A stretch of 64,000 bases of DNA from Acidobacteriota bacterium (GTDB taxonomy: Bacteria; Acidobacteriota; Vicinamibacteria; Vicinamibacterales; UBA2999), in NCBI GenBank assembly GCA_016184455.1, contig JACPCS010000110.1:1-64000 (forward strand). Reading direction: 5' to 3'. Below are positions 1-64,000 of this stretch, in pieces. How positions within the stretch are numbered: position 1 is the first letter of the stretch; the number at the start of each line of letters is the position of its first letter. The notes beneath the pieces were generated by a model. It was not told the origin of the DNA. It made no database searches and saw only the letters and a program-made list of their open reading frames with translations. The position numbers were made by a program, and so were the translations under genes.

Positions 1-284
1 AACGTTATGCCAGATCCCAGAAAAAAGTACAAGTACAGAAGGTTGGATCGACTATTCAGCGGGCCGAACGGAGAGCCCAGAACCCGCTAAACGAAGACGA
101 CCACTCTAACTGTCTGTAATACAAGTACTGACACCAACAACTAAGTGGCGTAGGCGGGAATCCCGCCGCCTCCCGCACGAGTGTACGCCACAGATCGTGC
201 GATTTGGACGATTCTTGTGTGGTTCGTGGAGGTCGCCGAAGTTGGGGCTGGATGTCGATTCCCTCATATTGCCCTCAGAATTGC

Positions 285-758
285 GGCGGCGCGTGCATTC
301 GGAGCGCAAAGTACTGGCGCGCGGGCTGCGGCAGCATTGCTCGCGCCGCCGGGCTCGAATCGTATAAGGGACGAATCGCCGAATACACGCGGCGGCCTCG
401 TCTTCACGCGCTGATTCGGCAACTCCGACGCGCATCTGAAGAACTGGTTGCTGATCTATCCAGATGGAGGTCCGCACCGTTCGCGCCCGCGTACGACCTG
501 GTCGAGAGCGTTCCGTACACTCCGGATGATCGACTGGCGCTGTCGCTCGGCGAGACCAAGAATTCGTGGACGTGGACCTGGAACGTTTCAGGCGCTTTGC
601 GGACAAAGCGGGACTGCCGGTGCGATTGGTGATGCAGACCGTGCACGACACGGCAACACGGGTTCGCGATCTCTGGCCGAGCCATGACGCCGCACGCGCA
701 TTTGCCGGCGCGCATTCGCAAGGCGATTGATGCACACATGCGTACCGTGCCTCTTTGA
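285..758 (+). pseudogene. Decayed hipA C-terminal remnant
   Basis: DNA from ~300 to the TGA at 756-758 aligns by eye with the intact hipA at 10713-11169 (e.g. gacgcgcatctgaa.aactgg, gcgtacgacctggtcg, cggatcgactggcgctgtcgctcggcgagac) but is frame-disrupted. Confidence 0.75.
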
Positions 759-917
759 ACGGCTGTCTATATGAGAAGACGGTGCACATCGATGAGCGCA
801 TCTTGCGGCGAGGCTAAGTTGGCATCCGAGGTGAAGACGGACACGGAGACAGTTCGTCTGGCCCGCGAAGCACTGATCCGCCGGCGTGCGTACAAACGTC
901 AAGGCAACACATGGGAA

Positions 918-1298
918 CGCTCGTGAAGCTGGGACCCAATATCGGGCGGTTACGCCCACAGCACGCGGCACGCGACGACGTTGAAGAACGTCGACGAACG
1001 GATCGAGGGCATAGAAAGGGAGTCCACTCAGCACGAACGGGACGACGACCTCGTCGGGGGCGTAGCGCAAGAACAGGATCCCCGCGCCCGCCACCAGGAG
1101 CCACATGGCGACGTGCAGATGGTTGCGCCACCACGAATCGGAGATGTCGATCCTCGGCACGCGTTCGCACGCGCGCGTACCGGCTTGCTCCGGTGCAACG
1201 AATCGTCGCCGTTCGCGATAGTGACCAACCTCGCCGGGAGGCGGCGGTGGCTCTTCGATCGGCACCGGCCGCGGTTCGGTGGACGGCGTGTCTGGCAT
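918..1298 (-). pseudogene. Truncated AI-2E family transporter-like membrane protein (N-terminal part only)
   Basis: MPDTPSTEPRP...HLHVAMWLLVAGAGILFLRYAPDEVVVPFVLSGLPFYALDPFVDVLQRRRVPRAVG then loss of similarity. Confidence 0.45.
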
Positions 1299-2003
1299 AT
1301 CGTCTGAGTCGCCATCGGGGTAGACGGCAGCCGATCGTCGCGGTCGGGCGATCGCGGCACCGGTGGGTCGTGCGGCGGCACGCTGGTCAGGAAGGCGACA
1401 CGGGAGGCGATCACCTCCCGCGTCTGGGTCATCACTGGCCCTTCTGCTTTTGCTCTTCCCACGTGATCGCGCTCGCCTCGTCCAACCGTGCGATTACGTT
1501 CGAGAGCGGCTCGGTCCGTGTCCTCTGGAGGGAGCCTTCACCTCGTAGGAACAGTTCATCGGGTGACGACGCGCGAGCGTGTCAGGTGATCAGGTCTGCG
1601 CGCTCAGGGCGGCGGTGAAGTTCCCATCATCGGGACGAGAAGGCGCACGTTCAGAGCGTCACTCGAGGACTCATGCTCACGTCACGGTCATCCAATGTCT
1701 TGGTGCCTGACGCGGCGTGCCGCTTGTCGCATTGCGCTTCGCGATGATGTCCGTACGGACGGCCGAAGCAAAACTGACACTGCAGGCACAAACCGCGGAA
1801 GTCCCTCCGCCATTGGGGGACAACGGCCCACCCCTGAACCGACCACGTCGCCGAATCAGCGGCTGGCGCGTGCAACGAGCACGCGACGATACCCGTCTTG
1901 GACCTGTACAGCCCGTCAGGGGCTGCACCTGATGCGCGGTCGTGGTCGATATTGATGTCAGACGTTTCCACAACACCTTCAAACGTCTCGCCGACCATGG
2001 GCT

Positions 2004-2255
2004 TTATGCGGAGCGCCGTAACGCAACCCGCGTCGGTGATACCTTCACCGGCTCGCTCGGGTTAGGAAGGGCGACGTAAGCGCCTTCATTAGTACGGTTC
2101 AGGAACCGTTGCTGTACGAGCGCGTCGAGTGCGGCCTCGCACACGGTGCGCTCCATCTGCCAGAGCCGTGCAGCCTGCTGTGGCGTCAGTCGAAGACCCG
2201 GCATTTCGTTGTATTCGCCCCGGATGCGATCCAGTACTTCCGCTTGTATAACCAT
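2004..2255 (-). CDS. Small winged-helix-like conserved hypothetical protein
   Basis: MVIQAEVLDRIRGEYNEMPGLRLTPQQAARLWQMERTVCEAALDALVQQRFLNRTNEGAYVALPN; HTH-like pattern; shared inverted repeat upstream. Confidence 0.6.
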   Translation of the reverse strand: MVIQAEVLDRIRGEYNEMPGLRLTPQQAARLWQMERTVCEAALDALVQQRFLNRTNEGAYVALPNPSEPVKVSPTRVALRRSA

Positions 2256-2347
2256 CCCGCGCTCCTTCTGGATCTGACCCAAGGCAGTGCAAGGGACAGG
2301 ACTTGCAGTGCACACGGCAGCGTATGGCGCATACGGGGTGGGTGCAA

Positions 2348-2383
2348 TTGGGAAAACAGATACGTCGTACGGGTTTTCCCCAA
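2348..2383. promoter_or_regulatory. Inverted repeat site 1: TTGGGAAAAC-N15-GTTTTCCCCAA
   Basis: GGGAAAAC 2350-2357 and GTTTTCCC 2373-2380; half-site start-to-start distance 23 bp. Confidence 0.7.
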
Positions 2384-2777
2384 CGTCAACTTGGCTGACG
2401 GTCAGTCGTCGGTTGCTCCATGACATTTCGGAATCAGTACGGCAGGTTGGCACGAGTGCAGCCTCCGTTGACACATGCCGCGCCCAGTCGTGGCCCAACG
2501 CGGCAAGCCACTGAATCGCACGGGCACGGCATCGGCAAAGCGTGGCGAGCTGAGTCGCATTGCAGCTCCTAATCGAACTCGGCACGGGTCGAGATTCCTC
2601 TGTGCGCGAAGCACCGGCGAAATGACGTCGGTCCATTGCACGATCGCGGCCACGCCAGGCGCTCCGCCTCGCAGTCGCTGTCGGCTGGTCTCCAAAGGAT
2701 GCTCTTCCTCTAGCCGCGAGTGCCGGCGGCACGCCATCGCCAGGCGGATTCAGCCGACGTTGGGCATGTCCCCTCGT

Positions 2778-3380
2778 TCATTCCACACTGGCAGCGGTCC
2801 CGTCTGCCGACACGAGATGTGTGTGTTGGGCACAGACGTCGCGAACATCTGTGTCCTTGTAGAACGCTCCGACCGCATAGCCGCAGAGCAGGGAAAAGCG
2901 GTGGACGTGCGCGAGCTGGTTCCAGAGCATTTCGAGATGGATCGCCAGCTCGCACTTTCCCTCCTGCCAAAGCAGGTCGACCATCTGCCCATAGATCCTT
3001 ATGATGCGCCCCTCGCGGCCGCGGCATACCTTCTGGATGACGTCAGAGAGACCCTCGTTGAACGTCCGAGCATCGATCCTGCCGTCGGTCATGAACGAGG
3101 ACAATGTGTCCGCGGCATCGAGCAGCACAAGGTCGCCAGATTGTGTGAGCGGCACGACGTCCACACCCCGACCGACCAGTTCTCGAACAATCGCGGCGCG
3201 TTGACTGGGGGCAGCGACGACCACTCCAGGTGCGCCGCCCGTCAGTCCGTCAGCGAGGAATTCGGCGACGATCTTAGCGAGAGCTCTCTCGTTTTCGTAG
3301 AACCGAACGGCATGATACGGACGAGACGGTGCCGGGCGAATGGGCTGCTGCATCTGTTTCCCCGCGAACGCAAGCGACAT
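2778..3380 (-). CDS. MEDS-domain (DcmR-like sensory) protein, copy 1
   Basis: PYHAVRFYENERALAKIVAEFLADGLTGGAPGVVVAAPSQRAAIVREL...IRIYGQMVDLLWQEGKCELAIHLEMLWNQL...FSLLCGYAV. Confidence 0.8.
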   Translation of the reverse strand: MSLAFAGKQMQQPIRPAPSRPYHAVRFYENERALAKIVAEFLADGLTGGAPGVVVAAPSQRAAIVRELVGRGVDVVPLTQSGDLVLLDAADTLSSFMTDGRIDARTFNEGLSDVIQKVCRGREGRIIRIYGQMVDLLWQEGKCELAIHLEMLWNQLAHVHRFSLLCGYAVGAFYKDTDVRDVCAQHTHLVSADGTAASVE

Positions 3381-3430
3381 GGCTTGCCTTTGCTAGGTTT
3401 CAGCGTAGAGCTCAAGCTCGCTCGCCGCAA

Positions 3431-3463
3431 TTGGGAAAACCGACATAGCCTACGGGTCTTCCC
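3431..3463. promoter_or_regulatory. Inverted repeat site 2: TTGGGAAAAC-N15-GTCTTCCC
   Basis: GGGAAAAC 3433-3440 and GTCTTCCC 3456-3463; half-site distance 23 bp. Confidence 0.7.
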
Positions 3464-3523
3464 TAAGTGGCCGTCATCGGACCGCCGCCGACGGGCCACC
3501 GGTGACCGGCAAGGCCCGTCAGA

Positions 3524-4180
3524 TCAGGTGTCGTACAGCCACCCCTGAAGGACGGCGTATCGAATCACATCCACCCGACCGGTCAAGCCGAGTTTTCGCA
3601 TCGCGTTCGCCTTGTGCACCTCCACGGTCTTGACACTGATCCTCAGCTGCGCTGCAACCTCCTTGTTGCTGTATCCGACAGCGATGAGTCGCAGGACGTC
3701 CGATTCTCGCTTGCTGATTGGCGTCGACGCCGGACGGGATGTTGTCCGATCTCGATCGAGTAATCCGTCGGCCACTGCGGGGGTCATCGCAGGGTCCAGG
3801 TATATGCCTCCAGCGGCCACCGCGCGAATAGCGCGCAAGAACTCGGCCGGGGCGCTTTGCTTCAAGACATACCCTGAGGCACCCGCTTGAACCAGTTCTC
3901 TGAGATACGTGTCGTCCTCGTGCCGCGTCAGGGCGACAATGGCCGGATGAGGCTGCGCATCTCTCAACAGTCGGGTCGCCACCAAACCGTTCATGCCTGG
4001 CATCGAGATGTCCATGATGACCACATCCGGCCTGAGGGCGTTCGCTCGCTCGAGCACTCCGTGCCCGTCTGAGGCCTCTCCGATCACGGTCATGTCGGAC
4101 TGACTATCGATCAAGAGCTTTAGTCCTTGGCGGACGGTCGCGTGGTCGTCCGCGACGAGAACGCGGAGTTGAGTCGCCAT
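3524..4180 (-). CDS. NarL/FixJ-family response regulator (REC + LuxR-type HTH)
   Basis: MATQLRVLVADDHATVRQGLKLLIDSQSDMTVIGEA...VVIMDISMPGMNGL...ISKRESDVLRLIAVGYSNKEVAAQLRISVKTVEVHKANAMRKLGL. Confidence 0.93.
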   Translation of the reverse strand: MATQLRVLVADDHATVRQGLKLLIDSQSDMTVIGEASDGHGVLERANALRPDVVIMDISMPGMNGLVATRLLRDAQPHPAIVALTRHEDDTYLRELVQAGASGYVLKQSAPAEFLRAIRAVAAGGIYLDPAMTPAVADGLLDRDRTTSRPASTPISKRESDVLRLIAVGYSNKEVAAQLRISVKTVEVHKANAMRKLGLTGRVDVIRYAVLQGWLYDT

Positions 4181-4181
4181 G

Positions 4182-5747
4182 TCACGCACTCTTTCTGCCA
4201 GCGGCGACGACTGGAGCACGGACAAGCACGGTCGTGCCTCGGCCCCGCGTCGACTCGATCTGAAACTCGGCGCCGACAAGCAAAGCGCGTTCTCGCATAC
4301 CGACGAGCCCAAGACCGTCACCGGCGGTGCCTGACGGATTGAATCCGACGCCGTGGTCCTCAATGATGAGCGAGACGTTTTCCGAGCCCAGCTCGAGCAC
4401 CACATCGACTGCGGATGCCCGCGCATGCTTGGCGACATTGGTGAGCGCTTCCTGCGCCAGGCGATAGAGCGTGGTCTCCAGGTCGGGTGGCAGCCGACCG
4501 TCCGTCGAGTTGCTTGCGTGGAGTCGAACGGGGATACGGAAGCGATCCGACCACCGGCGCACGTAGCTGGCCAACGCCGCCCCCAGTCCGACCTCTTCCA
4601 GCACTGTGGGCCTCATCTCCCATACTCGAAACGCCACGTCTTCGTCGAGGTGAACCGCGAGCTGCTGTAGCGTCTCGACCTGGGTCCGCAACTCCGATCC
4701 TTCGATCGACTGCGTCCTGAGCGTTTCCAGCGTGAGCCGAAGTGCCGTCAAGTGCTGTCCGAGCTGATCGTGCAACTCACGCGCTATTCGGCGCCGTTCG
4801 TCCTCCTCCGCCAGGACGAGCCGTTTCAATAAATGCAGCCGCTCCTCTTCGAGACGGTTGCGCTCGGCGATTTCGCCGCGCAGAGCGTCGTTGGCCTTCA
4901 ACAGTTCCGCCGTGCGCTCCTGCACGCGCTTTTCGAGCACTTCAGTCAGCTGCTTCAGAGCCTCTTTCGCGTGTTTCTCTTCAGTGACATCTCGTGCGAC
5001 CTTCGATACCCCGATGATGTTCCCCCGGGAATCTCTCAGCGGCGAAACGGTGAGCGAAATGGACAGGCGGCGGCCATCTTTCGCGACGCGTACGGTCTCG
5101 AAATGATCGACCCTCTCGCCTCGACGAAGACGCGCGAGCACATCGTCTTCTTCCGCTACACGATCCTCAGGAATGATGAGGGAGATGCGCTGACCAATCG
5201 CCTCGGATGCCGCGTAGCCGAACATGCGCTCCGCGCCACGATTCCACGAGGTGATGATGCCGTCCAGGGTCTTGCTCACGATTGCGTCATCGGACGATTC
5301 GACGATCGCCGCGAGCCGTGCCCGCACTTCCTCGTTTCGTAGACGATCGGTGATATCGCGTGCCACCTTCGAGGCACCGACGATGCGTCCATCGCCATCT
5401 CTGACGGGCGAGATGGTCAACGATACCGGAACCAGCCGACCATCTCTGGCTCGTCGTACGGTCTCGAAATGGTCGATGCGCTCGCCGCGGCGCAGGGTCG
5501 CCAGCACAGCTTCCTCTTCCGCGCGACGGTCCTCAGGGATGATCAGGAAAATGTGCTGCCCGACAGCCTCCGCCGCCGAGAACCCGAAGAGCATCTCAGC
5601 GCCTCGATTCCACGAGGTGATGGTGCCATCCAGGGTCTTACTGACGATGGCGTCATCCGACGATTCGACAATCGCGGCCAGCAGCCCGCGGAGCTCATCG
5701 CTGCTGGTTTTCGCCGACGTGAGGGGCCGTCGTCGTTGCAGTGTCAT
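4182..5747 (-). CDS. Sensor histidine kinase with two PAS/PAC domains, HisKA_3 and HATPase
   Basis: Two copies of AAIVESSDDAIVSKTLDG.ITSWNRGAE...; EEDERRRIARELHDQLGQHLTALRL; DHGVGFNPSGTAGDGLGLVGMRERA. Confidence 0.93.
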   Translation of the reverse strand: MTLQRRRPLTSAKTSSDELRGLLAAIVESSDDAIVSKTLDGTITSWNRGAEMLFGFSAAEAVGQHIFLIIPEDRRAEEEAVLATLRRGERIDHFETVRRARDGRLVPVSLTISPVRDGDGRIVGASKVARDITDRLRNEEVRARLAAIVESSDDAIVSKTLDGIITSWNRGAERMFGYAASEAIGQRISLIIPEDRVAEEDDVLARLRRGERVDHFETVRVAKDGRRLSISLTVSPLRDSRGNIIGVSKVARDVTEEKHAKEALKQLTEVLEKRVQERTAELLKANDALRGEIAERNRLEEERLHLLKRLVLAEEDERRRIARELHDQLGQHLTALRLTLETLRTQSIEGSELRTQVETLQQLAVHLDEDVAFRVWEMRPTVLEEVGLGAALASYVRRWSDRFRIPVRLHASNSTDGRLPPDLETTLYRLAQEALTNVAKHARASAVDVVLELGSENVSLIIEDHGVGFNPSGTAGDGLGLVGMRERALLVGAEFQIESTRGRGTTVLVRAPVVAAGRKSA

Positions 5748-5871
5748 GCAAGAGGCCCATCATAACGCGGAGCCGCTTGCTGCAGGGAGATGGACGTTAC
5801 TCACGAGACGCAACGGAGGACAGGTCAGCGGTCGGCTCAGTGTAGCACCCTCGGTGAGCAATTCGGCCTGC

Positions 5872-6450
5872 TCAGGCGACAGCCGCAGCCACTGCTCCGT
5901 CCTTTCCGAGCACGTGCGTGTGTTGGGCGCAAACGTCGCCGAAGCATGCGTCCTTGTAGAAGGGCCCAATCGCGTACCCGCAGAGCAGAGAAAAACGCTG
6001 CGTGCGGGCGAGCTGATTCCACAGCACTTCGAGGCGGATCGCGAGCTCGCGTTTTCCCTCTCTCCAGAGAATGTCCACCATCTGACCATAAATCCTGACC
6101 GTGCAGTCACTGCGAGCGTCACATGCACGCTCGATGACGGCACAGAGATTATCGGTGAACGCTCGAGCGTCGAGTGTGCCCCTCTTGACGAACGAGGACA
6201 ACAGGTCGAAGGCATCGAGCAGTTCCAGGTCACCCTTCGCTTTCAGCGACGCGACATCCATACCTCGGGCGGCCAACTCTCGAACGATCGCGGCACGCTG
6301 CGTCAGCGTGGCGATCACGATGGCCGGCGCCCCCGACGCCAGTCCATCAGCCAGAAAGTCCGCGACGATCTTCGCTAGGGACTTGTCGTTTTCGTAGAAG
6401 CGGACGGCGTGATACGCATGACTAGAAGCGGAGTCAGGTTGGTGTCTCAT
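5872..6450 (-). CDS. MEDS-domain (DcmR-like sensory) protein, copy 2
   Basis: AYHAVRFYENDKSLAKIVADFLADGLASGAPAIVIATLTQRAAIVREL...VRIYGQMVDILWREGKRELAIRLEVLWNQL...FSLLCGYAI; paralogue of 2778..3380. Confidence 0.8.
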   Translation of the reverse strand: MRHQPDSASSHAYHAVRFYENDKSLAKIVADFLADGLASGAPAIVIATLTQRAAIVRELAARGMDVASLKAKGDLELLDAFDLLSSFVKRGTLDARAFTDNLCAVIERACDARSDCTVRIYGQMVDILWREGKRELAIRLEVLWNQLARTQRFSLLCGYAIGPFYKDACFGDVCAQHTHVLGKDGAVAAAVA

Positions 6451-6526
6451 CGTAGCTCCCCACACTCTTCACTCGCTATGGCGTCCGTGCGAATTCAGCG
6501 TACGGCCGGAAGTCGGCATGCGGCAA

Positions 6527-6559
6527 TTGGGAGAGCGCCACTTGAATAGGTGTTTTCCC
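6527..6559. promoter_or_regulatory. Inverted repeat site 3: TTGGGAGAGC-N15-GTTTTCCC
   Basis: GGGAGAGC 6529-6536 and GTTTTCCC 6552-6559; half-site distance 23 bp, same CAATTGGG left flank. Confidence 0.65.
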
Positions 6560-6747
6560 TACCTCTCTCACGCCGGTTGGGCTGCTCGTGGGGCAGTGGG
6601 CACCGACGCTGCTGATTCTCGGGCTGTACAAGAAGCTCGTGAAGCAGCTGGGCTCCGATTGAACCGAGCACTCGGTGTAGATCGTTTGACGGCCGAGTGA
6701 AGACGCGCGAACTTGGCGGCACGTCATCGCCGCGTCGAAGGCCGGTC

Positions 6748-6870
6748 ATGATCGTCGAGGAGACCGATCTCGATGCGCTCTTCAAACGGCTGCATCTGGC
6801 GAATGTGCGTCGCGTGTGGCGCCAGCTCGTCGAGCGTGCCGAGCGCGACCGTGGCGCTGTTCCAGGAGCT
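6748..6870 (+). pseudogene. IS21-type istB N-terminal remnant
   Basis: MIVEETDLDALFKRLHLANVRRVWRQLVERAERD resembles the N-terminus of IS21 helper ATPases, then truncated. Confidence 0.5.
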
Positions 6871-7165
6871 AGGACCGATGCTCGCGCGCGTGGAACACGC
6901 GGAGAATTACCACGCGCGTACCGTCGTACCTGTACTGGAACACGTAGGCGGCGCCAAGCACTTGAAGAACGAGCTGCCGGTACTCTTGGCGTCCGGCGAT
7001 CGGGTGACCGAGCTTCGGATGGTGCGCGAGCAACTCCGTTCTCGCGATGACGGCATCGGCGACGACCGGCGCCAGATGTGGAGAGTGTCCCTCGAGGAAT
7101 GCGGCGAAGCGATTGAGATCGGCGAGGGCGTCCTCAGACCAATCAACGGCTATCGGGCCGGCCAC
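6869..7165 (-). CDS. RelE/ParE-family toxin
   Basis: VDWSEDALADLNRFAAFLEGHSPHLAPVVADAVIARTELLAHHPKLGHPIAGRQEYRQLVLQVLGAAYVFQYRYDGTRVVILRVFHAREHR; GTG start at 7165 assumed (ORF runs to 7201). Confidence 0.85.
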   Translation of the reverse strand: MAGPIAVDWSEDALADLNRFAAFLEGHSPHLAPVVADAVIARTELLAHHPKLGHPIAGRQEYRQLVLQVLGAAYVFQYRYDGTRVVILRVFHAREHRS

Positions 7166-7422
7166 GGCCGGTACTCCGGTGTGCCCCAGGTGCGGAGCCA
7201 CCGCACCACGCGCTCCTGCGGCACCGTCCGGTGACCCGCCGCGATGTTCTGCCAGCGGCGATCGAGCTCAGCGATCTCCTCCGGCGCGATGGCGGTCGGT
7301 TCGGCCTCGCCCGTCGCAAGCTCCGCAACTAAGTCCGGAACGCTGATCCCGAGCTCGGCGGCACGCGCGCGCAGCATGTCGGCCGTGTGTTCATCGACTT
7401 CGATGTGGACTTTCGTGCTCAC
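7150..7422 (-). CDS. Antitoxin partner of the ParE-like toxin
   Basis: MSTKVHIEVDEHTADMLRARAAELGISVPDLVAELATGE...; overlaps the toxin ORF. Confidence 0.8.
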   Translation of the reverse strand: MSTKVHIEVDEHTADMLRARAAELGISVPDLVAELATGEAEPTAIAPEEIAELDRRWQNIAAGHRTVPQERVVRWLRTWGTPEYRPWPAR

Positions 7423-7815
7423 CCCATGAGAATAACGCGATTCGTGGCGGGCCCCGCTTCACGTAAACGCGGATCGACACGTCTCACCCCGCGCGCAGAC
7501 GTGCATCGGCAGGCGGGACCGGAACCGGCGGCCGCAGGCGAAGAATTTGGGGGCAATTTGAGGGTCCAGCGGCCTTTTCGAGTGGTTCTGGCGATTCGTG
7601 AGGCTTGAGTTTCCCAGTAATTTTGCAAATTCGGCCGAATCTCCACCCATGTGTCAAGTTCGTGATCCGCCGCCTCCACTAACGCGTGAGTCCTGGGCCC
7701 GCTAACTGACTTTCTGAACGAGATCTCGCCAACTTATCGTTGAGCACCGTGCCGCTTGAAATTCGCGCTCTTCTCGCGAACGCTTGAACGCACGTGAGTC
7801 GCCGATCACGGCCCC

Positions 7816-8466
7816 ATGGTCAGCCGTCGAGCAACGCCACAGAAATCAACACCGAATCGCCCTGAATTTGTTCATCAATTTCTGATCGTCCTCGGCGGGA
7901 CCGATCCGCTCGTCTGGCGTCGCATTCAGGTTCCTCTGACATATTCCTTTTGGGATCTTCACGTCGCGATCCAGGATGCGATGGGTTGGCTCGACTATCA
8001 TCTGCACGAATTTCGACTGCTGGACGGCAAGAACAAGATCCGGGCGATTGGCATTCCGACTGGCCAGGAGTCGCCGGACGAACGCGCGCCCATTCCGCTG
8101 GCGCGTGCGCGTCTCGGACCACTTCACCACCAGCTGTATCACACACTGCCGGCGTTGTATGTGTATGACTTCGGGGATGACTGGGAGCACGCGCTCATCT
8201 ACGAGGGCGAACAGCCCGTTGAGTCGTCGGGCGCGTATCCACGATGCGTTGCCGGAGCGCGCCGGTGCCCGCCCGAGGACTGTGGCGGCGTGCACGGCTA
8301 TGTGGATTTCCTTGCCGCGATCGCCGATCCAGCACACTCCGAGCACGAGGCATCGCTCACTTGGGTCGGCGGCTCGTACGATCCGGACGGCTTCGATCCG
8401 GCGAAGGTCGTGTTCGACGATCCACTCAAACGCTGGAAAACGGCCTTCGAGAGGCAACCTTCGTGA
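7816..8466 (+). CDS. Plasmid pRiA4b ORF-3 family protein
   Basis: FLIVLGGTDPLVWRRIQVPLTYSFWDLHVAIQDAMGWLDYHLHEFRL...YVYDFGDDWEHALIYEG...CVAGARRCPPEDCGGVHGYVDFLAAI. Confidence 0.9.
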   Translation: MVSRRATPQKSTPNRPEFVHQFLIVLGGTDPLVWRRIQVPLTYSFWDLHVAIQDAMGWLDYHLHEFRLLDGKNKIRAIGIPTGQESPDERAPIPLARARLGPLHHQLYHTLPALYVYDFGDDWEHALIYEGEQPVESSGAYPRCVAGARRCPPEDCGGVHGYVDFLAAIADPAHSEHEASLTWVGGSYDPDGFDPAKVVFDDPLKRWKTAFERQPS

Positions 8467-8600
8467 AAGCGCCACGGGCAAGAAGCCGATGGAGCGCCAT
8501 CAGGAAGCGTCTGGAACCGTTCGACCGCACAGGTCTATTGAACCTGATCGCGGATCTGTACAACGCCATCGCGGAGAATCGTCGATTCCTCGAGTTCCGT
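8463..8600 (+). pseudogene. Truncated gene translationally coupled to pRiA4b ORF-3 protein (DUF6155-like start)
   Basis: GTG at 8463 overlaps the TGA of the upstream gene; RSRWSAIRKRLEPFDRTGLLNLIADLYNAIAENRRFLEFRLL then no recognisable continuation. Confidence 0.45.
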
Positions 8601-8752
8601 CTGCTCGCCGACGCCGGCGTCATCCCGATCCTTTTGGCTGCCGGTGGATTGGCCGCTATCGACGCGCGCAAAGCGAAGGTGATCGAACGGTGGATCGGTC
8701 GCGCTGCGTCTTCACCCTTGGGAGTCGCGACCGGCCGGCGGCTTGATCGGCA

Positions 8753-9373
8753 TCACGCGGCGTCACCGCGAATCGATTTGGTGCGGCGATTCTGCCGACG
8801 CGGCTTCGTCCCGAGCAGCTCTCGTCCGAGCAGCTCGGCCTCATCGAACGTCAGTTGGCCCGTTCGCCGGCCGTCGTTAATCGCCTGGCGTATGAGAGCC
8901 GGTCCAAGATGGCTGGCGTGCGCATCCCGGATCGCGCGTGCAGCCGTCGCGACCGGCACGCCTGCGACCGTTTGCACGTCGCTGGGGTTGAGGTCAGCGT
9001 AGTGAAGCGCCAAGCGCTTGGGCACGGCACGACGAATCCGGAATTCTGTCGGCAACGTCAGATGCACCTTCGTAGAACTCGCGTCGGACAGGCCATAAAT
9101 CGCGAGAGCGGATTCGTGCGAGATCACCCCGTGCGCATCGGGCCGGCGCACCTGGGGCCACAGCGCGGCTTCCATGTACTGCCCAAGCGGCGAGATCGGG
9201 TATCGGGTAAGACGATAGACGCCGCGCGTCACTCGTTCGATGTCGCCGCGGCGGTGGAGCTGCACCAGCCGCACCTGGTGCAGGCCGGCTTCTCGCGCTT
9301 GGGCCGCGGTGAAGTAGCCTGCCTGGCCTTCAGCAAGTTCATAGAGCGTCGTGGCCCATTGGCGACGTCTCAT
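8753..9373 (-). CDS. AbiEi-family antitoxin (type IV TA), orphan
   Basis: MRRRQWATTLYELAEGQAGYFTAAQAREAGLHQVRLVQLHRRGDIERVTRGVYRLTRYP...HGVISHESALAIYGLSD...VPVATAARAIRDA. Confidence 0.85.
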   Translation of the reverse strand: MRRRQWATTLYELAEGQAGYFTAAQAREAGLHQVRLVQLHRRGDIERVTRGVYRLTRYPISPLGQYMEAALWPQVRRPDAHGVISHESALAIYGLSDASSTKVHLTLPTEFRIRRAVPKRLALHYADLNPSDVQTVAGVPVATAARAIRDAHASHLGPALIRQAINDGRRTGQLTFDEAELLGRELLGTKPRRQNRRTKSIRGDAA

Positions 9374-9385
9374 CTCCTTCTCGTT

Positions 9386-9424
9386 GTTGTCAATAATATA
9401 ATGTCCTTGCATATTATTGACAAC
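9386..9424. promoter_or_regulatory. Perfect 14-bp inverted repeat upstream of abiEi, putative operator
   Basis: GTTGTCAATAATAT (9386-9399), 11-bp spacer, ATATTATTGACAAC (9411-9424). Confidence 0.75.
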
Positions 9425-9434
9425 GCCGAGGCAT

Positions 9435-9553
9435 ATCACGTACAGGTGATTCATCGTCGCTAATATCACTTAATAGTGATATGCTGCGGCATGGTCAAGC
9501 CCAGCCAATCACTTCACCGTGATAAACGCACACTTCAATCACCTATCCGTGAT
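9435..9553. promoter_or_regulatory. Array of four ATCAC-N6-GTGAT operators of hipBA
   Basis: 9435-9450, 9465-9480, 9508-9523, 9538-9553; all with 6-bp spacer; site 2 extends to a perfect ATATCACT-TAAT-AGTGATAT. Confidence 0.8.
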
Positions 9554-9937
9554 ACGCCGTTGACGATATCCGATGTGCTGCGCGAAGCGCGTCTGCGGAA
9601 GCAGCTCAGCCAACAAAAATTGGCCGGGAAGCTGGGCCTGCGACAGCGACAAATCTCCGATCTCGAGCGCGGAGCCATCGACGCCCGACTCTCGACCATT
9701 CACAACGTGGCGAGAGCGCTCGACCTCGAGCTGATGCTCGTCCCGCGCCATCTCATTTCCGCTGTCGAAGCCCTTCAGCGCGCCGGAAGTGACGCCGGCA
9801 AGCGGCCGCTGTATGCCCTTGAGGACGAAACAGATGCTGCTCGCGACGAGCCGTCACACGTCGAAGTTGGCGACACTCGCGAATTCGGCGGTTCGACCGA
9901 ACACCCTCCTCATTCACGTAAGGGGTCGCAACGATGA
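9491..9937 (+). CDS. hipB: HipB-like XRE antitoxin
   Basis: LTISDVLREARLRKQLSQQKLAGKLGLRQRQISDLERGAIDARLSTIHNVARALDLELMLVPR; directly upstream of hipA; start uncertain (9476, 9491 or TTG 9560). Confidence 0.88.
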   Translation: MVKPSQSLHRDKRTLQSPIRDTPLTISDVLREARLRKQLSQQKLAGKLGLRQRQISDLERGAIDARLSTIHNVARALDLELMLVPRHLISAVEALQRAGSDAGKRPLYALEDETDAARDEPSHVEVGDTREFGGSTEHPPHSRKGSQR

Positions 9938-11169
9938 CTTCGGCTGCGGCGCGCGACCGCAACCCAGTCCAGACGCTCGAAGTCCGCCTGGGCGAGACAC
10001 GAGTTGGCGCGCTCACGCACCTCGGTAACGAAGCCTTGATTTTTACGTTCGACCCAACGTACATCGAGGCCAGCAGCGATCGTCCAACGCTCAGTCTCAG
10101 TTTCAAAGCCGCCGCCGGCGATCTTGCCGAGCAGACGCGCCCGACGCGCGTTCGATTGCCGCCCTTCTTTTCGAATCTGCTGCCGGAAGGGCACCTCCGC
10201 GAGTACCTGGCAGTACGAGGCGGCATCCACCCGGACCGTGAGTTCTTTCTCATTTGGCTGCTCGGCGCCGACCTGCCCGGCGCGATAGAAATCCGCTCAC
10301 CAGATGGCGCCACGCCTCCGGCGGGAGATGAAACCCTGCCCGCTGACCAAAGGCAAGACCAAGCGTTCCGGTTTTCACTAGCTGGCGTTCAACTCAAATT
10401 CTCGGCACTCATGGAGACGTCGAAAGGATTGACGTTGCCGGTCGGTGGCGTCGGCGGCGATTGGATCGTGAAGCTGCCTTCGCCACGGTTCGAGGCCGTA
10501 CCGGAAAACGAATACGCGATGATGACGCTCGCCAAAGCGGTTGGTATCGATGTCCCGGAGGTGCGCCTCGTCGCCACGAAAGACATTGGGCGGCTGCCGC
10601 AGGATCTGCCCGAGGCGTTCGGCCAGAGCCTCGCCGTGCGTCGCTTTGATCGACCACGTGCGGACGAGCGCGTCCACATTGAGGATTTCGCGCAGGTGTT
10701 TGGCGTCTATCCGGAGAACAAGTACCGGAGGGCGAGTTACGGCAGCATCGCTCGCGTTCTCTGGCTCGAAGCGGGAGAGGACGCCATCACCGAATACACT
10801 CGACGCCTCGTGTTCAACGTTCTGATCGGCAATGCCGACGCGCATCTGAAAAACTGGTCGCTCATCTATCCGGATCGGCGTACGCCACAGCTGGCGCCGG
10901 CGTACGATCTCGTCGGCACCGTTCCGTACATTCCTGCGGATCGCCTGGCGTTGTCACTCGGCGACACGAAAGAGTTCGCCGACGTCGATCTCGATCGGTT
11001 CCGCCGATTTGCTGAAAAGGCGGGACTGCCCGTCCGGCTCGTGGTGCAGACAGCACGACAGACGGCCGAACGGGTGCGCGATCTTTGGCCCGCTCACGAG
11101 CCGCTACGGGCGCTTCCCGACTGGATTCGCGAAGCGGTTGCAGCCCACCTGACATCGGTGCCGCTGTAG
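9934..11169 (+). CDS. hipA: HipA-family Ser/Thr kinase toxin
   Basis: SLAGVQLKFSAL...GGVGGDWIVKLPS...NEYAMMTLAKAVGIDVPEVRL...RFDR...NVLIGNADAHLKNWSLIYPD..PQLAPAYDLV; ATGA overlap with hipB. Confidence 0.95.
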   Translation: MTSAAARDRNPVQTLEVRLGETRVGALTHLGNEALIFTFDPTYIEASSDRPTLSLSFKAAAGDLAEQTRPTRVRLPPFFSNLLPEGHLREYLAVRGGIHPDREFFLIWLLGADLPGAIEIRSPDGATPPAGDETLPADQRQDQAFRFSLAGVQLKFSALMETSKGLTLPVGGVGGDWIVKLPSPRFEAVPENEYAMMTLAKAVGIDVPEVRLVATKDIGRLPQDLPEAFGQSLAVRRFDRPRADERVHIEDFAQVFGVYPENKYRRASYGSIARVLWLEAGEDAITEYTRRLVFNVLIGNADAHLKNWSLIYPDRRTPQLAPAYDLVGTVPYIPADRLALSLGDTKEFADVDLDRFRRFAEKAGLPVRLVVQTARQTAERVRDLWPAHEPLRALPDWIREAVAAHLTSVPL

Positions 11170-11459
11170 CGAGTCATTGCCGTCCAACGAACTTGCGTTC
11201 GCGGGAGATCCACCGCATCAATGCGCCACCGGCGCGCTTCAGTCCACCAACGCTCGCCGCGCTCGAATTGCTGGTCGCTGACCGGCCACAAGGCCCTCAT
11301 CACTCAACTCGTACACACAAGGTGTCCCACCTCGCGTGACCACGTAGCCACGAGGATCACGGTCTGTTCGGATTGACGCGCGTGTTCGTTTGTGCAGTAC
11401 GTGCGGCCATTCGACCCGAGCGGGTCCGTCCGGCGTCGGCACGCCGCCGGGTGTCGGAG

Positions 11460-12515
11460 ATGAAGACACCTACGTTCGCATGTACTGCCGCCTTTGCCGC
11501 TCTTGCGCTCATGTTGCTGCTCCGGGCGCAAGCCTCTGGACAGGTGCCTGGACCCCAACTTGGCGAGCCTGCACTGCGGCCTGTTCCACAGGCTCCGGTG
11601 CCCCAACAACGCCAGGAACCATCGGCGCGTGTCGGGCCTCTCGCGTCCGCCAAACCGGCCGACGAGAGCGGAGCCGCCCCAGGCGCGGCCGAGTTGCGCG
11701 GCGACGCGGCGTCGCGTGAGGGAAAGCTGTCGTACGCGCTTGAACAGTACTTGGACGCACTCAAGCCGCCGCCCTTTCCATTGGCGCGGAGCATCTACAC
11801 GGGACCGCCGCCGCGGCCACAGCCTCCGTTCTGGAACGCAGACGACCAGCGTCGACACCGCGTCATGGAGAAAGCCATCGCGGTGACTCAACGGATGCCG
11901 TCACCACCCGAAATACCGGAAGCGGCGCGGCGCGCGATGCGCAGTGGCGACACGATCGTTCACTCGGCAACCAGCCTTCAGGACTTCGATCGTGCTCTCG
12001 ATGATTTCGTGAGCGCAGCGGAGGTCGCGCCGTGGTGGCCGCGCGCGCTCTGGGGAGCGTCGGTTCTGGCCGAGCAGCTGGGCAACTACACGACCGCTCT
12101 CAACTATTTGAAGTTGTATCAGCTCGCTGCGCCCGACAGAAACGACCAGGAAGTCCGCGCGAGGCGAGCTGGAACGAAAGCGGATGTCGTCATGAGCCGC
12201 CCGCTGATCGTCGTCGGCGTGTTGGTCGTCGGCGCAGGCACCAGCGCCCCGGCCTCGGTTGATGCGCAGACGAGAGACATCTCCGTCCATTGTGAGTGCC
12301 CACAACATCCGGAACGGAGTGGGGACTATCCACCTGGTACGATCTGCGCGACGATCTGCGTCGATCCTCCGCGTACGTCCCCGGGTCCTGCACCGCCGCC
12401 GCCGACTCCTGCACCGCCGCCGACAACGCCGAGGTTCGACGACCGCAGAGCGGACCTCCTGAGAAGGCTCGATCGCGACGGCAGTGTCCCTGCGCCGCCG
12501 ATTCCTCACGGCTGA
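11460..12515 (+). CDS. Secreted TPR-containing hypothetical protein with Pro-rich C-terminus
   Basis: Signal-like MKTPTFACTAAFAALALMLLLRAQASG; FDRALDDFVSAAEVAPWWPRALWGASVLAEQLGNYTTALNYLKLYQLAAP. Confidence 0.6.
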   Translation: MKTPTFACTAAFAALALMLLLRAQASGQVPGPQLGEPALRPVPQAPVPQQRQEPSARVGPLASAKPADESGAAPGAAELRGDAASREGKLSYALEQYLDALKPPPFPLARSIYTGPPPRPQPPFWNADDQRRHRVMEKAIAVTQRMPSPPEIPEAARRAMRSGDTIVHSATSLQDFDRALDDFVSAAEVAPWWPRALWGASVLAEQLGNYTTALNYLKLYQLAAPDRNDQEVRARRAGTKADVVMSRPLIVVGVLVVGAGTSAPASVDAQTRDISVHCECPQHPERSGDYPPGTICATICVDPPRTSPGPAPPPPTPAPPPTTPRFDDRRADLLRRLDRDGSVPAPPIPHG

Positions 12516-13630
12516 ATGATCTGGCGGTACTTCGCCGCGATCTCAGCCGGGGTCGCCAGCACCTCGCGCAGGATCTGCTGCATCTCCGGCGCCGCCTTCG
12601 GCTGGAAGTCGAGCCGCAGGGCCGCGGCTTCGGCCAGGAACGCCGGATCGCGGTAGGCGGCCGCGAGCGCTTGGCGCATCACCCGCACGCGAGGCTCGTC
12701 CACGCCCGGCGGCAGGGTGAACGGTTTGGACATCGCGCTCGGCGCATCGAGCAGCCGCAGCAGCACTCGGCTCGTCTGGTCTCGGGCGAACTCGAGGGCC
12801 AGCGGCACGTTCGGCAGATCGCGGTGCCGAGCGGTCCCGTTCTGCACGAAGACCTGCACGTACCCGTCCCGAAGCCACTCGGTGGATGCCGATCGGATGG
12901 ATTCCCACCCGAGACACATGCCGTGCACCTCTCCCCGCTCGAGACCTACCCGCACGTCGTTCGTCGTCGAGTAGCCGCCGACCGTTCGAATGTTCGCACC
13001 CGTCGCTTCCGCCAGCACGCGCGGCGCGTCGTAGCTGTTGGAGCCAGGGGCCGTGCCCCCGACCGCCAACGGCTCGGTACGGCCGATGAGGTCGCGAAAC
13101 GCCGTCACCGGTGCGTCCGAGCGAACGATGCAGACGTTGGGGTCGTCGTAGGAGCTGCCCAACCAGTTGAACTGCCGGACGTCGAACCGCACGCCTTCGG
13201 CGCCGGTGAGCTGGTTCATCACCTGCGCTTCGTGGAAGAGCCCGATCGCCGTGCCGTCCTTCGGCGCCGCGTTGAAGACGTGGTTCGCCGCCACCAGGCC
13301 CCCGCCGCCCGGCATGTTGACGACGATGACCGTCGGCGTGCCCGGGATGTGCCTGCCGATGTGGCGCGCCACCAGGCGGGCGGTCGTATCGAAGCCGCCG
13401 CCCGCTCCCGACCCGACAATGATGCTGACGGTCTTTCTCGCGTAGAACGCTGCCGCAGCCGCTCCCTCGTCAGCGGTGAGCGTGGGTGCGGCGTCCGGAA
13501 CCGGCACGGCGAGAGGCGTTGCCTCGGCACCCGACGTCGTCGCGGCCCGGTCGTCAGGGGAGGAGGATCCACACGCCGCCAGCAACAACGCCGTCGACAG
13601 AACCACCCAGGCGCCGCGCTGCCGGAGCAT
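12506..13630 (-). CDS. Bug/TctC-family tripartite tricarboxylate substrate-binding lipoprotein
   Basis: MLRQRGAWVVLSTALLLAACGSSS (lipobox); KTVSIIVGSGAGGGFDTTARLVARHIGRHIPGTPTVIVVNMPGGGGLVAANHVFNAAPKDG. Confidence 0.9.
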   Translation of the reverse strand: MLRQRGAWVVLSTALLLAACGSSSPDDRAATTSGAEATPLAVPVPDAAPTLTADEGAAAAAFYARKTVSIIVGSGAGGGFDTTARLVARHIGRHIPGTPTVIVVNMPGGGGLVAANHVFNAAPKDGTAIGLFHEAQVMNQLTGAEGVRFDVRQFNWLGSSYDDPNVCIVRSDAPVTAFRDLIGRTEPLAVGGTAPGSNSYDAPRVLAEATGANIRTVGGYSTTNDVRVGLERGEVHGMCLGWESIRSASTEWLRDGYVQVFVQNGTARHRDLPNVPLALEFARDQTSRVLLRLLDAPSAMSKPFTLPPGVDEPRVRVMRQALAAAYRDPAFLAEAAALRLDFQPKAAPEMQQILREVLATPAEIAAKYRQIIQP

Positions 13631-13652
13631 CTGGATCGAATGCTGTGTGCGT

Positions 13653-14606
13653 TCAGGCCTGGTTGGCGGCGCGATCGCGAGGCACGGGCTGTGCGCCACA
13701 CGCACTGAGGCGGCCATCGACGATCGTCTCGAAACGGCTCTCCGGCGACAACAGGCCCCAGCCGACCATCCACTCATAGATGCGGTCGTACTCCTCGGGC
13801 GTGTACGCTCGGGGATAGACGTATCGGAATCTGCCGAGATAGAAATCTTTCGCGTTGAGCTCGGCGATCTCCTTCGGCACCTCTCTGATCAGATACTTCA
13901 GGTAAGGCGTGATGCTTTCGTTGATGCTGTCGACGGCTCTGCGGATCGCGCGATCGACGCCGGCGTAGCCTTCCGGGTCGAGGGATGGCACCCCCACCTC
14001 GGCGCCCTCATAGAAAGCCTCGCAGATGATCTTGTGGCCACGTTTGACGGCGACCGTGATCCACGGCTCCATGAGGGCAGCCGCGCCGATTCTGCCGTCT
14101 TCCAGAAACCGAAGCCGCTGCTTGGGGCCGCCGACGTGCCCGGGCCTGATTTCGTCCCTCTTGAGGTATCCCTCCAGCAACGCCAGCGTCACGTAGTGCG
14201 ACCCGGCGTGCATATTCACTCCGACGAGCACGTGATGGAGGTCCGCAGGCACGTGGCAGGGCGAGTCGCCTCTGACGACGATCGCTTGTGTCGCGACGGC
14301 AGCCCGTTTGGAGATCACGCGTGCACCCTGGCGGCTGTCCTGCGTCCGGCGGATCTGGCCCCACTCGCAGGCCCGGTACATGGCGTACTCGCCCGCCTCG
14401 ATCCCCTCGTGCCAGCCGTAGGATTTCACCGCCCTGTGATCCTCGATCGGCTTCTCCGGAACCTCCTTGTCCCGGTCGCGACCGGAGCCGGCGGGAATGA
14501 GCTCGACGTTCAGCCCCTCGTCGCGGAACAGGCCTCTTTCCTGGGCGACGTGATAGGGCAGCGAAAACACGGCGTTGTTGACTTCGATTTTGATCGTACG
14601 TGGCAT
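13653..14606 (-). CDS. NMT1/SsuA-like ABC transporter substrate-binding protein
   Basis: IKIEVNNAVFSLPYHVAQERGLFRDEGLNVELIPAGSG...GYLKRDEIRPG... Confidence 0.75.
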   Translation of the reverse strand: MPRTIKIEVNNAVFSLPYHVAQERGLFRDEGLNVELIPAGSGRDRDKEVPEKPIEDHRAVKSYGWHEGIEAGEYAMYRACEWGQIRRTQDSRQGARVISKRAAVATQAIVVRGDSPCHVPADLHHVLVGVNMHAGSHYVTLALLEGYLKRDEIRPGHVGGPKQRLRFLEDGRIGAAALMEPWITVAVKRGHKIICEAFYEGAEVGVPSLDPEGYAGVDRAIRRAVDSINESITPYLKYLIREVPKEIAELNAKDFYLGRFRYVYPRAYTPEEYDRIYEWMVGWGLLSPESRFETIVDGRLSACGAQPVPRDRAANQA

Positions 14607-14662
14607 GTGACTGTCGCGAGCATGATATCCCCTTCGGGACACTCGGCAACAGCCACGTCACC

Positions 14663-15319
14663 TTACTCGGGCCGGCAGCCTTCAAACTCCTCGATCGGCG
14701 GCAGTATCGGCAACTCGCGCGGCGGCACGAGGGCCGTGGCTGGCAGCGCCAGATCGAGCACGTCCACGATCAGATTGGCGTGCACGTCGACGAGCACGAG
14801 GTCGCGGCCGATGAAGCGGTACGCGAGCTCGGGTGGAAGCGTCGGCAGCATCGTCAGCGACGGCCACCGCACGGCGGAGACGCCCCAGGGCACCGGCTGG
14901 TTCACCTCCGGCTTCCATCGACCGGCATCGTCGGCCCCCTCGGGCGGCCATTCGAGCACGTCGAGCTGGTATTCGCCGTCGCGAATCGCGTTCGCGATGC
15001 GGAACCGGAAGATGTCCGCGACCGCCGGCGTGAAGAGACTGCCCTGTGCGGCCAGCGGCCGCGCATCGCGCAGCGCCACGCGGAGGTCCTCGGCGGCCAT
15101 CTCGGCCTGCTCCGGATCGGCGAACAGCGAGAGCGGCGGCCACACGCGCGCCAGCCGGCGGTGCAGCGCCACGTAATCCTGAATCGCGACCTCGAACACG
15201 GCGACCGCGCGCGCCTCGTCGGCGGGGTCGCCGACACGTCCGAACCGACAGTCGACCGGTGGAGTCATGACGAGCGGCAGGACCAGCGCCGGAATCGACA
15301 GGATGACTGGACTCAGCAT
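14663..15319 (-). CDS. Conserved secreted hypothetical protein
   Basis: MLSPVILSIPALVLPLVMTPPVDCRFGRVGDPADEARAVAVFEVAIQDYVALHRRLARVWPPL... Confidence 0.65.
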   Translation of the reverse strand: MLSPVILSIPALVLPLVMTPPVDCRFGRVGDPADEARAVAVFEVAIQDYVALHRRLARVWPPLSLFADPEQAEMAAEDLRVALRDARPLAAQGSLFTPAVADIFRFRIANAIRDGEYQLDVLEWPPEGADDAGRWKPEVNQPVPWGVSAVRWPSLTMLPTLPPELAYRFIGRDLVLVDVHANLIVDVLDLALPATALVPPRELPILPPIEEFEGCRPE

Positions 15320-15458
15320 GGGCACCTCCCGTCGAAGAACTGTCTTAACGGGGAGGCACTGTTCATGCCAGCCCGACAGTGGTGAAACACGCCAGCCGTG
15401 CGTCGCCACGGATCACCCGCGCGTGAGATTTCGGCATGCGCCGCGGGTTTTCGCGCGT

Positions 15459-15890
15459 CTACGTGCTGGTGTCGTCGATCGTCATCTGCGGGTTCCAGGC
15501 GATTTCCCACAGATGCCCGTCCGGATCCTGGAAATACCCGGCGTAACCGCCCCAGAACGTCGCAGCGGCCGGCTTCACCATCCGCGCGCCTGCGCCAGCG
15601 GCCTGCGCCATGACGCGGTCGACCTCCTCCTTGCTGCTCACGTTGTGGCCGATCGTCACCTCGGTGGCGCTTGGCGGCGACGCACGGAGACCGGTGTCGC
15701 GGGCTATGCTCGTCCGCGGCCACAGCGCGAGATGCAGGCCCGATTGCAGCTCGAAGAACACCACGGCGCCGTACTCGAACTCCTGTCCGACGATTCCGCG
15801 CGTCTTCAGGGCGAGCCCCTCTCGATAGAACGCCAGCGCCCGCTCGAGATCGTCGACGCCAAGCGTCAGGACCGTGATGCGTGGTTTCAT
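15459..15890 (-). CDS. VOC-family (glyoxalase/bleomycin resistance-like) protein
   Basis: MKPRITVLTLGVDDLERALAFYREGLALKT...VKPAAATFWGGYAGYFQDPDGHLWEIAWNP. Confidence 0.92.
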   Translation of the reverse strand: MKPRITVLTLGVDDLERALAFYREGLALKTRGIVGQEFEYGAVVFFELQSGLHLALWPRTSIARDTGLRASPPSATEVTIGHNVSSKEEVDRVMAQAAGAGARMVKPAAATFWGGYAGYFQDPDGHLWEIAWNPQMTIDDTST

Positions 15891-15900
15891 CGGTGCGCGC

Positions 15901-16989
15901 TCAGGCTCGCGCCGTCCGCCACTGACGCTCGCCGGTGCCGGTGTCCTGTTCGACCACGAACGTGAGCGTGGCGATCGCGCGGCCGTCCTCGGTCTCGGCG
16001 GTGACGCGCCAGCGCCCCGGCGCGACGTTCGCCTTCACGGCCGTGCCGCGAAATCCTTCGGCGCGGCCGCCCACGACGTTGAGCGGAATGCGATCGGTGG
16101 TCACCCAGCCGCGGCGCGGGTCGAACAGATCCCAGCGGATCAGCACGCGATGCTGGAACCCGGCCGGCGCGAACACGCGCGCGAAATAGTGCACGCGGTC
16201 GCCGCTCCGGCGCTCGAACGGCCGCGAATCGCGCCGCCACGGCGCCCAGATCGGCGGCTGCTCGTAGACGAGGCTGTAGCCGCGCGCGTCGCGGCGGACG
16301 TCGTGATAGATGCCCTGAAACTGCACCGAGAGCGGGACGGGTGGAATGAGCCGCAGCACGTACAGCACGGCGATGCACAGGAGCACCGCGCCCGCGGGCA
16401 CAAACAGCCGCCGCCGCTCGGCCCTGCGGTCCGCGCCGCGACCCGCAAGCCACGCGGTGACGCGCCAGACGACCGCCGCCGACGAGAGCAGCGACAGCAG
16501 GAAGATCCACCCTCCGATCCGCCCCAGCAGAATCGGGATGAAGTACGTCAGGAACGAGGCGACGCAGAACCCGTACAGCCCGAGGCGCAACCGGTAGCCC
16601 GCCGCGCGGACGCGCGGCAGCTCGTTGACGATCATCACCCCGACGAGCAGCATCAGGAACACAGCCGGACGCGCCGCCGTGCTGCTGCGGAAATAGAGCA
16701 CCACGTACGCGCTGAGCAGGCCGCCGTAAATGAAGTGCAGCGCCTCCAGGTTGTAGCGCCAGAACGGTGTCGCGAACCGGCCGGGCCGCCAGCGCCCTGT
16801 GAGCTCCCGGTGCTGGTATACGAGCAGCCCGGTCAGCACCGTCAGATAGCCGAGCTGGACCGCGAGGTCCGCCCAGGCGTCGATCCGCTGCATCGTGAAG
16901 AAGTCGAAGAGGAACCCGGCGACGAACGTCGCCGGCGTCGAGTGGCGGCGCAACGCACCCCACGCCTGGGCTCGCCCCCCATTACCCAT
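15901..16989 (-). CDS. Polytopic membrane protein with C-terminal DUF2914-like domain
   Basis: Several hydrophobic segments then VHYFARVFAPAGFQHRVLIRWDLFDPRRGWVTTDRIPLNVVGGRAEGFRGTAVKANVAPGRWRVTAETEDGR. Confidence 0.75.
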   Translation of the reverse strand: MGNGGRAQAWGALRRHSTPATFVAGFLFDFFTMQRIDAWADLAVQLGYLTVLTGLLVYQHRELTGRWRPGRFATPFWRYNLEALHFIYGGLLSAYVVLYFRSSTAARPAVFLMLLVGVMIVNELPRVRAAGYRLRLGLYGFCVASFLTYFIPILLGRIGGWIFLLSLLSSAAVVWRVTAWLAGRGADRRAERRRLFVPAGAVLLCIAVLYVLRLIPPVPLSVQFQGIYHDVRRDARGYSLVYEQPPIWAPWRRDSRPFERRSGDRVHYFARVFAPAGFQHRVLIRWDLFDPRRGWVTTDRIPLNVVGGRAEGFRGTAVKANVAPGRWRVTAETEDGRAIATLTFVVEQDTGTGERQWRTARA

Positions 16990-17106
16990 ATCCGCTCACC
17001 GTGCCCGCGATCGCCACTTGTGTCAACACTGCCGGAGGTGCGTGCGATGATTCTCGCCGCCCCACGCCGTCTATACGGACGAACGCTGTCGCAAAGGAGC
17101 CGAACG

Positions 17107-17333
17107 ATGCCTCGTATTACCCCGTTCCTGTGGTTCGACACCCAGGCCGAGGAGGCCGCGAACTTCTCCGTCTCCATGACAAGTTCGGCGTGTCGTGGCA
17201 GGTCAATCCCACGATTTTGGGCGAGCTGCTGAGCGACCCCGATCCGGAGAAGTCGAAGCGGGTCATGCAGGCGATGCTGAAGATGAAAAAGATCGATATC
17301 GAAGGGCTCGAGGCCGCCGCCGAGCGCGCTTGA
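17107..17333 (+). pseudogene. PhnB-like VOC gene with large internal deletion and frame change
   Basis: MPRITPFLWFDTQAEEAANF (frame 1) joined to HDKFGVSWQVNPTILGELLSDPDPEKSKRVMQAMLKMKKIDIEGLEAA (frame 3). Confidence 0.8.
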
Positions 17334-17364
17334 CTCGCTGCCGGCGATCCGTACAGTAGGGCAC

Positions 17365-19185
17365 GTGGGAAAGAGACGTGCGGTGTGGGTGCTCGGTGCG
17401 GGTCTGGTCGCCTTGACCGCGGTGCTGACCGGCGCTGTGCCCGCGGCCCGCGAGCAGGCCTCGAGCCGGGCGCGGAGCGGCGGGAGTGCGCGGTCGAATC
17501 TCGTCGGCGCCATCCGCGCCGCCGACGGTGCGCCGCTCGAGGGCGTCGTCATCTCGGCACGCGCGCCAGGCGCCTCGATCACGACGTCGGTCTTCACCGA
17601 CGAGCGAGGCGCGTACGTATTCCCGGCGCTGCCGGCCGGACCGTACAACCTGTGGGCGCAGGCAACCGGGTACGAGACGGCGCGCGCACACGTCACGATC
17701 CAGACAGCCGGGCGGACGCAGCAGGCGTTCACGCTGAACGCCATCGCCGACCTCACACCGCAGCTCACGCCGTCGGAATGGCTCGCGGCGCTGCCTGAAG
17801 ACACGAAAGAGCAGCGCCGGCTGAAGGCGATCTTCCGCACCAACTGCACCGCCTGCCATCCGGCCACGTATGTCTTTCAGAACCGCTTCGACGAGAACGG
17901 CTGGCGGGCCGTGATCGGCTTCATGGAGCGGAACACCGGGACCGGCAACATCAACCGCCACACCACCGTCGTTCACTACGAGGAGGAGCTGGCGGAGTAC
18001 CTGGCGAGCGTGCGCGGCCCGAGCGCTCCGCCGCTCACGTTCGGGCTCGATCCGCGTCCCCGCGGCGACGCCGCGCGCGTCGTGATCACCGAGTACGACG
18101 TGCCGCTCGCTGGCGCGCGCAGCGAGCGCGCCTGGAACGACGGCAGCGACTGGTCGTTCGGCTGGCCGACGGCGTCGATGGGTGCGCGCTGGATCCACGA
18201 CGTGGTGCCCGACAACGATGGCAACGCCTGGGGCACACGCGACCGCGGGCCGGCCGACATGACGCTCTTCAAGATCGACACGGCGACGGGGCAGGTCACC
18301 GGCGTCAAGGTGATGAACGGGCAGGCGATCCGGCGCTCTCACTCGATCACCAAGGACCAGAACGGGATCATCTGGTTCGATGGCGGCGACGGTCCGCTCG
18401 GCCGCCTCGATCCGAAGACCGAGCGGATCGAGATGTTCTTCCCGCCGCTCAATATGGGCGGCGGTCAGCTCACGACGGTCGATGTCGATGCGCAGGGCAC
18501 GATCTGGGGCGCCACGACCGGCGGCGCCAACCGGTTCGATCCGGAGACGAAGACATGGATGCACTTCTCGAGCATCGCCTGGCCGCGCAACTTCGTGTAC
18601 GGCACGGCCGGTGATGCCGCCGGCCACGGCTGGTGGACGCAGTACACCGCGGACCGGGTCGTCACCGCCGATCCGACGACGGGGAAGACGTTCGAGGTGC
18701 TGATGCGTCCCCCGTGGGTGAAGGAAGAGGACGTGACGACCGAGGCCGATCGGGAATGGTACCGGTCGATGGGCGTGATGACGTGGGGCAACATCAACAC
18801 GGTGCCGCACGGGCAGCAGCCGCGGCGCATGGGCGCCGACAAGCGCGGGGAATTCGTCTGGGTGCCGAACAACGCCGGCAACAACCTCGCACGCATCAAC
18901 ATCCGCACGCTCGAGACGAAGTACTACGCGCTGCAGGGGAATCCCTATTTCGTGACGGTCGACAGGGACTCGAACGTCTGGACGAACCTCTTCGCCGACG
19001 CGAAGGTCGCGCGTCTCGATCCGCGCACCGAGCAGTTCACCTACTACACGCTGCCGAGCCGCTGCGAGTCGCGCAACATCTCGGTCGACAACATCCGGGG
19101 CGACGTCTGGGTGCCGTGCGCGAATACGAGCCGGGTCATCCGGCTGCGGCCCAGGACCGAAGCCGAGATCGAGGCGCTGCGATGA
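17365..19185 (+). CDS. Carboxypeptidase-regulatory-like domain + CxxCH heme site + Vgb-like beta-propeller protein
   Basis: LVGAIRAADGAPLEGVVISARAPGASITTSVFTDERGAYVFPALPAG; FRTNCTACHPATYVF; repeated WF.. GRLDPKT / TIWGATTGGANRFDPETKTW propeller repeats. Confidence 0.85.
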   Translation: MGKRRAVWVLGAGLVALTAVLTGAVPAAREQASSRARSGGSARSNLVGAIRAADGAPLEGVVISARAPGASITTSVFTDERGAYVFPALPAGPYNLWAQATGYETARAHVTIQTAGRTQQAFTLNAIADLTPQLTPSEWLAALPEDTKEQRRLKAIFRTNCTACHPATYVFQNRFDENGWRAVIGFMERNTGTGNINRHTTVVHYEEELAEYLASVRGPSAPPLTFGLDPRPRGDAARVVITEYDVPLAGARSERAWNDGSDWSFGWPTASMGARWIHDVVPDNDGNAWGTRDRGPADMTLFKIDTATGQVTGVKVMNGQAIRRSHSITKDQNGIIWFDGGDGPLGRLDPKTERIEMFFPPLNMGGGQLTTVDVDAQGTIWGATTGGANRFDPETKTWMHFSSIAWPRNFVYGTAGDAAGHGWWTQYTADRVVTADPTTGKTFEVLMRPPWVKEEDVTTEADREWYRSMGVMTWGNINTVPHGQQPRRMGADKRGEFVWVPNNAGNNLARINIRTLETKYYALQGNPYFVTVDRDSNVWTNLFADAKVARLDPRTEQFTYYTLPSRCESRNISVDNIRGDVWVPCANTSRVIRLRPRTEAEIEALR

Positions 19186-19610
19186 GCAGACGGCTGACAT
19201 CGCTCATCGCGGCGTTCGTCCTGCTCGCGCCCCCCGTCACGCGGGTCGAGGCGCAGCAGCGCAACGGCGAGGCGTACTCGACGACCCCTGAAGTCGTGCG
19301 CGAGGTCTACGACATGCGCGCGGCGATGGCGCCGATTCCGCTCGGCGAGGCCGAGGTGAAGGGCCGCGCGCTCTTCGCGCAGCGCTGCGCCAACTGCCAT
19401 GGCGGGACACGTCAGCGCCCCGGCCCGCTTCTCGGTCAGCAGACCGTGGAGAAGCTCGGCGAGACGGCCATCCGCGAGAAGGTGAGAGTGGGATCCGCGA
19501 TGATGCCCGGCTTCCAGCACGCGCTGCAGCAGGGGCAGATCGATCAGATCGTCGCGTTTCTGAAGACGTTCACGCCGCGCGCGCAGCCCCAGGGAGGCGG
19601 AGCCGAATAA
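19182..19610 (+). CDS. Class I c-type cytochrome
   Basis: GRALFAQRCANCHGGTRQRPGPLLG...MMPGFQHALQQGQIDQIVAFLKT; start overlaps upstream stop. Confidence 0.88.
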   Translation: MSRRLTSLIAAFVLLAPPVTRVEAQQRNGEAYSTTPEVVREVYDMRAAMAPIPLGEAEVKGRALFAQRCANCHGGTRQRPGPLLGQQTVEKLGETAIREKVRVGSAMMPGFQHALQQGQIDQIVAFLKTFTPRAQPQGGGAE

Positions 19611-19818
19611 GCCGCGCCACATCTGTGATCGGCGTGTTCCGAAATGGAGCAGCCGGGCCGCCAATCTTCCAGGGAGTGCTGCGGGCAACCCTTTGGTCTG
19701 GTTGAGGTTGCCGAACGTGACGGGGAGTGGCCGTTCCATTGCTCGTTGGCTATGCCGAGTGTCTCTCGTTCATCCCCCTGCGAGTGACCACGTCCGTCCT
19801 CTGGGCGGCGGGGCGTCG

Positions 19819-20379
19819 GTGTGGCGCACGGCGCTGCCCGAGCTGGTCGTCCGTGGCGCGGTGCTGCGCGAGCCTCGAGTCGAGGACGCACCCTCGCTGC
19901 ATGCCCTCCTCACCTCGCGCAGTGTGACCCGATTCACGACGCCGCCCGTGACATTGGATGGATTCGAGCAGTTCATCGCGTGGTCGCACGCCAAGCGCGC
20001 GGCCGGCCAGTACTACTGCTTTGCCGTTGTTCCCGACGGGTGCGACCGGGCCGTCGGGCTGATCCAGATCCAGGTGCCGGCCGGCAGATCGCCGGAATGG
20101 GGATTCGTGCTCGCACCCACGTACTGGGGTACGGGACTGTTCGCCGCGTGCGCCGACGCGGTGCTCGACTTCGCCTTCGACGATTTGGGCCTGCCCGAGC
20201 TCGGGGCGCGGCTGGCGGCGACAAACGGGCGCGGCGCGGCAGCGCTGCGGAAGCTCGGCGCCGTGCCGGATCCGATGCCGCGGGCGACCGACGGGCGGCC
20301 GTTCGACGAGTCCTACTGGACCATCACGCCGCGCGATCGCGCGCGCCGCGTTCCGCGCGCGACCTCACGGCTCCACTAG
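19819..20379 (+). CDS. GNAT-family N-acetyltransferase
   Basis: LVVRGAVLREPRVEDAPSLHALLTSRSVTRF...EWGFVLAPTYWGTGLFAACADAVLDFAFDDLGLPELGARLAATNGRGAAALRKLG. Confidence 0.9.
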   Translation: MWRTALPELVVRGAVLREPRVEDAPSLHALLTSRSVTRFTTPPVTLDGFEQFIAWSHAKRAAGQYYCFAVVPDGCDRAVGLIQIQVPAGRSPEWGFVLAPTYWGTGLFAACADAVLDFAFDDLGLPELGARLAATNGRGAAALRKLGAVPDPMPRATDGRPFDESYWTITPRDRARRVPRATSRLH

Positions 20380-20386
20380 TCCGCAG

Positions 20387-21133
20387 TCAACGAAGAGCGG
20401 GCGGCAGGCCGTAGCCCGCCACGGGCAGGTTGGCCCGGAACCAGATCACGATATCCGCGCCGAGATCTTCCTGCCGCGCGAGCATCTCGGCTGCATGCCC
20501 CGCGTTCTTCAGCATCTGCACGCGGCTGTCGGGATGCGCGGAGAGACCGACGATCTTCCTGATCGAGGCCGGCGCATTCCCGTCCTCCTCGCTCGCCACG
20601 CCGAAGATCGGAATCTGCCGCGAGGCCTTGATGTGGGCTTCGCCGTCGGCGTTCGTGCCGCCCGAGAGCAGCACCAGCGTTCGGATGTCGGGATGGCGGC
20701 GGCTCGCCTGAATTGCCTGGTTCACGCCGCAGCTGCCGCCGACGACGCCGAGCGCGCGGGCGATCACGGTGTTCTGCGCGGTCAGGAATTTCAGCGCGCC
20801 ATCGACGTCGCCCGGCATCTGCCCGACGATGCGCTCGCGCTGGCTGGCGAACTCGGTGTACTGGCCGCCGCGACTCCCGCCGAAGCCACGGAAGTCGAAC
20901 GACAGCACGTTGTAGCCGGCATTGTTCAGCATCACCGCCAGCTGGTCGTAGCTGCGGCGATCGGCGTTGCACTGGTGCAGCAGCAGGACGCCGGGGCCGC
21001 CCTTCGGCGCCGGATAGAACGTGCCCTGGAGCGCGAAGCCGTCCGCCGCCGGGAAGGTGACGTCGCGCTGCTCGGCGCGCGCAGGCGCCGCGAGGAGCAG
21101 CACGAGCACGGCCAGTGCGGTGCGCATCGTCAT
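20387..21133 (-). CDS. Secreted alpha/beta hydrolase (dienelactone hydrolase-like)
   Basis: KGGPGVLLLHQCNADRRSYDQLAVMLNNAGYNVLSFDFRGFGGSRGG...GVVGGSCGVNQAI...KNAGHAAEML. Confidence 0.88.
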   Translation of the reverse strand: MTMRTALAVLVLLLAAPARAEQRDVTFPAADGFALQGTFYPAPKGGPGVLLLHQCNADRRSYDQLAVMLNNAGYNVLSFDFRGFGGSRGGQYTEFASQRERIVGQMPGDVDGALKFLTAQNTVIARALGVVGGSCGVNQAIQASRRHPDIRTLVLLSGGTNADGEAHIKASRQIPIFGVASEEDGNAPASIRKIVGLSAHPDSRVQMLKNAGHAAEMLARQEDLGADIVIWFRANLPVAGYGLPPALR

Positions 21134-22560
21134 CGCTCGATGATGGCGTTGGTCACGTCCTCGTCCTGATTGACGAGGAACCCCATGTTGGGCGTTCCCA
21201 TCTCCTCCCAGCTCTGGCCGCCGTAGCGGACCCAGGCGCCCGGATCGGGGTTGTACTTGTTCTTGGTCGAATTGTCGTAGGTGAACTGGACGCGCATCTT
21301 CGATCCCTTCCTGATCGGGATCGATGTTCGATAGGTGAGCTGCCAGTTGAAGTTGTAGTTCGGCACGTAGAGCACGGTCTCCTCGCGGCCGTCCGGATGG
21401 ATCAGCGTGTATCTGACCGTCTTGCCGCGGACGTGCGCGTGCGGCCGGAACCAGACGAGCTCCACGTCCTTCAGGAACGCGATCTCCGCACGCGGACCCG
21501 GGTGGTTGTCGGCAAACGGCGGAATCGCAAGCGACGCGTTCGCCTGCTGCCGCGCGACGGGCGGATTCTCGCCCTCGGCGCCGTCCTGAGGCAGGAACTT
21601 CTTCTTCGGCGGCGTCTTCGTCACCGTGAACCCGATGCGGCTCCGATCGACCACCGCCAGGCCGGTCGTCGTGTAGTGCAGGCTGACGATCATGTCGGAG
21701 CCGGCCGGCACGAACATCCCGGCATTCACCGGGCGATAGTCTTCATAGGGGAGGCCGGGCAGATAGCAGAACTCGTTCGTGCCCTCGTGGAAGAAATCCG
21801 GACTTCCGGTGCGGCGCGTCACTTCGGTGCTCCCGGCCTTGCGCGACAGGACGATGCCGCTGCGCGGGCCGGTCGTGGTGCCGTCGACCTTCAGCATGTT
21901 GCCGTTCTCGTCGCGCGGCACGTCCATCCATTGGTACACGCCGTAGGGGGTCGTCTCGCGATGCTTCTGGAACCCGAAGCAGAGGTGGTGCACGACGGCC
22001 GGCACACCGGGGAGGATCTCCACGGACGCGACCCACGTGTCTTCCTTGAACGGGGCGGGGAACGCGATGCGCTCCCACTCGACGATCCCTTTCGCCGGCA
22101 CGGGATACGGCGGCAGATCGAAGGCGACGTCCGGCTTGATCTGCCAGCCGCCCTCCGGCCATGCGATCGGCGCCGGCGCGTCGGCTGGATTGCCTTCGGG
22201 CGCTCCAGCGTCCACCCACGCGGCGATGAGATCGATGTCCGCCTGCTTCAACGAGCGGTCGTTGTTGAAATGGCCGTAGCGCGGATCGGCAAACCACGGC
22301 GGCATGGCGCGCGTCACCACCGCCTGCTTGATCGCCCGGGCCCACGGACGCGTCTCCTTGTAGGTGAGCATCGAGAACGGCCCGATCTGGCCGGGGCGGT
22401 GGCAGCTCTGGCAGTTCTTCTGGAGCACCGGGAGCACGTTCTTGTGGAACGTGACGGCCGGCGCGGCGCTCTGGCTGGCGGCAGGCGTATCGACTGAAAC
22501 CAGCGCTGCCAGCAGGATCGCGACACACGGAAGCGCGACAATGGAAATCCAACTGCGCAT
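21130..22560 (-). CDS. c-type heme protein with Cu type II monooxygenase-like C-terminal region
   Basis: FHKNVLPVLQKNCQSCHRPGQIGPFSMLTYKETRPWA; VHHLCFGFQKH; VSLHYTTTG; WFRPHAHVRGK. Confidence 0.8.
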   Translation of the reverse strand: MRSWISIVALPCVAILLAALVSVDTPAASQSAAPAVTFHKNVLPVLQKNCQSCHRPGQIGPFSMLTYKETRPWARAIKQAVVTRAMPPWFADPRYGHFNNDRSLKQADIDLIAAWVDAGAPEGNPADAPAPIAWPEGGWQIKPDVAFDLPPYPVPAKGIVEWERIAFPAPFKEDTWVASVEILPGVPAVVHHLCFGFQKHRETTPYGVYQWMDVPRDENGNMLKVDGTTTGPRSGIVLSRKAGSTEVTRRTGSPDFFHEGTNEFCYLPGLPYEDYRPVNAGMFVPAGSDMIVSLHYTTTGLAVVDRSRIGFTVTKTPPKKKFLPQDGAEGENPPVARQQANASLAIPPFADNHPGPRAEIAFLKDVELVWFRPHAHVRGKTVRYTLIHPDGREETVLYVPNYNFNWQLTYRTSIPIRKGSKMRVQFTYDNSTKNKYNPDPGAWVRYGGQSWEEMGTPNMGFLVNQDEDVTNAIIER

Positions 22561-22645
22561 GGCGGTCTCCAGCGGGGCATTCTACACCCGCGGCCGCGGC
22601 GAGCGTCCGTCTCACAGGAGCAAACCGACTACACTGGCGGCCGGA

Positions 22646-25600
22646 ATGGCGCGGCGTGTCTTTCTGGTCGTCTACTTTCTGTCGGGCGCGGCGGCCCTGC
22701 TGTACCAGGTCACGTGGACGCGCCTGCTGACGCTGCACCTTGGCCATACGGTCGCCGCAGTCGGCACCGTGCTCGCCGCATTCATGGGCGGCCTCGCCAT
22801 GGGTGCAGCCGGCGCGGGGCGGATTGCGCCGCGGCTGTCGCCGCCGCGGGCCCTGGTGATCTATGCGGTGCTCGAGGCGGTCATGGGTGCGTGCGCGCTG
22901 CTGCTGCCGCTCGGTCTCTTCGCATTGCAGCCCCTGCTTCGCGTTGCATACGCAGACGGTGGTGGGACGTGGTTCGGCCTCGCGCGTGTCGCGACGAGCC
23001 TGCTCCTCATCGCGCTTCCGGCGGCCATGATGGGTGCGACGCTGCCGATGGCGGTGCGGGGATTTGCAGGCCGCCCCGATCGCGCGGCAGGCGAGGCGGG
23101 GCTGCTGTACGCGGTCAACACGATCGGGGCCGCGTGTGGTGCGGCCCTCACCGGCTTCGTGCTGCTCCCGGCACTCGGCCTGCGTCTGACGACGCTCGCC
23201 GGCGTCGCGGCGAACGTCGTGGCAGCGGCTGTGGCGTGGCGGCTCGCGTCGTCGCTCGTCGTCGCGCCCGTGCCCCGCCCGATTTCGACGTCTGCGCCCG
23301 CACGAGTGCGACGCGGCCGCGCGCAGGCGCCGATGCCTCACACGAACATGCCGCGGCCGTGGCTTGCCGCCGCCGCCCTCGGCGTCTCGGGCGGTGTGGC
23401 GCTCCTCTACGAAGTGGTCTGGACGCGAGCCCTCGCCCTCGTTCTCGGGCCGACCACTTACGCGTTCAGCACGATGCTCGTCGCCTTCATCATCGGTATC
23501 GCCGCCGGTGCGGCCGTCGCCAGCCGCGCGGCCGACCGCGTGAGGCGTCCCCTCGTCTGGCTCGGATCGATGCTCGCCCTGGCGGCGCTGGGCGCGTTCG
23601 GCGCGTGGGCGGCGGTGGGACAGCTGCCGTTGACGATCGCCGAGCTCGTGTCCGCGCCGGGAGCCACGCTGACGTCCATCGCGGTGCGGCAGGCGGTGAT
23701 TGTCGGCACGCTGCTCGTGCCGATGACGCTCGCGTTTGGAGCCGCCTTCCCGTTCGCGGTGGCCGCTGCAACCCGGGGCGCCGAATCGTTGTCGGCCGAT
23801 GTGGCGATCGTCTATGCCGTGAACACGGTCGGTGCGATGGCGGGTGCGCTGGCTGGCAGCTTTTTTTTCGTGCCGGCACTCGGCCTGCAGCGATCGATCG
23901 GGGCCGGCGGGCTGCTCCTTGCGCTGGCGGCAATCGTGGTGGCGGTCTCCGGCACGCCGCGAACGCGTGCGCGCCTGGCCATTGCCGCGGGTGGTCTGGC
24001 CGTGGCGGCCGCAGCCGTCCCGCTGCCGCCGTGGAACCCGCAGCTCGTCTCGAGCGGCGCCTACAAGTACGCCATCGATGCCGCGGGCGATCTGCAGGCC
24101 AGCCTCGAAGCGGGCGAGCTGCTCTCGTACGCGGAGGGCGCGTCGGGCATCGTGTCGGTGCGGCGAGTCGCCGGGACGACGTCGCTGGCCATCGACGGGA
24201 AGGTGGACGCGTCGAACGGCGCCGACATGCTGACGCAGAAGCTGCTGGCGCACCTGCCGCTGCTGCTGCATCCGTCACCGCGGCGCGTCGCGGTGATCGG
24301 GCTGGGCAGCGGCGTCACGGTTGGCGCCGCGCTGCGGCATCCGGTTGCGCGCGTCGAGGTGCTGGAGATCTCGCCCGAGGTCGTGGCCGCCTCCTCGTTC
24401 TTCCGGATGGAGAACCACGATGCGCTGGACGATCCGCGGACGCGCCTGATCGTCGCCGACGGGCGCACGCATCTGACGCTCTCGCGTGCGCCGTACGACG
24501 TCCTCATCTCCGAGCCGTCGAATCCGTGGATGGCGGGGATCGCGGCACTCTTCACGCGCGAGTTCTTCGCGGCCGCGCGCGAACGCCTTGCGCCTGGCGG
24601 CGTGTTCTGCCAGTGGGCGCATACCTATGACATCACCGAAGACGATCTGCGCTCGATCGTCGCGACCTTTCACGCCGTCTTTCCCGATGGAGGCCTCTGG
24701 CTCGTGGGTGACGGCGATCTGCTCCTCATCGGCGCCGACTCGCCCGTTGTCGATCGCCTGCCGCAGATCGCGCGCCCGTGGCCCGCGGACGTCGCGGCGG
24801 ATCTGGCGGCATCCCATGCGACGCCGTTCGGGCTGCTGTCGCTCTTCGTGGCGGATGGATCGGGCCTCGCCGCCTTCGGCACCGCACCCGTGCAGACCGA
24901 CGATCGGCTGGCGCTCGAGTTCTCGGGTCCGCGCGGGATCTACGGCACGCGCGGGCGCGGCAACGTCGAGATCCTGCAACGTCTGACGGCCTCGCACGCC
25001 GCCCCGCCAGAGGTGGCCAACGCCCTCGCCTCGGCGACGCCGGCGATGTGGCGCGAACTGGGGCTCATGCACCTCGACGCCAAGGCTGCCGACCGCGCCT
25101 ACGACGCGCTGGCGCGCGCGGTCACGGGCGATGGGTCGGACGCGCAGGCGCTCGCGGCGCTCGCACGGGCGGCCGCGCTCGCCGGACGCGAGGCAGCGGC
25201 GCGCGCGCTCCTCGAGGAGCTGGCGCACCGTGAGAGGCGAAACGTGGCCGTCCGCATGGCGCTGTCGCGCCTGCTGGCTGCGGCCGGGCAGACCGACGCG
25301 GCGCTTGCGGCCGCGGACGAGGGGCTCCAGGTCGATCCGTCGAGTGCCGACGCGCGCGAGCAGCTCGCATCGGTCATCGCGGACCTCGGCGATGTCACGC
25401 GGCTCGATCCGGTCGTGCAGGTGATGGTGCGTGACCACCCCGATCGACCCGGCACCTTGTACTACCAGGCGGTGCTCCGCTTTCTTCGCGGCGAGTTCGC
25501 CGAGGCGCTGGTCATCGGCGAGCGGGCCGCGGCGGCCGACCCGCGCAATGCGCGCGTTCAGAACCTGCTCGGCGCCGCCTTCGCCAGCCTTGGCCGGCCC

Positions 25601-25834
25601 GATCGCGCCCGCGCGGCATTCGAGGCGTCGCGCGCGGCCGATCCGACCGATCCATCCGCGCTCGCCAATCTGGGGACGTTCGAGCTGCAGGCGAACAACC
25701 CGGCCGCGGCGGCCGCTCGTTTCGCCGAGGCGCTGCTGCTGGATCCCGCGTATGAACCCGCATTGGCCGGCCTCGCCGAGGCGCTCGAGCGACAGGGCGA
25801 AAGTACGCGCGCCGCGCGCGTACGACGCCCGTAG
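22646..25834 (+). CDS. Fused membrane / spermidine synthase-like / TPR protein
   Basis: FLSGAAALLYQVTWTRLLTLHLGHTVAAVGTVLAAFMGGLAMGA; VAVIGLGSGVTVGAALRHPVARVEVLEISPEV...DPRTRLIVADGRTHL...YDVLISEPSNPWMAG; C-terminal TPRs. Confidence 0.9.
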   Translation: MARRVFLVVYFLSGAAALLYQVTWTRLLTLHLGHTVAAVGTVLAAFMGGLAMGAAGAGRIAPRLSPPRALVIYAVLEAVMGACALLLPLGLFALQPLLRVAYADGGGTWFGLARVATSLLLIALPAAMMGATLPMAVRGFAGRPDRAAGEAGLLYAVNTIGAACGAALTGFVLLPALGLRLTTLAGVAANVVAAAVAWRLASSLVVAPVPRPISTSAPARVRRGRAQAPMPHTNMPRPWLAAAALGVSGGVALLYEVVWTRALALVLGPTTYAFSTMLVAFIIGIAAGAAVASRAADRVRRPLVWLGSMLALAALGAFGAWAAVGQLPLTIAELVSAPGATLTSIAVRQAVIVGTLLVPMTLAFGAAFPFAVAAATRGAESLSADVAIVYAVNTVGAMAGALAGSFFFVPALGLQRSIGAGGLLLALAAIVVAVSGTPRTRARLAIAAGGLAVAAAAVPLPPWNPQLVSSGAYKYAIDAAGDLQASLEAGELLSYAEGASGIVSVRRVAGTTSLAIDGKVDASNGADMLTQKLLAHLPLLLHPSPRRVAVIGLGSGVTVGAALRHPVARVEVLEISPEVVAASSFFRMENHDALDDPRTRLIVADGRTHLTLSRAPYDVLISEPSNPWMAGIAALFTREFFAAARERLAPGGVFCQWAHTYDITEDDLRSIVATFHAVFPDGGLWLVGDGDLLLIGADSPVVDRLPQIARPWPADVAADLAASHATPFGLLSLFVADGSGLAAFGTAPVQTDDRLALEFSGPRGIYGTRGRGNVEILQRLTASHAAPPEVANALASATPAMWRELGLMHLDAKAADRAYDALARAVTGDGSDAQALAALARAAALAGREAAARALLEELAHRERRNVAVRMALSRLLAAAGQTDAALAAADEGLQVDPSSADAREQLASVIADLGDVTRLDPVVQVMVRDHPDRPGTLYYQAVLRFLRGEFAEALVIGERAAAADPRNARVQNLLGAAFASLGRPDRARAAFEASRAADPTDPSALANLGTFELQANNPAAAAARFAEALLLDPAYEPALAGLAEALERQGESTRAARVRRP

Positions 25835-25934
25835 TCCGCTTGAGTTTCCAGACGGTGTTGGGGGACAATGCGGCGCGCTTTTGTTTTTTCTTTGTCGTCT
25901 TCGTCTGGTAGAGGAAAGGGGAGGGACACCGGAT

Positions 25935-28723
25935 ATGACACGCGTCAGGATTTCCGCCGCGGTGGTGATTGCGCTCCTTGCAGTCGTGCCGCTCGCGGCG
26001 GGACAGACCACGACGAGCGCCACGGGCGCCATCAACGGCCGGGTGTTCGACACGTCGAAGGCCGTACTGCCGGGCGTGACGGTGACCATCACGTCTCCGT
26101 CGCTCATCGGTGGCTCTCGCGAGACGGTCACCAACGAAGAAGGGCAGTATCGCTTCCCGGCGGTGCCGCCCGGTGAATACACAATCACGTACGAGCTGCA
26201 GGGCTTCGCCACGGTCAAGCGCGAGGGCATTCGCGTGTCGCTCGGCTTCACCGCGACCGTGGACGTGGAGGTCGGGCTCGCGACGCTCGCCGAGACCGTC
26301 ACCGTCAGCGGCGAGGCGCCCGTCGTCGACATCCAGTCGACCGAGCTGACCACGAGGTTCGACAAGGAGCTGCTGTCGGCCATCCCGACCGGGTCGCGCG
26401 ACTTCTGGTCGCTGCTGGCGATCAGCCCGAGCGTGCAGGTCTCCAAGTTCGACGTCGGCGGCAGCGCGGCGATGACCGTGCTCCCGGTGAACGTCTACGG
26501 CGTCACCGGCCAGGAGCGCCCGCTCGTCGAAGGCATCATCTCCAACTCGGCGACCGGTGGCGTCGGCTTCTCCTTCTACGGCGACTACGGGTCGTTCGAG
26601 GAGGTCTCGGTCAGCACCGCCGGTCACAGCGCCGAGACCGGATCGCCCGGCCTCTTCTCGAACCTGGTGAGCAAGTCCGGCGGCAACGTGTACCACGGCG
26701 CGTTCTACCAGGATTACCAGAACGACAAGATGCAGGGGTACAACATCGATGAAGGCCAGATTGCACGCGGGGTCAGCGGCGGCGGCCGGCTCGGGCCTCG
26801 CGAGGTCAATCGTTCCGAAGGCTGGCGCGACACCAACGCCGATCTGGGCGGGTTCCTGGTGCGCGACAGGCTGTGGTGGTACGGGTCGTACCGCTACCTG
26901 ACCGTGAAGCAGTGGTTTGCGAACTACCCGGCCGAACCGCAGCAGTCCCGGGGCCAGAACTTCACCGGGAAGTTCACCTACCAGCTCTCCACCAACAACA
27001 AGTTCATCGGGTACTTCCAGCGGACGGAGAAGCTGCAGATCAACCGCCTCGATGCGTTCCGGTTGAGCGCGACGGCGGCGATCAACCAGTCGCGCGAGTC
27101 GACGTGGTATCAGGACTATCACAGCGGCGTGTGGAAGGGCGAGTACAACCGCGTGATCGGCAACGCGGCGTTCGCCGAGGTCCGCGGCGGCGGCTACTGG
27201 TTCCATTTCCCGACCGAGCGGCAGACCGAGGCGCTCCGCTACGAGGACCTCGGCACGCGCATCGTGCGCGGCGGCAATCAGAACCGCGTCCAGGACCGCG
27301 ATCGCCCGCAGCTGCTCGGCTCTCTGAGCTACTTCAGGGACAACTGGTGGGGCACGCACAACCTGAAGGTCGGCGGCAACTCCTTCCACGAGGAGCAGTG
27401 GTCCAAGGCCGACGGCTTTCCCGAGCAGGTCGTGCACGTCTACAACAACGCCAACCCGATCGAGGTCTGGCTGACCGAGCCCGGCGAGCAGACGATCGGG
27501 CTCGCCGTGACGTCGGCCTACATTACCGACACGTGGCAGTCACCCAGGCGGCTCACGCTGAATCTTGGCATCCGCTTCGACCGGTTCCGGTCGTACGTGC
27601 CCGAGATGGTGCACCCTGCGAGCCGGTGGAATCCTGCCGAGATCCGCTTTCCGGCGGAGGACAACCTCAACACCTGGAATCTCTTTGCGCCGCGGGTCGG
27701 CGCAAGCTGGGCCGTCACCGAAGACAACAAGAACGTCGTCAAGTTCAACTACGCGAAGTACTGGTACGACCCGGGGTTCGGGCTGGCCGGCACCCTCACG
27801 CCGAACTCCGGAGACGGCGGTCTCTGGAACCGGCGCTTCGCCTGGACCGACCCGAACCGCAATGGCGTGTACGACGTGGGCGAGGAGGGGCGCCTGATCT
27901 CGAACGCGGGCGGGCGCGCGAGCACGGCGCTCGATCCGAACCTCGAGGACCAGTACCTGCACGAGGTGGCGGCGTGGTACGAGCGCGAGCTCGTTGCCAA
28001 CGTCGGCGTCCGCGGCGGCGTCATCTGGCGCGGAACGCGGCAGCCCTACGGGACCGGCAATTCGTCGGTCAATCTGAACCGGCCGTACGACGGCTTCAAC
28101 GTGCCGGTGATGATTCCCGATCCCGGCCCGGACGGCCGCATCGGCACCGGGGACGACGGCGCGCCGATTCCGGGGTTCAACCTGGCCCCGCAATACGTCG
28201 GTCGCTCGCGGCGTCGTTCTCGATCATGAAGAGCTGGTTCAACGGCAACCAGTACCCGGAGGCGCAGTCGCCGAACACGATCCGGACCAACCAGTACCCG
28301 CTGACGCCGAACGACCTGATCAACACGGACGGCCAGGGGCGCTTCGAATTCACGGTGTGGAGCGCCAAGATGCTCGGGACCGTGGAGCTGCCGTACCAGA
28401 TGCGCCTGGCCGCCATCGTGCGGGAGCAGTCGGGCCTGCCGTACGGCCGTACGTTCGATGCGACGCTGAACTACGGCACGGTGCGGGTGCTCGCCGAGCC
28501 GATGGGCACGCACCGCCAGCGTAACGTCGTCATCACGGACCTGCGGCTCGAGAAGGCGTTCACTCTCAGTGGTCCGCTGCAGGCATCGGGCGCGCTCGAC
28601 CTTTTCAACCTGTTCAACGCCAATCCCGAAGAGCGCATCAGCTGGCAGTCGGGATCGTGGCTGCGGCCGCTGCAGGTGATCCCGCCGCGCGTCGCACGCA
28701 TCTCGGTGAAGCTGACGTTCTGA
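25935..28723 (+). pseudogene. TonB-dependent receptor (carboxypeptidase-regulatory N-domain), frameshift/deletion near 28200
   Basis: Frame 1 to ~28200 (...GFNLAPQYVG) continues in frame 2 as SLAASFSIMKSWFNGNQYPEAQSPNTIRTNQYPL...PPRVARISVKLTF; receptor C-terminus otherwise intact. Confidence 0.85.
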
Positions 28724-28735
28724 AGGGGATGTTCA

Positions 28736-28836
28736 GGCGGGTCTGCCTCGCATGGATCGCGTGCGAGGCGAGACCCGCCCTACGGACGTAGGCCGGGTCT
28801 CGCGGCGGGAAGTCGCCATCCGCCGCAGACCCGGCG
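28736..28836. repeat. Composite REP/BIME-like repeat, copy 1
   Basis: GGCGGGTCTgcctcgca..tgcgaggcgAGACCCGCC - CTACGGACGTAGG - CCGGGTCTCGCGGCGG..CCGCCGCAGACCCGG. Confidence 0.75.
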
Positions 28837-29015
28837 TACACTCGTGATTCGGTTTACCGATGCCTGAGGGCGGGCCGAAATAGGTTCGTGCGCGAGCGCA
28901 TCCTGTCTTCCGGGTGTTGAGCTACAGGCGCGTCCGGTCTATAGTTGACGACCGCGAACGGCCTGAGCCGTTCCAGTTCTTTCAATCACTTAACTTCAGA
29001 CGCGAGGGGAGAACG

Positions 29016-29699
29016 ATGCGAAAGACGCTTGGACTGTCCGCTGCCATCGTGCTGGCCGCGGTGCTCATGTCGCCCGGCATCACCCAGGGCCAGGGGCAGG
29101 CACAGATGCCGGCACAGCCAATGAGCTTCTTCATCACCAGTGTCGGACCCGGCGACGGCGCCAATCTAGGCGGTCTGGCGGGCGCGGACGCGTACTGCCA
29201 GAAGCTGGCGTCGGCCGCCGGTGCCGGCAACCGCATGTGGCGTGCCTATCTGAGCACGGCTCAGGCGGGCGACACGCCGGCCGTGAACGCCCGCGGCCGG
29301 ATCGGCACCGGTCCCTGGTACAACGCCAAGGGCCAGCTGATTGCCGCCAATGTGAACGACCTGCACGGCGACATCGAGCGCGACCGCAACAACGTCCGGA
29401 AGCCGACCGCGCTCAACGAGAAGGGCGGCATGGTGAACGGCGTCGGCGACATGCCGAACCAGCACGACATGCTGACCGGCTCGGACTCGACCGGCCGCGC
29501 GATGATCGGGAACGCCGCCGTGACCACCTGCAACAACTGGACGAGCAACGGGATGGGGAACGCGATCGTCGGTCACCACGACCGCCTCGGCGGGGGGAAC
29601 TCGTCGTGGAACGCCGCGCACTCCTCGGCCGGCTGCAGCCAGGAAGCGCTCGTCAAGACGGGCGGCGCCGGGCTGTTCTACTGCTTCGCGGCGAACTGA
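29016..29699 (+). CDS. Secreted lectin-like protein (DUF1554 / C-type lectin-like fold)
   Basis: SFFITSVGPGDGANLGGLAGADAYCQKLASAAGAGNRMWRAYLST...TTCNNWTSNG..NAIVGHHDRLG...GLFYCFAAN. Confidence 0.8.
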   Translation: MRKTLGLSAAIVLAAVLMSPGITQGQGQAQMPAQPMSFFITSVGPGDGANLGGLAGADAYCQKLASAAGAGNRMWRAYLSTAQAGDTPAVNARGRIGTGPWYNAKGQLIAANVNDLHGDIERDRNNVRKPTALNEKGGMVNGVGDMPNQHDMLTGSDSTGRAMIGNAAVTTCNNWTSNGMGNAIVGHHDRLGGGNSSWNAAHSSAGCSQEALVKTGGAGLFYCFAAN

Positions 29700-29725
29700 C
29701 GCAGAGGGGTCAAGGGTCAGGAATC

Positions 29726-29752
29726 AGGGGTCAGGAGTGATTCCTGACCCCT
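29726..29752. terminator. Perfect 11-bp inverted repeat between convergent genes
   Basis: AGGGGTCAGGA-gtgat-TCCTGACCCCT. Confidence 0.5.
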
Positions 29753-30536
29753 ATTGGCCCGTCCACTTCGGCGGCCGCTTGGCCAGAAACGCGGCCACGC
29801 CTTCCTTGAAGTCTGCGCTCCCGTAGCACATCTCGATCAGATCGCGCGCCTCTGACGAGCTCAGACGCCGCTGCGCGAGCAGGCGCCGCGTCATCTCCTT
29901 GGTTGCGCGGATGGTGAGCGGCGCGTTCGAGGCGATCTGGGCGGCCAGCTCGCGGACGGCCGCGCCGATGGCGTCGGCGCGCGCGATCCGGTCGACGAGG
30001 CCGATGGCGTGCGCTTCGTCCGCGCCTACGAGCCGGCCGGTGAACAGGACGTCTTTCGCGTGCCCGGGCCCGATGAGATCCACGAGCCGGCTGAAGGCGG
30101 CGCCGGTCACGCAGTTGCCGAGCGTGCGCGCGATGGGAATGCCGAAGGTCGACTCCGGCGTCGCCACGCGCAGGTCGCAGGCGACCGCAATCGCACAGCC
30201 GGCGCCCACCGCGACGCCCTCGATCTGCGCGAGCGTCGGCTTGGCGACGCGCTCGAGCCGATCGAGCACCTCGGCGATGTGCTGCTCGTAGTCGACGCCG
30301 TCCTGCGGCGTCTTGAACTGCTGAAACTGGGAGATGTCGGTGCCGGCCGCGAACGCCTTGCCGCCGGCGCCGCGCAGGATCAGTACGCGCACCGAGTCGT
30401 CCCGATCGGCCCGGTCGCACGCCTCGACGAGCGCATCGTACATCGCCCAGGTCATCGCGTTGCGCGCCTCGGGCCGGTTGAAGGTCAGGATCGCGAGCGG
30501 CGGCTCGAGCTCGAAGATCGTTTCGGTTGTAATCAT
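29751..30536 (-). CDS. Enoyl-CoA hydratase/isomerase family protein
   Basis: LAILTFNRPEARNAMTWAMYDALVEA...VRVLILRGAGGKAFAAGTDISQF...LAQIEGVAVGAGCAIAVACDLRVATPESTFGIPIARTLG. Confidence 0.93.
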   Translation of the reverse strand: MITTETIFELEPPLAILTFNRPEARNAMTWAMYDALVEACDRADRDDSVRVLILRGAGGKAFAAGTDISQFQQFKTPQDGVDYEQHIAEVLDRLERVAKPTLAQIEGVAVGAGCAIAVACDLRVATPESTFGIPIARTLGNCVTGAAFSRLVDLIGPGHAKDVLFTGRLVGADEAHAIGLVDRIARADAIGAAVRELAAQIASNAPLTIRATKEMTRRLLAQRRLSSSEARDLIEMCYGSADFKEGVAAFLAKRPPKWTGQ

Positions 30537-30542
30537 GCTCTC

Positions 30543-30572
30543 GTAGAGGCGGACCTCGGGGTCCGCCTCTAC
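30543..30572. repeat. Perfect 13-bp stem hairpin with 4-nt loop in a divergent promoter region
   Basis: GTAGAGGCGGACC-tcgg-GGTCCGCCTCTAC. Confidence 0.8.
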
Positions 30573-30587
30573 ACTATAGTTTTACGG

Positions 30588-31790
30588 ATGGATTCAGGAC
30601 CAGGCGCGCTGGCCGGCCTCCGCGTCGTCGACGTCACGCAGGTGATGGCCGGCCCCTTCTGCACGATGCTGCTGGCCGATCTCGGTGCCGACGTCATCAA
30701 GATCGAGCCGCCGGCCGGCGACATGACCCGCCGGATGCCGGGCGGCGTCGGCAACGACACGCCGGCCTACAACGCCGTCAACCGCGGCAAACGGAGCGTC
30801 GTCCTCGACATCAAGAGCGAGATCGGGCGCGCGGCGGTGCTGCGGCTCGTCGAATCGGCTGACGTCTTCGCCGAGAACAGCCGTCCGGGCGTCATGGCGG
30901 ATCTGGGGCTCGGCTACGCGGCGCTGGCCGCGCGGAATCCGCGGCTGATCTACGCGTCGATCTCGGGGTACGGACACACCGGACCCGACCGCAGCAAAGG
31001 GGGCCTCGACCTGATCGCCCAGGGGGTCTCGGGGATCATGTCGGTTACCGGGGCGGCCGGCGGTCCGCCGATGAAATCGGGCGTACCGCTGACCGATCTC
31101 GGCGCGGCCCTGTTTGCCGTCGCGGGCATTCTCGCGGCGCTGGTGCACCGGAACCGGACCGGCGAGGGGCAGCACGTCGACACCTCGCTCGTCGAGGCCG
31201 GCGTGGCGCTGTCGGTGTGGGAGGCGACGGAGTACTTCTCCGGCGGCGGCGTGCCCGAGCCGCTCGGTTCGGCGCATCGCATGGTGGCGCCCTATCAGGC
31301 GATCGAGTGCGCCGACGGGTACGTCACGATCGGCGCGTCGACCAACCGGCTGTTCGAGCGGCTGTGCGAGGCGCTCGGGCATCCGGAGTGGGCGGCCTTG
31401 CCGGAGTTCGCCGACAATCCCAGCCGCGTCCGCAATCGGGCGGCGCTCGCGGAGCGCATCGAATCGGTGACGCGCCACCGGGGGAAGCGCGAGTGGCTGG
31501 CGGCGTTCGAGGCGCGCGAGATCCCGTGCGGTCCGATCAACAGCTATGCGGAGGTCTTCGCGGATCCGCAGGTCGTCGCGCGCGAGATGGTCGTCGAGGT
31601 CGAGCACCCGACGCTCGGACCCCTCCGCGCGCTCGGATCGCCGATCAAGCTGAGCGCCACGCCCCCGGCCGTGCGCCGCCGCGCGCCGCGGCTGGGCGAG
31701 CACACGGAGGAAGTGCTGCGCGAGGCAGGATTCGACGAACCGGCGATCGCGACGCTTACAGCGCCCCTCGCGCCTTCGCCGAAGCGATGA
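30588..31790 (+). CDS. CaiB/BaiF (family III) CoA-transferase
   Basis: LAGLRVVDVTQVMAGPFCTMLLADLGADVIKIEPPAGDMTR...NRGKRSVVLDIK...GYGHTGPDRSKGGLDLIAQGVSGIMSVTG. Confidence 0.95.
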   Translation: MDSGPGALAGLRVVDVTQVMAGPFCTMLLADLGADVIKIEPPAGDMTRRMPGGVGNDTPAYNAVNRGKRSVVLDIKSEIGRAAVLRLVESADVFAENSRPGVMADLGLGYAALAARNPRLIYASISGYGHTGPDRSKGGLDLIAQGVSGIMSVTGAAGGPPMKSGVPLTDLGAALFAVAGILAALVHRNRTGEGQHVDTSLVEAGVALSVWEATEYFSGGGVPEPLGSAHRMVAPYQAIECADGYVTIGASTNRLFERLCEALGHPEWAALPEFADNPSRVRNRAALAERIESVTRHRGKREWLAAFEAREIPCGPINSYAEVFADPQVVAREMVVEVEHPTLGPLRALGSPIKLSATPPAVRRRAPRLGEHTEEVLREAGFDEPAIATLTAPLAPSPKR

Positions 31791-32310
31791 CCCGCTCGGC
31801 GGTAATCGTGCCGAGCAGCTTCGGATTCTGACCGGGCAGAAACACCGCCATGCCCCCCTCCGGCAGCACGCTGTCGGCGAAGCGCCGCTCCGCCGCCGCT
31901 TCGAGCGGCGCCCGATCGCCGACGAGCACACGATTCATGCCCGGCCCGGGAATCGTGCCGAGGAGCCGGCGCACCGCCTGCGCTCGCTCGGCCGTGCTCT
32001 CGCCGGCCGCGAGTTCCGGCGCCACGCGGACGCGATCGGAAGCAAAGGCCTCGTCAGCGATCCGGCGCGCCTCGGCCGCCGGACTGGTGAGGATTTCATT
32101 GAGCGGGACGCGGAGCGCGTACAGTGCGCGGCCGAGCTCGCGCGCCCGCGGCAGGCCGTCGGGCGGCGGATACCGCAAGTAGAGGATCTTGCCGCCGTCC
32201 TGAATGGCCGCAATCAGGCGCTCATGTGCAGACTGCGCGGCCGCACGCGGGGCAAGCGGTGAGGTGGCCAGCGCGTACAGAAACGCGCGTCGATGCCGAT
32301 TGAAACGCAC
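31756..32310 (-). CDS. Secreted histidine-phosphatase-like protein with degenerate catalytic motif
   Basis: GGKILYLRYPPPDGLPRARELGRALYALRVPLNEILTSPAAEARRIADEAF...LGTIPGPGMNRVLVGDRAPLEAA; RHG/RHA replaced by RYP. Confidence 0.65.
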   Translation of the reverse strand: MRFNRHRRAFLYALATSPLAPRAAAQSAHERLIAAIQDGGKILYLRYPPPDGLPRARELGRALYALRVPLNEILTSPAAEARRIADEAFASDRVRVAPELAAGESTAERAQAVRRLLGTIPGPGMNRVLVGDRAPLEAAAERRFADSVLPEGGMAVFLPGQNPKLLGTITAERVIASAKARGAL

Positions 32311-32329
32311 GCGCGCATTGTAGCGTCGG

Positions 32330-32800
32330 TCACTCCCGCACGATCAGCCTGTCGGTGACCGAGGTGACGCTCTCGGTCTCGCGCGCCAGCCGCACCGCCC
32401 GTTCGCGTTCGGCCGGCGAGGCCACGGTCCCGCTGAGCATCACCGCGCCCTCGACCGTATCCACGTCGATCGTGCGCGCTTTCACCAGATCGTCGAGCGC
32501 CATTTTCGACTTGATCTTGGCCGTCAGCCCCGCGTCGCGCGCGAGGCGCTCCGCCCGATTCGTGCCTTCGGCGACGCTCTCGCCGATCCGCGCGCCGGTC
32601 TCGCGCATGCGCTCGACGCTCACGGTGTCGGACCCGCGCGCCGCCGGCCGATCGCGCGACGTGGTGTCGCCGGCCGTGCCGACCGCATACTCGGTGTCAC
32701 GCGCGCCGCCGCGGTTGCCGAACCGATAGCCGATGAAGAACGCGGCAATCGCAGCGACCAGAATGATGAGCAGGGTGAACCGCAGCAGAGCTCGAACCAT
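32330..32800 (-). CDS. BON-domain membrane-anchored protein
   Basis: LTAKIKSKMALDDLVKARTIDVDTVEGAVMLSGTVASPAERERAVRLARETESVTSVTDRLIV; N-terminal TM segment. Confidence 0.88.
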   Translation of the reverse strand: MVRALLRFTLLIILVAAIAAFFIGYRFGNRGGARDTEYAVGTAGDTTSRDRPAARGSDTVSVERMRETGARIGESVAEGTNRAERLARDAGLTAKIKSKMALDDLVKARTIDVDTVEGAVMLSGTVASPAERERAVRLARETESVTSVTDRLIVRE

Positions 32801-32835
32801 AGTGGTCCTCCGCTCGAACAAAGGCTGCATCGACC

Positions 32836-33387
32836 GTGCCGTATAATGGCCGCATCGTGTCGATTCACGATCGTCTTCACGACGCGCTCGAGCGCGCGCT
32901 GGCCGGCCTGCGCGCGGGCCTCGAGCCCGAGCTGCGGACCCTCGCGCACGAGCTGCCCGACACGGCCACGGCTGTGCTCGCCTCTGCGGCTGAGGCGATC
33001 GATCGCGCAGGCTCGCTCGCCGGTACGCTGCACGCGCTCGTCGAAGCCGCCGTGCCATACGCCGATCGCGTCGGTCTCTTTCTCGTGCGGGATGGACGCG
33101 TGCGCGCGTGGCGGCTGAACGGCGTCGAGGAAGCGGCGGTCACGACCACCCGGACCGACCGCATGACACGCTTTCCAATCAGCGTGGATGGGTCTGTGGT
33201 GGCGATTCTCTACGCCGAGGGGGCCGACGCGCGTGCGGGCGGCATCCCGGCGCTCGACCTGCTGACGCGGTACACAGGCCACCTGCTCGAATCGATCACA
33301 CTGCACGCGGCGTTGGGTCTCACGCCTCCGCGCCGCCTCGCCCCGCCGGGTGACGCCTCGGCGACCGGAGGCTTCGCCGGGCAGTGA
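32836..33387 (+). CDS. Hypothetical GAF-like protein
   Basis: SLAGTLHALVEAAVPYADRVGLFLVRDGRVRAWRLNGVEEA...GSVVAILYAEG. Confidence 0.6.
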   Translation: MPYNGRIVSIHDRLHDALERALAGLRAGLEPELRTLAHELPDTATAVLASAAEAIDRAGSLAGTLHALVEAAVPYADRVGLFLVRDGRVRAWRLNGVEEAAVTTTRTDRMTRFPISVDGSVVAILYAEGADARAGGIPALDLLTRYTGHLLESITLHAALGLTPPRRLAPPGDASATGGFAGQ

Positions 33388-35582
33388 GCTATCCAGTCCG
33401 GATCTCTCTCGTCGCGCTCGCGCTTGCGGTGGCCGCGGGCGACCTGGCCGGCCAGCGCGTGGTGGGCGACCTTCCCGAGCCGACAGCGATCTCGACGACC
33501 ACGCATGCGCCGCTGCCGAGTCACCCGTCGTTCTACTGGCTGGTGCCAGATTCGGCGCTCAGCTCGACGAGCACCCGACCGGCGGAGGAGTCTGCGGCCG
33601 CACGCTTCGCGCGTGGGGTCCGGCTGATCGCGCAAGGCGACTTCGCGGCGGCCCTGCCGCTCGTCCGCGGCGCCGATCTCTCGTCCACACCGCTCGCGAA
33701 CTACGTCCGCTATTACACCGGTGTCGCTCTGCTCGGGCTCCAGCGGTTCGAGGAGGCCGAGGCCGCCTTCGATGCGATCGATGACGACGCAGAAGGGTTT
33801 CTGGCGGAGGCCGCGCCGCTCCGAATGGCTGACGCCGCCCAGGGACGCGGCGATGCGGGCCGCGCCGCCGACATCCTGAACGACCTGAGCGACGACACGC
33901 TCGCCGCGCCCGAGGAGGTGTTCCTGCGCCTCGGCAGCGCGTACGAGGCGGCAGGTGATCCGGCGCGCGCGCTCCGCGCCTATTCACGCGTCTATTACGA
34001 GGTTCCGTTGAGCACGCAGGCGCTGGCCGCACAGCAGGGCATCGAGCGGCTCCAGGCGCCGGCGCTCATTCCGTCGAACCGGTTTCAGCTGGAGCTCGAT
34101 CGCGCCGAACGGCTCTTTGCCGCGCGCCGCTGGGCGCAGGCGCGCCCCGCCTATGCCGAGCTCGCATCGGCGGCCCGCGGTGACGACCGGGCGCTCATCG
34201 TGCTCCGTCTCGCGACGTGCGATGACCAGCTCGGTCGCCACCGAACGGCACGGGATGCCATCCGACCGCTGCTGGACGGCGGCCCGCGGGAGGCCGAGGC
34301 GCGCTACGTCCACCTCTCCGCGACACGCGGTCTTGGCGATCACACGGCCTACGTCTCGCTGGTCCGCGGGCTCGTCGCCGATCATCCCGACAGTCCGTGG
34401 GCGGAGGAGGCGCTCGACGATCTCGCCGCTCACTACATTCGACAGGACGACGAGCCGGCGGCGGACGGCGTGCTGCGCGAGCTGATGCGGCGGTTTCCGC
34501 GCGGGCGGTATACGGATCGCGCGGCCTGGCGCGTCGGGTGGCGGGCCTACAAACAGGGCGAGTACGGCGAGGCGGCGCGGACGTTCGAGCAGGCGGCCGC
34601 CGTGTTCCCGCGCGCCGACTATCGTCCGTCGTGGCTGTACTGGGCGGCACGCTCGCGCGACCGGCTCGGCAGCCGCGACGCGGCCACCGCGCTGTACCGC
34701 ATCGTCGCGGCGGACTACCTGAACTCCTACTACGGACGGCTGGCGTCGGCCGTCCTGCGCGAGCGGCGCGCGCCGCCGGTGGCCCCGATTCTCCGGACCG
34801 ACACGGCATCGGCGCCGGCGCCGGTCGTCCCGACCGACGCAGTCGTGCGCGCGCTCGTCGGGCTCGAGCTCTACGACGCCGCGCTCGACGAGGTGGAGTA
34901 CGCCCGGAAGCAGTGGGGCGATCAGCCGGCGCTGCAGGCGACGGCGGCGTGGATCCGCAACCGCCGCGGGCTGCAGTCTGGGGCCGCCGAGCGGTTCGCC
35001 GACGTGCGCGGCGCGATCACGCTGATGCGCCGCGCCTATCCGCATTTCATGGCGGCCGGCGGGGAGCAGCTGCCGCCCGAGATCCTGCGGGTCATCTTTC
35101 CGCTCGATTACTGGCCGCTCATCCGCAAGTACGCGCAGGCGCATCGGCTCGATCCGTATCTGATGGCGGCGCTCATCTCGCAGGAGTCGACGTTCACGCC
35201 CGACATCCGCTCCGCGGCGAACGCGGTCGGCCTGATGCAGCTCATTCCCGCCACCGGCCGCCGGTACGCCGCGAAGCTGGGGATCCGCTTCTCGACAGCC
35301 GTGCTCACGCAGCCCGAGACGAACCTCCGTCTCGGCATGCGGTACTTCCGCGACCTGATGGACCGCTTCGGCGGCGCGCACGTCGCGCTCGCCGCCTACA
35401 ACGCCGGCGAGCACCGGGTATCGCGCTGGAAGGCGGAGCGCCCCGGCTTCGAGCAGGACGAGTTCATCGACGACATTCCCTTCCAGGAGACCCAGAACTA
35501 CGTCAAACGCATTCTGGGCACCGCCGACGACTACCGGCGTCTCTATGGCGGCGTTCTGACCACGACGACGGCGACCGACTGA
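33384..35582 (+). CDS. Soluble lytic murein transglycosylase (SLT domain, TPR-rich N-terminus)
   Basis: HRLDPYLMAALISQESTFTPDIRSAANAVGLMQLIPATGRRYAAKLGI...ETNLRLGMRYFRDLMDRFGGAHVALAAYNAGEHRV. Confidence 0.93.
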   Translation: MSYPVRISLVALALAVAAGDLAGQRVVGDLPEPTAISTTTHAPLPSHPSFYWLVPDSALSSTSTRPAEESAAARFARGVRLIAQGDFAAALPLVRGADLSSTPLANYVRYYTGVALLGLQRFEEAEAAFDAIDDDAEGFLAEAAPLRMADAAQGRGDAGRAADILNDLSDDTLAAPEEVFLRLGSAYEAAGDPARALRAYSRVYYEVPLSTQALAAQQGIERLQAPALIPSNRFQLELDRAERLFAARRWAQARPAYAELASAARGDDRALIVLRLATCDDQLGRHRTARDAIRPLLDGGPREAEARYVHLSATRGLGDHTAYVSLVRGLVADHPDSPWAEEALDDLAAHYIRQDDEPAADGVLRELMRRFPRGRYTDRAAWRVGWRAYKQGEYGEAARTFEQAAAVFPRADYRPSWLYWAARSRDRLGSRDAATALYRIVAADYLNSYYGRLASAVLRERRAPPVAPILRTDTASAPAPVVPTDAVVRALVGLELYDAALDEVEYARKQWGDQPALQATAAWIRNRRGLQSGAAERFADVRGAITLMRRAYPHFMAAGGEQLPPEILRVIFPLDYWPLIRKYAQAHRLDPYLMAALISQESTFTPDIRSAANAVGLMQLIPATGRRYAAKLGIRFSTAVLTQPETNLRLGMRYFRDLMDRFGGAHVALAAYNAGEHRVSRWKAERPGFEQDEFIDDIPFQETQNYVKRILGTADDYRRLYGGVLTTTTATD

Positions 35583-35586
35583 CAGG

Positions 35587-36327
35587 ATGAGCGATCTGCT
35601 CGCGCTGACGGCCGCCGCCGAGGCGACGCATTTCTGGTTCCACGGCTTCCGCGCGTACATCCGCCCCGTCATCCAGCAGATCGCCGGCGGACGCCGCGAC
35701 CTCCGCATTCTCGACGGCGGGTGTGGCACCGGCTACAACATGCGCGTGTTGCTCGCGCCGCACGGCCGGGCGTTCGGCTTCGACATGCACGTCGACGCGA
35801 TGCGGCGGGCGCGCGCGGCCGGGCGGCCGCTGGTGCGCGCGAATATGGAGCAGATCCCGTTTGCGTCCGGCAGCTTCGACGTGGTGACCTCGTTCGACGT
35901 CATGCAGAGCGTCCACGACGATCGGCGGGCGATGCGCGAGCTGGCGCGCGTGCTGAAGCCGGGCGGCCATCTCGTGCTGAACGTCACCGCCCTCGATTTC
36001 ATGGGCGGCGATCACGGCGACGTCTGGGGCGAGCTGCGGCGCTATACGCCGACACGTGCGCGGCGGCTCCTCGCCCAGGCGGGGCTCGAGCCGATCCGCA
36101 TCTCCTTTCTGTTCGGGTCGCTGCTGCCGTTGATGCTGGCGGTTCGGGTGTGGCAGCGGATTCAGCGGCTGTGGCGGACGCCGCACGGTGACGAGGACCT
36201 CATCGTCCCATCCCCGCCGATCAATGCGCTGCTGACCGCCCTCGTGAGAGGGGAGGCGGCGCTGACGCGCCGCGTCCCCATCCCGTTTGGCAGCTCGCTG
36301 ATGATTGTGGCGAGAAAACCGAGTTAG
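35587..36327 (+). CDS. Class I SAM-dependent methyltransferase
   Basis: LRILDGGCGTGYNMRVLLAPHGRAFGFDMHVDAMRRARAAG...VVTSFDVMQSVHDDRRAMRELARVLKPGGHLVLNV. Confidence 0.93.
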   Translation: MSDLLALTAAAEATHFWFHGFRAYIRPVIQQIAGGRRDLRILDGGCGTGYNMRVLLAPHGRAFGFDMHVDAMRRARAAGRPLVRANMEQIPFASGSFDVVTSFDVMQSVHDDRRAMRELARVLKPGGHLVLNVTALDFMGGDHGDVWGELRRYTPTRARRLLAQAGLEPIRISFLFGSLLPLMLAVRVWQRIQRLWRTPHGDEDLIVPSPPINALLTALVRGEAALTRRVPIPFGSSLMIVARKPS

Positions 36328-37148
36328 AACCGCGCGACGACGCCGAAGTACGGGCCCTGCATCTTCAGGTCGCCCGTGTCCTCGTCGACGATGTAGTCGG
36401 CGATGACGGAGCGATACCCGACCTGGGCGCCGATCCCGATGGCGCGGCTCGGGATGATGGTGGCGTTGATGTCGAAGTCGGTGAACTTCACGTCGAAATC
36501 ACCCGACGACACCTTCAGGCCGGTGAACTCGCCCGTGATCGCGATCATCGGCGTGACGTAGCCGCGGCCGATGACGCCGATCGTCGGCACCGGCGCGTCC
36601 GTGTCGGTGGCGGCCGTGCTGCGGAGCGCCGGGCTGTCGATGGCCGCCTGCACCTTGTTGTACTTGAGGTCGGCGACGACGCCGAAGAAGCCGCGGTCGC
36701 GCGAGACGAAATCCCACTCGTATCCGAACGTCCACAGATCCCATTTGATATCGGCCGAGGCCGGCGTATTGATCGTGAACGTGCGGCCCTGGAACGTGAA
36801 CGTCCGCCGGATCGTGGCGTCCTGCTCGTAGCTGAACTTCACGTAGCCGAACCGGAACTTGTGGTTTCGGCCGAGCGCGACGCGGAAGTCGGGAAACGAT
36901 TTGTCTTCGATGCCGAACTCCTCGACGAAGTCGACTTCATCGATGCTCGAGCCGGCAAGCGCGCCGGTCGACAGCCGCAGCTCGGGTGAAGGTCGCCAGG
37001 ACATCAGGCCGAGCTCCACGACCTGATCGTTGGGCGCCTGCGCGGCGGCGGGCGCTGCGGCGATGATCGGCAGGAGCAGCGTGCAGTACACGAGAGGGGC
37101 GATTCTGTTTCGCATGCGCCGCTTATCGGCATGTTTCGTGCCAGTCAT
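36324..37148 (-). CDS. Outer-membrane beta-barrel-like hypothetical protein
   Basis: Signal peptide; alternating beta pattern FRFGYVKFSYEQDATIRRTFTFQGRTFTINTPASADIKWDLWTFGYEWDF; C-terminal VARF. Confidence 0.65.
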   Translation of the reverse strand: MTGTKHADKRRMRNRIAPLVYCTLLLPIIAAAPAAAQAPNDQVVELGLMSWRPSPELRLSTGALAGSSIDEVDFVEEFGIEDKSFPDFRVALGRNHKFRFGYVKFSYEQDATIRRTFTFQGRTFTINTPASADIKWDLWTFGYEWDFVSRDRGFFGVVADLKYNKVQAAIDSPALRSTAATDTDAPVPTIGVIGRGYVTPMIAITGEFTGLKVSSGDFDVKFTDFDINATIIPSRAIGIGAQVGYRSVIADYIVDEDTGDLKMQGPYFGVVARF

Positions 37149-37177
37149 TAGACGCCAGGTCCTATACTGGTGAAACG

Positions 37178-38926
37178 ATGTCCCCTCGGCGCCGGCTGCT
37201 GGCGTACATCCTCCAGCACCGCCGGCCGTTCCTGCTCGGCCTGGTCTGCGTCTTCATCACCACCGCGGTCGCGCTTGCGAGCCCCTGGGTGCTGAAGCTT
37301 GCCGTCGACGACCTCGAACGCGGCGTCGACGCGGCGAAGATCCGGTTCTACGCCGCCGTCGTGCTCGGCCTCGCGGCGGTCGGTGGTCTGTTTCGCTTCC
37401 TGATGCGGCGGATCATCGTCGGCGCCTCGCGTCACATCGAGTACGCGATCCGCAACGACTTCTTCGCCCACCTGCAGCGGCTCGATCTCGCGTACTTCCA
37501 GCACCATCGGACCGGCGACCTGATGTCGCGTGCGACCAATGACCTCAGCGCGGTGCGGATGATGATCGGCCCGGCCATCATGTACTCCGCGAACACGATT
37601 CTGACCTGCGTGGTCGCGGTGGGCCTGATGATCTCGATCGACGCGCGGCTGACGGCAATCGCGCTCGCACCGCTGCCGCTCGTGTCGATCTCCGTGTGGT
37701 ACTTCGGGACGATCATCCATCGGCGATTCGAGCGCATTCAGGAGCAGCTCGCCGACATCAGCGCCATCGCCCAGGAGACGCTCGCCGGTGTCCGTGTCAT
37801 CCGCGCGTACGGACAGGAAGCGTTCGAAACCGAGCGGTTCCGGCGCGCCAACGAGGAGTACGTCCGGCGCAACCGCGGGCTGATCCGGATCGAGGCGATG
37901 TACTTCCCGATCATGGGGTTCCTCATGGGCATCGGCGCGCTGCTGGTGCTCTGGATGGGAAGCCGAGCGGTGGTTGCAGGCCGCATGAGCGTCGGAGAGC
38001 TGGTGGCGTTCAACGCCTATCTGATGATGCTCGCCTGGCCGATGATCGCGTTCGGCTGGGTGACGAACCTGGTGCAGCGCGGGATGGCGTCGTGGAAGCG
38101 CATGCTCGACGTCCTCGATATGCCGCCGCGCATCACCGACAGTGCCAGCCCGGCGCCCGTGCCGGGAGGCCGCGTGACCGGCCGCATCGAGCTGCGGCGG
38201 CTCACGTTCGCATACGGCGATCACGTCGTATTGCGCGACGTCTCCGCCGTGATCCCTGCCGGGACGACGACGGCGATTGTCGGTGCCACCGGGTCGGGGA
38301 AGTCGACGCTGCTCGGTCTGCTCCCGCGGCTGCACGATCCGCTGCCGGGGACCGTGTTCATCGATGGCACCGACGTCCGCGAGCTGCCGCTGGAGGTGCT
38401 GCGCGGTTCCATCGGATTCGTGCCGCAGGAGCCGTTCCTGTTCGGCGCCACGCTGGCCGAGAACGTCGCGTTCGGCGCGCGCGCGGACCAGGCCGATCGG
38501 TCGCGCGCCGAGCAGGCGGCGGCGCTCGCGCGCCTCGACAAGGACGTCGCGGCGTTTCCGCGCGGCTACGACACCATCATCGGGGAGCGCGGGATCACGC
38601 TGTCAGGCGGACAGAAACAGCGGACGGCCATCGCGCGCGCGCTCGTCATCGACCCGCCAATCCTGATCCTCGATGACGCGCTGTCGGCCGTCGACACGTA
38701 TACCGAGGAGGAAATCCTCGCGCGCCTGCGGAACGTGATGCGGCAGCGCACCGTCATTCTCGTCTCGCATCGGATCTCGACCGTCCGCGGCGCGGATCAG
38801 ATTCTCGTCTTGGACGAGGGGCGGATTGTGGAGCGCGGGACGCACGAGCAGCTCGTCGCCCGCAGCGGCGCCTATGCGGCGCTGTACCGCAAGCAGCTGC
38901 TCGAAGACGAGCTGGCGGCGTCATGA
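37178..38926 (+). CDS. ABC transporter permease/ATP-binding protein (heterodimeric exporter half 1)
   Basis: GATGSGKSTLLGLLPRL; ITLSGGQKQRTAIARALVIDPPILILDDALSAVD. Confidence 0.95.
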   Translation: MSPRRRLLAYILQHRRPFLLGLVCVFITTAVALASPWVLKLAVDDLERGVDAAKIRFYAAVVLGLAAVGGLFRFLMRRIIVGASRHIEYAIRNDFFAHLQRLDLAYFQHHRTGDLMSRATNDLSAVRMMIGPAIMYSANTILTCVVAVGLMISIDARLTAIALAPLPLVSISVWYFGTIIHRRFERIQEQLADISAIAQETLAGVRVIRAYGQEAFETERFRRANEEYVRRNRGLIRIEAMYFPIMGFLMGIGALLVLWMGSRAVVAGRMSVGELVAFNAYLMMLAWPMIAFGWVTNLVQRGMASWKRMLDVLDMPPRITDSASPAPVPGGRVTGRIELRRLTFAYGDHVVLRDVSAVIPAGTTTAIVGATGSGKSTLLGLLPRLHDPLPGTVFIDGTDVRELPLEVLRGSIGFVPQEPFLFGATLAENVAFGARADQADRSRAEQAAALARLDKDVAAFPRGYDTIIGERGITLSGGQKQRTAIARALVIDPPILILDDALSAVDTYTEEEILARLRNVMRQRTVILVSHRISTVRGADQILVLDEGRIVERGTHEQLVARSGAYAALYRKQLLEDELAAS

Positions 38927-38954
38927 CGGACCACGGAACCGAGAACTGACCGCG

Positions 38955-40757
38955 ATGTCGATCCACGAAGACGAAGTCATCGGCAGGGCCTACGACGCGC
39001 GATTGATGCGCCGCCTGCTGACGTACCTCGCGCCGTACCGGCCGCAGGTGGCGGTGGCGATCGGCGCCATCCTCGCTCATGCGCTGCTCGAGCTGGTGCC
39101 GCCGTACCTGACCAAGGTCGTCATCGACCGCTACATTCCGACGGGCGATCTGTCGGGGCTCGGGCTGATCGCCGTGATCTTCCTGCTCACGCTCTGCGGC
39201 TCCTTCGCGTTCGAGTACCTGCAGACCGCGACGATGCAGACGATCGGGCAGCGGATCATGTTCGACCTGCGGATGCACATCCACGGCCGGCTGAACCGCC
39301 TCGACCTGCGGTTCTACGATCGCAATCCGGTCGGCCGGCTGATGACGCGTGTCACGACCGACGTCGATGCGCTGAACGAGCTGTTCACGTCGGGCGTCGT
39401 GCCCGTCATCGGCGACGTGTTCACGCTCGTCGGGATCATGGCCGTCCTGGTGTGGATGGACTGGCGGCTGGCGGTGGTCGCCTTCTCGGTGCTGCCGCTC
39501 ATCGTGCTGATCACGCAGTGGTTCCGCCGGAACGTCCGGGAGTCGTACCGAACGGTGCGGGCGTGGATCGCGCGCATCAACGCCTACCTGCAGGAGCGGA
39601 TTACCGGCATGAGCACGGTGCACCTGTTCCGCCGGGAGGCGCGCGACTTCGCCGCCTTCGACGAGATCAACCGTCAGCACCGCGACGCCAACCTCCAGTC
39701 GATCTTCTTCTACGCGGTGTTCTATCCGGCCATCGAGCTCGTCAGCGCCCTTGCCTCGGCGCTCATCATCTGGGTGGGGGGTGGGTGGGTGATCCAGGAG
39801 ACGCTGACGCTCGGCTCGCTGGTGGCCTTTTTGCTGTACGCGCAGCGGTTCTTCCGGCCGATCAGCGACATGTCGGAGAAGTTCAACGTGCTGCAGGGCG
39901 CGATGGCCTCGTCCGAGCGCATCTTCACGCTGCTCGATACGCCGATCGAGGTCGCCTCACCGCTCAGACCGGCCACACCAGCCGGGCCCGGTGCGATCGC
40001 CTTCGAGCACGTCACGTTCGCGTACGTCGAGGGCGAACCGGTGCTGCGCGACGTGTCGTTCCGCGTCGAGCCCGGGGAGCGCGTCGCGTTCGTCGGCGCC
40101 ACCGGCGCGGGCAAGACGACGATCGTCAACCTGCTCCTGCGGTTCTACGACGTCCGGCAGGGGCGCATCACGATCGACGGGGTCGACATCCGCGACATGG
40201 ACCTCGCGCGCCTGCGGGCGACGATCGGTCTGGTGCTCCAGGACGTGCATCTGTTCTCCGGCACGATCGCCGGGAACGTGCGCCTCGGCAACGAGGCGAT
40301 CACCGACCGGGAAGTGCGCGCCGCCATCGAGGCGGTCCACGCGAACGTCTTCGTCGACCGGCTGCCGCAGGGGCTGGGGACCGCGGTCGCCGAGCGCGGT
40401 GCGACGCTCTCGGTCGGGCAGAAGCAGCTGCTGTCGTTCGCGCGCGCGCTGGCGTTCAACCGCCCGATCCTGATCCTCGACGAGGCCACCTCGAGCGTCG
40501 ACACCGAGACCGAGCTCCTCATCCGCGACGCGCTGAAGGTGATCATGCGCGGCCGGACGACGCTCGCCATCGCGCATCGCCTGTCGACGATTCAGGGCAT
40601 GGACCGCATTCTCGTGCTGCACAAGGGCCAGCTGCGCGAGTCGGGCACGCACCAGGCGCTCCTCGCGGCGCGGGGCATCTACCATCGGCTGTACCAGCTG
40701 CAGTTCCAGTCCGACCCCGCGCGCCCCACCCTGATCGAAAACCCTGCACGCGCCTGA
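38955..40757 (+). CDS. ABC transporter permease/ATP-binding protein (heterodimeric exporter half 2)
   Basis: GATGAGKTTIVNLLLRFYD; ATLSVGQKQLLSFARALAFNRPILILDEATSSVD. Confidence 0.95.
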   Translation: MSIHEDEVIGRAYDARLMRRLLTYLAPYRPQVAVAIGAILAHALLELVPPYLTKVVIDRYIPTGDLSGLGLIAVIFLLTLCGSFAFEYLQTATMQTIGQRIMFDLRMHIHGRLNRLDLRFYDRNPVGRLMTRVTTDVDALNELFTSGVVPVIGDVFTLVGIMAVLVWMDWRLAVVAFSVLPLIVLITQWFRRNVRESYRTVRAWIARINAYLQERITGMSTVHLFRREARDFAAFDEINRQHRDANLQSIFFYAVFYPAIELVSALASALIIWVGGGWVIQETLTLGSLVAFLLYAQRFFRPISDMSEKFNVLQGAMASSERIFTLLDTPIEVASPLRPATPAGPGAIAFEHVTFAYVEGEPVLRDVSFRVEPGERVAFVGATGAGKTTIVNLLLRFYDVRQGRITIDGVDIRDMDLARLRATIGLVLQDVHLFSGTIAGNVRLGNEAITDREVRAAIEAVHANVFVDRLPQGLGTAVAERGATLSVGQKQLLSFARALAFNRPILILDEATSSVDTETELLIRDALKVIMRGRTTLAIAHRLSTIQGMDRILVLHKGQLRESGTHQALLAARGIYHRLYQLQFQSDPARPTLIENPARA

Positions 40758-40761
40758 CGAC

Positions 40762-40804
40762 CTACGTAGTGTCCGGCTTTCGTCGGACCCGGACCATCAC
40801 GTAG
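40762..40804. repeat. Imperfect hairpin repeat with inner GTCCG/CGGAC stem
   Basis: CTACGTAGTG tccggctttcgtcggacccggac CATCACGTAG. Confidence 0.5.
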
Positions 40805-40860
40805 CCGGACCTGCACCGCGGCATTCCCCTTGCACCGTCTCTAGCCCTCGGGGCCAGTGC

Positions 40861-41685
40861 ATGTCTGTTCAGCCGGTCGAAGCCGTTCGGGCCAGCGCCG
40901 TCCCGTTCACTCGGCCAACGGAGGCGCTCGCGTCGCTGCTGGAGGCGATCGGCGACGCCCGTGTCGTTCTGGTTGGGGAGGCCTCATACGGCACGCACGA
41001 GTTCTACCGGATTCGCGCCGATCTCACCGCCCTCCTTCTCGAACAGCGTGGATTCGACATCGTGGCCGCCGAGGCCGACTGGCCCGACGCCGCGCGTGCG
41101 AGCCGGTGGGCCCGCCTGCAGTCCGATGAGGCCGGCGCCGCCGATGCGCTCGAGGGATTCACACGCTTCCCGCGCTGGATGCGGCGCAACGACGTCGTCG
41201 TCGACTTTCTCCGGTGGCTGCGCGAATTCAACCGCGGCCGGGAGGCCGCCGACCGCGTCGGCTTCTACGGGCTGGACCTCTACAGCCTGCACGCCTCGAT
41301 TGATGCCGTCCTGCGCTATCTCGCGGCTGTCGATCCGGCGGCCGCGGCCCGCGCCCGCGAGCGATACGCCTGCTTCGAGCAGTTCGGGGACGACGTCCAC
41401 AGTTACGGCTACACCACGAGCCTCGGGCTGTCGGTCTCGTGTGAGAGCGAGGTCGTCGAGCAGCTCGTCGATCGGCGCAGACGCGCCGCCGAGTACGCGC
41501 GCCGCGACGGCTTCGTCGCCGAGGACGAGTACTTCTCCGCCGAACAGAACGCCCGTCTCATCCGGAACGCGGAGCAGTACTATCGCGCCATGTTCGGCGA
41601 CCGTGCCGCGTCGTGGAACCTGCGCGATACGCATATGATGGAGACGCTATCTGCCGGAGACGTATCCGGTTGGAGTGTGACGTGA
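40861..41685 (+). pseudogene. Erythromycin esterase family protein, C-terminally truncated
   Basis: VVLVGEASYGTHEFYRIRADLTALLLEQRGFDIVAAEADWPDA..FPRWMRRNDVVVDFLRWLREFNRG..VGFYGLDLYSLHASIDAVLRYL...WNLRDTHMMETL then stops; second catalytic His region absent. Confidence 0.8.
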
Positions 41686-42359
41686 TTCCACGGGGCACAC
41701 GAGACGAGGAACGGCCGTTCGAGAACCGGCGGGCAGCCGGCCGGGCGCTGGCCGCGCTGCTGCGCCACTACGCCGATCGGCACGACGTGCTGGTGCTCGC
41801 GCTTCCGCGGGGCGGCGTGCCGGTCGCCTACGAGGCGGCGCAGGCCCTGGGCGCGCCGCTCGACCTCTTTCTCGTGCGGAAGCTCGGGACGCCCGGACAC
41901 CGCGAGCTGGCGATGGGCGCCATCGCCTCCGGCGGCGTCCGCGTGCTCAACGACCAGATCGTCCGCTGGTACGGCATCACGCCGGCCGACCTCGAGACCG
42001 TCGCGCGTGAGGAGGAGCGCGAGCTGGAGCGCCGCGAGGCGGCGTACCGGGAAGGTCGTGACCCCGCGCCCGTCGCGGGTCGCACGGTGATCCTCATCGA
42101 CGACGGTCTCGCCACCGGATCGACCATGCGCGCGGCGGTCCAGGCCGTGAGGCAGCGGCAGCCGGCGCGCGTCGTCGTGGCCGTGCCCGTCGGCGCGCCT
42201 CAGACGTGCGATGAGCTGTCGGCGATCGCCGATGAGGTCGTCTGCGCGCGGATGCCTGAGCCGTTCGCCGCCGTAGGGCAGTGGTACCTCGATTTCGATC
42301 AGACGACTGACGAAGAGGTGCGCGACCTGCTGCGGGCGCACGCATTGACCCATCAGTAA
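41682..42359 (+). CDS. Phosphoribosyltransferase family protein
   Basis: FENRRAAGRALAALLRHYADRHDVLVLALPRGGVPVAYEAAQALGAPLDLFLVRKLGTPGHRELAMGAIASGG...TVILIDDGLATGSTMRAAVQAVR. Confidence 0.92.
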   Translation: MIPRGTRDEERPFENRRAAGRALAALLRHYADRHDVLVLALPRGGVPVAYEAAQALGAPLDLFLVRKLGTPGHRELAMGAIASGGVRVLNDQIVRWYGITPADLETVAREEERELERREAAYREGRDPAPVAGRTVILIDDGLATGSTMRAAVQAVRQRQPARVVVAVPVGAPQTCDELSAIADEVVCARMPEPFAAVGQWYLDFDQTTDEEVRDLLRAHALTHQ

Positions 42360-42407
42360 ACCTCCGCGCCGGCACCGCCGTTGCTTCGAGAGCAGTGGAG
42401 GTTCCCA

Positions 42408-43049
42408 ATGAACATTCGCACAGCGCGAACGATGTACGCGTTTGCTCTCGCGGGAGTGCTCGCCACGGCCGCGTGCGGCGCCACCACGAGAGAGAACACT
42501 CCGACGACCGCGCCGCCGCCCTCGGGGCCGGCGCAGGTGTCCTCGAGCGAGCGTGGCGTGATCCCGGTCGGACAGGAGCTCGACGTGCGGCTGCAGAGCT
42601 CGCTGAGCTCGGAGACGTCTACCGTCGAGCAGCGCTTCGAGGCCACGACGGTCGTCGATCTGATGCAGGACGGCCGTGTGCTCGTCCCGGCGGGGTCGAT
42701 CGTGCGCGGTGTCGTGTCCGGTGTCCACCGTCCGGGACGGATCGAGCGCGCAGGCAGCCTGACGCTCGCGTTCGATCAAATCATCGTGCGAGGACGCGAG
42801 ATTCCGATGCGCGCCATGGCGACGCAGGTGTTCCAGAGCGGCGGCATTCGTGAGGAGGCGGGCACGATCGGCGCGGGCGCGGGCGTCGGCGGCATTGTCG
42901 GCGGCATCCTCGGCGGCGTGCAGGGCGCGCTGCTCGGAGCGGTGATCGGCGCCGGCGGCGCGGTCATCGCGACCGAGGGGAAGGACGTGCACCTGCCGGC
43001 CGGCTCGATGATCCGCATCCGCTTCGACACACCGGTGAACGTCGGCTGA
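42408..43049 (+). CDS. Lipoprotein with glycine-zipper segment
   Basis: MNIRTARTMYAFALAGVLATAACGATT; GTIGAGAGVGGIVGGILGGVQGALLGAVIGAGGAVIA. Confidence 0.75.
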   Translation: MNIRTARTMYAFALAGVLATAACGATTRENTPTTAPPPSGPAQVSSSERGVIPVGQELDVRLQSSLSSETSTVEQRFEATTVVDLMQDGRVLVPAGSIVRGVVSGVHRPGRIERAGSLTLAFDQIIVRGREIPMRAMATQVFQSGGIREEAGTIGAGAGVGGIVGGILGGVQGALLGAVIGAGGAVIATEGKDVHLPAGSMIRIRFDTPVNVG

Positions 43050-43059
43050 AAGGAGGCGC

Positions 43060-43275
43060 GTGATGGCTCGTAATGCAGACGTCCCGACCACGCGCCGCGC
43101 GCCGGAGCGCTCCGAGACGCGGCGCTGGGATCCGTATCGGGTCGTGCCGCTGCCGCCGGGCGCCATCGCCGATTCGGCAAAGGCGAAGTTCTCCAACGGC
43201 GTGCTCGAGGTGACGGTCCAGGCACCCTCGCAGGAAACGCGCCGGGGCCGGAAGATCGACATTTCCGGCACGTAA
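43060..43275 (+). pseudogene. Hsp20/alpha-crystallin gene with in-frame internal deletion
   Basis: RRWDPYR (typical Hsp20 N-terminus) fused directly to VVPLPPGAIADSAKAKFSNGVLEVTVQAPSQETRRGRKIDI (C-terminal ACD end). Confidence 0.75.
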
Positions 43276-43278
43276 CCC

Positions 43279-43974
43279 TCACGGCCCCTGCGGGGCCGCA
43301 ACGGGTGCGATGGTGGACGACGGTTCGAGGTGCGACGGTGCGTCCGACGGTGCGAAGTGCGAAGGTCCAGTGCTGGGTTCGGCTGCACCTTCGGACGCGG
43401 CACCCTCGAACGTCGCACCGTCGGACGCACTGTTCGCACCGCTCGCACCCTCGACCACCTTCGCACTTTCCGCTCGTGCGGCTTCCCGCCGTCTGAACAG
43501 GCGATCCACCAGGCTCGGCGTGCTCGCGTTCGGATTCCACCCGAGGCGGAGCACCGTGACGTCCACGGCGCGGCGGCCGAACGCCAGCGCCTCGTGGCAG
43601 CTCCACATGTAGATGTCGAGCACGCGCCCCTGCACCCGCGGTCCCGTGTCCATGATCGTGTAGACGCCGTTGTACTTCGCCGTGTCGGTCGAGAGGTTGA
43701 CGACGCTGCCGACCGGCAGGAGGGCGGGATCGGAGGCGGCGATGCCCGTGCGGACACCAACGCCGGATGCGGTCGTGCTCCCTTTGCAGTAGGCGGTCGC
43801 GGTGAAGGCGAGGCGCGAGCCGGCAGCCGGGAGCGTGGGGTCGACAAGGCCCCGCGGCGCCGCGTCGCGCGAGTCGAAGATGCTGGCGTCGTACAGCAGC
43901 ACGAACGCGGCCGACGCGATGCACGTCGCCGCCAGCTTCCGCCAGAGCGACCGGGAGATGAGGTGGCGCGTCAT
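43279..43974 (-). CDS. 3D-domain (Asp-Asp-Asp) cell-wall protein with low-complexity C-terminal tail
   Basis: FTATAYCKGSTTASGVGVRTGIAASDPALLPVGSVVNLSTDTAKYNGVYTIMDTGPRVQGRVLDIYMWSCHEALAFGRRAVDVTVL. Confidence 0.85.
   Translation of the reverse strand: MTRHLISRSLWRKLAATCIASAAFVLLYDASIFDSRDAAPRGLVDPTLPAAGSRLAFTATAYCKGSTTASGVGVRTGIAASDPALLPVGSVVNLSTDTAKYNGVYTIMDTGPRVQGRVLDIYMWSCHEALAFGRRAVDVTVLRLGWNPNASTPSLVDRLFRRREAARAESAKVVEGASGANSASDGATFEGAASEGAAEPSTGPSHFAPSDAPSHLEPSSTIAPVAAPQGP
43310..43500. repeat. Degenerate bidirectional ggtgcgaag/ttcgcacc repeat tract
   Basis: ggttcgaggtgcgacggtgcgtccgacggtgcgaagtgcgaaggtc ... cctcgaacgtcgcaccgtcggacgcactgttcgcaccgctcgcaccctcg. Confidence 0.6.
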
Positions 43975-44966
43975 CGGAAGTGCTCGTATCCCTCCGGCAG
44001 ATCGCGGCTGCCGCCGCCCGTTCGCAGCAGCAGCCGGCGCTCCCGCGTCACCTCGCCGATGCGGGTCACCAGGAGGCCGCCGAACGCCCGCTGCGCGCCT
44101 CGCAGCCGCCCATGGTGCGCCGGGCGCGACGTGAACAGCAGCTCATAGTCGTCGCCTCCCTGGAGTGCCGCCTCGATCGGATCGCGTCCGCGCGCCTCGT
44201 GCCAGCGCCGCACCGGGTCGGCGATCGGCAGCGCATCGGCGTCGATCGTGATGCCGGCGCCAGACGCCTGGGCGACCTGCCGAACCGCATCGGCCAGCCC
44301 GTCGCTCAGATCCATGCATGCCGAGGCGGCGCGGTGGCTCCCCAGCGCCAGTCCCGCGCGTACTCGCGGATCCGGACGGAGATACCGCTGTTCCTGCGCC
44401 TGCATCATCTGTGTGCCTCCGTCCCGCAGCGATTCGAGGCCCGCGAGGCCGTCACCGACCGTGCCCGTTAGATATACCCGATCGCCCGGACGCGCGCCCG
44501 ATCGCGTCAGCACCCGCCGCCGGCGCACGGTCCCGATGGCGGTCACATCGACGACGAGCGGGCCGGGCGAGCGCGAAATGTTGCCGCCGACCACGGCGAC
44601 GCGGTACGCGCTGGCGATCGCGAGCAGCCCGTCGACCAGGCCGTCGAACGTCGCCACGTCGAGGGCGTCGGGCAGCACGAGTGACAGGAGCGCCGCGCGC
44701 GGCCGCGCGCCCATCGCCGCCAGATCGCTGAGATTCACCGCCAGCGCCCGGTGACCGATGGCGTCGGGCGCGACGAAGCGCCGGTCGAAATGCACGCCCT
44801 CGACCTGCACATCGGTGGTGAACACGTCGAGCGCGCCGCGCTCCGGTTCCACGACCGCCGCATCGTCACCGGGGCCGACGACGAGCCACGCGGGCGCCAC
44901 GAGCCGCGCCGTGATGCGTTGGATGAGCGCGCGCTCGCCGAGGTCGGCTACGGTGCGAGTGGGCAA
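43971..44966 (-). CDS. thiL: Thiamine-monophosphate kinase
   Basis: LGERALIQRIT...VGPGDDAAVV...DVQVEGVHFDRRFVAPDAIGHRALAVNLSDLAAMGARPRAALLSLVLPD...CMDLSDGLADAV...QGGDDYELLFT; likely TTG start. Confidence 0.93.
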   Translation of the reverse strand: MPTRTVADLGERALIQRITARLVAPAWLVVGPGDDAAVVEPERGALDVFTTDVQVEGVHFDRRFVAPDAIGHRALAVNLSDLAAMGARPRAALLSLVLPDALDVATFDGLVDGLLAIASAYRVAVVGGNISRSPGPLVVDVTAIGTVRRRRVLTRSGARPGDRVYLTGTVGDGLAGLESLRDGGTQMMQAQEQRYLRPDPRVRAGLALGSHRAASACMDLSDGLADAVRQVAQASGAGITIDADALPIADPVRRWHEARGRDPIEAALQGGDDYELLFTSRPAHHGRLRGAQRAFGGLLVTRIGEVTRERRLLLRTGGGSRDLPEGYEHFR

Positions 44967-44983
44967 CTGAACAGGGGGGGAAG

Positions 44984-45170
44984 GCAGCCCCGCTTTGCCG
45001 TGTGGGGAGGTCGAATGAACCTGCGAAAGCAGGTGGAACCGCTGTTGTCGGCCGCGCTTCAGGCTTCCTCGCCTCGGAGGCATGCACACCGCGCGTCCTC
45101 GCGGCTCGCTTGGGGTTTAACGTTGGCTCAGACGAGCCTCCGAACCATCACGAGCAAAGCAGGAGCTACA
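44984..45170 (-). ncRNA. ssrS: 6S RNA
   Basis: Between zapA and thiL; minus-strand GCATGC..GAAGCCT..CGACAACA..TTCCACCTG-loop-AGGTTCA and CTGAGCC correspond in order to E. coli 6S motifs; long closing stem AGCTCCTGCTTTGCTCGTG / CACACGGCAAAGCGGGGCT; ~187 nt. Confidence 0.88.
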
Positions 45171-45230
45171 GCAATCTTAGTCTGGCCCCGGGGGCCGGTC
45201 AAGCCGAGTAAGTGACTGATATTACGTGAC

Positions 45231-45518
45231 TTATTGTGCCGAGAGCGCCTGGTCGACGAGCTGTTCGATCCGCAGGGTCCGCTCGTGCAGCTCGCCGTGG
45301 GAGGCCGACTGGTTCTGGCGCGTGCGGAAGCACTCGTCGGCGAGATTGAGCGCGACGAGAATCGCCAGACTCAACATGTCGGTCGTCGGCACCGCCTCGG
45401 AGGCGGCGCGCATCTTCTGATCGACGTACGCCGCAAGCTCGATCACGTACGCCGGGTCGAGGGTGCTGCGGATCGGATAGCGCTGGCCGCCGATTTCAAC
45501 CGTGACGACGCCTGGCAT
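45231..45518 (-). CDS. zapA: Cell division protein ZapA
   Basis: VTVEIGGQRYPIRSTLDPAYVIELAAYVDQKMRAASEAVPTTDMLSLAILVALNLADE. Confidence 0.88.
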   Translation of the reverse strand: MPGVVTVEIGGQRYPIRSTLDPAYVIELAAYVDQKMRAASEAVPTTDMLSLAILVALNLADECFRTRQNQSASHGELHERTLRIEQLVDQALSAQ

Positions 45519-45528
45519 AAAGTCTTTT

Positions 45529-45583
45529 GTCTCTTGTCTCTGGTCTCTTGTCGTCAAGCGACCAAAGACCACAGACGAGAGAC
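45529..45583. repeat. Long imperfect hairpin, GTCTCTGGTC family, copy A
   Basis: GTCTCTTGTCTCTGGTCTCTTGTCG-tcaag-CGACCAAAGACCACAGACGAGAGAC (21/25 paired). Confidence 0.75.
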
Positions 45584-45585
45584 AT

Positions 45586-45861
45586 TCACAATGCCTCCAG
45601 GTGCGACAGCATCTCGGCGACGCGCTGGCGGATCGCGTCGCGCTCGTGCCGCAGCGCGTCGAGCTCCGCATCGACGCCGTGCGCGTCGGCCAGCCGCGCG
45701 CGCAGCGATTCGACTTCCTGCGTGAGCCGCGCGTGCTCCTCCGTCGCCGTCGCCTGCTCGGCGCGAAGCCTCGTCACGACACTGACCAGAAGCTTCACCT
45801 TCTCCTCGAGCCGATCGATCGGCTCGAGATCGACCGTACGCGCCACCGCCTGCTTTGCCAT
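45586..45861 (-). CDS. Small coiled-coil protein (ZapB-like position)
   Basis: LEPIDRLEEKVKLLVSVVTRLRAEQATATEEHARLTQEVESLRARLADAHGVDAELDALRHERDAIRQRVAEMLSHLEAL. Confidence 0.7.
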   Translation of the reverse strand: MAKQAVARTVDLEPIDRLEEKVKLLVSVVTRLRAEQATATEEHARLTQEVESLRARLADAHGVDAELDALRHERDAIRQRVAEMLSHLEAL

Positions 45862-45929
45862 CCGTGCCTCGCGTGTGAGGGAAAAATGCTGCCGGCAGAA
45901 TAGCATGGTTGGTGACGACCAACCACCAA

Positions 45930-47990
45930 CTAACGTTGTACCGCGCCGTTCTTTTCCTTCAATGCTGCGATCACGCGCGTCATCGCGTCCTGCACTTCCG
46001 CGTCCGTGAGCGTTCTGTCAGATGACCGGAAAGTCAGCCTCAGAGACAGACTGACTTTGTCGGGCGGAATGCCCTTGCCCTGATAGCGGTCGAACTCGCT
46101 GACGCGGACGAGCGTCGGCGGCGCCGCGTCGCGAATGGTCGCGCGCACGTCCGTTGCGGGCAGCGCTTCGTCGACGAGGATCGAGATATCGCGAACGACC
46201 GACGGGAACCGCGGCAGTGGTTCGACGCGCACCGCGCGGCGGGCGGCGGCCGGCGGGAGCGCGTCGAGATCGATCTCCGCCGCGTAGACCGGATCGTTGC
46301 CCGGCAGACCGTGATCGTCTGCGATCGACTCGGCGAGCTGGCCGACGACGCCGACCCGCGTGCCGTTGGCGAAGACCGCCGCGGCGCGGCCGGGCATCAG
46401 CCATCGCTCGTCGGCGGGCGTGGTGTGGACTTCCACGCCCAACGCTTGGCAGACACGCTCGGCGACCGCCTGGATATCGAAGAAATCCACGGGCCTGCCG
46501 CTGCCGCTCCAGTGCTCGGGCGCGCCTGCGCCGGTCCAGACGCAGCCGACCGCCTGCCGCTCGCCGGTGGATCGCATAAAGCGGGCGCCGAGCTCGAACA
46601 GGCGCACGTCGCGCTGTTCGCGCCGGCGGTTGTGGGCAACCGCGTCCATCAGGCCGGGCAGCAGCGACGGCCGGAGCACGGCGAACAGTTCCGAGAGGGG
46701 GTTGGCGATCGGCACGAGATCCCCTTCGCCCGCAAAGGGCGCCGCGGCGCGCTCGGCGATGAACCCGAAGGTCACCGCTTCGAAGAACCCCGCCGCGGTG
46801 AGCGCCGACCGCAGATCGCGCGCGCGCTGGATTCGCGGATCGACCGGCGGCGGCGCGGTGGTCAGCGCGGGGAACGTCGTCGGCAGCCGATCGAATCCGT
46901 AGTGGCGCGCGACTTCCTCGATCACATCGACCTCGCGCCGCACGTCGACGCGGCGCGTCGGGACGGCCACGCGCCAGCCGCCGGGCGCCGGCGCGAGCGT
47001 GAAGCCGAGGCGCTCGAGCATGCGTCGCACATCGCGATCCGGGATCGCCGTTCCGAGCAGGCCGGCGATCTTCTCGCGGCGCAGCCGCAGCACGCCGGGT
47101 TTGATGCGCGCCGGGTAGCGATCGATCACGCCGCCCCGCGCGCGCCCGGCGCCGATCATTTCGATGAGCGCGAGCGCGCGGCGCATGGCGTTGACGGCCG
47201 TCGCGGGATCGGCGCCGCGCTCGAAGCGCACGCTCGCTTCCGTCTTCAGTCCGAGCTTCTTACTGGTGCGGCGCACCGACAGCGGGTTGAAGTAGGCGCT
47301 CTCGAGGACGATCGTCTTCGTCGCGGCGCTCACCTCCGAGTTGCCGCCGCCCATCACGCCCGCGACCGCCGTCGCGCGCTCGGCGTCGGCGATCACCAGC
47401 ATCTCCGGCGAGAGCGTCCGGAGCTGACCGTCGAGCGTGCGCAGCGTCTCGCCCGGGCGCGCCGTCCGCACCCGAATCTCCGGGCCCGCCAGCCGTGCGT
47501 GGTCGAAGGCGTGCATCGGCTGCCCGAGCTCGAGCAGCACGTAGTTGGTGACGTCGACGATGTTGCTGATCGGCCGGATGCCGGCGGCCTCGAGGCGCGT
47601 CTGCATCCACGTGGGCGAGGGACGCAGCTCGACGTCGGCGACCGCGCCGACGTAGCGCGGGCAGAGGTCCGGGTTTTCGATGGTGATTTGGAGTGCCGAG
47701 GATCGTGGGGCGGGCCCTTTGGGCCCGCCGCGCGAGCCCGAAGGGCTCGCCCCAGGACCGCGCGTCCGCAGTTTCACCCCGTACGCCGTCGCCACCTCGC
47801 GCGCCATGCCGCCGACCGACAGGCAGTCGGGGCGGTTCGCGGTGACCTCGAAGTCGATCACCGCATCTCCGGTGCCGACCGTCTCGATCCCCTCGACCGC
47901 GAAGCCGCGCGTGGACATCGTCCGCGCGACATCCTCGGCCGAGTCCGGGATGTCGACGAGCTCACGCAGCCAGGAGAGCAGGATTCTCAC
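45930..47990 (-). CDS. pheT: Phenylalanyl-tRNA synthetase beta subunit (short form, no N-terminal tRNA-binding EMAP-like domain seen)
   Basis: [15 protein letters not shown]...VIDFEVTANRPDCLSVGGMAREVA...PISNIVDVTNYVLLELGQPMHAFDHARL...RRFERGADP...ETEASVRFERGAD; GTG start at 47990. Confidence 0.95.
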   Translation of the reverse strand: MRILLSWLRELVDIPDSAEDVARTMSTRGFAVEGIETVGTGDAVIDFEVTANRPDCLSVGGMAREVATAYGVKLRTRGPGASPSGSRGGPKGPAPRSSALQITIENPDLCPRYVGAVADVELRPSPTWMQTRLEAAGIRPISNIVDVTNYVLLELGQPMHAFDHARLAGPEIRVRTARPGETLRTLDGQLRTLSPEMLVIADAERATAVAGVMGGGNSEVSAATKTIVLESAYFNPLSVRRTSKKLGLKTEASVRFERGADPATAVNAMRRALALIEMIGAGRARGGVIDRYPARIKPGVLRLRREKIAGLLGTAIPDRDVRRMLERLGFTLAPAPGGWRVAVPTRRVDVRREVDVIEEVARHYGFDRLPTTFPALTTAPPPVDPRIQRARDLRSALTAAGFFEAVTFGFIAERAAAPFAGEGDLVPIANPLSELFAVLRPSLLPGLMDAVAHNRRREQRDVRLFELGARFMRSTGERQAVGCVWTGAGAPEHWSGSGRPVDFFDIQAVAERVCQALGVEVHTTPADERWLMPGRAAAVFANGTRVGVVGQLAESIADDHGLPGNDPVYAAEIDLDALPPAAARRAVRVEPLPRFPSVVRDISILVDEALPATDVRATIRDAAPPTLVRVSEFDRYQGKGIPPDKVSLSLRLTFRSSDRTLTDAEVQDAMTRVIAALKEKNGAVQR
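47707..47753. repeat. Palindromic double-hairpin element inside pheT
   Basis: GGGGC GGCGGGCCC ttt GGGCCCGCC gc GCGAGCCC gaa GGGCTCGC CCC; open reading frame maintained. Confidence 0.85.
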
Positions 47991-49078
47991 AGCGGGAACT
48001 GCTCCAGGAAGCGCAGGTCGTTCTCGTAGAACAGGCGGATGTCGTCGACGCCGTACTTCAGCATCGCGACGCGCTCCATGCCCATGCCGAACGCGAAGCC
48101 GGTCACCTCGTCCGGGTCGTAGCCGACCGCCTCGAACACGGCGGGGTGCACCATGCCGCTGCCGAGGATCTCGAGCCAGCCGGTGTGCTTGCACGTGCCG
48201 CAGCCCGAGCCGCCGCAGCTCTGGCAGCTGATGTCGACCTCCGCGCTCGGCTCGGTGTACGGGAAGAAGCTCGGACGCAGCCGCACCCGTACGTCGCCGA
48301 ACAGATCGCGCAGCATCGCCTCGAACGTTCCCTTGAGATCCGCGAGGGTGATCCCGCGTCCGACGACGAGCCCCTCGAACTGCTGGAACATCGGCGTGTG
48401 GCTGAGATCGAGCTGGTCGCGGCGATAGACGCGTCCCGGCACGATGAGGCGGATCGGCGGGGGAAACGTCTTCATGTAGCGGATCTGCATCGCCGAGGTG
48501 TGCGTGCGGAGGAGCGTCGCGGCGCGCACCTGCGCCTCGGGCACGCGGCCTCGATGCGCGCCCCACGTGCCGCCGGCGATCGGCACGCCGAGGTACAGCG
48601 TGTCCTGCATGTCGCGCGCGGGGTGGTCGGGCGGCATGTTGAGCGCCTCGAAGTTGTGGTAGTCGTCCTCGACTTCGGGCCCTTCGAGGATCTCGTAGCC
48701 CATCCGCGCGAAGATGTCCTCCACCTCCTGGCGCACGCGCATCAGCGGATGGATGCGGCCGATCGGGATCGGGCGGCTGCCGAGCGTCGGGTCGATCGCG
48801 CCGGCCGGTCGGCGCGTCGCCGCGACCGCGCCGCGCTTCTCCTCGATTGCGGATTCGATCTCGGTCTTGAAGGCGTTGACCAGCCGGCCGAACTCGCGCC
48901 GCTCGTCGGGCGGGACGGTGCCCACCTGCTTGAGGAGCGCGGTGACCGATCCGTTCTTGCGGCTCAGGAAGGCGGCGTCGAGGGCGTCGAGATCGCGGTC
49001 GGTGGTGGCGGCGGCCAGCCGCGCGCGGAAATCCGCGCGCAGCGCGTCGATGGCCGTCCGGACCTCGGTATCAGGCAT
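47987..49078 (-). CDS. pheS: Phenylalanyl-tRNA synthetase alpha subunit
   Basis: [58 protein letters not shown]...[17 protein letters not shown]...[35 protein letters not shown]. Confidence 0.97.
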
Positions 49079-49442
49079 TCGCCTGGGCGGGCAGCGCGGC
49101 CTTGGCCTGCGCCACCACCTTGGCGAACGCCGCGGACTGGGTGGCGGCCAGATCGGCCAGCATCTTGCGGTCGATGGTGACGCCCGCCGCCTTGAGCCCG
49201 CGCATCAGCTGTGCGTAGGTGAGGCCGTTCTCTCGCGCCGCCGCGTTGATCCGCACGATCCAGAGCCGGCGGAAGTCGCGCTTCTTGTTCTTGCGCCCGA
49301 CGTAGGCGTACTTGCCCGCGATGTCGACCGCTTCCTTGGCGGCGCGATACAGCTTGCTCTTGGTCTGGTAATACCCCTTGGCGCGCGACAGCAGCTTCTT
49401 GCGCTTGGCGCGGCGAACCGTTCCTCGTTTGACTCTCGGCAT
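49071..49442 (-). CDS. rplT: 50S ribosomal protein L20
   Basis: [83 protein letters not shown]. Confidence 0.98.
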
Positions 49443-49451
49443 TGCGTCCTC

Positions 49452-49649
49452 TTATTTGTACGGCAGCATGCGATTGAGCTTGTCGGCGTCCTGCGGCGCC
49501 ACCTCGCGCTTCTTCCGCATGTGGCGCTTCACCTTCGTCGTCTTGCTCGTCAGGATGTGGCGCTTGAACGCCGAGGCGCGCATGATCTTCCCCGTGCCGG
49601 TCTTCTTGAAGCGCTTCGCGGCGCCCCGGTGCGTTTTGAGCTTTGGCAT
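49452..49649 (-). CDS. rpmI: 50S ribosomal protein L35
   Basis: [50 protein letters not shown]. Confidence 0.98.
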
Positions 49650-49655
49650 ATTTCC

Positions 49656-49712
49656 GTCTTTAGTCTCTGGTCTTTAGTCGTTGTCCTGGACGAGAGACCA
49701 GAGACCAAAGAC
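49656..49712. repeat. Long imperfect hairpin, GTCTCTGGTC family, copy B
   Basis: GTCTTTAGTCTCTGGTCTTTAGTCG-ttgtcctgga-CGAGAGACCAGAGACCAAAGAC. Confidence 0.75.
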
Positions 49713-49720
49713 CCGTGGTT

Positions 49721-50308
49721 TTACTCGTCCGCCGCCGCCGCTTCCTGCGGCTTCGGCCTCGTTCCCGACTTGCGGCCCGTGCGCTGCGCCAGGATCACGT
49801 GCATCTGGTTGCCTTCCATGCGCGGCATCGTCTCGGGCATCGCGGCGTCGGCCAGCTCGCTCATCAGCCGCTCGAGGATACGGCGCCCGATCTCGGGATG
49901 CGCCATTTCGCGTCCCCGGAAGAAGATCGTCGCTTTCACCTTGTCGCCTTCGGCGAGGAAGCGCTCGATGTGCTTCTTCTTGAACTGATAGTCGTGCTCG
50001 TCGACCTTCGGCCGGAACTTGATCTCCTTGACGTCGATCACTCGCTGGTGCTTCTTGGCCTCGCGCGACCGCTTCTGCTCCTGGTATTGGTACTTGCCGA
50101 AATCCATGATCCGGCAGACCGGCGGCACCGCCGTCGGGGAGATCTCGACGAGGTCGAGCCCCTTCTGCTTCGCGATGGCAAGTGCCTGGGGAGGAGGCAT
50201 GATGCCGAGCTGCTGGCCGCTTTCGTCGATTACGCGGATCTCACGGACCCGGATGCGCTCGTTGATGCGAACGCGGTCGTCACGTCGGGGCGAACGGTCG
50301 TAAGCGAT
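49721..50308 (-). CDS. infC: Translation initiation factor IF-3, apparent AUC start
   Basis: IAYDRSPRRDDRVRINERIRVREIRVIDESGQQLGIMPPPQALAIAKQKGLDLVEISPTAVPPVCRIMDFGKYQYQEQKR; GAGGAGG just upstream of ATC at 50308. Confidence 0.93.
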   Translation of the reverse strand: MAYDRSPRRDDRVRINERIRVREIRVIDESGQQLGIMPPPQALAIAKQKGLDLVEISPTAVPPVCRIMDFGKYQYQEQKRSREAKKHQRVIDVKEIKFRPKVDEHDYQFKKKHIERFLAEGDKVKATIFFRGREMAHPEIGRRILERLMSELADAAMPETMPRMEGNQMHVILAQRTGRKSGTRPKPQEAAAADE

Positions 50309-50319
50309 AACGCCTCCTC

Positions 50320-52287
50320 TTAGGCCGGTTGTGTCTCAGCGGGATGCGCCGGCGCGCCCAGATCCTTCCGCTGAATCTCGCCGCGCGCGTCCCGGAGGAA
50401 CGCGTCGACGGAGCGTGGCCCGAGGTCGCCGCCCGACCGGCTCCGCACTGATACCGTGCCGTCCGCCGCCTCGCGGTCCCCGACGACGAGCATGTAGGGG
50501 ACCTTCTGCAACTGCGCCTCCCGGATCTTATAGCCAATCTTCTCCTGGCGCTCGTCGAGCTCCACCCGAAGCCCGGCGGCCGCGAGCCGGTCGCGGACCG
50601 TCGCCGCGTAGGCAAGATGCCGATCGGCGATCGGCAGTACGACGGCCTGTACGGGCGCCAGCCACAGCGGCAGGGCGCCGGCGTAGTGCTCGATCAACAG
50701 CGCGATGAACCGTTCAAAGCTGCCGAAGATCGCCCGATGGATGACGACCGGACGGTGCTCAGCGTTGTCCGCTCCGATATACTTCAGCGCGAACTGCTGC
50801 GGCAGCTGATAGTCGAGCTGGATCGTCGCGCACTGCCACTTACGCCCGAGCGCATCGGTCACGGCGAAGTCGATCTTCGGCCCGTAGAACGCGCCGTCGC
50901 CCTCGGCAATCGTGTACGCCTGTCCGGCGCCTTCGAGCGCCTTCTTGAGTTCCGCTTCGGCGTGGTTCCACGTCGCCAGCTCGCCGAGATACTCAGCGGG
51001 CCGCGTCGAGAGCGTCATCTCCGGTGTCAGCCCGAAGTCGTCGTACACGCGCTTCACGAGACGGAGGAGCTGCTCGACCTCCTCGCCGATCTGATCCTCG
51101 CGGAGAAAAATGTGCGCGTCGTCCATGATGAACTCGCGCACGCGCGTCAGGCCGCTCAGCACGCCGGACGCCTCCATGCGATGGAGCACGCTCTGTTCAT
51201 GGATCCGCATCGGCAGATCGCGATAGCTGCGCACCTCGCTGGCGAACAGGAGCATGTGCCCGGGGCAGTTCATCGGCTTGAGCCCCGACTTCTCCTCCTC
51301 GCTCTCCGATTCGATCAGGAACATGTTCTGGCGGTAGTGCGTCCAGTGGCCCGACGTCTCCCAGAGCGCCTTGTTGAACACGAGCGGCGCGCGCACCTCG
51401 ACGTAGCCGGCTGGGAAGAGCACCTCGCGCATGTAGTTGCCGAGCAGATGCACCAGCATCGTGCCCTTGGGCAGCCAGAACGGCTCGCCGGGCGCCCAGG
51501 GGTGGAACCAAAAGAGACCAAGTTCGCGGCCGATCTTCCGGTGGTCGCGCTTCTTCGCCTCCTCGAGCCGGCGCACGTACTCCTGCAGCTCCTTGTCCGA
51601 GAAGAACGCCGTGCCGTAGATGCGCTGCATCGGCTGATTGCGCGCGTCGCCCTTCCAGTACGCGTTCGAGGTGCTGAGCAGCTTGAACGCCTTGAGCCTG
51701 CCGGTCGAGGGGACGTGCGGACCGACGCAGAAATCGACGAACGTGTCGCGGTCTTTGATCGTGTAGCAGGACACCTCGGACTGTCCCTCGGTCTTCTCCT
51801 CGATGAGCTGCACCTTGAGCGGCTCGCCGCGGCTGCCGAAGAAGCGCTTGGCGTCCTCCCGCGGCCACATCTGCCGCTCGTAGGGCAGGTCCTGCTGCGC
51901 CAACTCGCGCATCTTCCGCTCGATCGCCTCGAGGTCCTCGGGCACGAACGGACGCGGGACGACGAAGTCGTAGAAGAACCCCTCGTCGGTGGCGGGGCCG
52001 ATACCGCACTGCGTGCCCGGGAAGAGCTGCGTCACCGCCGCGGCGAGCAGATGCGCCGTGCTGTGGCGATAGAGCGGCAGCGCTTCGGCGCTCTCGGGCG
52101 TGATGATCCGGACGCGCGCGTCGCGCTGGAGCGGGAACGACACGTCCACGAGACGGTCATCGACCGCGGCGGCCAGCGCCGCCTTGGCGAGCCGCGGCGA
52201 AATGCCGGTCGCGACGTCGCGCACGGGCGTACCCGCGGGCACAGCACGAGTGGAGCCGTCCGGCAGCGTGATCGTGACGTCGCTCAT
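50320..52287 (-). CDS. thrS: Threonyl-tRNA synthetase
   Basis: TGS domain; HSTAHLLAAAVTQLFPGTQCGIGPATDEGFFYDF; MNCPGHMLLFASEVRSYRDLPMRI; GAFYGPKIDF. Confidence 0.98.
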   Translation of the reverse strand: MSDVTITLPDGSTRAVPAGTPVRDVATGISPRLAKAALAAAVDDRLVDVSFPLQRDARVRIITPESAEALPLYRHSTAHLLAAAVTQLFPGTQCGIGPATDEGFFYDFVVPRPFVPEDLEAIERKMRELAQQDLPYERQMWPREDAKRFFGSRGEPLKVQLIEEKTEGQSEVSCYTIKDRDTFVDFCVGPHVPSTGRLKAFKLLSTSNAYWKGDARNQPMQRIYGTAFFSDKELQEYVRRLEEAKKRDHRKIGRELGLFWFHPWAPGEPFWLPKGTMLVHLLGNYMREVLFPAGYVEVRAPLVFNKALWETSGHWTHYRQNMFLIESESEEEKSGLKPMNCPGHMLLFASEVRSYRDLPMRIHEQSVLHRMEASGVLSGLTRVREFIMDDAHIFLREDQIGEEVEQLLRLVKRVYDDFGLTPEMTLSTRPAEYLGELATWNHAEAELKKALEGAGQAYTIAEGDGAFYGPKIDFAVTDALGRKWQCATIQLDYQLPQQFALKYIGADNAEHRPVVIHRAIFGSFERFIALLIEHYAGALPLWLAPVQAVVLPIADRHLAYAATVRDRLAAAGLRVELDERQEKIGYKIREAQLQKVPYMLVVGDREAADGTVSVRSRSGGDLGPRSVDAFLRDARGEIQRKDLGAPAHPAETQPA

Positions 52288-52304
52288 GGAAAAGTTATCG
52301 GGGT

Positions 52305-52381
52305 TGGTAGGCGCGGGTGGACTCGAACCACTGACCTCCTCCGTGTCAGGGAGGCGCTCTAACCAACTGAGCTACGCGCCT
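52305..52381 (-). tRNA. tRNA-Val(GAC), CCA encoded
   Basis: AGGCGCG.TAGCTCAGTTGGTTAGAGC.GCCTCCCTGACACGGAGG.AGGTC.AGTGGTTCGAGTCCACC.CGCGCCT-A-CCA; anticodon GAC. Confidence 0.96.
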
Positions 52382-52431
52382 ATCTGTTGCAAATTCAGGC
52401 TTTAACCCGAACCGTCAGTATAGCAAAACCT

Positions 52432-53631
52432 TTACTGACCGAGATGCTCGAGCGCCTTCTCGAGCGTGGCGTCGGGTGAGGGCGGCGCGCTGCCGAATTC
52501 CACCTCCGGCTGCTCGACTTCGACGTCGGGCTCGAGGCCGGTCTCGTGGATCGGACGGTTGTCGGGCGTGAGATAGCGCAGGTAGGTGAGCCACAACCCG
52601 CTCTGATCCGGCAGCTTCACGAGCCGCTGCCGCGCGGCGCGCCCAAGCGAACGGATGCCGATGAGATCGGCGCGGTCGTTGTCGGCAAGCGCGGCGGCGA
52701 ACACCTCGGCCGCTCCCGCCGTCCCCTGGTCGACGAGAATCGCCACCGGGGCAGCCACCGTGCCATCGGTCGGCGCCGCCGAAATCACTTCGCGCTGATC
52801 GCCGCGCGCCAGGCGCACGGCAAGCGGGGCATTGCGCACGAACAGCCGCGCGGCCGCGACGCCGTGATCGAGATCGCCGCGCGCGTTGCTTCGCAGATCG
52901 ATGACGAACCGCGTCGCGCCGGTCTTGGTCAGCGCGTCGACCGCCTCCTTGAGCCGCGAGGGCGACTCGGCGGAGAACTCCGCCACGCGGATGTAGCCGG
53001 TGGTCCGGTTCGCCATGCGCGAGGTCACTTCAGGCGCCATCATCGGCTCGCGCGCCAGATCGACGACATGCGGATCGGCGGCGTTGCCCCGGATGACGAG
53101 CAGCGATACCTTCGACCCCGGCGCGCCCCTCAGCAGGCGCGTACCTTCGTACGCCGATATGTCGCGCGTCGGCCGGTTGTTGATCGCGCGGATGAAGTCG
53201 CCCGGACGCACCCCTGCCTTGGCCGCCGGCGATCCGTCGCGCGTGGCGACGACGCGCAGATAGTACTGGCGCGTGAGGTCCAGACCGACTTCAGCCGGAC
53301 CGCCGCGGTCGTTTGCCTCGAGCGTTTTGACGAGCGCAGGCGGCAGGTAACTGCTTTCCGGATCGAGACCGTCGGCAAGGCCCCGCATCGCTCCCTGCAT
53401 CGCCTGCTGTACATCGACCGGTTCGACGTAATTGTTCAGCACGAGCGAGACGACGTCCTCGAAGACGCGGAGGTGCTGGTAGGTGTCGTCCTTGGCGAGC
53501 GCCTGGCCCAGATAACCGCCGAGGAACGCGAACGCCATGATGGCGCTCGAAAGGCTCAGGACGAACGTCCGGCTGCGCGAACTGATCATGAAGAAGCTCC
53601 AGGCTTTGGACGTCACCGTGGTCTCAACCAT
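52432..53631 (-). CDS. S41-family C-terminal processing peptidase (PDZ-containing)
   Basis: GLADGLDPESSYLPP; GVRPGDFIRAINNRPTRDISAYEGTRLLRGAPGSKVSLLVIRG; FVIDLRSNARGDLDHGVAAARLF; AILVDQGTAGAAEVFAAAL. Confidence 0.92.
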   Translation of the reverse strand: MVETTVTSKAWSFFMISSRSRTFVLSLSSAIMAFAFLGGYLGQALAKDDTYQHLRVFEDVVSLVLNNYVEPVDVQQAMQGAMRGLADGLDPESSYLPPALVKTLEANDRGGPAEVGLDLTRQYYLRVVATRDGSPAAKAGVRPGDFIRAINNRPTRDISAYEGTRLLRGAPGSKVSLLVIRGNAADPHVVDLAREPMMAPEVTSRMANRTTGYIRVAEFSAESPSRLKEAVDALTKTGATRFVIDLRSNARGDLDHGVAAARLFVRNAPLAVRLARGDQREVISAAPTDGTVAAPVAILVDQGTAGAAEVFAAALADNDRADLIGIRSLGRAARQRLVKLPDQSGLWLTYLRYLTPDNRPIHETGLEPDVEVEQPEVEFGSAPPSPDATLEKALEHLGQ

Positions 53632-54767
53632 TGTAGGGGATCGACGGAGCGGCCGTCGACGCGCACCTCGAAATAGAGGGCGGGCGGACCGGCGGGCGCC
53701 GAGCCGACCCGGCCGAGCTCAGTGCCCGCATCGACCGTCACCCCACGCGCGACGGCGATCGACTCCAGATAGCCGTACACGGAGTACGCGTCGGAGCCGT
53801 GGTCGAGAATCAGGACGTTGCCGAGACCGGCGAGCGGCTCGGCGTACGACACCGTTCCGGGATGGATGGCGTGCACGGGTGTGCCCGCCGCCGCGGCAAT
53901 CTCGACGCCGTTTCGGACGGTGCTGTCACCGGAACGCCCCGATGGCTGGCCGAACGGTACGAGGACCGGGCCAGCGACCGGCCATTCGAGCCCGCCGCGA
54001 AACAGCGTGAGCGGCACGTCGACCGTCTCGGGCGTCGCGCCCCTGACGGCCGCCGCGAGCTGCTGCTGCAGGCGATCGTAGGCGAGCTGGAGCTCGCCGG
54101 CGAGCTGCGCGGTCAAGTCCCGACGCGCATCGATCTGCGCGAGGAGCTTGGCGCGCGCCGCCAGCGCGCGATCGGCGGCGGCCTCCGCGCGACGCGCGTC
54201 GGCTTCCTTGGCCTCGAGCGCCCGCAGCTCCTTCTCCAGCGCCGCACGCTGGCGTCGCACATCCTCGAGCGTCCGGCGGTGCGCCGTGACGCGCATGTCG
54301 TAGATGCGGACGAGCGCGGAGACCGCGCGCAGCGCGCGGCCGAAGTCGCGCGCGCTGGTGCTGCCGAACAGAAGCCGAGCGTATCCGGTGCGGCCGCGCT
54401 TGTAGATGTCGACGAGCTGGACCTTCAGGTCGGGGAGTTGCGAGAGCCGCTGCTGTTCGAGCGTCGCGAGGCGCGCCGCGGTGGCGTCGACGGCCGCGCG
54501 GCCGCGCTCGGATGCCGCCTGCGCTTCGCGCACGCGTTCGGCCTGCAACTCCTGCTCGATCTCGAGCGCGCGCAGCTCGCCGAGCAGCGAGCGCGCCTCG
54601 GTCGCCAGGCGATCCGCTTCGCTCTGCAGCGTGCGAATCCGGTCGTTGACGCGTCGCGCCTGTGCTTCGGTTTGGACGCGGCCGCGGTCCTGGGCAGCGA
54701 GCACGACGGTCGCCACGAGCACGACGACGACAAGCCACGGAGCCACGGAGACACGGAGTGTACTCAT
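53613..54767 (-). CDS. EnvC-like murein hydrolase activator / M23-domain protein
   Basis: Coiled-coil N-terminus; LEWPVAGPVLVPFGQPSGRSGDSTVRNGVEIAAAAGTPVHAIHPGTVSYAEPLAGLGNVLILDHGSDAYSVYGYLESI. Confidence 0.9.
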   Translation of the reverse strand: MSTLRVSVAPWLVVVVLVATVVLAAQDRGRVQTEAQARRVNDRIRTLQSEADRLATEARSLLGELRALEIEQELQAERVREAQAASERGRAAVDATAARLATLEQQRLSQLPDLKVQLVDIYKRGRTGYARLLFGSTSARDFGRALRAVSALVRIYDMRVTAHRRTLEDVRRQRAALEKELRALEAKEADARRAEAAADRALAARAKLLAQIDARRDLTAQLAGELQLAYDRLQQQLAAAVRGATPETVDVPLTLFRGGLEWPVAGPVLVPFGQPSGRSGDSTVRNGVEIAAAAGTPVHAIHPGTVSYAEPLAGLGNVLILDHGSDAYSVYGYLESIAVARGVTVDAGTELGRVGSAPAGPPALYFEVRVDGRSVDPLQWLRPR

Positions 54768-54796
54768 CAGGCTCCGTGCCTCCGAGCCTCCGTGGC
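54734..54796. repeat. 25-bp-arm inverted repeat (gccacggag family) enclosing a start codon
   Basis: GCCACGGAGCCACGGAGACACGGAG-tgtactcatcagg-CTCCGTGCCTCCGAGCCTCCGTGGC (22/25). Confidence 0.8.
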
Positions 54797-54836
54797 CTGT
54801 CGGAGTGTTCATCGCAAAGAGTGCGAGAATTATAGC

Positions 54837-55301
54837 GTGCGCATCGTCGGTCTCGACGTGGGCGAGCGGCGCATCGGCGTCGCCGTCAGCGACCGGACGC
54901 TGACGCTTGCACGGCCCGTGGACGTGCTGCACCCTGCGTCGCTCGACCGTGACGGCGCACCGCTTGCCGCCGCTGCCGTGGCGCAGCTCGCTGCCGAAGA
55001 GGACGGCGTATCGGCCATCGTCGTCGGGATGCCGCGGCGGCTCGACGGCACGCCGACCGAGATCACGCCGCGCATCGAGGCGTTTGCCGCCGAACTGGAG
55101 CGTCTGACCGGGCTGCGTGTGATCCGCCAGGACGAGCGCCTCACCAGCCGCGAAGCCGAGAGCCGGCTCGCGCTCACCGACAAAGACTGGCGGTCGCGCA
55201 AGCAGCGTCTCGACGCCGCTGCGGCCGCCGTCATCCTGCAGGACTTCCTCGACACGCGGCCGGGCCGGCCGGTGCCCCTGGCGGCCGACCCCGAGCTGTG
55301 A
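54837..55301 (+). CDS. ruvX: Holliday junction resolvase-like RuvX/YqgF
   Basis: VRIVGLDVGERRIGVAVSDRTLTLARPVDVL...AIVVGMPRRLDGTPTEITPRIEAFAAELERLTGLRVIRQDERLTSREAE. Confidence 0.92.
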   Translation: MRIVGLDVGERRIGVAVSDRTLTLARPVDVLHPASLDRDGAPLAAAAVAQLAAEEDGVSAIVVGMPRRLDGTPTEITPRIEAFAAELERLTGLRVIRQDERLTSREAESRLALTDKDWRSRKQRLDAAAAAVILQDFLDTRPGRPVPLAADPEL

Positions 55302-56326
55302 TGCGCCGGCTCGCCGCGCTCGTCGTCCTGCTCGTCACCATTGCCGCTGCCGCCGGCGGCATCGCCGCGTTCCTGATGTGGCAGCGTATCCACGAGCCGT
55401 ACAAGGGCTACGGCCTCACCGAGCGGTTCATCGACATCGCTCCAAGTACCGGCACGGCCACGATCGGCCGGCGCCTCGTCGATGCAGGGGTAGTTCGCGA
55501 CATGTCCACGTTTCGCGCGGCACTCTGGTGGAGCGGCCGATCGCGGGGCCTGCAGGCTGGCGAGTACCGCTTCGATCGCCCGATCGCGGCAATCGAGGTG
55601 GTCGATCGGCTCGCGCGCGGCGACGTCTACGCCAGACGCATCACCTTCCCCGAAGGGCTGACCATCAGAGAGATGGCGCGCCTGTATGAGACGCGCGATT
55701 TCGGCACGGAGGCGAGCTTCCTGGAGGCGGCGCGCGACGGCGCCCGCATACGCGATCTCGATCCCGCGGCGGCCGACCTCGAAGGGTATCTCTTCCCCGA
55801 CACGTACGCGCTCCCGCGGGGCACGCCTGCGCACCGGCTCGTCGGATTGATGATCGAGCGCTTCCGCGCGACGTACAACGAGGAGCTGCGTCGCCAGGCG
55901 CGCGACCAGGGGCTGACGACGAGGCAAGTGGTGACGCTGGCGTCGCTCGTCGAGAAGGAGACCGGCCGCGGCGACGAGCGAACGCTCGTCGCCGCCGTGT
56001 ACCGCAACCGGCTGAAGCTCGGGATGGCGCTGCAGGCGGACCCGACCGTCGTGTACGCGCTGCTGCAGGCGGGCCGCTACGATGGCAATATCCGGCGGCC
56101 GGATCTGGCCATCGACTCGCCGTACAACACGTATCGGTACCCAGGGCTGCCGCCTGGTCCGATTGCTGCCCCGGGGAAGGCGTCGCTCGAGACGTCGCTC
56201 CTGCCCGCTCGTGTCAGCTATTTGTATTTCGTGAGTCGCAACGATGGCTCGCACGTGTTTGCGACGACGCTCGCCGAGCACAATCGCAACGTCCGCCAAT
56301 TTCAAATTTTGTACTTCCGCCGCTGA
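55301..56326 (+). CDS. mltG: Endolytic transglycosylase MltG
   Basis: FPEGLTIREMARLYE...LEGYLFPDTYALPRGT...VVTLASLVEKETGRGDERTLVAAVYRNRLKLGMALQADPTVVYAL...SPYNTYRYPGLPPGPIAAPG. Confidence 0.95.
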   Translation: MRRLAALVVLLVTIAAAAGGIAAFLMWQRIHEPYKGYGLTERFIDIAPSTGTATIGRRLVDAGVVRDMSTFRAALWWSGRSRGLQAGEYRFDRPIAAIEVVDRLARGDVYARRITFPEGLTIREMARLYETRDFGTEASFLEAARDGARIRDLDPAAADLEGYLFPDTYALPRGTPAHRLVGLMIERFRATYNEELRRQARDQGLTTRQVVTLASLVEKETGRGDERTLVAAVYRNRLKLGMALQADPTVVYALLQAGRYDGNIRRPDLAIDSPYNTYRYPGLPPGPIAAPGKASLETSLLPARVSYLYFVSRNDGSHVFATTLAEHNRNVRQFQILYFRR

Positions 56327-56395
56327 CGCGTCGCGTCTGACGGGTTCAATCGAGGCCTGGGGCGAGGGGCCTAAGGCCTGCTATAGTGCTTTCCA

Positions 56396-57895
56396 ATGCC
56401 GGATTTACGGCTCGCGCCCGTCGAGCCTGCGCCCAATCTGCCGGTGATCGATCTCGCGCCGGGCGAGTCGAAGACCGTCGGCCGCGGCCGCCAGGCCGAC
56501 GTGCTGATCGACGACCCGAGCCTCTCGCGCGTGCACGCCCGCATCAGCATCGACGAGGGCGGGCAGCTCGCGATCGACGACCTTGGCAGCACGAACGGGA
56601 TCTTCGTCAACGGCACCGAGCAGCTGAGCGCGTTTCTCGTGCCCGGCGACACCGTCCGCTTCGGGCGCGTGGAGTACCTCGTCAGCTTCGCCGAAGCGCC
56701 GCCCGCGCCGGACGGAGCGCCCGTGGTGTCCCAGACCATCCTGCGTCGCGTCGCGATGACAGGCGCGCCCAAGGTCGATCGGCTGGCGCTCGAGGCGCTG
56801 CTGGCGACCAGCCGCGAAATGATGGCGTTTCAGGATCTGCCGGCGCTGCTCGAGCGCGTGCTCGACCGGCTGGTCTCGATCGTCAAGCCGGACCGCGCCG
56901 CGATCCTGCTGGTCGACGGCCAGACCGGCGCGATGATTCCGCGCGCAGTGCGGCCGTCGGGCGCCTACTCGTCGGTCTCCGAATTTGCGAGCTCGACCGT
57001 CGTCCACGAGGCGCTGACGGCGCGCGACGCCTTCATCGTGCACGACATCCGCATGGATCCGCGGCTGCAGCAGGCGGCCAGCGTGATGCTGGCCGGCGTG
57101 CGGTCCGTCATCTGCGTGCCGCTGCTCGGCCGGTCGGGACCGATCGGCGCGCTCTACGCCGACAAGCTCGGGGTCGAGCAGTTCGCGCCGGAGCTGGCCG
57201 AGTACGCCTCTGCGTTCGCCGGCCACGCGGCGGCGGCGCTCGAGACGGCGCAGCTCTACGACGACCGCGAGCGGCACTTCCGGGCTACGCTCGAGGCATT
57301 CGCCAAGGCGATCGACGCGCGCGATCGGTATACCGCCGGCCATTCCGAGCGCGTCACGGCGTACTCGATGGTGCTGGCCCGGCGCAGCGGCAAATTCGGC
57401 AGTGAATTCGAGACGATCCGGCGCGGCGCCATGCTGCACGATATCGGCAAGGTGGGCGTCCCGGACAACGTGCTGTTGAAGGAAGGCGCCCTCGATCCGC
57501 GCGAGCGGGCGCTCATCGAGGCGCACGTCACGATCGGCTACAGCATGCTCGAGCCGCTGCCGTTCCTCGGCGCGTCGCTCCCGGCCGTCCGGGGCCACCA
57601 CGAGCGGTGGGACGGCACCGGCTATCCCGATCGCCTCGCCGGCACCGACATCCATCCGCACGCGCGGCTGATGACGGTGGCCGACGCCTACGACGCGATG
57701 ACGTCGGCGCGGCCCTACCGCAACGCGCTTCCCGCCAAGGAAGCGGCGCGGCGGCTCCGGGCCGATCGCGGCACGCAGTTCGACCCCGAGATGATCGATC
57801 TGTTCGAAGCGGTCGAGCAGGAGTTTGCCGCGCTCCACGAAGAGCCGGATGCGGCGGCCATCCGAGCCGAGCTGCTGCGCCCGGTCGGAACCTAG
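56396..57895 (+). CDS. FHA + GAF + HD-GYP domain protein
   Basis: VGRGRQADVLIDDPSLSRVHARISIDEGGQLAIDDLGSTNGIFVNG; GAF-like; HDIGKVGVPDNVL ... HHERWDGTGYPDRLAG. Confidence 0.93.
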   Translation: MPDLRLAPVEPAPNLPVIDLAPGESKTVGRGRQADVLIDDPSLSRVHARISIDEGGQLAIDDLGSTNGIFVNGTEQLSAFLVPGDTVRFGRVEYLVSFAEAPPAPDGAPVVSQTILRRVAMTGAPKVDRLALEALLATSREMMAFQDLPALLERVLDRLVSIVKPDRAAILLVDGQTGAMIPRAVRPSGAYSSVSEFASSTVVHEALTARDAFIVHDIRMDPRLQQAASVMLAGVRSVICVPLLGRSGPIGALYADKLGVEQFAPELAEYASAFAGHAAAALETAQLYDDRERHFRATLEAFAKAIDARDRYTAGHSERVTAYSMVLARRSGKFGSEFETIRRGAMLHDIGKVGVPDNVLLKEGALDPRERALIEAHVTIGYSMLEPLPFLGASLPAVRGHHERWDGTGYPDRLAGTDIHPHARLMTVADAYDAMTSARPYRNALPAKEAARRLRADRGTQFDPEMIDLFEAVEQEFAALHEEPDAAAIRAELLRPVGT

Positions 57896-57902
57896 TCGGT
57901 GG

Positions 57903-59633
57903 CTACCGATTAGTTGACTGCTTCACGCCACCAATCAGCCACGCATCGCCGTTCTTCTGCAGCGCGAACGTCTCGCTCTGCGTGGCTGTGGTCGGCGGTC
58001 CGCCGGACTGGGGCGTGCAGGTGTGCGTGCTCCGGAGCGTCACCTGGGCCTGCGTCTCGCTGCCGGGCGCCAGCTGCACCTGCATCCCGTCGAAGGTCAC
58101 CTCGTACACGAGGCAGGCCTTGAACGTGCGCTGCATCGTCTGGCGGAGGTCCGCGGGCAGCGTCGGGAAGGCCGCGGCGACTGCCGGCAGATCCCGGTTG
58201 CGATACGCGATCCGATAGCGCTCCATCGCCGCCTCGATGGCGGGCCGTTCGCGTTCGAGCGGGCTCGGCGGGGGACTGCTGAGCCACGGCATGGCAGCAA
58301 GCGCGGCGCCGACCAGCACGACGGCCGCGCCACCCAACACGACCCAGCGACGTCCGGACGCGCGCGGAGCCACCTCGGCGCGCGTCGTTGCCGCAGCCTC
58401 CGCGGGACGGCTCGGGGGCGTCTTCGTCGGCGTCGTGCTCGTGCGCGCCTCGACGGTCGTCTTGACCGGCGTCGCGGACCCATCGGGCTTCTTTTTGACA
58501 CTCCACGTCGGCGAGGCCGGCACCCCCGCGGCCGTATTGGGAGCCGTGCCGCTCGCGATGCCCGTCCGCGCGCCGTATGCCGCCGTCGACGGCGGAGCCG
58601 GTGCGCGCGTGACCGCGGGGGGCGGCGGCGTGGCGAATGCCGCCGGTGGCGGTGGCGTCGCGAACGCCGCCGGCGGCGGCGGTGCAGGCGCGGGCGGCGG
58701 CATGAACTGCGATGGCGGCGTCAGCGGTCCCACGGGCGCGCCCCTTGGCGACCCGGCGCCGCGTGGCAGCACAACGGTCCGGTCGTCCTCACCTGGCCGC
58801 GCCGCGATCGGCGGCGGCGGCGCCTGCAGTACGGCGACGATCGCACTCCGCATCTCGGCGAGATCCGGGAACCGGTGTTCCGGTGCCTTCTGCAGCGCGC
58901 GCATGATGATCTCTTCAACCGCCCACGGCACGTCCGGCGCCGCCTCGTGCAGCGGCGGCGGATCCTGGTATGGCAGGCGCTGCAGCAAGCCGTCGTTGAG
59001 ATTGCCCTTGAAGGCCTGCTGGTACGTGATGAGCTCGTACGCGAGGCTGCCGACCGAGAAGATGTCGCTCCGGTGATCGACGGAACGGCCGAGCATCTGC
59101 TCGGGCGACATGTAGTTGAGCGATCCCATGAGCGCGCCGTCCTGGGTCATGGCCGAACCCTCGATGCGCGCGATGCCGAAATCGAGAATACGGACGACCC
59201 CGTCGCGGTCGACCATCACATTGGCGGGCTTGATGTCGCGATGGACGATCCCGGCGCGGTGCGCGACGTAGAGGCCCGCGCAGATCTGCTCCAGGTACGA
59301 CAGCTTCTGCGAGAGCGACAGGCTCCGCTTCTTCTTGATGATGTCGGAGAGCGACTCGCCATCGACGAACTCCATCACCATGTACGGCTGGTGCTCGTGC
59401 TGGCCGCTCGCATAGATGGTGATGATGTTGGGATGCCGGAGCGCCGCGGCGGCGCGCGCCTCGCGGAAGAACCGATCGAGGACTTCCTGATCGTGGATTT
59501 CCTCGCGAATCACCTTGATGGCGACCTGCCGATCGAGCTCCGGGTCGCGGCCGAGGTAGACCGCGCCCATGCCGCCGGAGCCGAGCTGGCGGAGCACTTC
59601 GAACTGGCCGATCTTGGTGGGAACGGTGGCCAC
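57903..59633 (-). CDS. Serine/threonine protein kinase with Pro/Ala-rich linker and TM
   Basis: LGSGGMGAVYLGRDPELDRQVAIKVIREE...GIVHRDIKPANVMVDRDGVVRILDFGIAR; tandem PPPPAAFAT; GRRWVVLGGAAVVLVGAALAAMPW. Confidence 0.95.
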   Translation of the reverse strand: MATVPTKIGQFEVLRQLGSGGMGAVYLGRDPELDRQVAIKVIREEIHDQEVLDRFFREARAAAALRHPNIITIYASGQHEHQPYMVMEFVDGESLSDIIKKKRSLSLSQKLSYLEQICAGLYVAHRAGIVHRDIKPANVMVDRDGVVRILDFGIARIEGSAMTQDGALMGSLNYMSPEQMLGRSVDHRSDIFSVGSLAYELITYQQAFKGNLNDGLLQRLPYQDPPPLHEAAPDVPWAVEEIIMRALQKAPEHRFPDLAEMRSAIVAVLQAPPPPIAARPGEDDRTVVLPRGAGSPRGAPVGPLTPPSQFMPPPAPAPPPPAAFATPPPPAAFATPPPPAVTRAPAPPSTAAYGARTGIASGTAPNTAAGVPASPTWSVKKKPDGSATPVKTTVEARTSTTPTKTPPSRPAEAAATTRAEVAPRASGRRWVVLGGAAVVLVGAALAAMPWLSSPPPSPLERERPAIEAAMERYRIAYRNRDLPAVAAAFPTLPADLRQTMQRTFKACLVYEVTFDGMQVQLAPGSETQAQVTLRSTHTCTPQSGGPPTTATQSETFALQKNGDAWLIGGVKQSTNR

Positions 59634-59640
59634 GATCTCC

Positions 59641-60480
59641 TCAGAGCGCCTCGACGACGATCGTCGTCGCGTTGTCGGGCCCGCCACGCGCGTTGGCCGC
59701 ATCGATCGTGGCGCGGCATGCCTCGTCCGTCGTGCGTCCATCCGCGCTGACGATCGCGACGATCTCGGCGTCGGAGAGGACCGCGTGGATGCCGTCGGAG
59801 CAGAGAATCAGCCGATCGCCGCGCTGGATCTTCAGCTCGAAGATATCGACCGGCATGCCGGCCTGGCCCGATACCGCCCGCGTCACCACGTGGCGGAGCG
59901 GATGCGTGCGCGCGGTCTCGGAATCGATGAGACCGAGCGCCAGCTGCTCGGCCACGATCGAATGGTCCCGGGTGATCTGCGAAAGGTGTCCGTCGCGCAG
60001 CAGGTAGGCGCGGCAGTCGCCGACGTTCGAGACGGCGAGCTCACCGTGGCCGAAGAGCGCGGCCGCCAGCGTGGCACCGCTGCCGTCGAGGGCGGCGTTC
60101 GCCTTGGCGCGCGTGGCGAGCGTCAGATTGGCGCTTCGGATGGCGATCTGCAGCCGGTTGGCGAGAACCGACAGGCGCGGGTCGAGCCCGCCCGGCCAGG
60201 TCTTGTCGGAGTCGCCGGCCGTTTCGCGGATAAAGGCCGTCACCGCTTCGGCGATGGTTTCCGACGCGAGCTCCCCGCCGGCGTGGCCGCCCATTCCGTC
60301 CACGACCGCAAAAAGGCCGAGCTCGGAATCGGCGATATACCGATCCTCGTTTCTGGGCCGGACCAGCCCGGGGTCGGTCGCCGCCCCAAACCGCAATTGC
60401 ACCCCGGGAGAATACACTCTCCCCTCCTTTTCGGATCGGTTCGGCGGGGTCGTTAGCGGCTGGTTTACCGTTCCCCCCAT
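59641..60480 (-). CDS. PP2C-family protein phosphatase
   Basis: GAATDPGLVRPRNEDRYIADSELGLFAVVDGMGGHAGGELAS...VGDCRAYLLRDGHLSQITRDHS...LILCSDGIHAVL. Confidence 0.94.
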   Translation of the reverse strand: MGGTVNQPLTTPPNRSEKEGRVYSPGVQLRFGAATDPGLVRPRNEDRYIADSELGLFAVVDGMGGHAGGELASETIAEAVTAFIRETAGDSDKTWPGGLDPRLSVLANRLQIAIRSANLTLATRAKANAALDGSGATLAAALFGHGELAVSNVGDCRAYLLRDGHLSQITRDHSIVAEQLALGLIDSETARTHPLRHVVTRAVSGQAGMPVDIFELKIQRGDRLILCSDGIHAVLSDAEIVAIVSADGRTTDEACRATIDAANARGGPDNATTIVVEAL

Positions 60481-61343
60481 TTCAGCTTCTCCCGCAGGAC
60501 CTCGAAGTAACTGCGCGCCGGCGTCACGAGCCGCAGCATCCGATCCCACTTCCGGACGCGGACGATGTCCCCCTGCGCGACCGGATAGCCCGATTGCCCG
60601 TCGTAGGTGACGAACACGTCGGCGGTGGCGCCGCCCGCCTCCATCCGCACCTCGATTTCAGCGTTGCCGGGGATGACGACCGGGCGGTTGGTGAGCGTGT
60701 GCGGCGCGATGGGCGTCAGCACCAGCGCGTCGACCGTCGGATGGACGATCGGGCCGCCGGCCGCCAGGTTGTAGGCGGTCGATCCGGTGGCGCTCGCGAT
60801 GATGAGGCCGTCGGCCTTGACCCGCGTGACGAACCCGCCGTTGACCCAGACGGAGAGCTCGATCATGCGCGACAGCGCGCTCTTGGTGAACACCACGTCG
60901 TTGAGCACCACGCGCTCATCGACTTCACCGTCGGCGTGATGGGCTGTCGCCGCGAGCATCGCGCGCTCGTCGAAGGTGGCCGTACCGGCCAGCACGCGCT
61001 CGAGCGCCGGGGTCAGCTCGTCGATCCGGATCTCGGTGAGGAACCCGAGGCTGCCGAAGTTGACGCCGAGGATCGGGACGTCACGTCCGGATTGCGCGAT
61101 GCGGGCGGCCATGGCGAGCAGCGTGCCGTCGCCGCCGAGTACGACGATGAGGTCGACGTCGCACGGCATCGCTTCGCGCGTGACGGTGCGCGCGCGCGCG
61201 GCCGCACCCACGAGCGCGGCCGTTTCCTGGGAGTAGATCGGCTCGATGCCGCGCAGGACGAGCCAGGCGCCGAGCTCCACCAGGTGCTCGGAGGCGGCCA
61301 CCAGATTGTGTTTGGCCACGAGGCCCACGCGTCGCACAGTCAT
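60465..61343 (-). CDS. nadK: NAD kinase
   Basis: VDLIVVLGGDGTLLAMAARIAQSGRDVPILGVNFGSLGFLTEI...ASATGSTAYNLAAGGPIVHPTVDALVLTPIAPHTLTNRPVVIPG. Confidence 0.96.
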   Translation of the reverse strand: MTVRRVGLVAKHNLVAASEHLVELGAWLVLRGIEPIYSQETAALVGAAARARTVTREAMPCDVDLIVVLGGDGTLLAMAARIAQSGRDVPILGVNFGSLGFLTEIRIDELTPALERVLAGTATFDERAMLAATAHHADGEVDERVVLNDVVFTKSALSRMIELSVWVNGGFVTRVKADGLIIASATGSTAYNLAAGGPIVHPTVDALVLTPIAPHTLTNRPVVIPGNAEIEVRMEAGGATADVFVTYDGQSGYPVAQGDIVRVRKWDRMLRLVTPARSYFEVLREKLKWGER

Positions 61344-62089
61344 CGATGCAAGGTCACCTCACGGCCCCGGAGGTACAGCAGGAATTCGACGTTTCCCTTC
61401 TGACCGGTAATAGGTGAGGGCGTGACGGCTGCCGGCGTTAATCCTACCGCAGCCGCTGCGGCGCGGATCTCGTCGACGACGCGTGTGCGGACGGCTTCGT
61501 CGCGGATCACACCGTTGCGCACTTCGGCGCGCCCCGCCTCGAACTGCGGTTTGACCAGCGCGATGACGTCGGCGCCCGGACGGAGGAGGGGAGGCACGAC
61601 CGGCAAGATCTGCCGGAGCGAAATGAAGGAGACGTCGATGCAGACGATGTCGAACGGCCCCGGCAGGTCCGCCGGCGAGAGGTATCGCGCGTTGACGCCT
61701 TCGACGACCGTCACGCGAGGGTCGCCGCGCAGCCGCCAGTCGAGCTGTCCGTGGCCGACGTCGAGGGCCACGACGCGCGCGGCGCCTCGCCGGAGCAGGA
61801 CGTCGGTAAAGCCGCCGGTGGAGGCGCCGATGTCGAGTGCCTCGCGTCCCGCGACCGCGACGCCGAACGTGTCGAGCGCGTGCGCGAGCTTGAGGCCGCC
61901 GCGGCTCACGTACGGGTGATCCGGCGCGAGCAGCGCCACCTCGGCGTCGGGTGGCACCTGCGTGCCCGCCTTGCTGACCACGCGGCCATCGACCTCGACC
62001 TGCGCCGCGAGGATGAGCGCGCGCGCCCGCTCGCGCGAGGGGGCCAGTCCGCGGTCCACCAGAAGTTGATCCAGACGGATCTTGCTCAA
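61340..62089 (-). CDS. TlyA-family rRNA 2'-O-methyltransferase
   Basis: IRLDQLLVDRGLAPSRERARALILAAQVEVDGRVVSKAGTQV...YVSRGGLKLAHALDTFGV...ALDIGASTGGFTDVLLRRGAARVVALDVGHGQLDWRLR. Confidence 0.95.
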   Translation of the reverse strand: MSKIRLDQLLVDRGLAPSRERARALILAAQVEVDGRVVSKAGTQVPPDAEVALLAPDHPYVSRGGLKLAHALDTFGVAVAGREALDIGASTGGFTDVLLRRGAARVVALDVGHGQLDWRLRGDPRVTVVEGVNARYLSPADLPGPFDIVCIDVSFISLRQILPVVPPLLRPGADVIALVKPQFEAGRAEVRNGVIRDEAVRTRVVDEIRAAAAAVGLTPAAVTPSPITGQKGNVEFLLYLRGREVTLHR

Positions 62090-62997
62090 TGCGATCGGTT
62101 GACGATCCAGCGGCCGATCTCGGAGAGCCGGCTGTGGCCGATGCCCGCCTCGGCGAGCAGCGCGTCAGCGCGATCGATGCAGGCCGCGGCCATGCGGCGC
62201 GCCTCGTCGATGCCGTAGAGCGCCGCGTAGGTTGGCTTGCCCGCCGTCGCGTCCTTGCCGGGGGTCTTGCCGAGCGTCGCCGCCGCGCCCTCGACGTCGA
62301 GCACGTCGTCGACAATCTGGAAGGCAAGGCCGAGTTCGGCCGCGGCGGCATCCACGCGCGCGATCACGGTGTCGTCGGCGCCGCCCATGATGGCGCCGGC
62401 GGATGCCGCGGCGCGGATGAGCGCGCCCGTCTTCTTGGCGTGCATGGCGCGGAGCGCGTCCGCCTCGAACGCGGGCGTACCGGCGTGTTCGGGCTCGCTT
62501 GCGGCGAGGTCGAGGGCCTGGCCCCCGACCATGCCCGCCGCGCCGGCCGCGCCGGCGACCACGCCGATCACCCGCACCTTCCGCGCGACGATCGCGGGAT
62601 CGGTCGTGACCGGCTCGCGTGCGAGCAGAGCGAAGGCCTCGGTGAGCAGGGCGTCACCGGCAAGAATGGCCATCCCCTCGCCCGCCACGACGTGGAGCGT
62701 CGGCCGGCCGCGCCGCATCGTGTCGTTGTCCATCGCGGGCAGGTCGTCGTGAATGAGCGAATACGTGTGGATGAATTCGAGCGCGCACGCGGCCGGCATG
62801 GCCTGCGCGGGATCGCCGCCGACCGCCTCCGCGCTGGCCAGGCACAACACGGGACGAAGGCGCTTGCCGCCGGCGGTGAGGCTGTAGAGCATCGCGCGGG
62901 CGACCGATGCGGGGCACGCCGGCGGCGACGGCAGCGCGGCCGCGAGCGCCGCCTCGATCTCGGCGCGGCGCGCCTCGAGGTACTGGTGGAAATCCAC
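62086..62997 (-). CDS. ispA: Polyprenyl (farnesyl/geranyl) diphosphate synthase
   Basis: LTAGGKRLRPVLCLASAEAVGGD...ALEFIHTYSLIHDDLPAMDNDTMRRGRPTLHVVAGEGMAILAGDALLTEAF...FQIVDDVLDVEG. Confidence 0.93.
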   Translation of the reverse strand: MDFHQYLEARRAEIEAALAAALPSPPACPASVARAMLYSLTAGGKRLRPVLCLASAEAVGGDPAQAMPAACALEFIHTYSLIHDDLPAMDNDTMRRGRPTLHVVAGEGMAILAGDALLTEAFALLAREPVTTDPAIVARKVRVIGVVAGAAGAAGMVGGQALDLAASEPEHAGTPAFEADALRAMHAKKTGALIRAAASAGAIMGGADDTVIARVDAAAAELGLAFQIVDDVLDVEGAAATLGKTPGKDATAGKPTYAALYGIDEARRMAAACIDRADALLAEAGIGHSRLSEIGRWIVNRSH

Positions 62998-62999
62998 TC

Positions 63000-63242
63000 C
63001 TAACGTGATGTGTCGTCCTCGCCGAGTCCCGCCGGCGCCGCCTTGAGCTCGCCACGCTCGTTCAGGATCTCGATGCGGTGTTCGGCCTCTTCGAGGCGCG
63101 CATGGCAGAAGCGCGAAAGCTGCACGCCGCGCTCGTAGAGCTGGAGCGAGGTCTCGAGGGGGAGGTCGCCCTCCTCGAGCTTCTTCACGATCGATTCGAG
63201 CTCGGCGATCGCCGTCTCGAAGTCCTTGATGGTTGTATCCAT
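63000..63242 (-). CDS. xseB: Exodeoxyribonuclease VII small subunit
   Basis: [54 protein letters not shown]. Confidence 0.95.
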
Positions 63243-63249
63243 AGACTCT

Positions 63250-63346
63250 CGCGCCGGGTCTGCGGCGCATGGGTCACGCGCGCCGCGAGACCCGGCCTAC
63301 GTACGCAGGGCGGGTCCGCTCGTCGAAGAAGACGGCGGACCCGCCG
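63250..63346. repeat. Composite REP/BIME-like repeat, copy 2
   Basis: CGCCGGGTCTGCGGCGC..GCGCGCCGCGAGACCCGGC - CTACGTACGCAGG - GCGGGTCCGctcg..CGGCGGACCCGCC; same architecture as 28736..28836. Confidence 0.75.
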
Positions 63347-64000
63347 AGTCTCGTACCTCGCAATCCAGTTCCCCGCGCGCGAGCGTGACACGCACGCGAT
63401 CGCCGCGTGCGACCGCCGCGGCGTCGCGGACGATGGCCGTGCGGTCGCCGGTCCAGCAGACGGCATAGCCGCGGCCGAGCACGGCCAGCGGGCTCAGGGC
63501 CTCGAGCTCGGCCGCGGCGGCGCGGAGGCGTCCGTCCGCACGATGGCGCACACGCGCGCTCGCGGCCGCGATTCGTCCCTCCGCGGCGACCAGGCGCGTG
63601 CGGCCCCGTCCGAGCTGCCGGCGCAGATCGTACGTCTCCAGCGCCAGACGGAGCCCGCGATACGTCCGCTCGCGCGCCGCGACATGCGCCCGGATCGCAC
63701 GATGGAGCGTGTGGCCGAGCTCCGCCACGTGCCGGCCGCGAAGCGCCAGCCGCGCCGGCAGGCCCGCGTACCCGGGACGCGCCTCGAGCGCGCGCACCCG
63801 CGCGTCGAGCCGGTGCAGCCGCGCGCCCATCGTGGCGCTCACGCGGTCGGCCAGCCGGTCGAGGCGCGCGCAGAAATCGTCCTTCCGTGCGACGACGATC
63901 TCGGCGGCCGCCGAAGGCGTCGGGGCGCGCACGTCGGCGACGAAGTCGGCGATCGTGACGTCGGTGTCGTGCCCCACGGCGGCGATCGTCGGCACCGGGC
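63297..64000 (-). CDS. xseA: Exodeoxyribonuclease VII large subunit, 5' part beyond window edge
   Basis: [40 protein letters not shown]...[18 protein letters not shown]. Confidence 0.93.

Follow-up and report, generated by a model that had tools for sequence, protein, structure and literature searches.

Four exact ATCAC-N6-GTGAT palindromes at the start of a hipBA operon were identified in a window of 64,000 nucleotides (the whole stretch of DNA that was analysed) from a probable acidobacterial genome and are very probably the operators through which HipB, with or without HipA, represses its own operon. Two of the palindromes precede hipB and two lie within its reading frame. The features of the locus are as follows.

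9435-9450, unstranded: putative operator site 1, ATCACGTACAGGTGAT (spacer GTACAG), an exact dyad with 0 mismatches, at the same position in the orthologous loci L010 and L121
9465-9480, unstranded: putative operator site 2, ATCACTTAATAGTGAT (spacer TTAATA), an exact dyad that overlaps the predicted hipBA -10
9508-9523, unstranded: putative operator site 3, ATCACTTCACCGTGAT (spacer TTCACC), an exact dyad in hipB codons 6-11
9538-9553, unstranded: putative operator site 4, ATCACCTATCCGTGAT (spacer CTATCC), an exact dyad in hipB codons 16-21
9477-9485, plus strand: TGaTATGCT, a predicted extended -10 recognised by orthologue comparison and joined to site 2 at its right arm
9491-9937, plus strand: hipB, helix-turn-helix (HTH) antitoxin of 148 aa with an HTH_3 match; its N-terminal extension of about 24 aa holds sites 3 and 4
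9934-11169, plus strand: hipA, HipA-family kinase and predicted toxin of 411 aa (HipA_C 180 bits, Couple_hipA 81 bits)

The first-pass annotation had listed four palindromes with identical arms and 6 bp spacers, separated by 30, 43 and 30 bp; all four were exact at the coordinates it gave, and the start-to-start distances agreed. It had also placed the left sites in the gap between hipB and the divergent abiEi gene. This holds for sites 1 and 2, the only ones that the gap contains, and it had been missed that sites 3 and 4 fall inside the hipB frame. In 400 Markov-1 shuffles of the window the exact pattern occurred with a mean of 0.0375 and a maximum of 1 per 64 kb, and four same-arm N6 dyads within 150 bp were obtained in 0 of 200 such shuffles. 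The presence of two sites in coding sequence might be taken to mean that the palindromes arose by chance or merely reflect protein-coding constraint. The probability of this is negligible: chance predicts only 0.04 exact sites per 64 kb, the non-coding pair, sites 1 and 2, is conserved to about the same degree, and the residues that the spacers encode show free variation. The 4.7 Mb genome contains eight exact sites, with approximately three expected by chance; the four outside the array occur singly, inside long open frames of other contigs. Since their number is close to that expected by chance, the idea of a wider chromosomal regulon was dismissed.

The hipB and hipA genes overlap by 4 nt, and the HTH antitoxin gene directly precedes the HipA-family kinase gene in one operon, as in a hipBA module. 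The antitoxin scored below the NCBIfam cut-offs of both PRK09726 (25.6 against 79 bits) and TIGR03070 (40.9 against 71.65 bits) and is HipB-like, not the E. coli equivalog. An AlphaFold model gave a helical core of residues 26-101 with pLDDT above 90 in the HTH. The closest Foldseek matches of this core were the E. coli HipB-operator complexes 4z5h and 4yg1, with best E-values of only about 1e-3, followed by Legionella HipB, the E. coli HipA-HipB-O2-O3 complex and Shewanella HipB.

The array was retained at orthologous hipB loci of the same order, where the HipB proteins are 56-68% identical and the sites are kept at 30/44/30 bp, most clearly in two loci. Conservation upstream of orthologous hipB had been proposed as a check in the first-pass annotation and was borne out, with four sites kept in genomes G362 and G416. 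The sites are all exact and 30/44/30 bp apart in G362 (L010), while G416 (L121, identical in sequence to L040) keeps the same positions with two sites exact and two imperfect, site 2 being one of the imperfect ones. In genome G116 (L011) three of the positions hold degenerate sites, and site 2 is only a half-site. In G245 (L012) and G431 (L122), where HipB is 49-52% identical, GTGATA-type sites are still present, arranged in L012 as 30-bp pairs; some sites are degenerate or absent in L011 and L122. For sites 3 and 4 the window shared 20/20, 19/20 and 17/20 arm positions with L010, L121 and L011 respectively, compared with 3/12, 6/12 and 5/12 spacer positions and 14/32, 10/32 and 13/32 flanking bases. 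The arms are therefore kept while spacers and flanks vary, which is the signature of DNA-binding sites overlying coding sequence. When 193 genomes of the class were scanned for a site pair 30 bp apart with up to two mismatches, seven genomes matched, four of them at hipB loci, and the reversed pattern gave 0 matches in any listed genome.

Viral contigs searched with HipB yielded no relatives; searching them for the pattern gave two matches, neither with hipBA in the part read, and one of these was the region of an HTH-like regulator, where similar dyads occur. Viral contig L120 carries a pair of exact ATCAC-N6-GTGAT sites with 30-bp spacing (121-166) close to a recombinase-like gene and a small ORF that is HTH-like, with no HipA seen on reading. 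Similar dyads in an unrelated phage regulator region, together with the shortness of the half-site, leave a slight probability that another host regulator, such as a global XRE or CRP/FNR-type protein, binds the sites. Such a regulator is hard to reconcile with an array that travels with hipB across genera, or with a genome whose only other exact sites number four, about as many as chance would give, each alone in a long open frame.

The divergent neighbour of hipB and its upstream region contain two further features.

8753-9373, minus strand: abiEi-like gene of 206 aa (AbiEi_4 match, 46.7 bits)
9387-9423, minus strand: near-perfect inverted repeat TTGTCAATAATAT-N11-ATATTATTGACAA at the abiEi promoter, separate from the hipBA array

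Sites 1 and 2 lie between two divergent starts, and the array might accordingly belong to AbiEi or jointly control abiEi and hipBA. With site 1 no more than about 60 bp from the start of abiEi, HipB bound there could affect that gene. Joint control or ownership by AbiEi is nonetheless very unlikely, since abiEi adjoins none of the orthologous arrays and is on a different contig from hipBA in G416. The abiEi orthologues (64-88% identical) instead carry a different conserved inverted repeat, approximately TTG(T/G)CAATAATA-N13-TATTATTG(A/C)CA, just upstream of their start. About a dozen abiEi orthologues of the order, with no hipBA beside them, have this repeat upstream, and no ATCAC-N6-GTGAT site was found upstream of abiEi orthologues. 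The 9387-9423 repeat is the window copy of it and looks like a separate, operator-like element of abiEi. Arrays that persist with conserved arms away from abiEi, and a repeat that belongs to abiEi itself, mean that the divergent gap joins two separately regulated units, so that AbiEi was rejected as the binder of the array and HipB is the likely one. The abiEi-like gene itself seems solitary, with no AbiEii-type partner recognised adjoining it; the next gene with a Pfam match is PRiA4_ORF3 (7816-8466). A second toxin-antitoxin-like pair occurs at 6869-7422 on the minus strand, in which a gene with a ParE_toxin match of 44.7 bits (6869-7201) is preceded by a 90-aa ORF without a Pfam match.

The hipB reading frame opens at ATG 9491, for which L010, L121 and L011 each have a counterpart at an identical offset. 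Sites 3 and 4 encode most of the N-terminal extension of about 24 residues, which is confined to the window clade; it is poorly ordered in the AlphaFold model, and is apparently a disordered, clade-specific addition. A true start further downstream, at TTG 9560, would leave no site coding, as in E. coli. This is unlikely: an in-frame TTG does occur at codon 24, and the array lies wholly before the hipB start in L012, L122 and most other arrays examined as well as in E. coli, but in L121 and L011 the ATG is the sole possible in-frame start and in L010 the only alternative is a GTG within site 3. Sites 3 and 4 are therefore within hipB. The alternative start concerns only the placement of the sites and is compatible with HipB binding.

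A simple sigma-70 scan gave no promoter ending near the hipB start, and no -35 element of hipBA was found. The predicted extended -10 at site 2 was recognised through the orthologue comparison, in which TGaTANNNT occurs at the same offset as TGaTACAAT in L010 and TGaTATAAT in L011; in L121 the TG is absent. The ATG follows 5 bp after this element in the window, and 5-6 bp after it across the window, L010 and L011. This arrangement suggests that hipBA transcription would begin at or beside the ATG, from a predicted start point that would give a leaderless mRNA. In L012 and L122 the fusion of -10 and operator arm is at site 3 and the ATG is further downstream, and from this comparison the promoter and start codon appear to lie one operator further upstream in the window clade.

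The spacing of operator-like dyads was surveyed at 62 HipB loci with hipA nearby by counting pairs of similar near-perfect dyads 20-89 bp apart, with no half-site assumed. Peaks were obtained at 30 and 31 bp (5 and 10 loci), 43 and 44 bp (5 and 5) and 73, 74 and 75 bp (4, 3 and 7), compared with approximately 0.03 per distance in shuffles. No pairs at the preferred distances were found in hipA interiors or in the regions downstream of hipA. The peaks hold even where the half-site is GATATG-N6-CATATC, and most loci with the preferred distances combine dyads of this kind with a recognition helix like PQSHISKIE, the window-type helix being RQRQISDLE. When HipB proteins were merged at 70% identity, the strict detector gave a preferred distance in only 11 of 36 clusters. 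A plasmid search returned HipB proteins that were all less than 60% identical, and 10 of these served as a held-out test of spacing; repeated dyads were present at four loci, three of them at 30, 31 or 43 bp. Two other loci showed arrangements of their own. The hipBA region of Pelagibacterium luteolum (L061) has at least five ATATG-N6-CATAT dyads, with an additional pair farther upstream at a distance of 31 bp, and L019 has three AAGGCG-N6-CGCCTA-like dyads 27 bp apart upstream of an HTH-hipA pair, with another half-site and another spacing.

In the proposed mechanism, HipB dimers, alone or with HipA, would bind each TATCAC-N6-GTGATA-type dyad, of which the outermost T/A pair is complete in window site 2 only, and would cooperatively repress their own operon. 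Of the four sites, 1 and 2 lie at the predicted promoter and upstream of it, and HipB or HipBA filling them would exclude RNA polymerase; as the right arm of site 2 is part of the extended -10, binding there would block the polymerase directly. Sites 3 and 4, downstream and within the first 21 hipB codons, would complete the paired 30/43/30-bp lattice, on which neighbouring HipB or HipBA complexes could contact each other. These two sites may stabilise the complex through contacts across the 43-bp gap, or may block elongation. A fall in the level of HipB would then open the promoter. A fuller reading, which we put forward tentatively and rate at somewhat less than an even chance, is that a conserved lattice of dyads about 30/44/30 bp apart governs hipBA operons, whose operator sequences shift along with the recognition helix of HipB, that promoter and start codon have moved by one operator upstream in the window clade and left half of the lattice translated, that this half serves within the gene as a roadblock or as a cooperative anchor, and that the mRNA is leaderless with a -10 built from an operator arm.

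The interest of the locus is modest but real, and lies in the conserved spacing and in the operators within the antitoxin gene. With this array the hipBA control layout of E. coli is seen in a distant lineage as well. It points to spacing, and not to the sequence of the operators, as what is conserved in HipBA autoregulation, which would be expected if HipA-HipB complexes bound at adjacent sites have to touch. The intragenic operators of the window clade provide a natural test of whether the lattice must remain intact when the promoter moves, and the way in which half-site types go with types of recognition helix provides a handle on HipB specificity.

Comparable arrays are known from other bacteria. 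In Legionella hipBST several 18-nt operators upstream are likewise bound by a HipB homologue, but these are three evenly spaced sites with 53-bp gaps, the sequence between their arms is conserved and none was found within hipB (PMC10653801). E. coli-like intervals have been noted at two Caulobacter hipBA promoters, and for the inverted repeats of Caulobacter crescentus hipBA1 and hipBA2 the passage on them mentions no intragenic sites, compared with two in the window (PMC7029023). A close parallel is with the O1-O4 operators of E. coli hipBA, which E. coli HipB is reported to bind cooperatively at four sites with HipA as co-repressor (PMC3920265, PMC3376134). E. coli K-12 (NC_000913.3) has four perfect TATCC-N8-GGATA dyads at -134, -106, -67 and -39 from hipB. 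In both systems four dyads in two pairs stand at the start of the hipBA operon, and the predicted HipB fold is also alike. The window spacing of 30/43/30 bp is slightly longer than the 28/39/28 bp of E. coli, and whereas all E. coli operators are upstream of the hipB start, two of the four in the window are inside hipB (codons 6-21). The first-pass annotation had described the array as the E. coli equivalent with a different half-site. This reading was essentially right, and the comparison is stronger than that annotation had stated, as E. coli also has exactly four sites in two pairs and in the same base register. The half-site is not wholly different: the exact E. coli sequence is replaced in the window by ATCAC-N6-GTGAT, with an A for the C of E. 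coli beside the core and an extra fixed C/G pair (ATCAC for ATCC), while a core of ATC-N10-GAT is common to TATCC-N8-GGATA and TATCAC-N6-GTGATA in the same register on the dyad axis. The window half-site is therefore a variant and not an unrelated sequence, and the array as a whole represents a variant form of the hipBA operator system already known.
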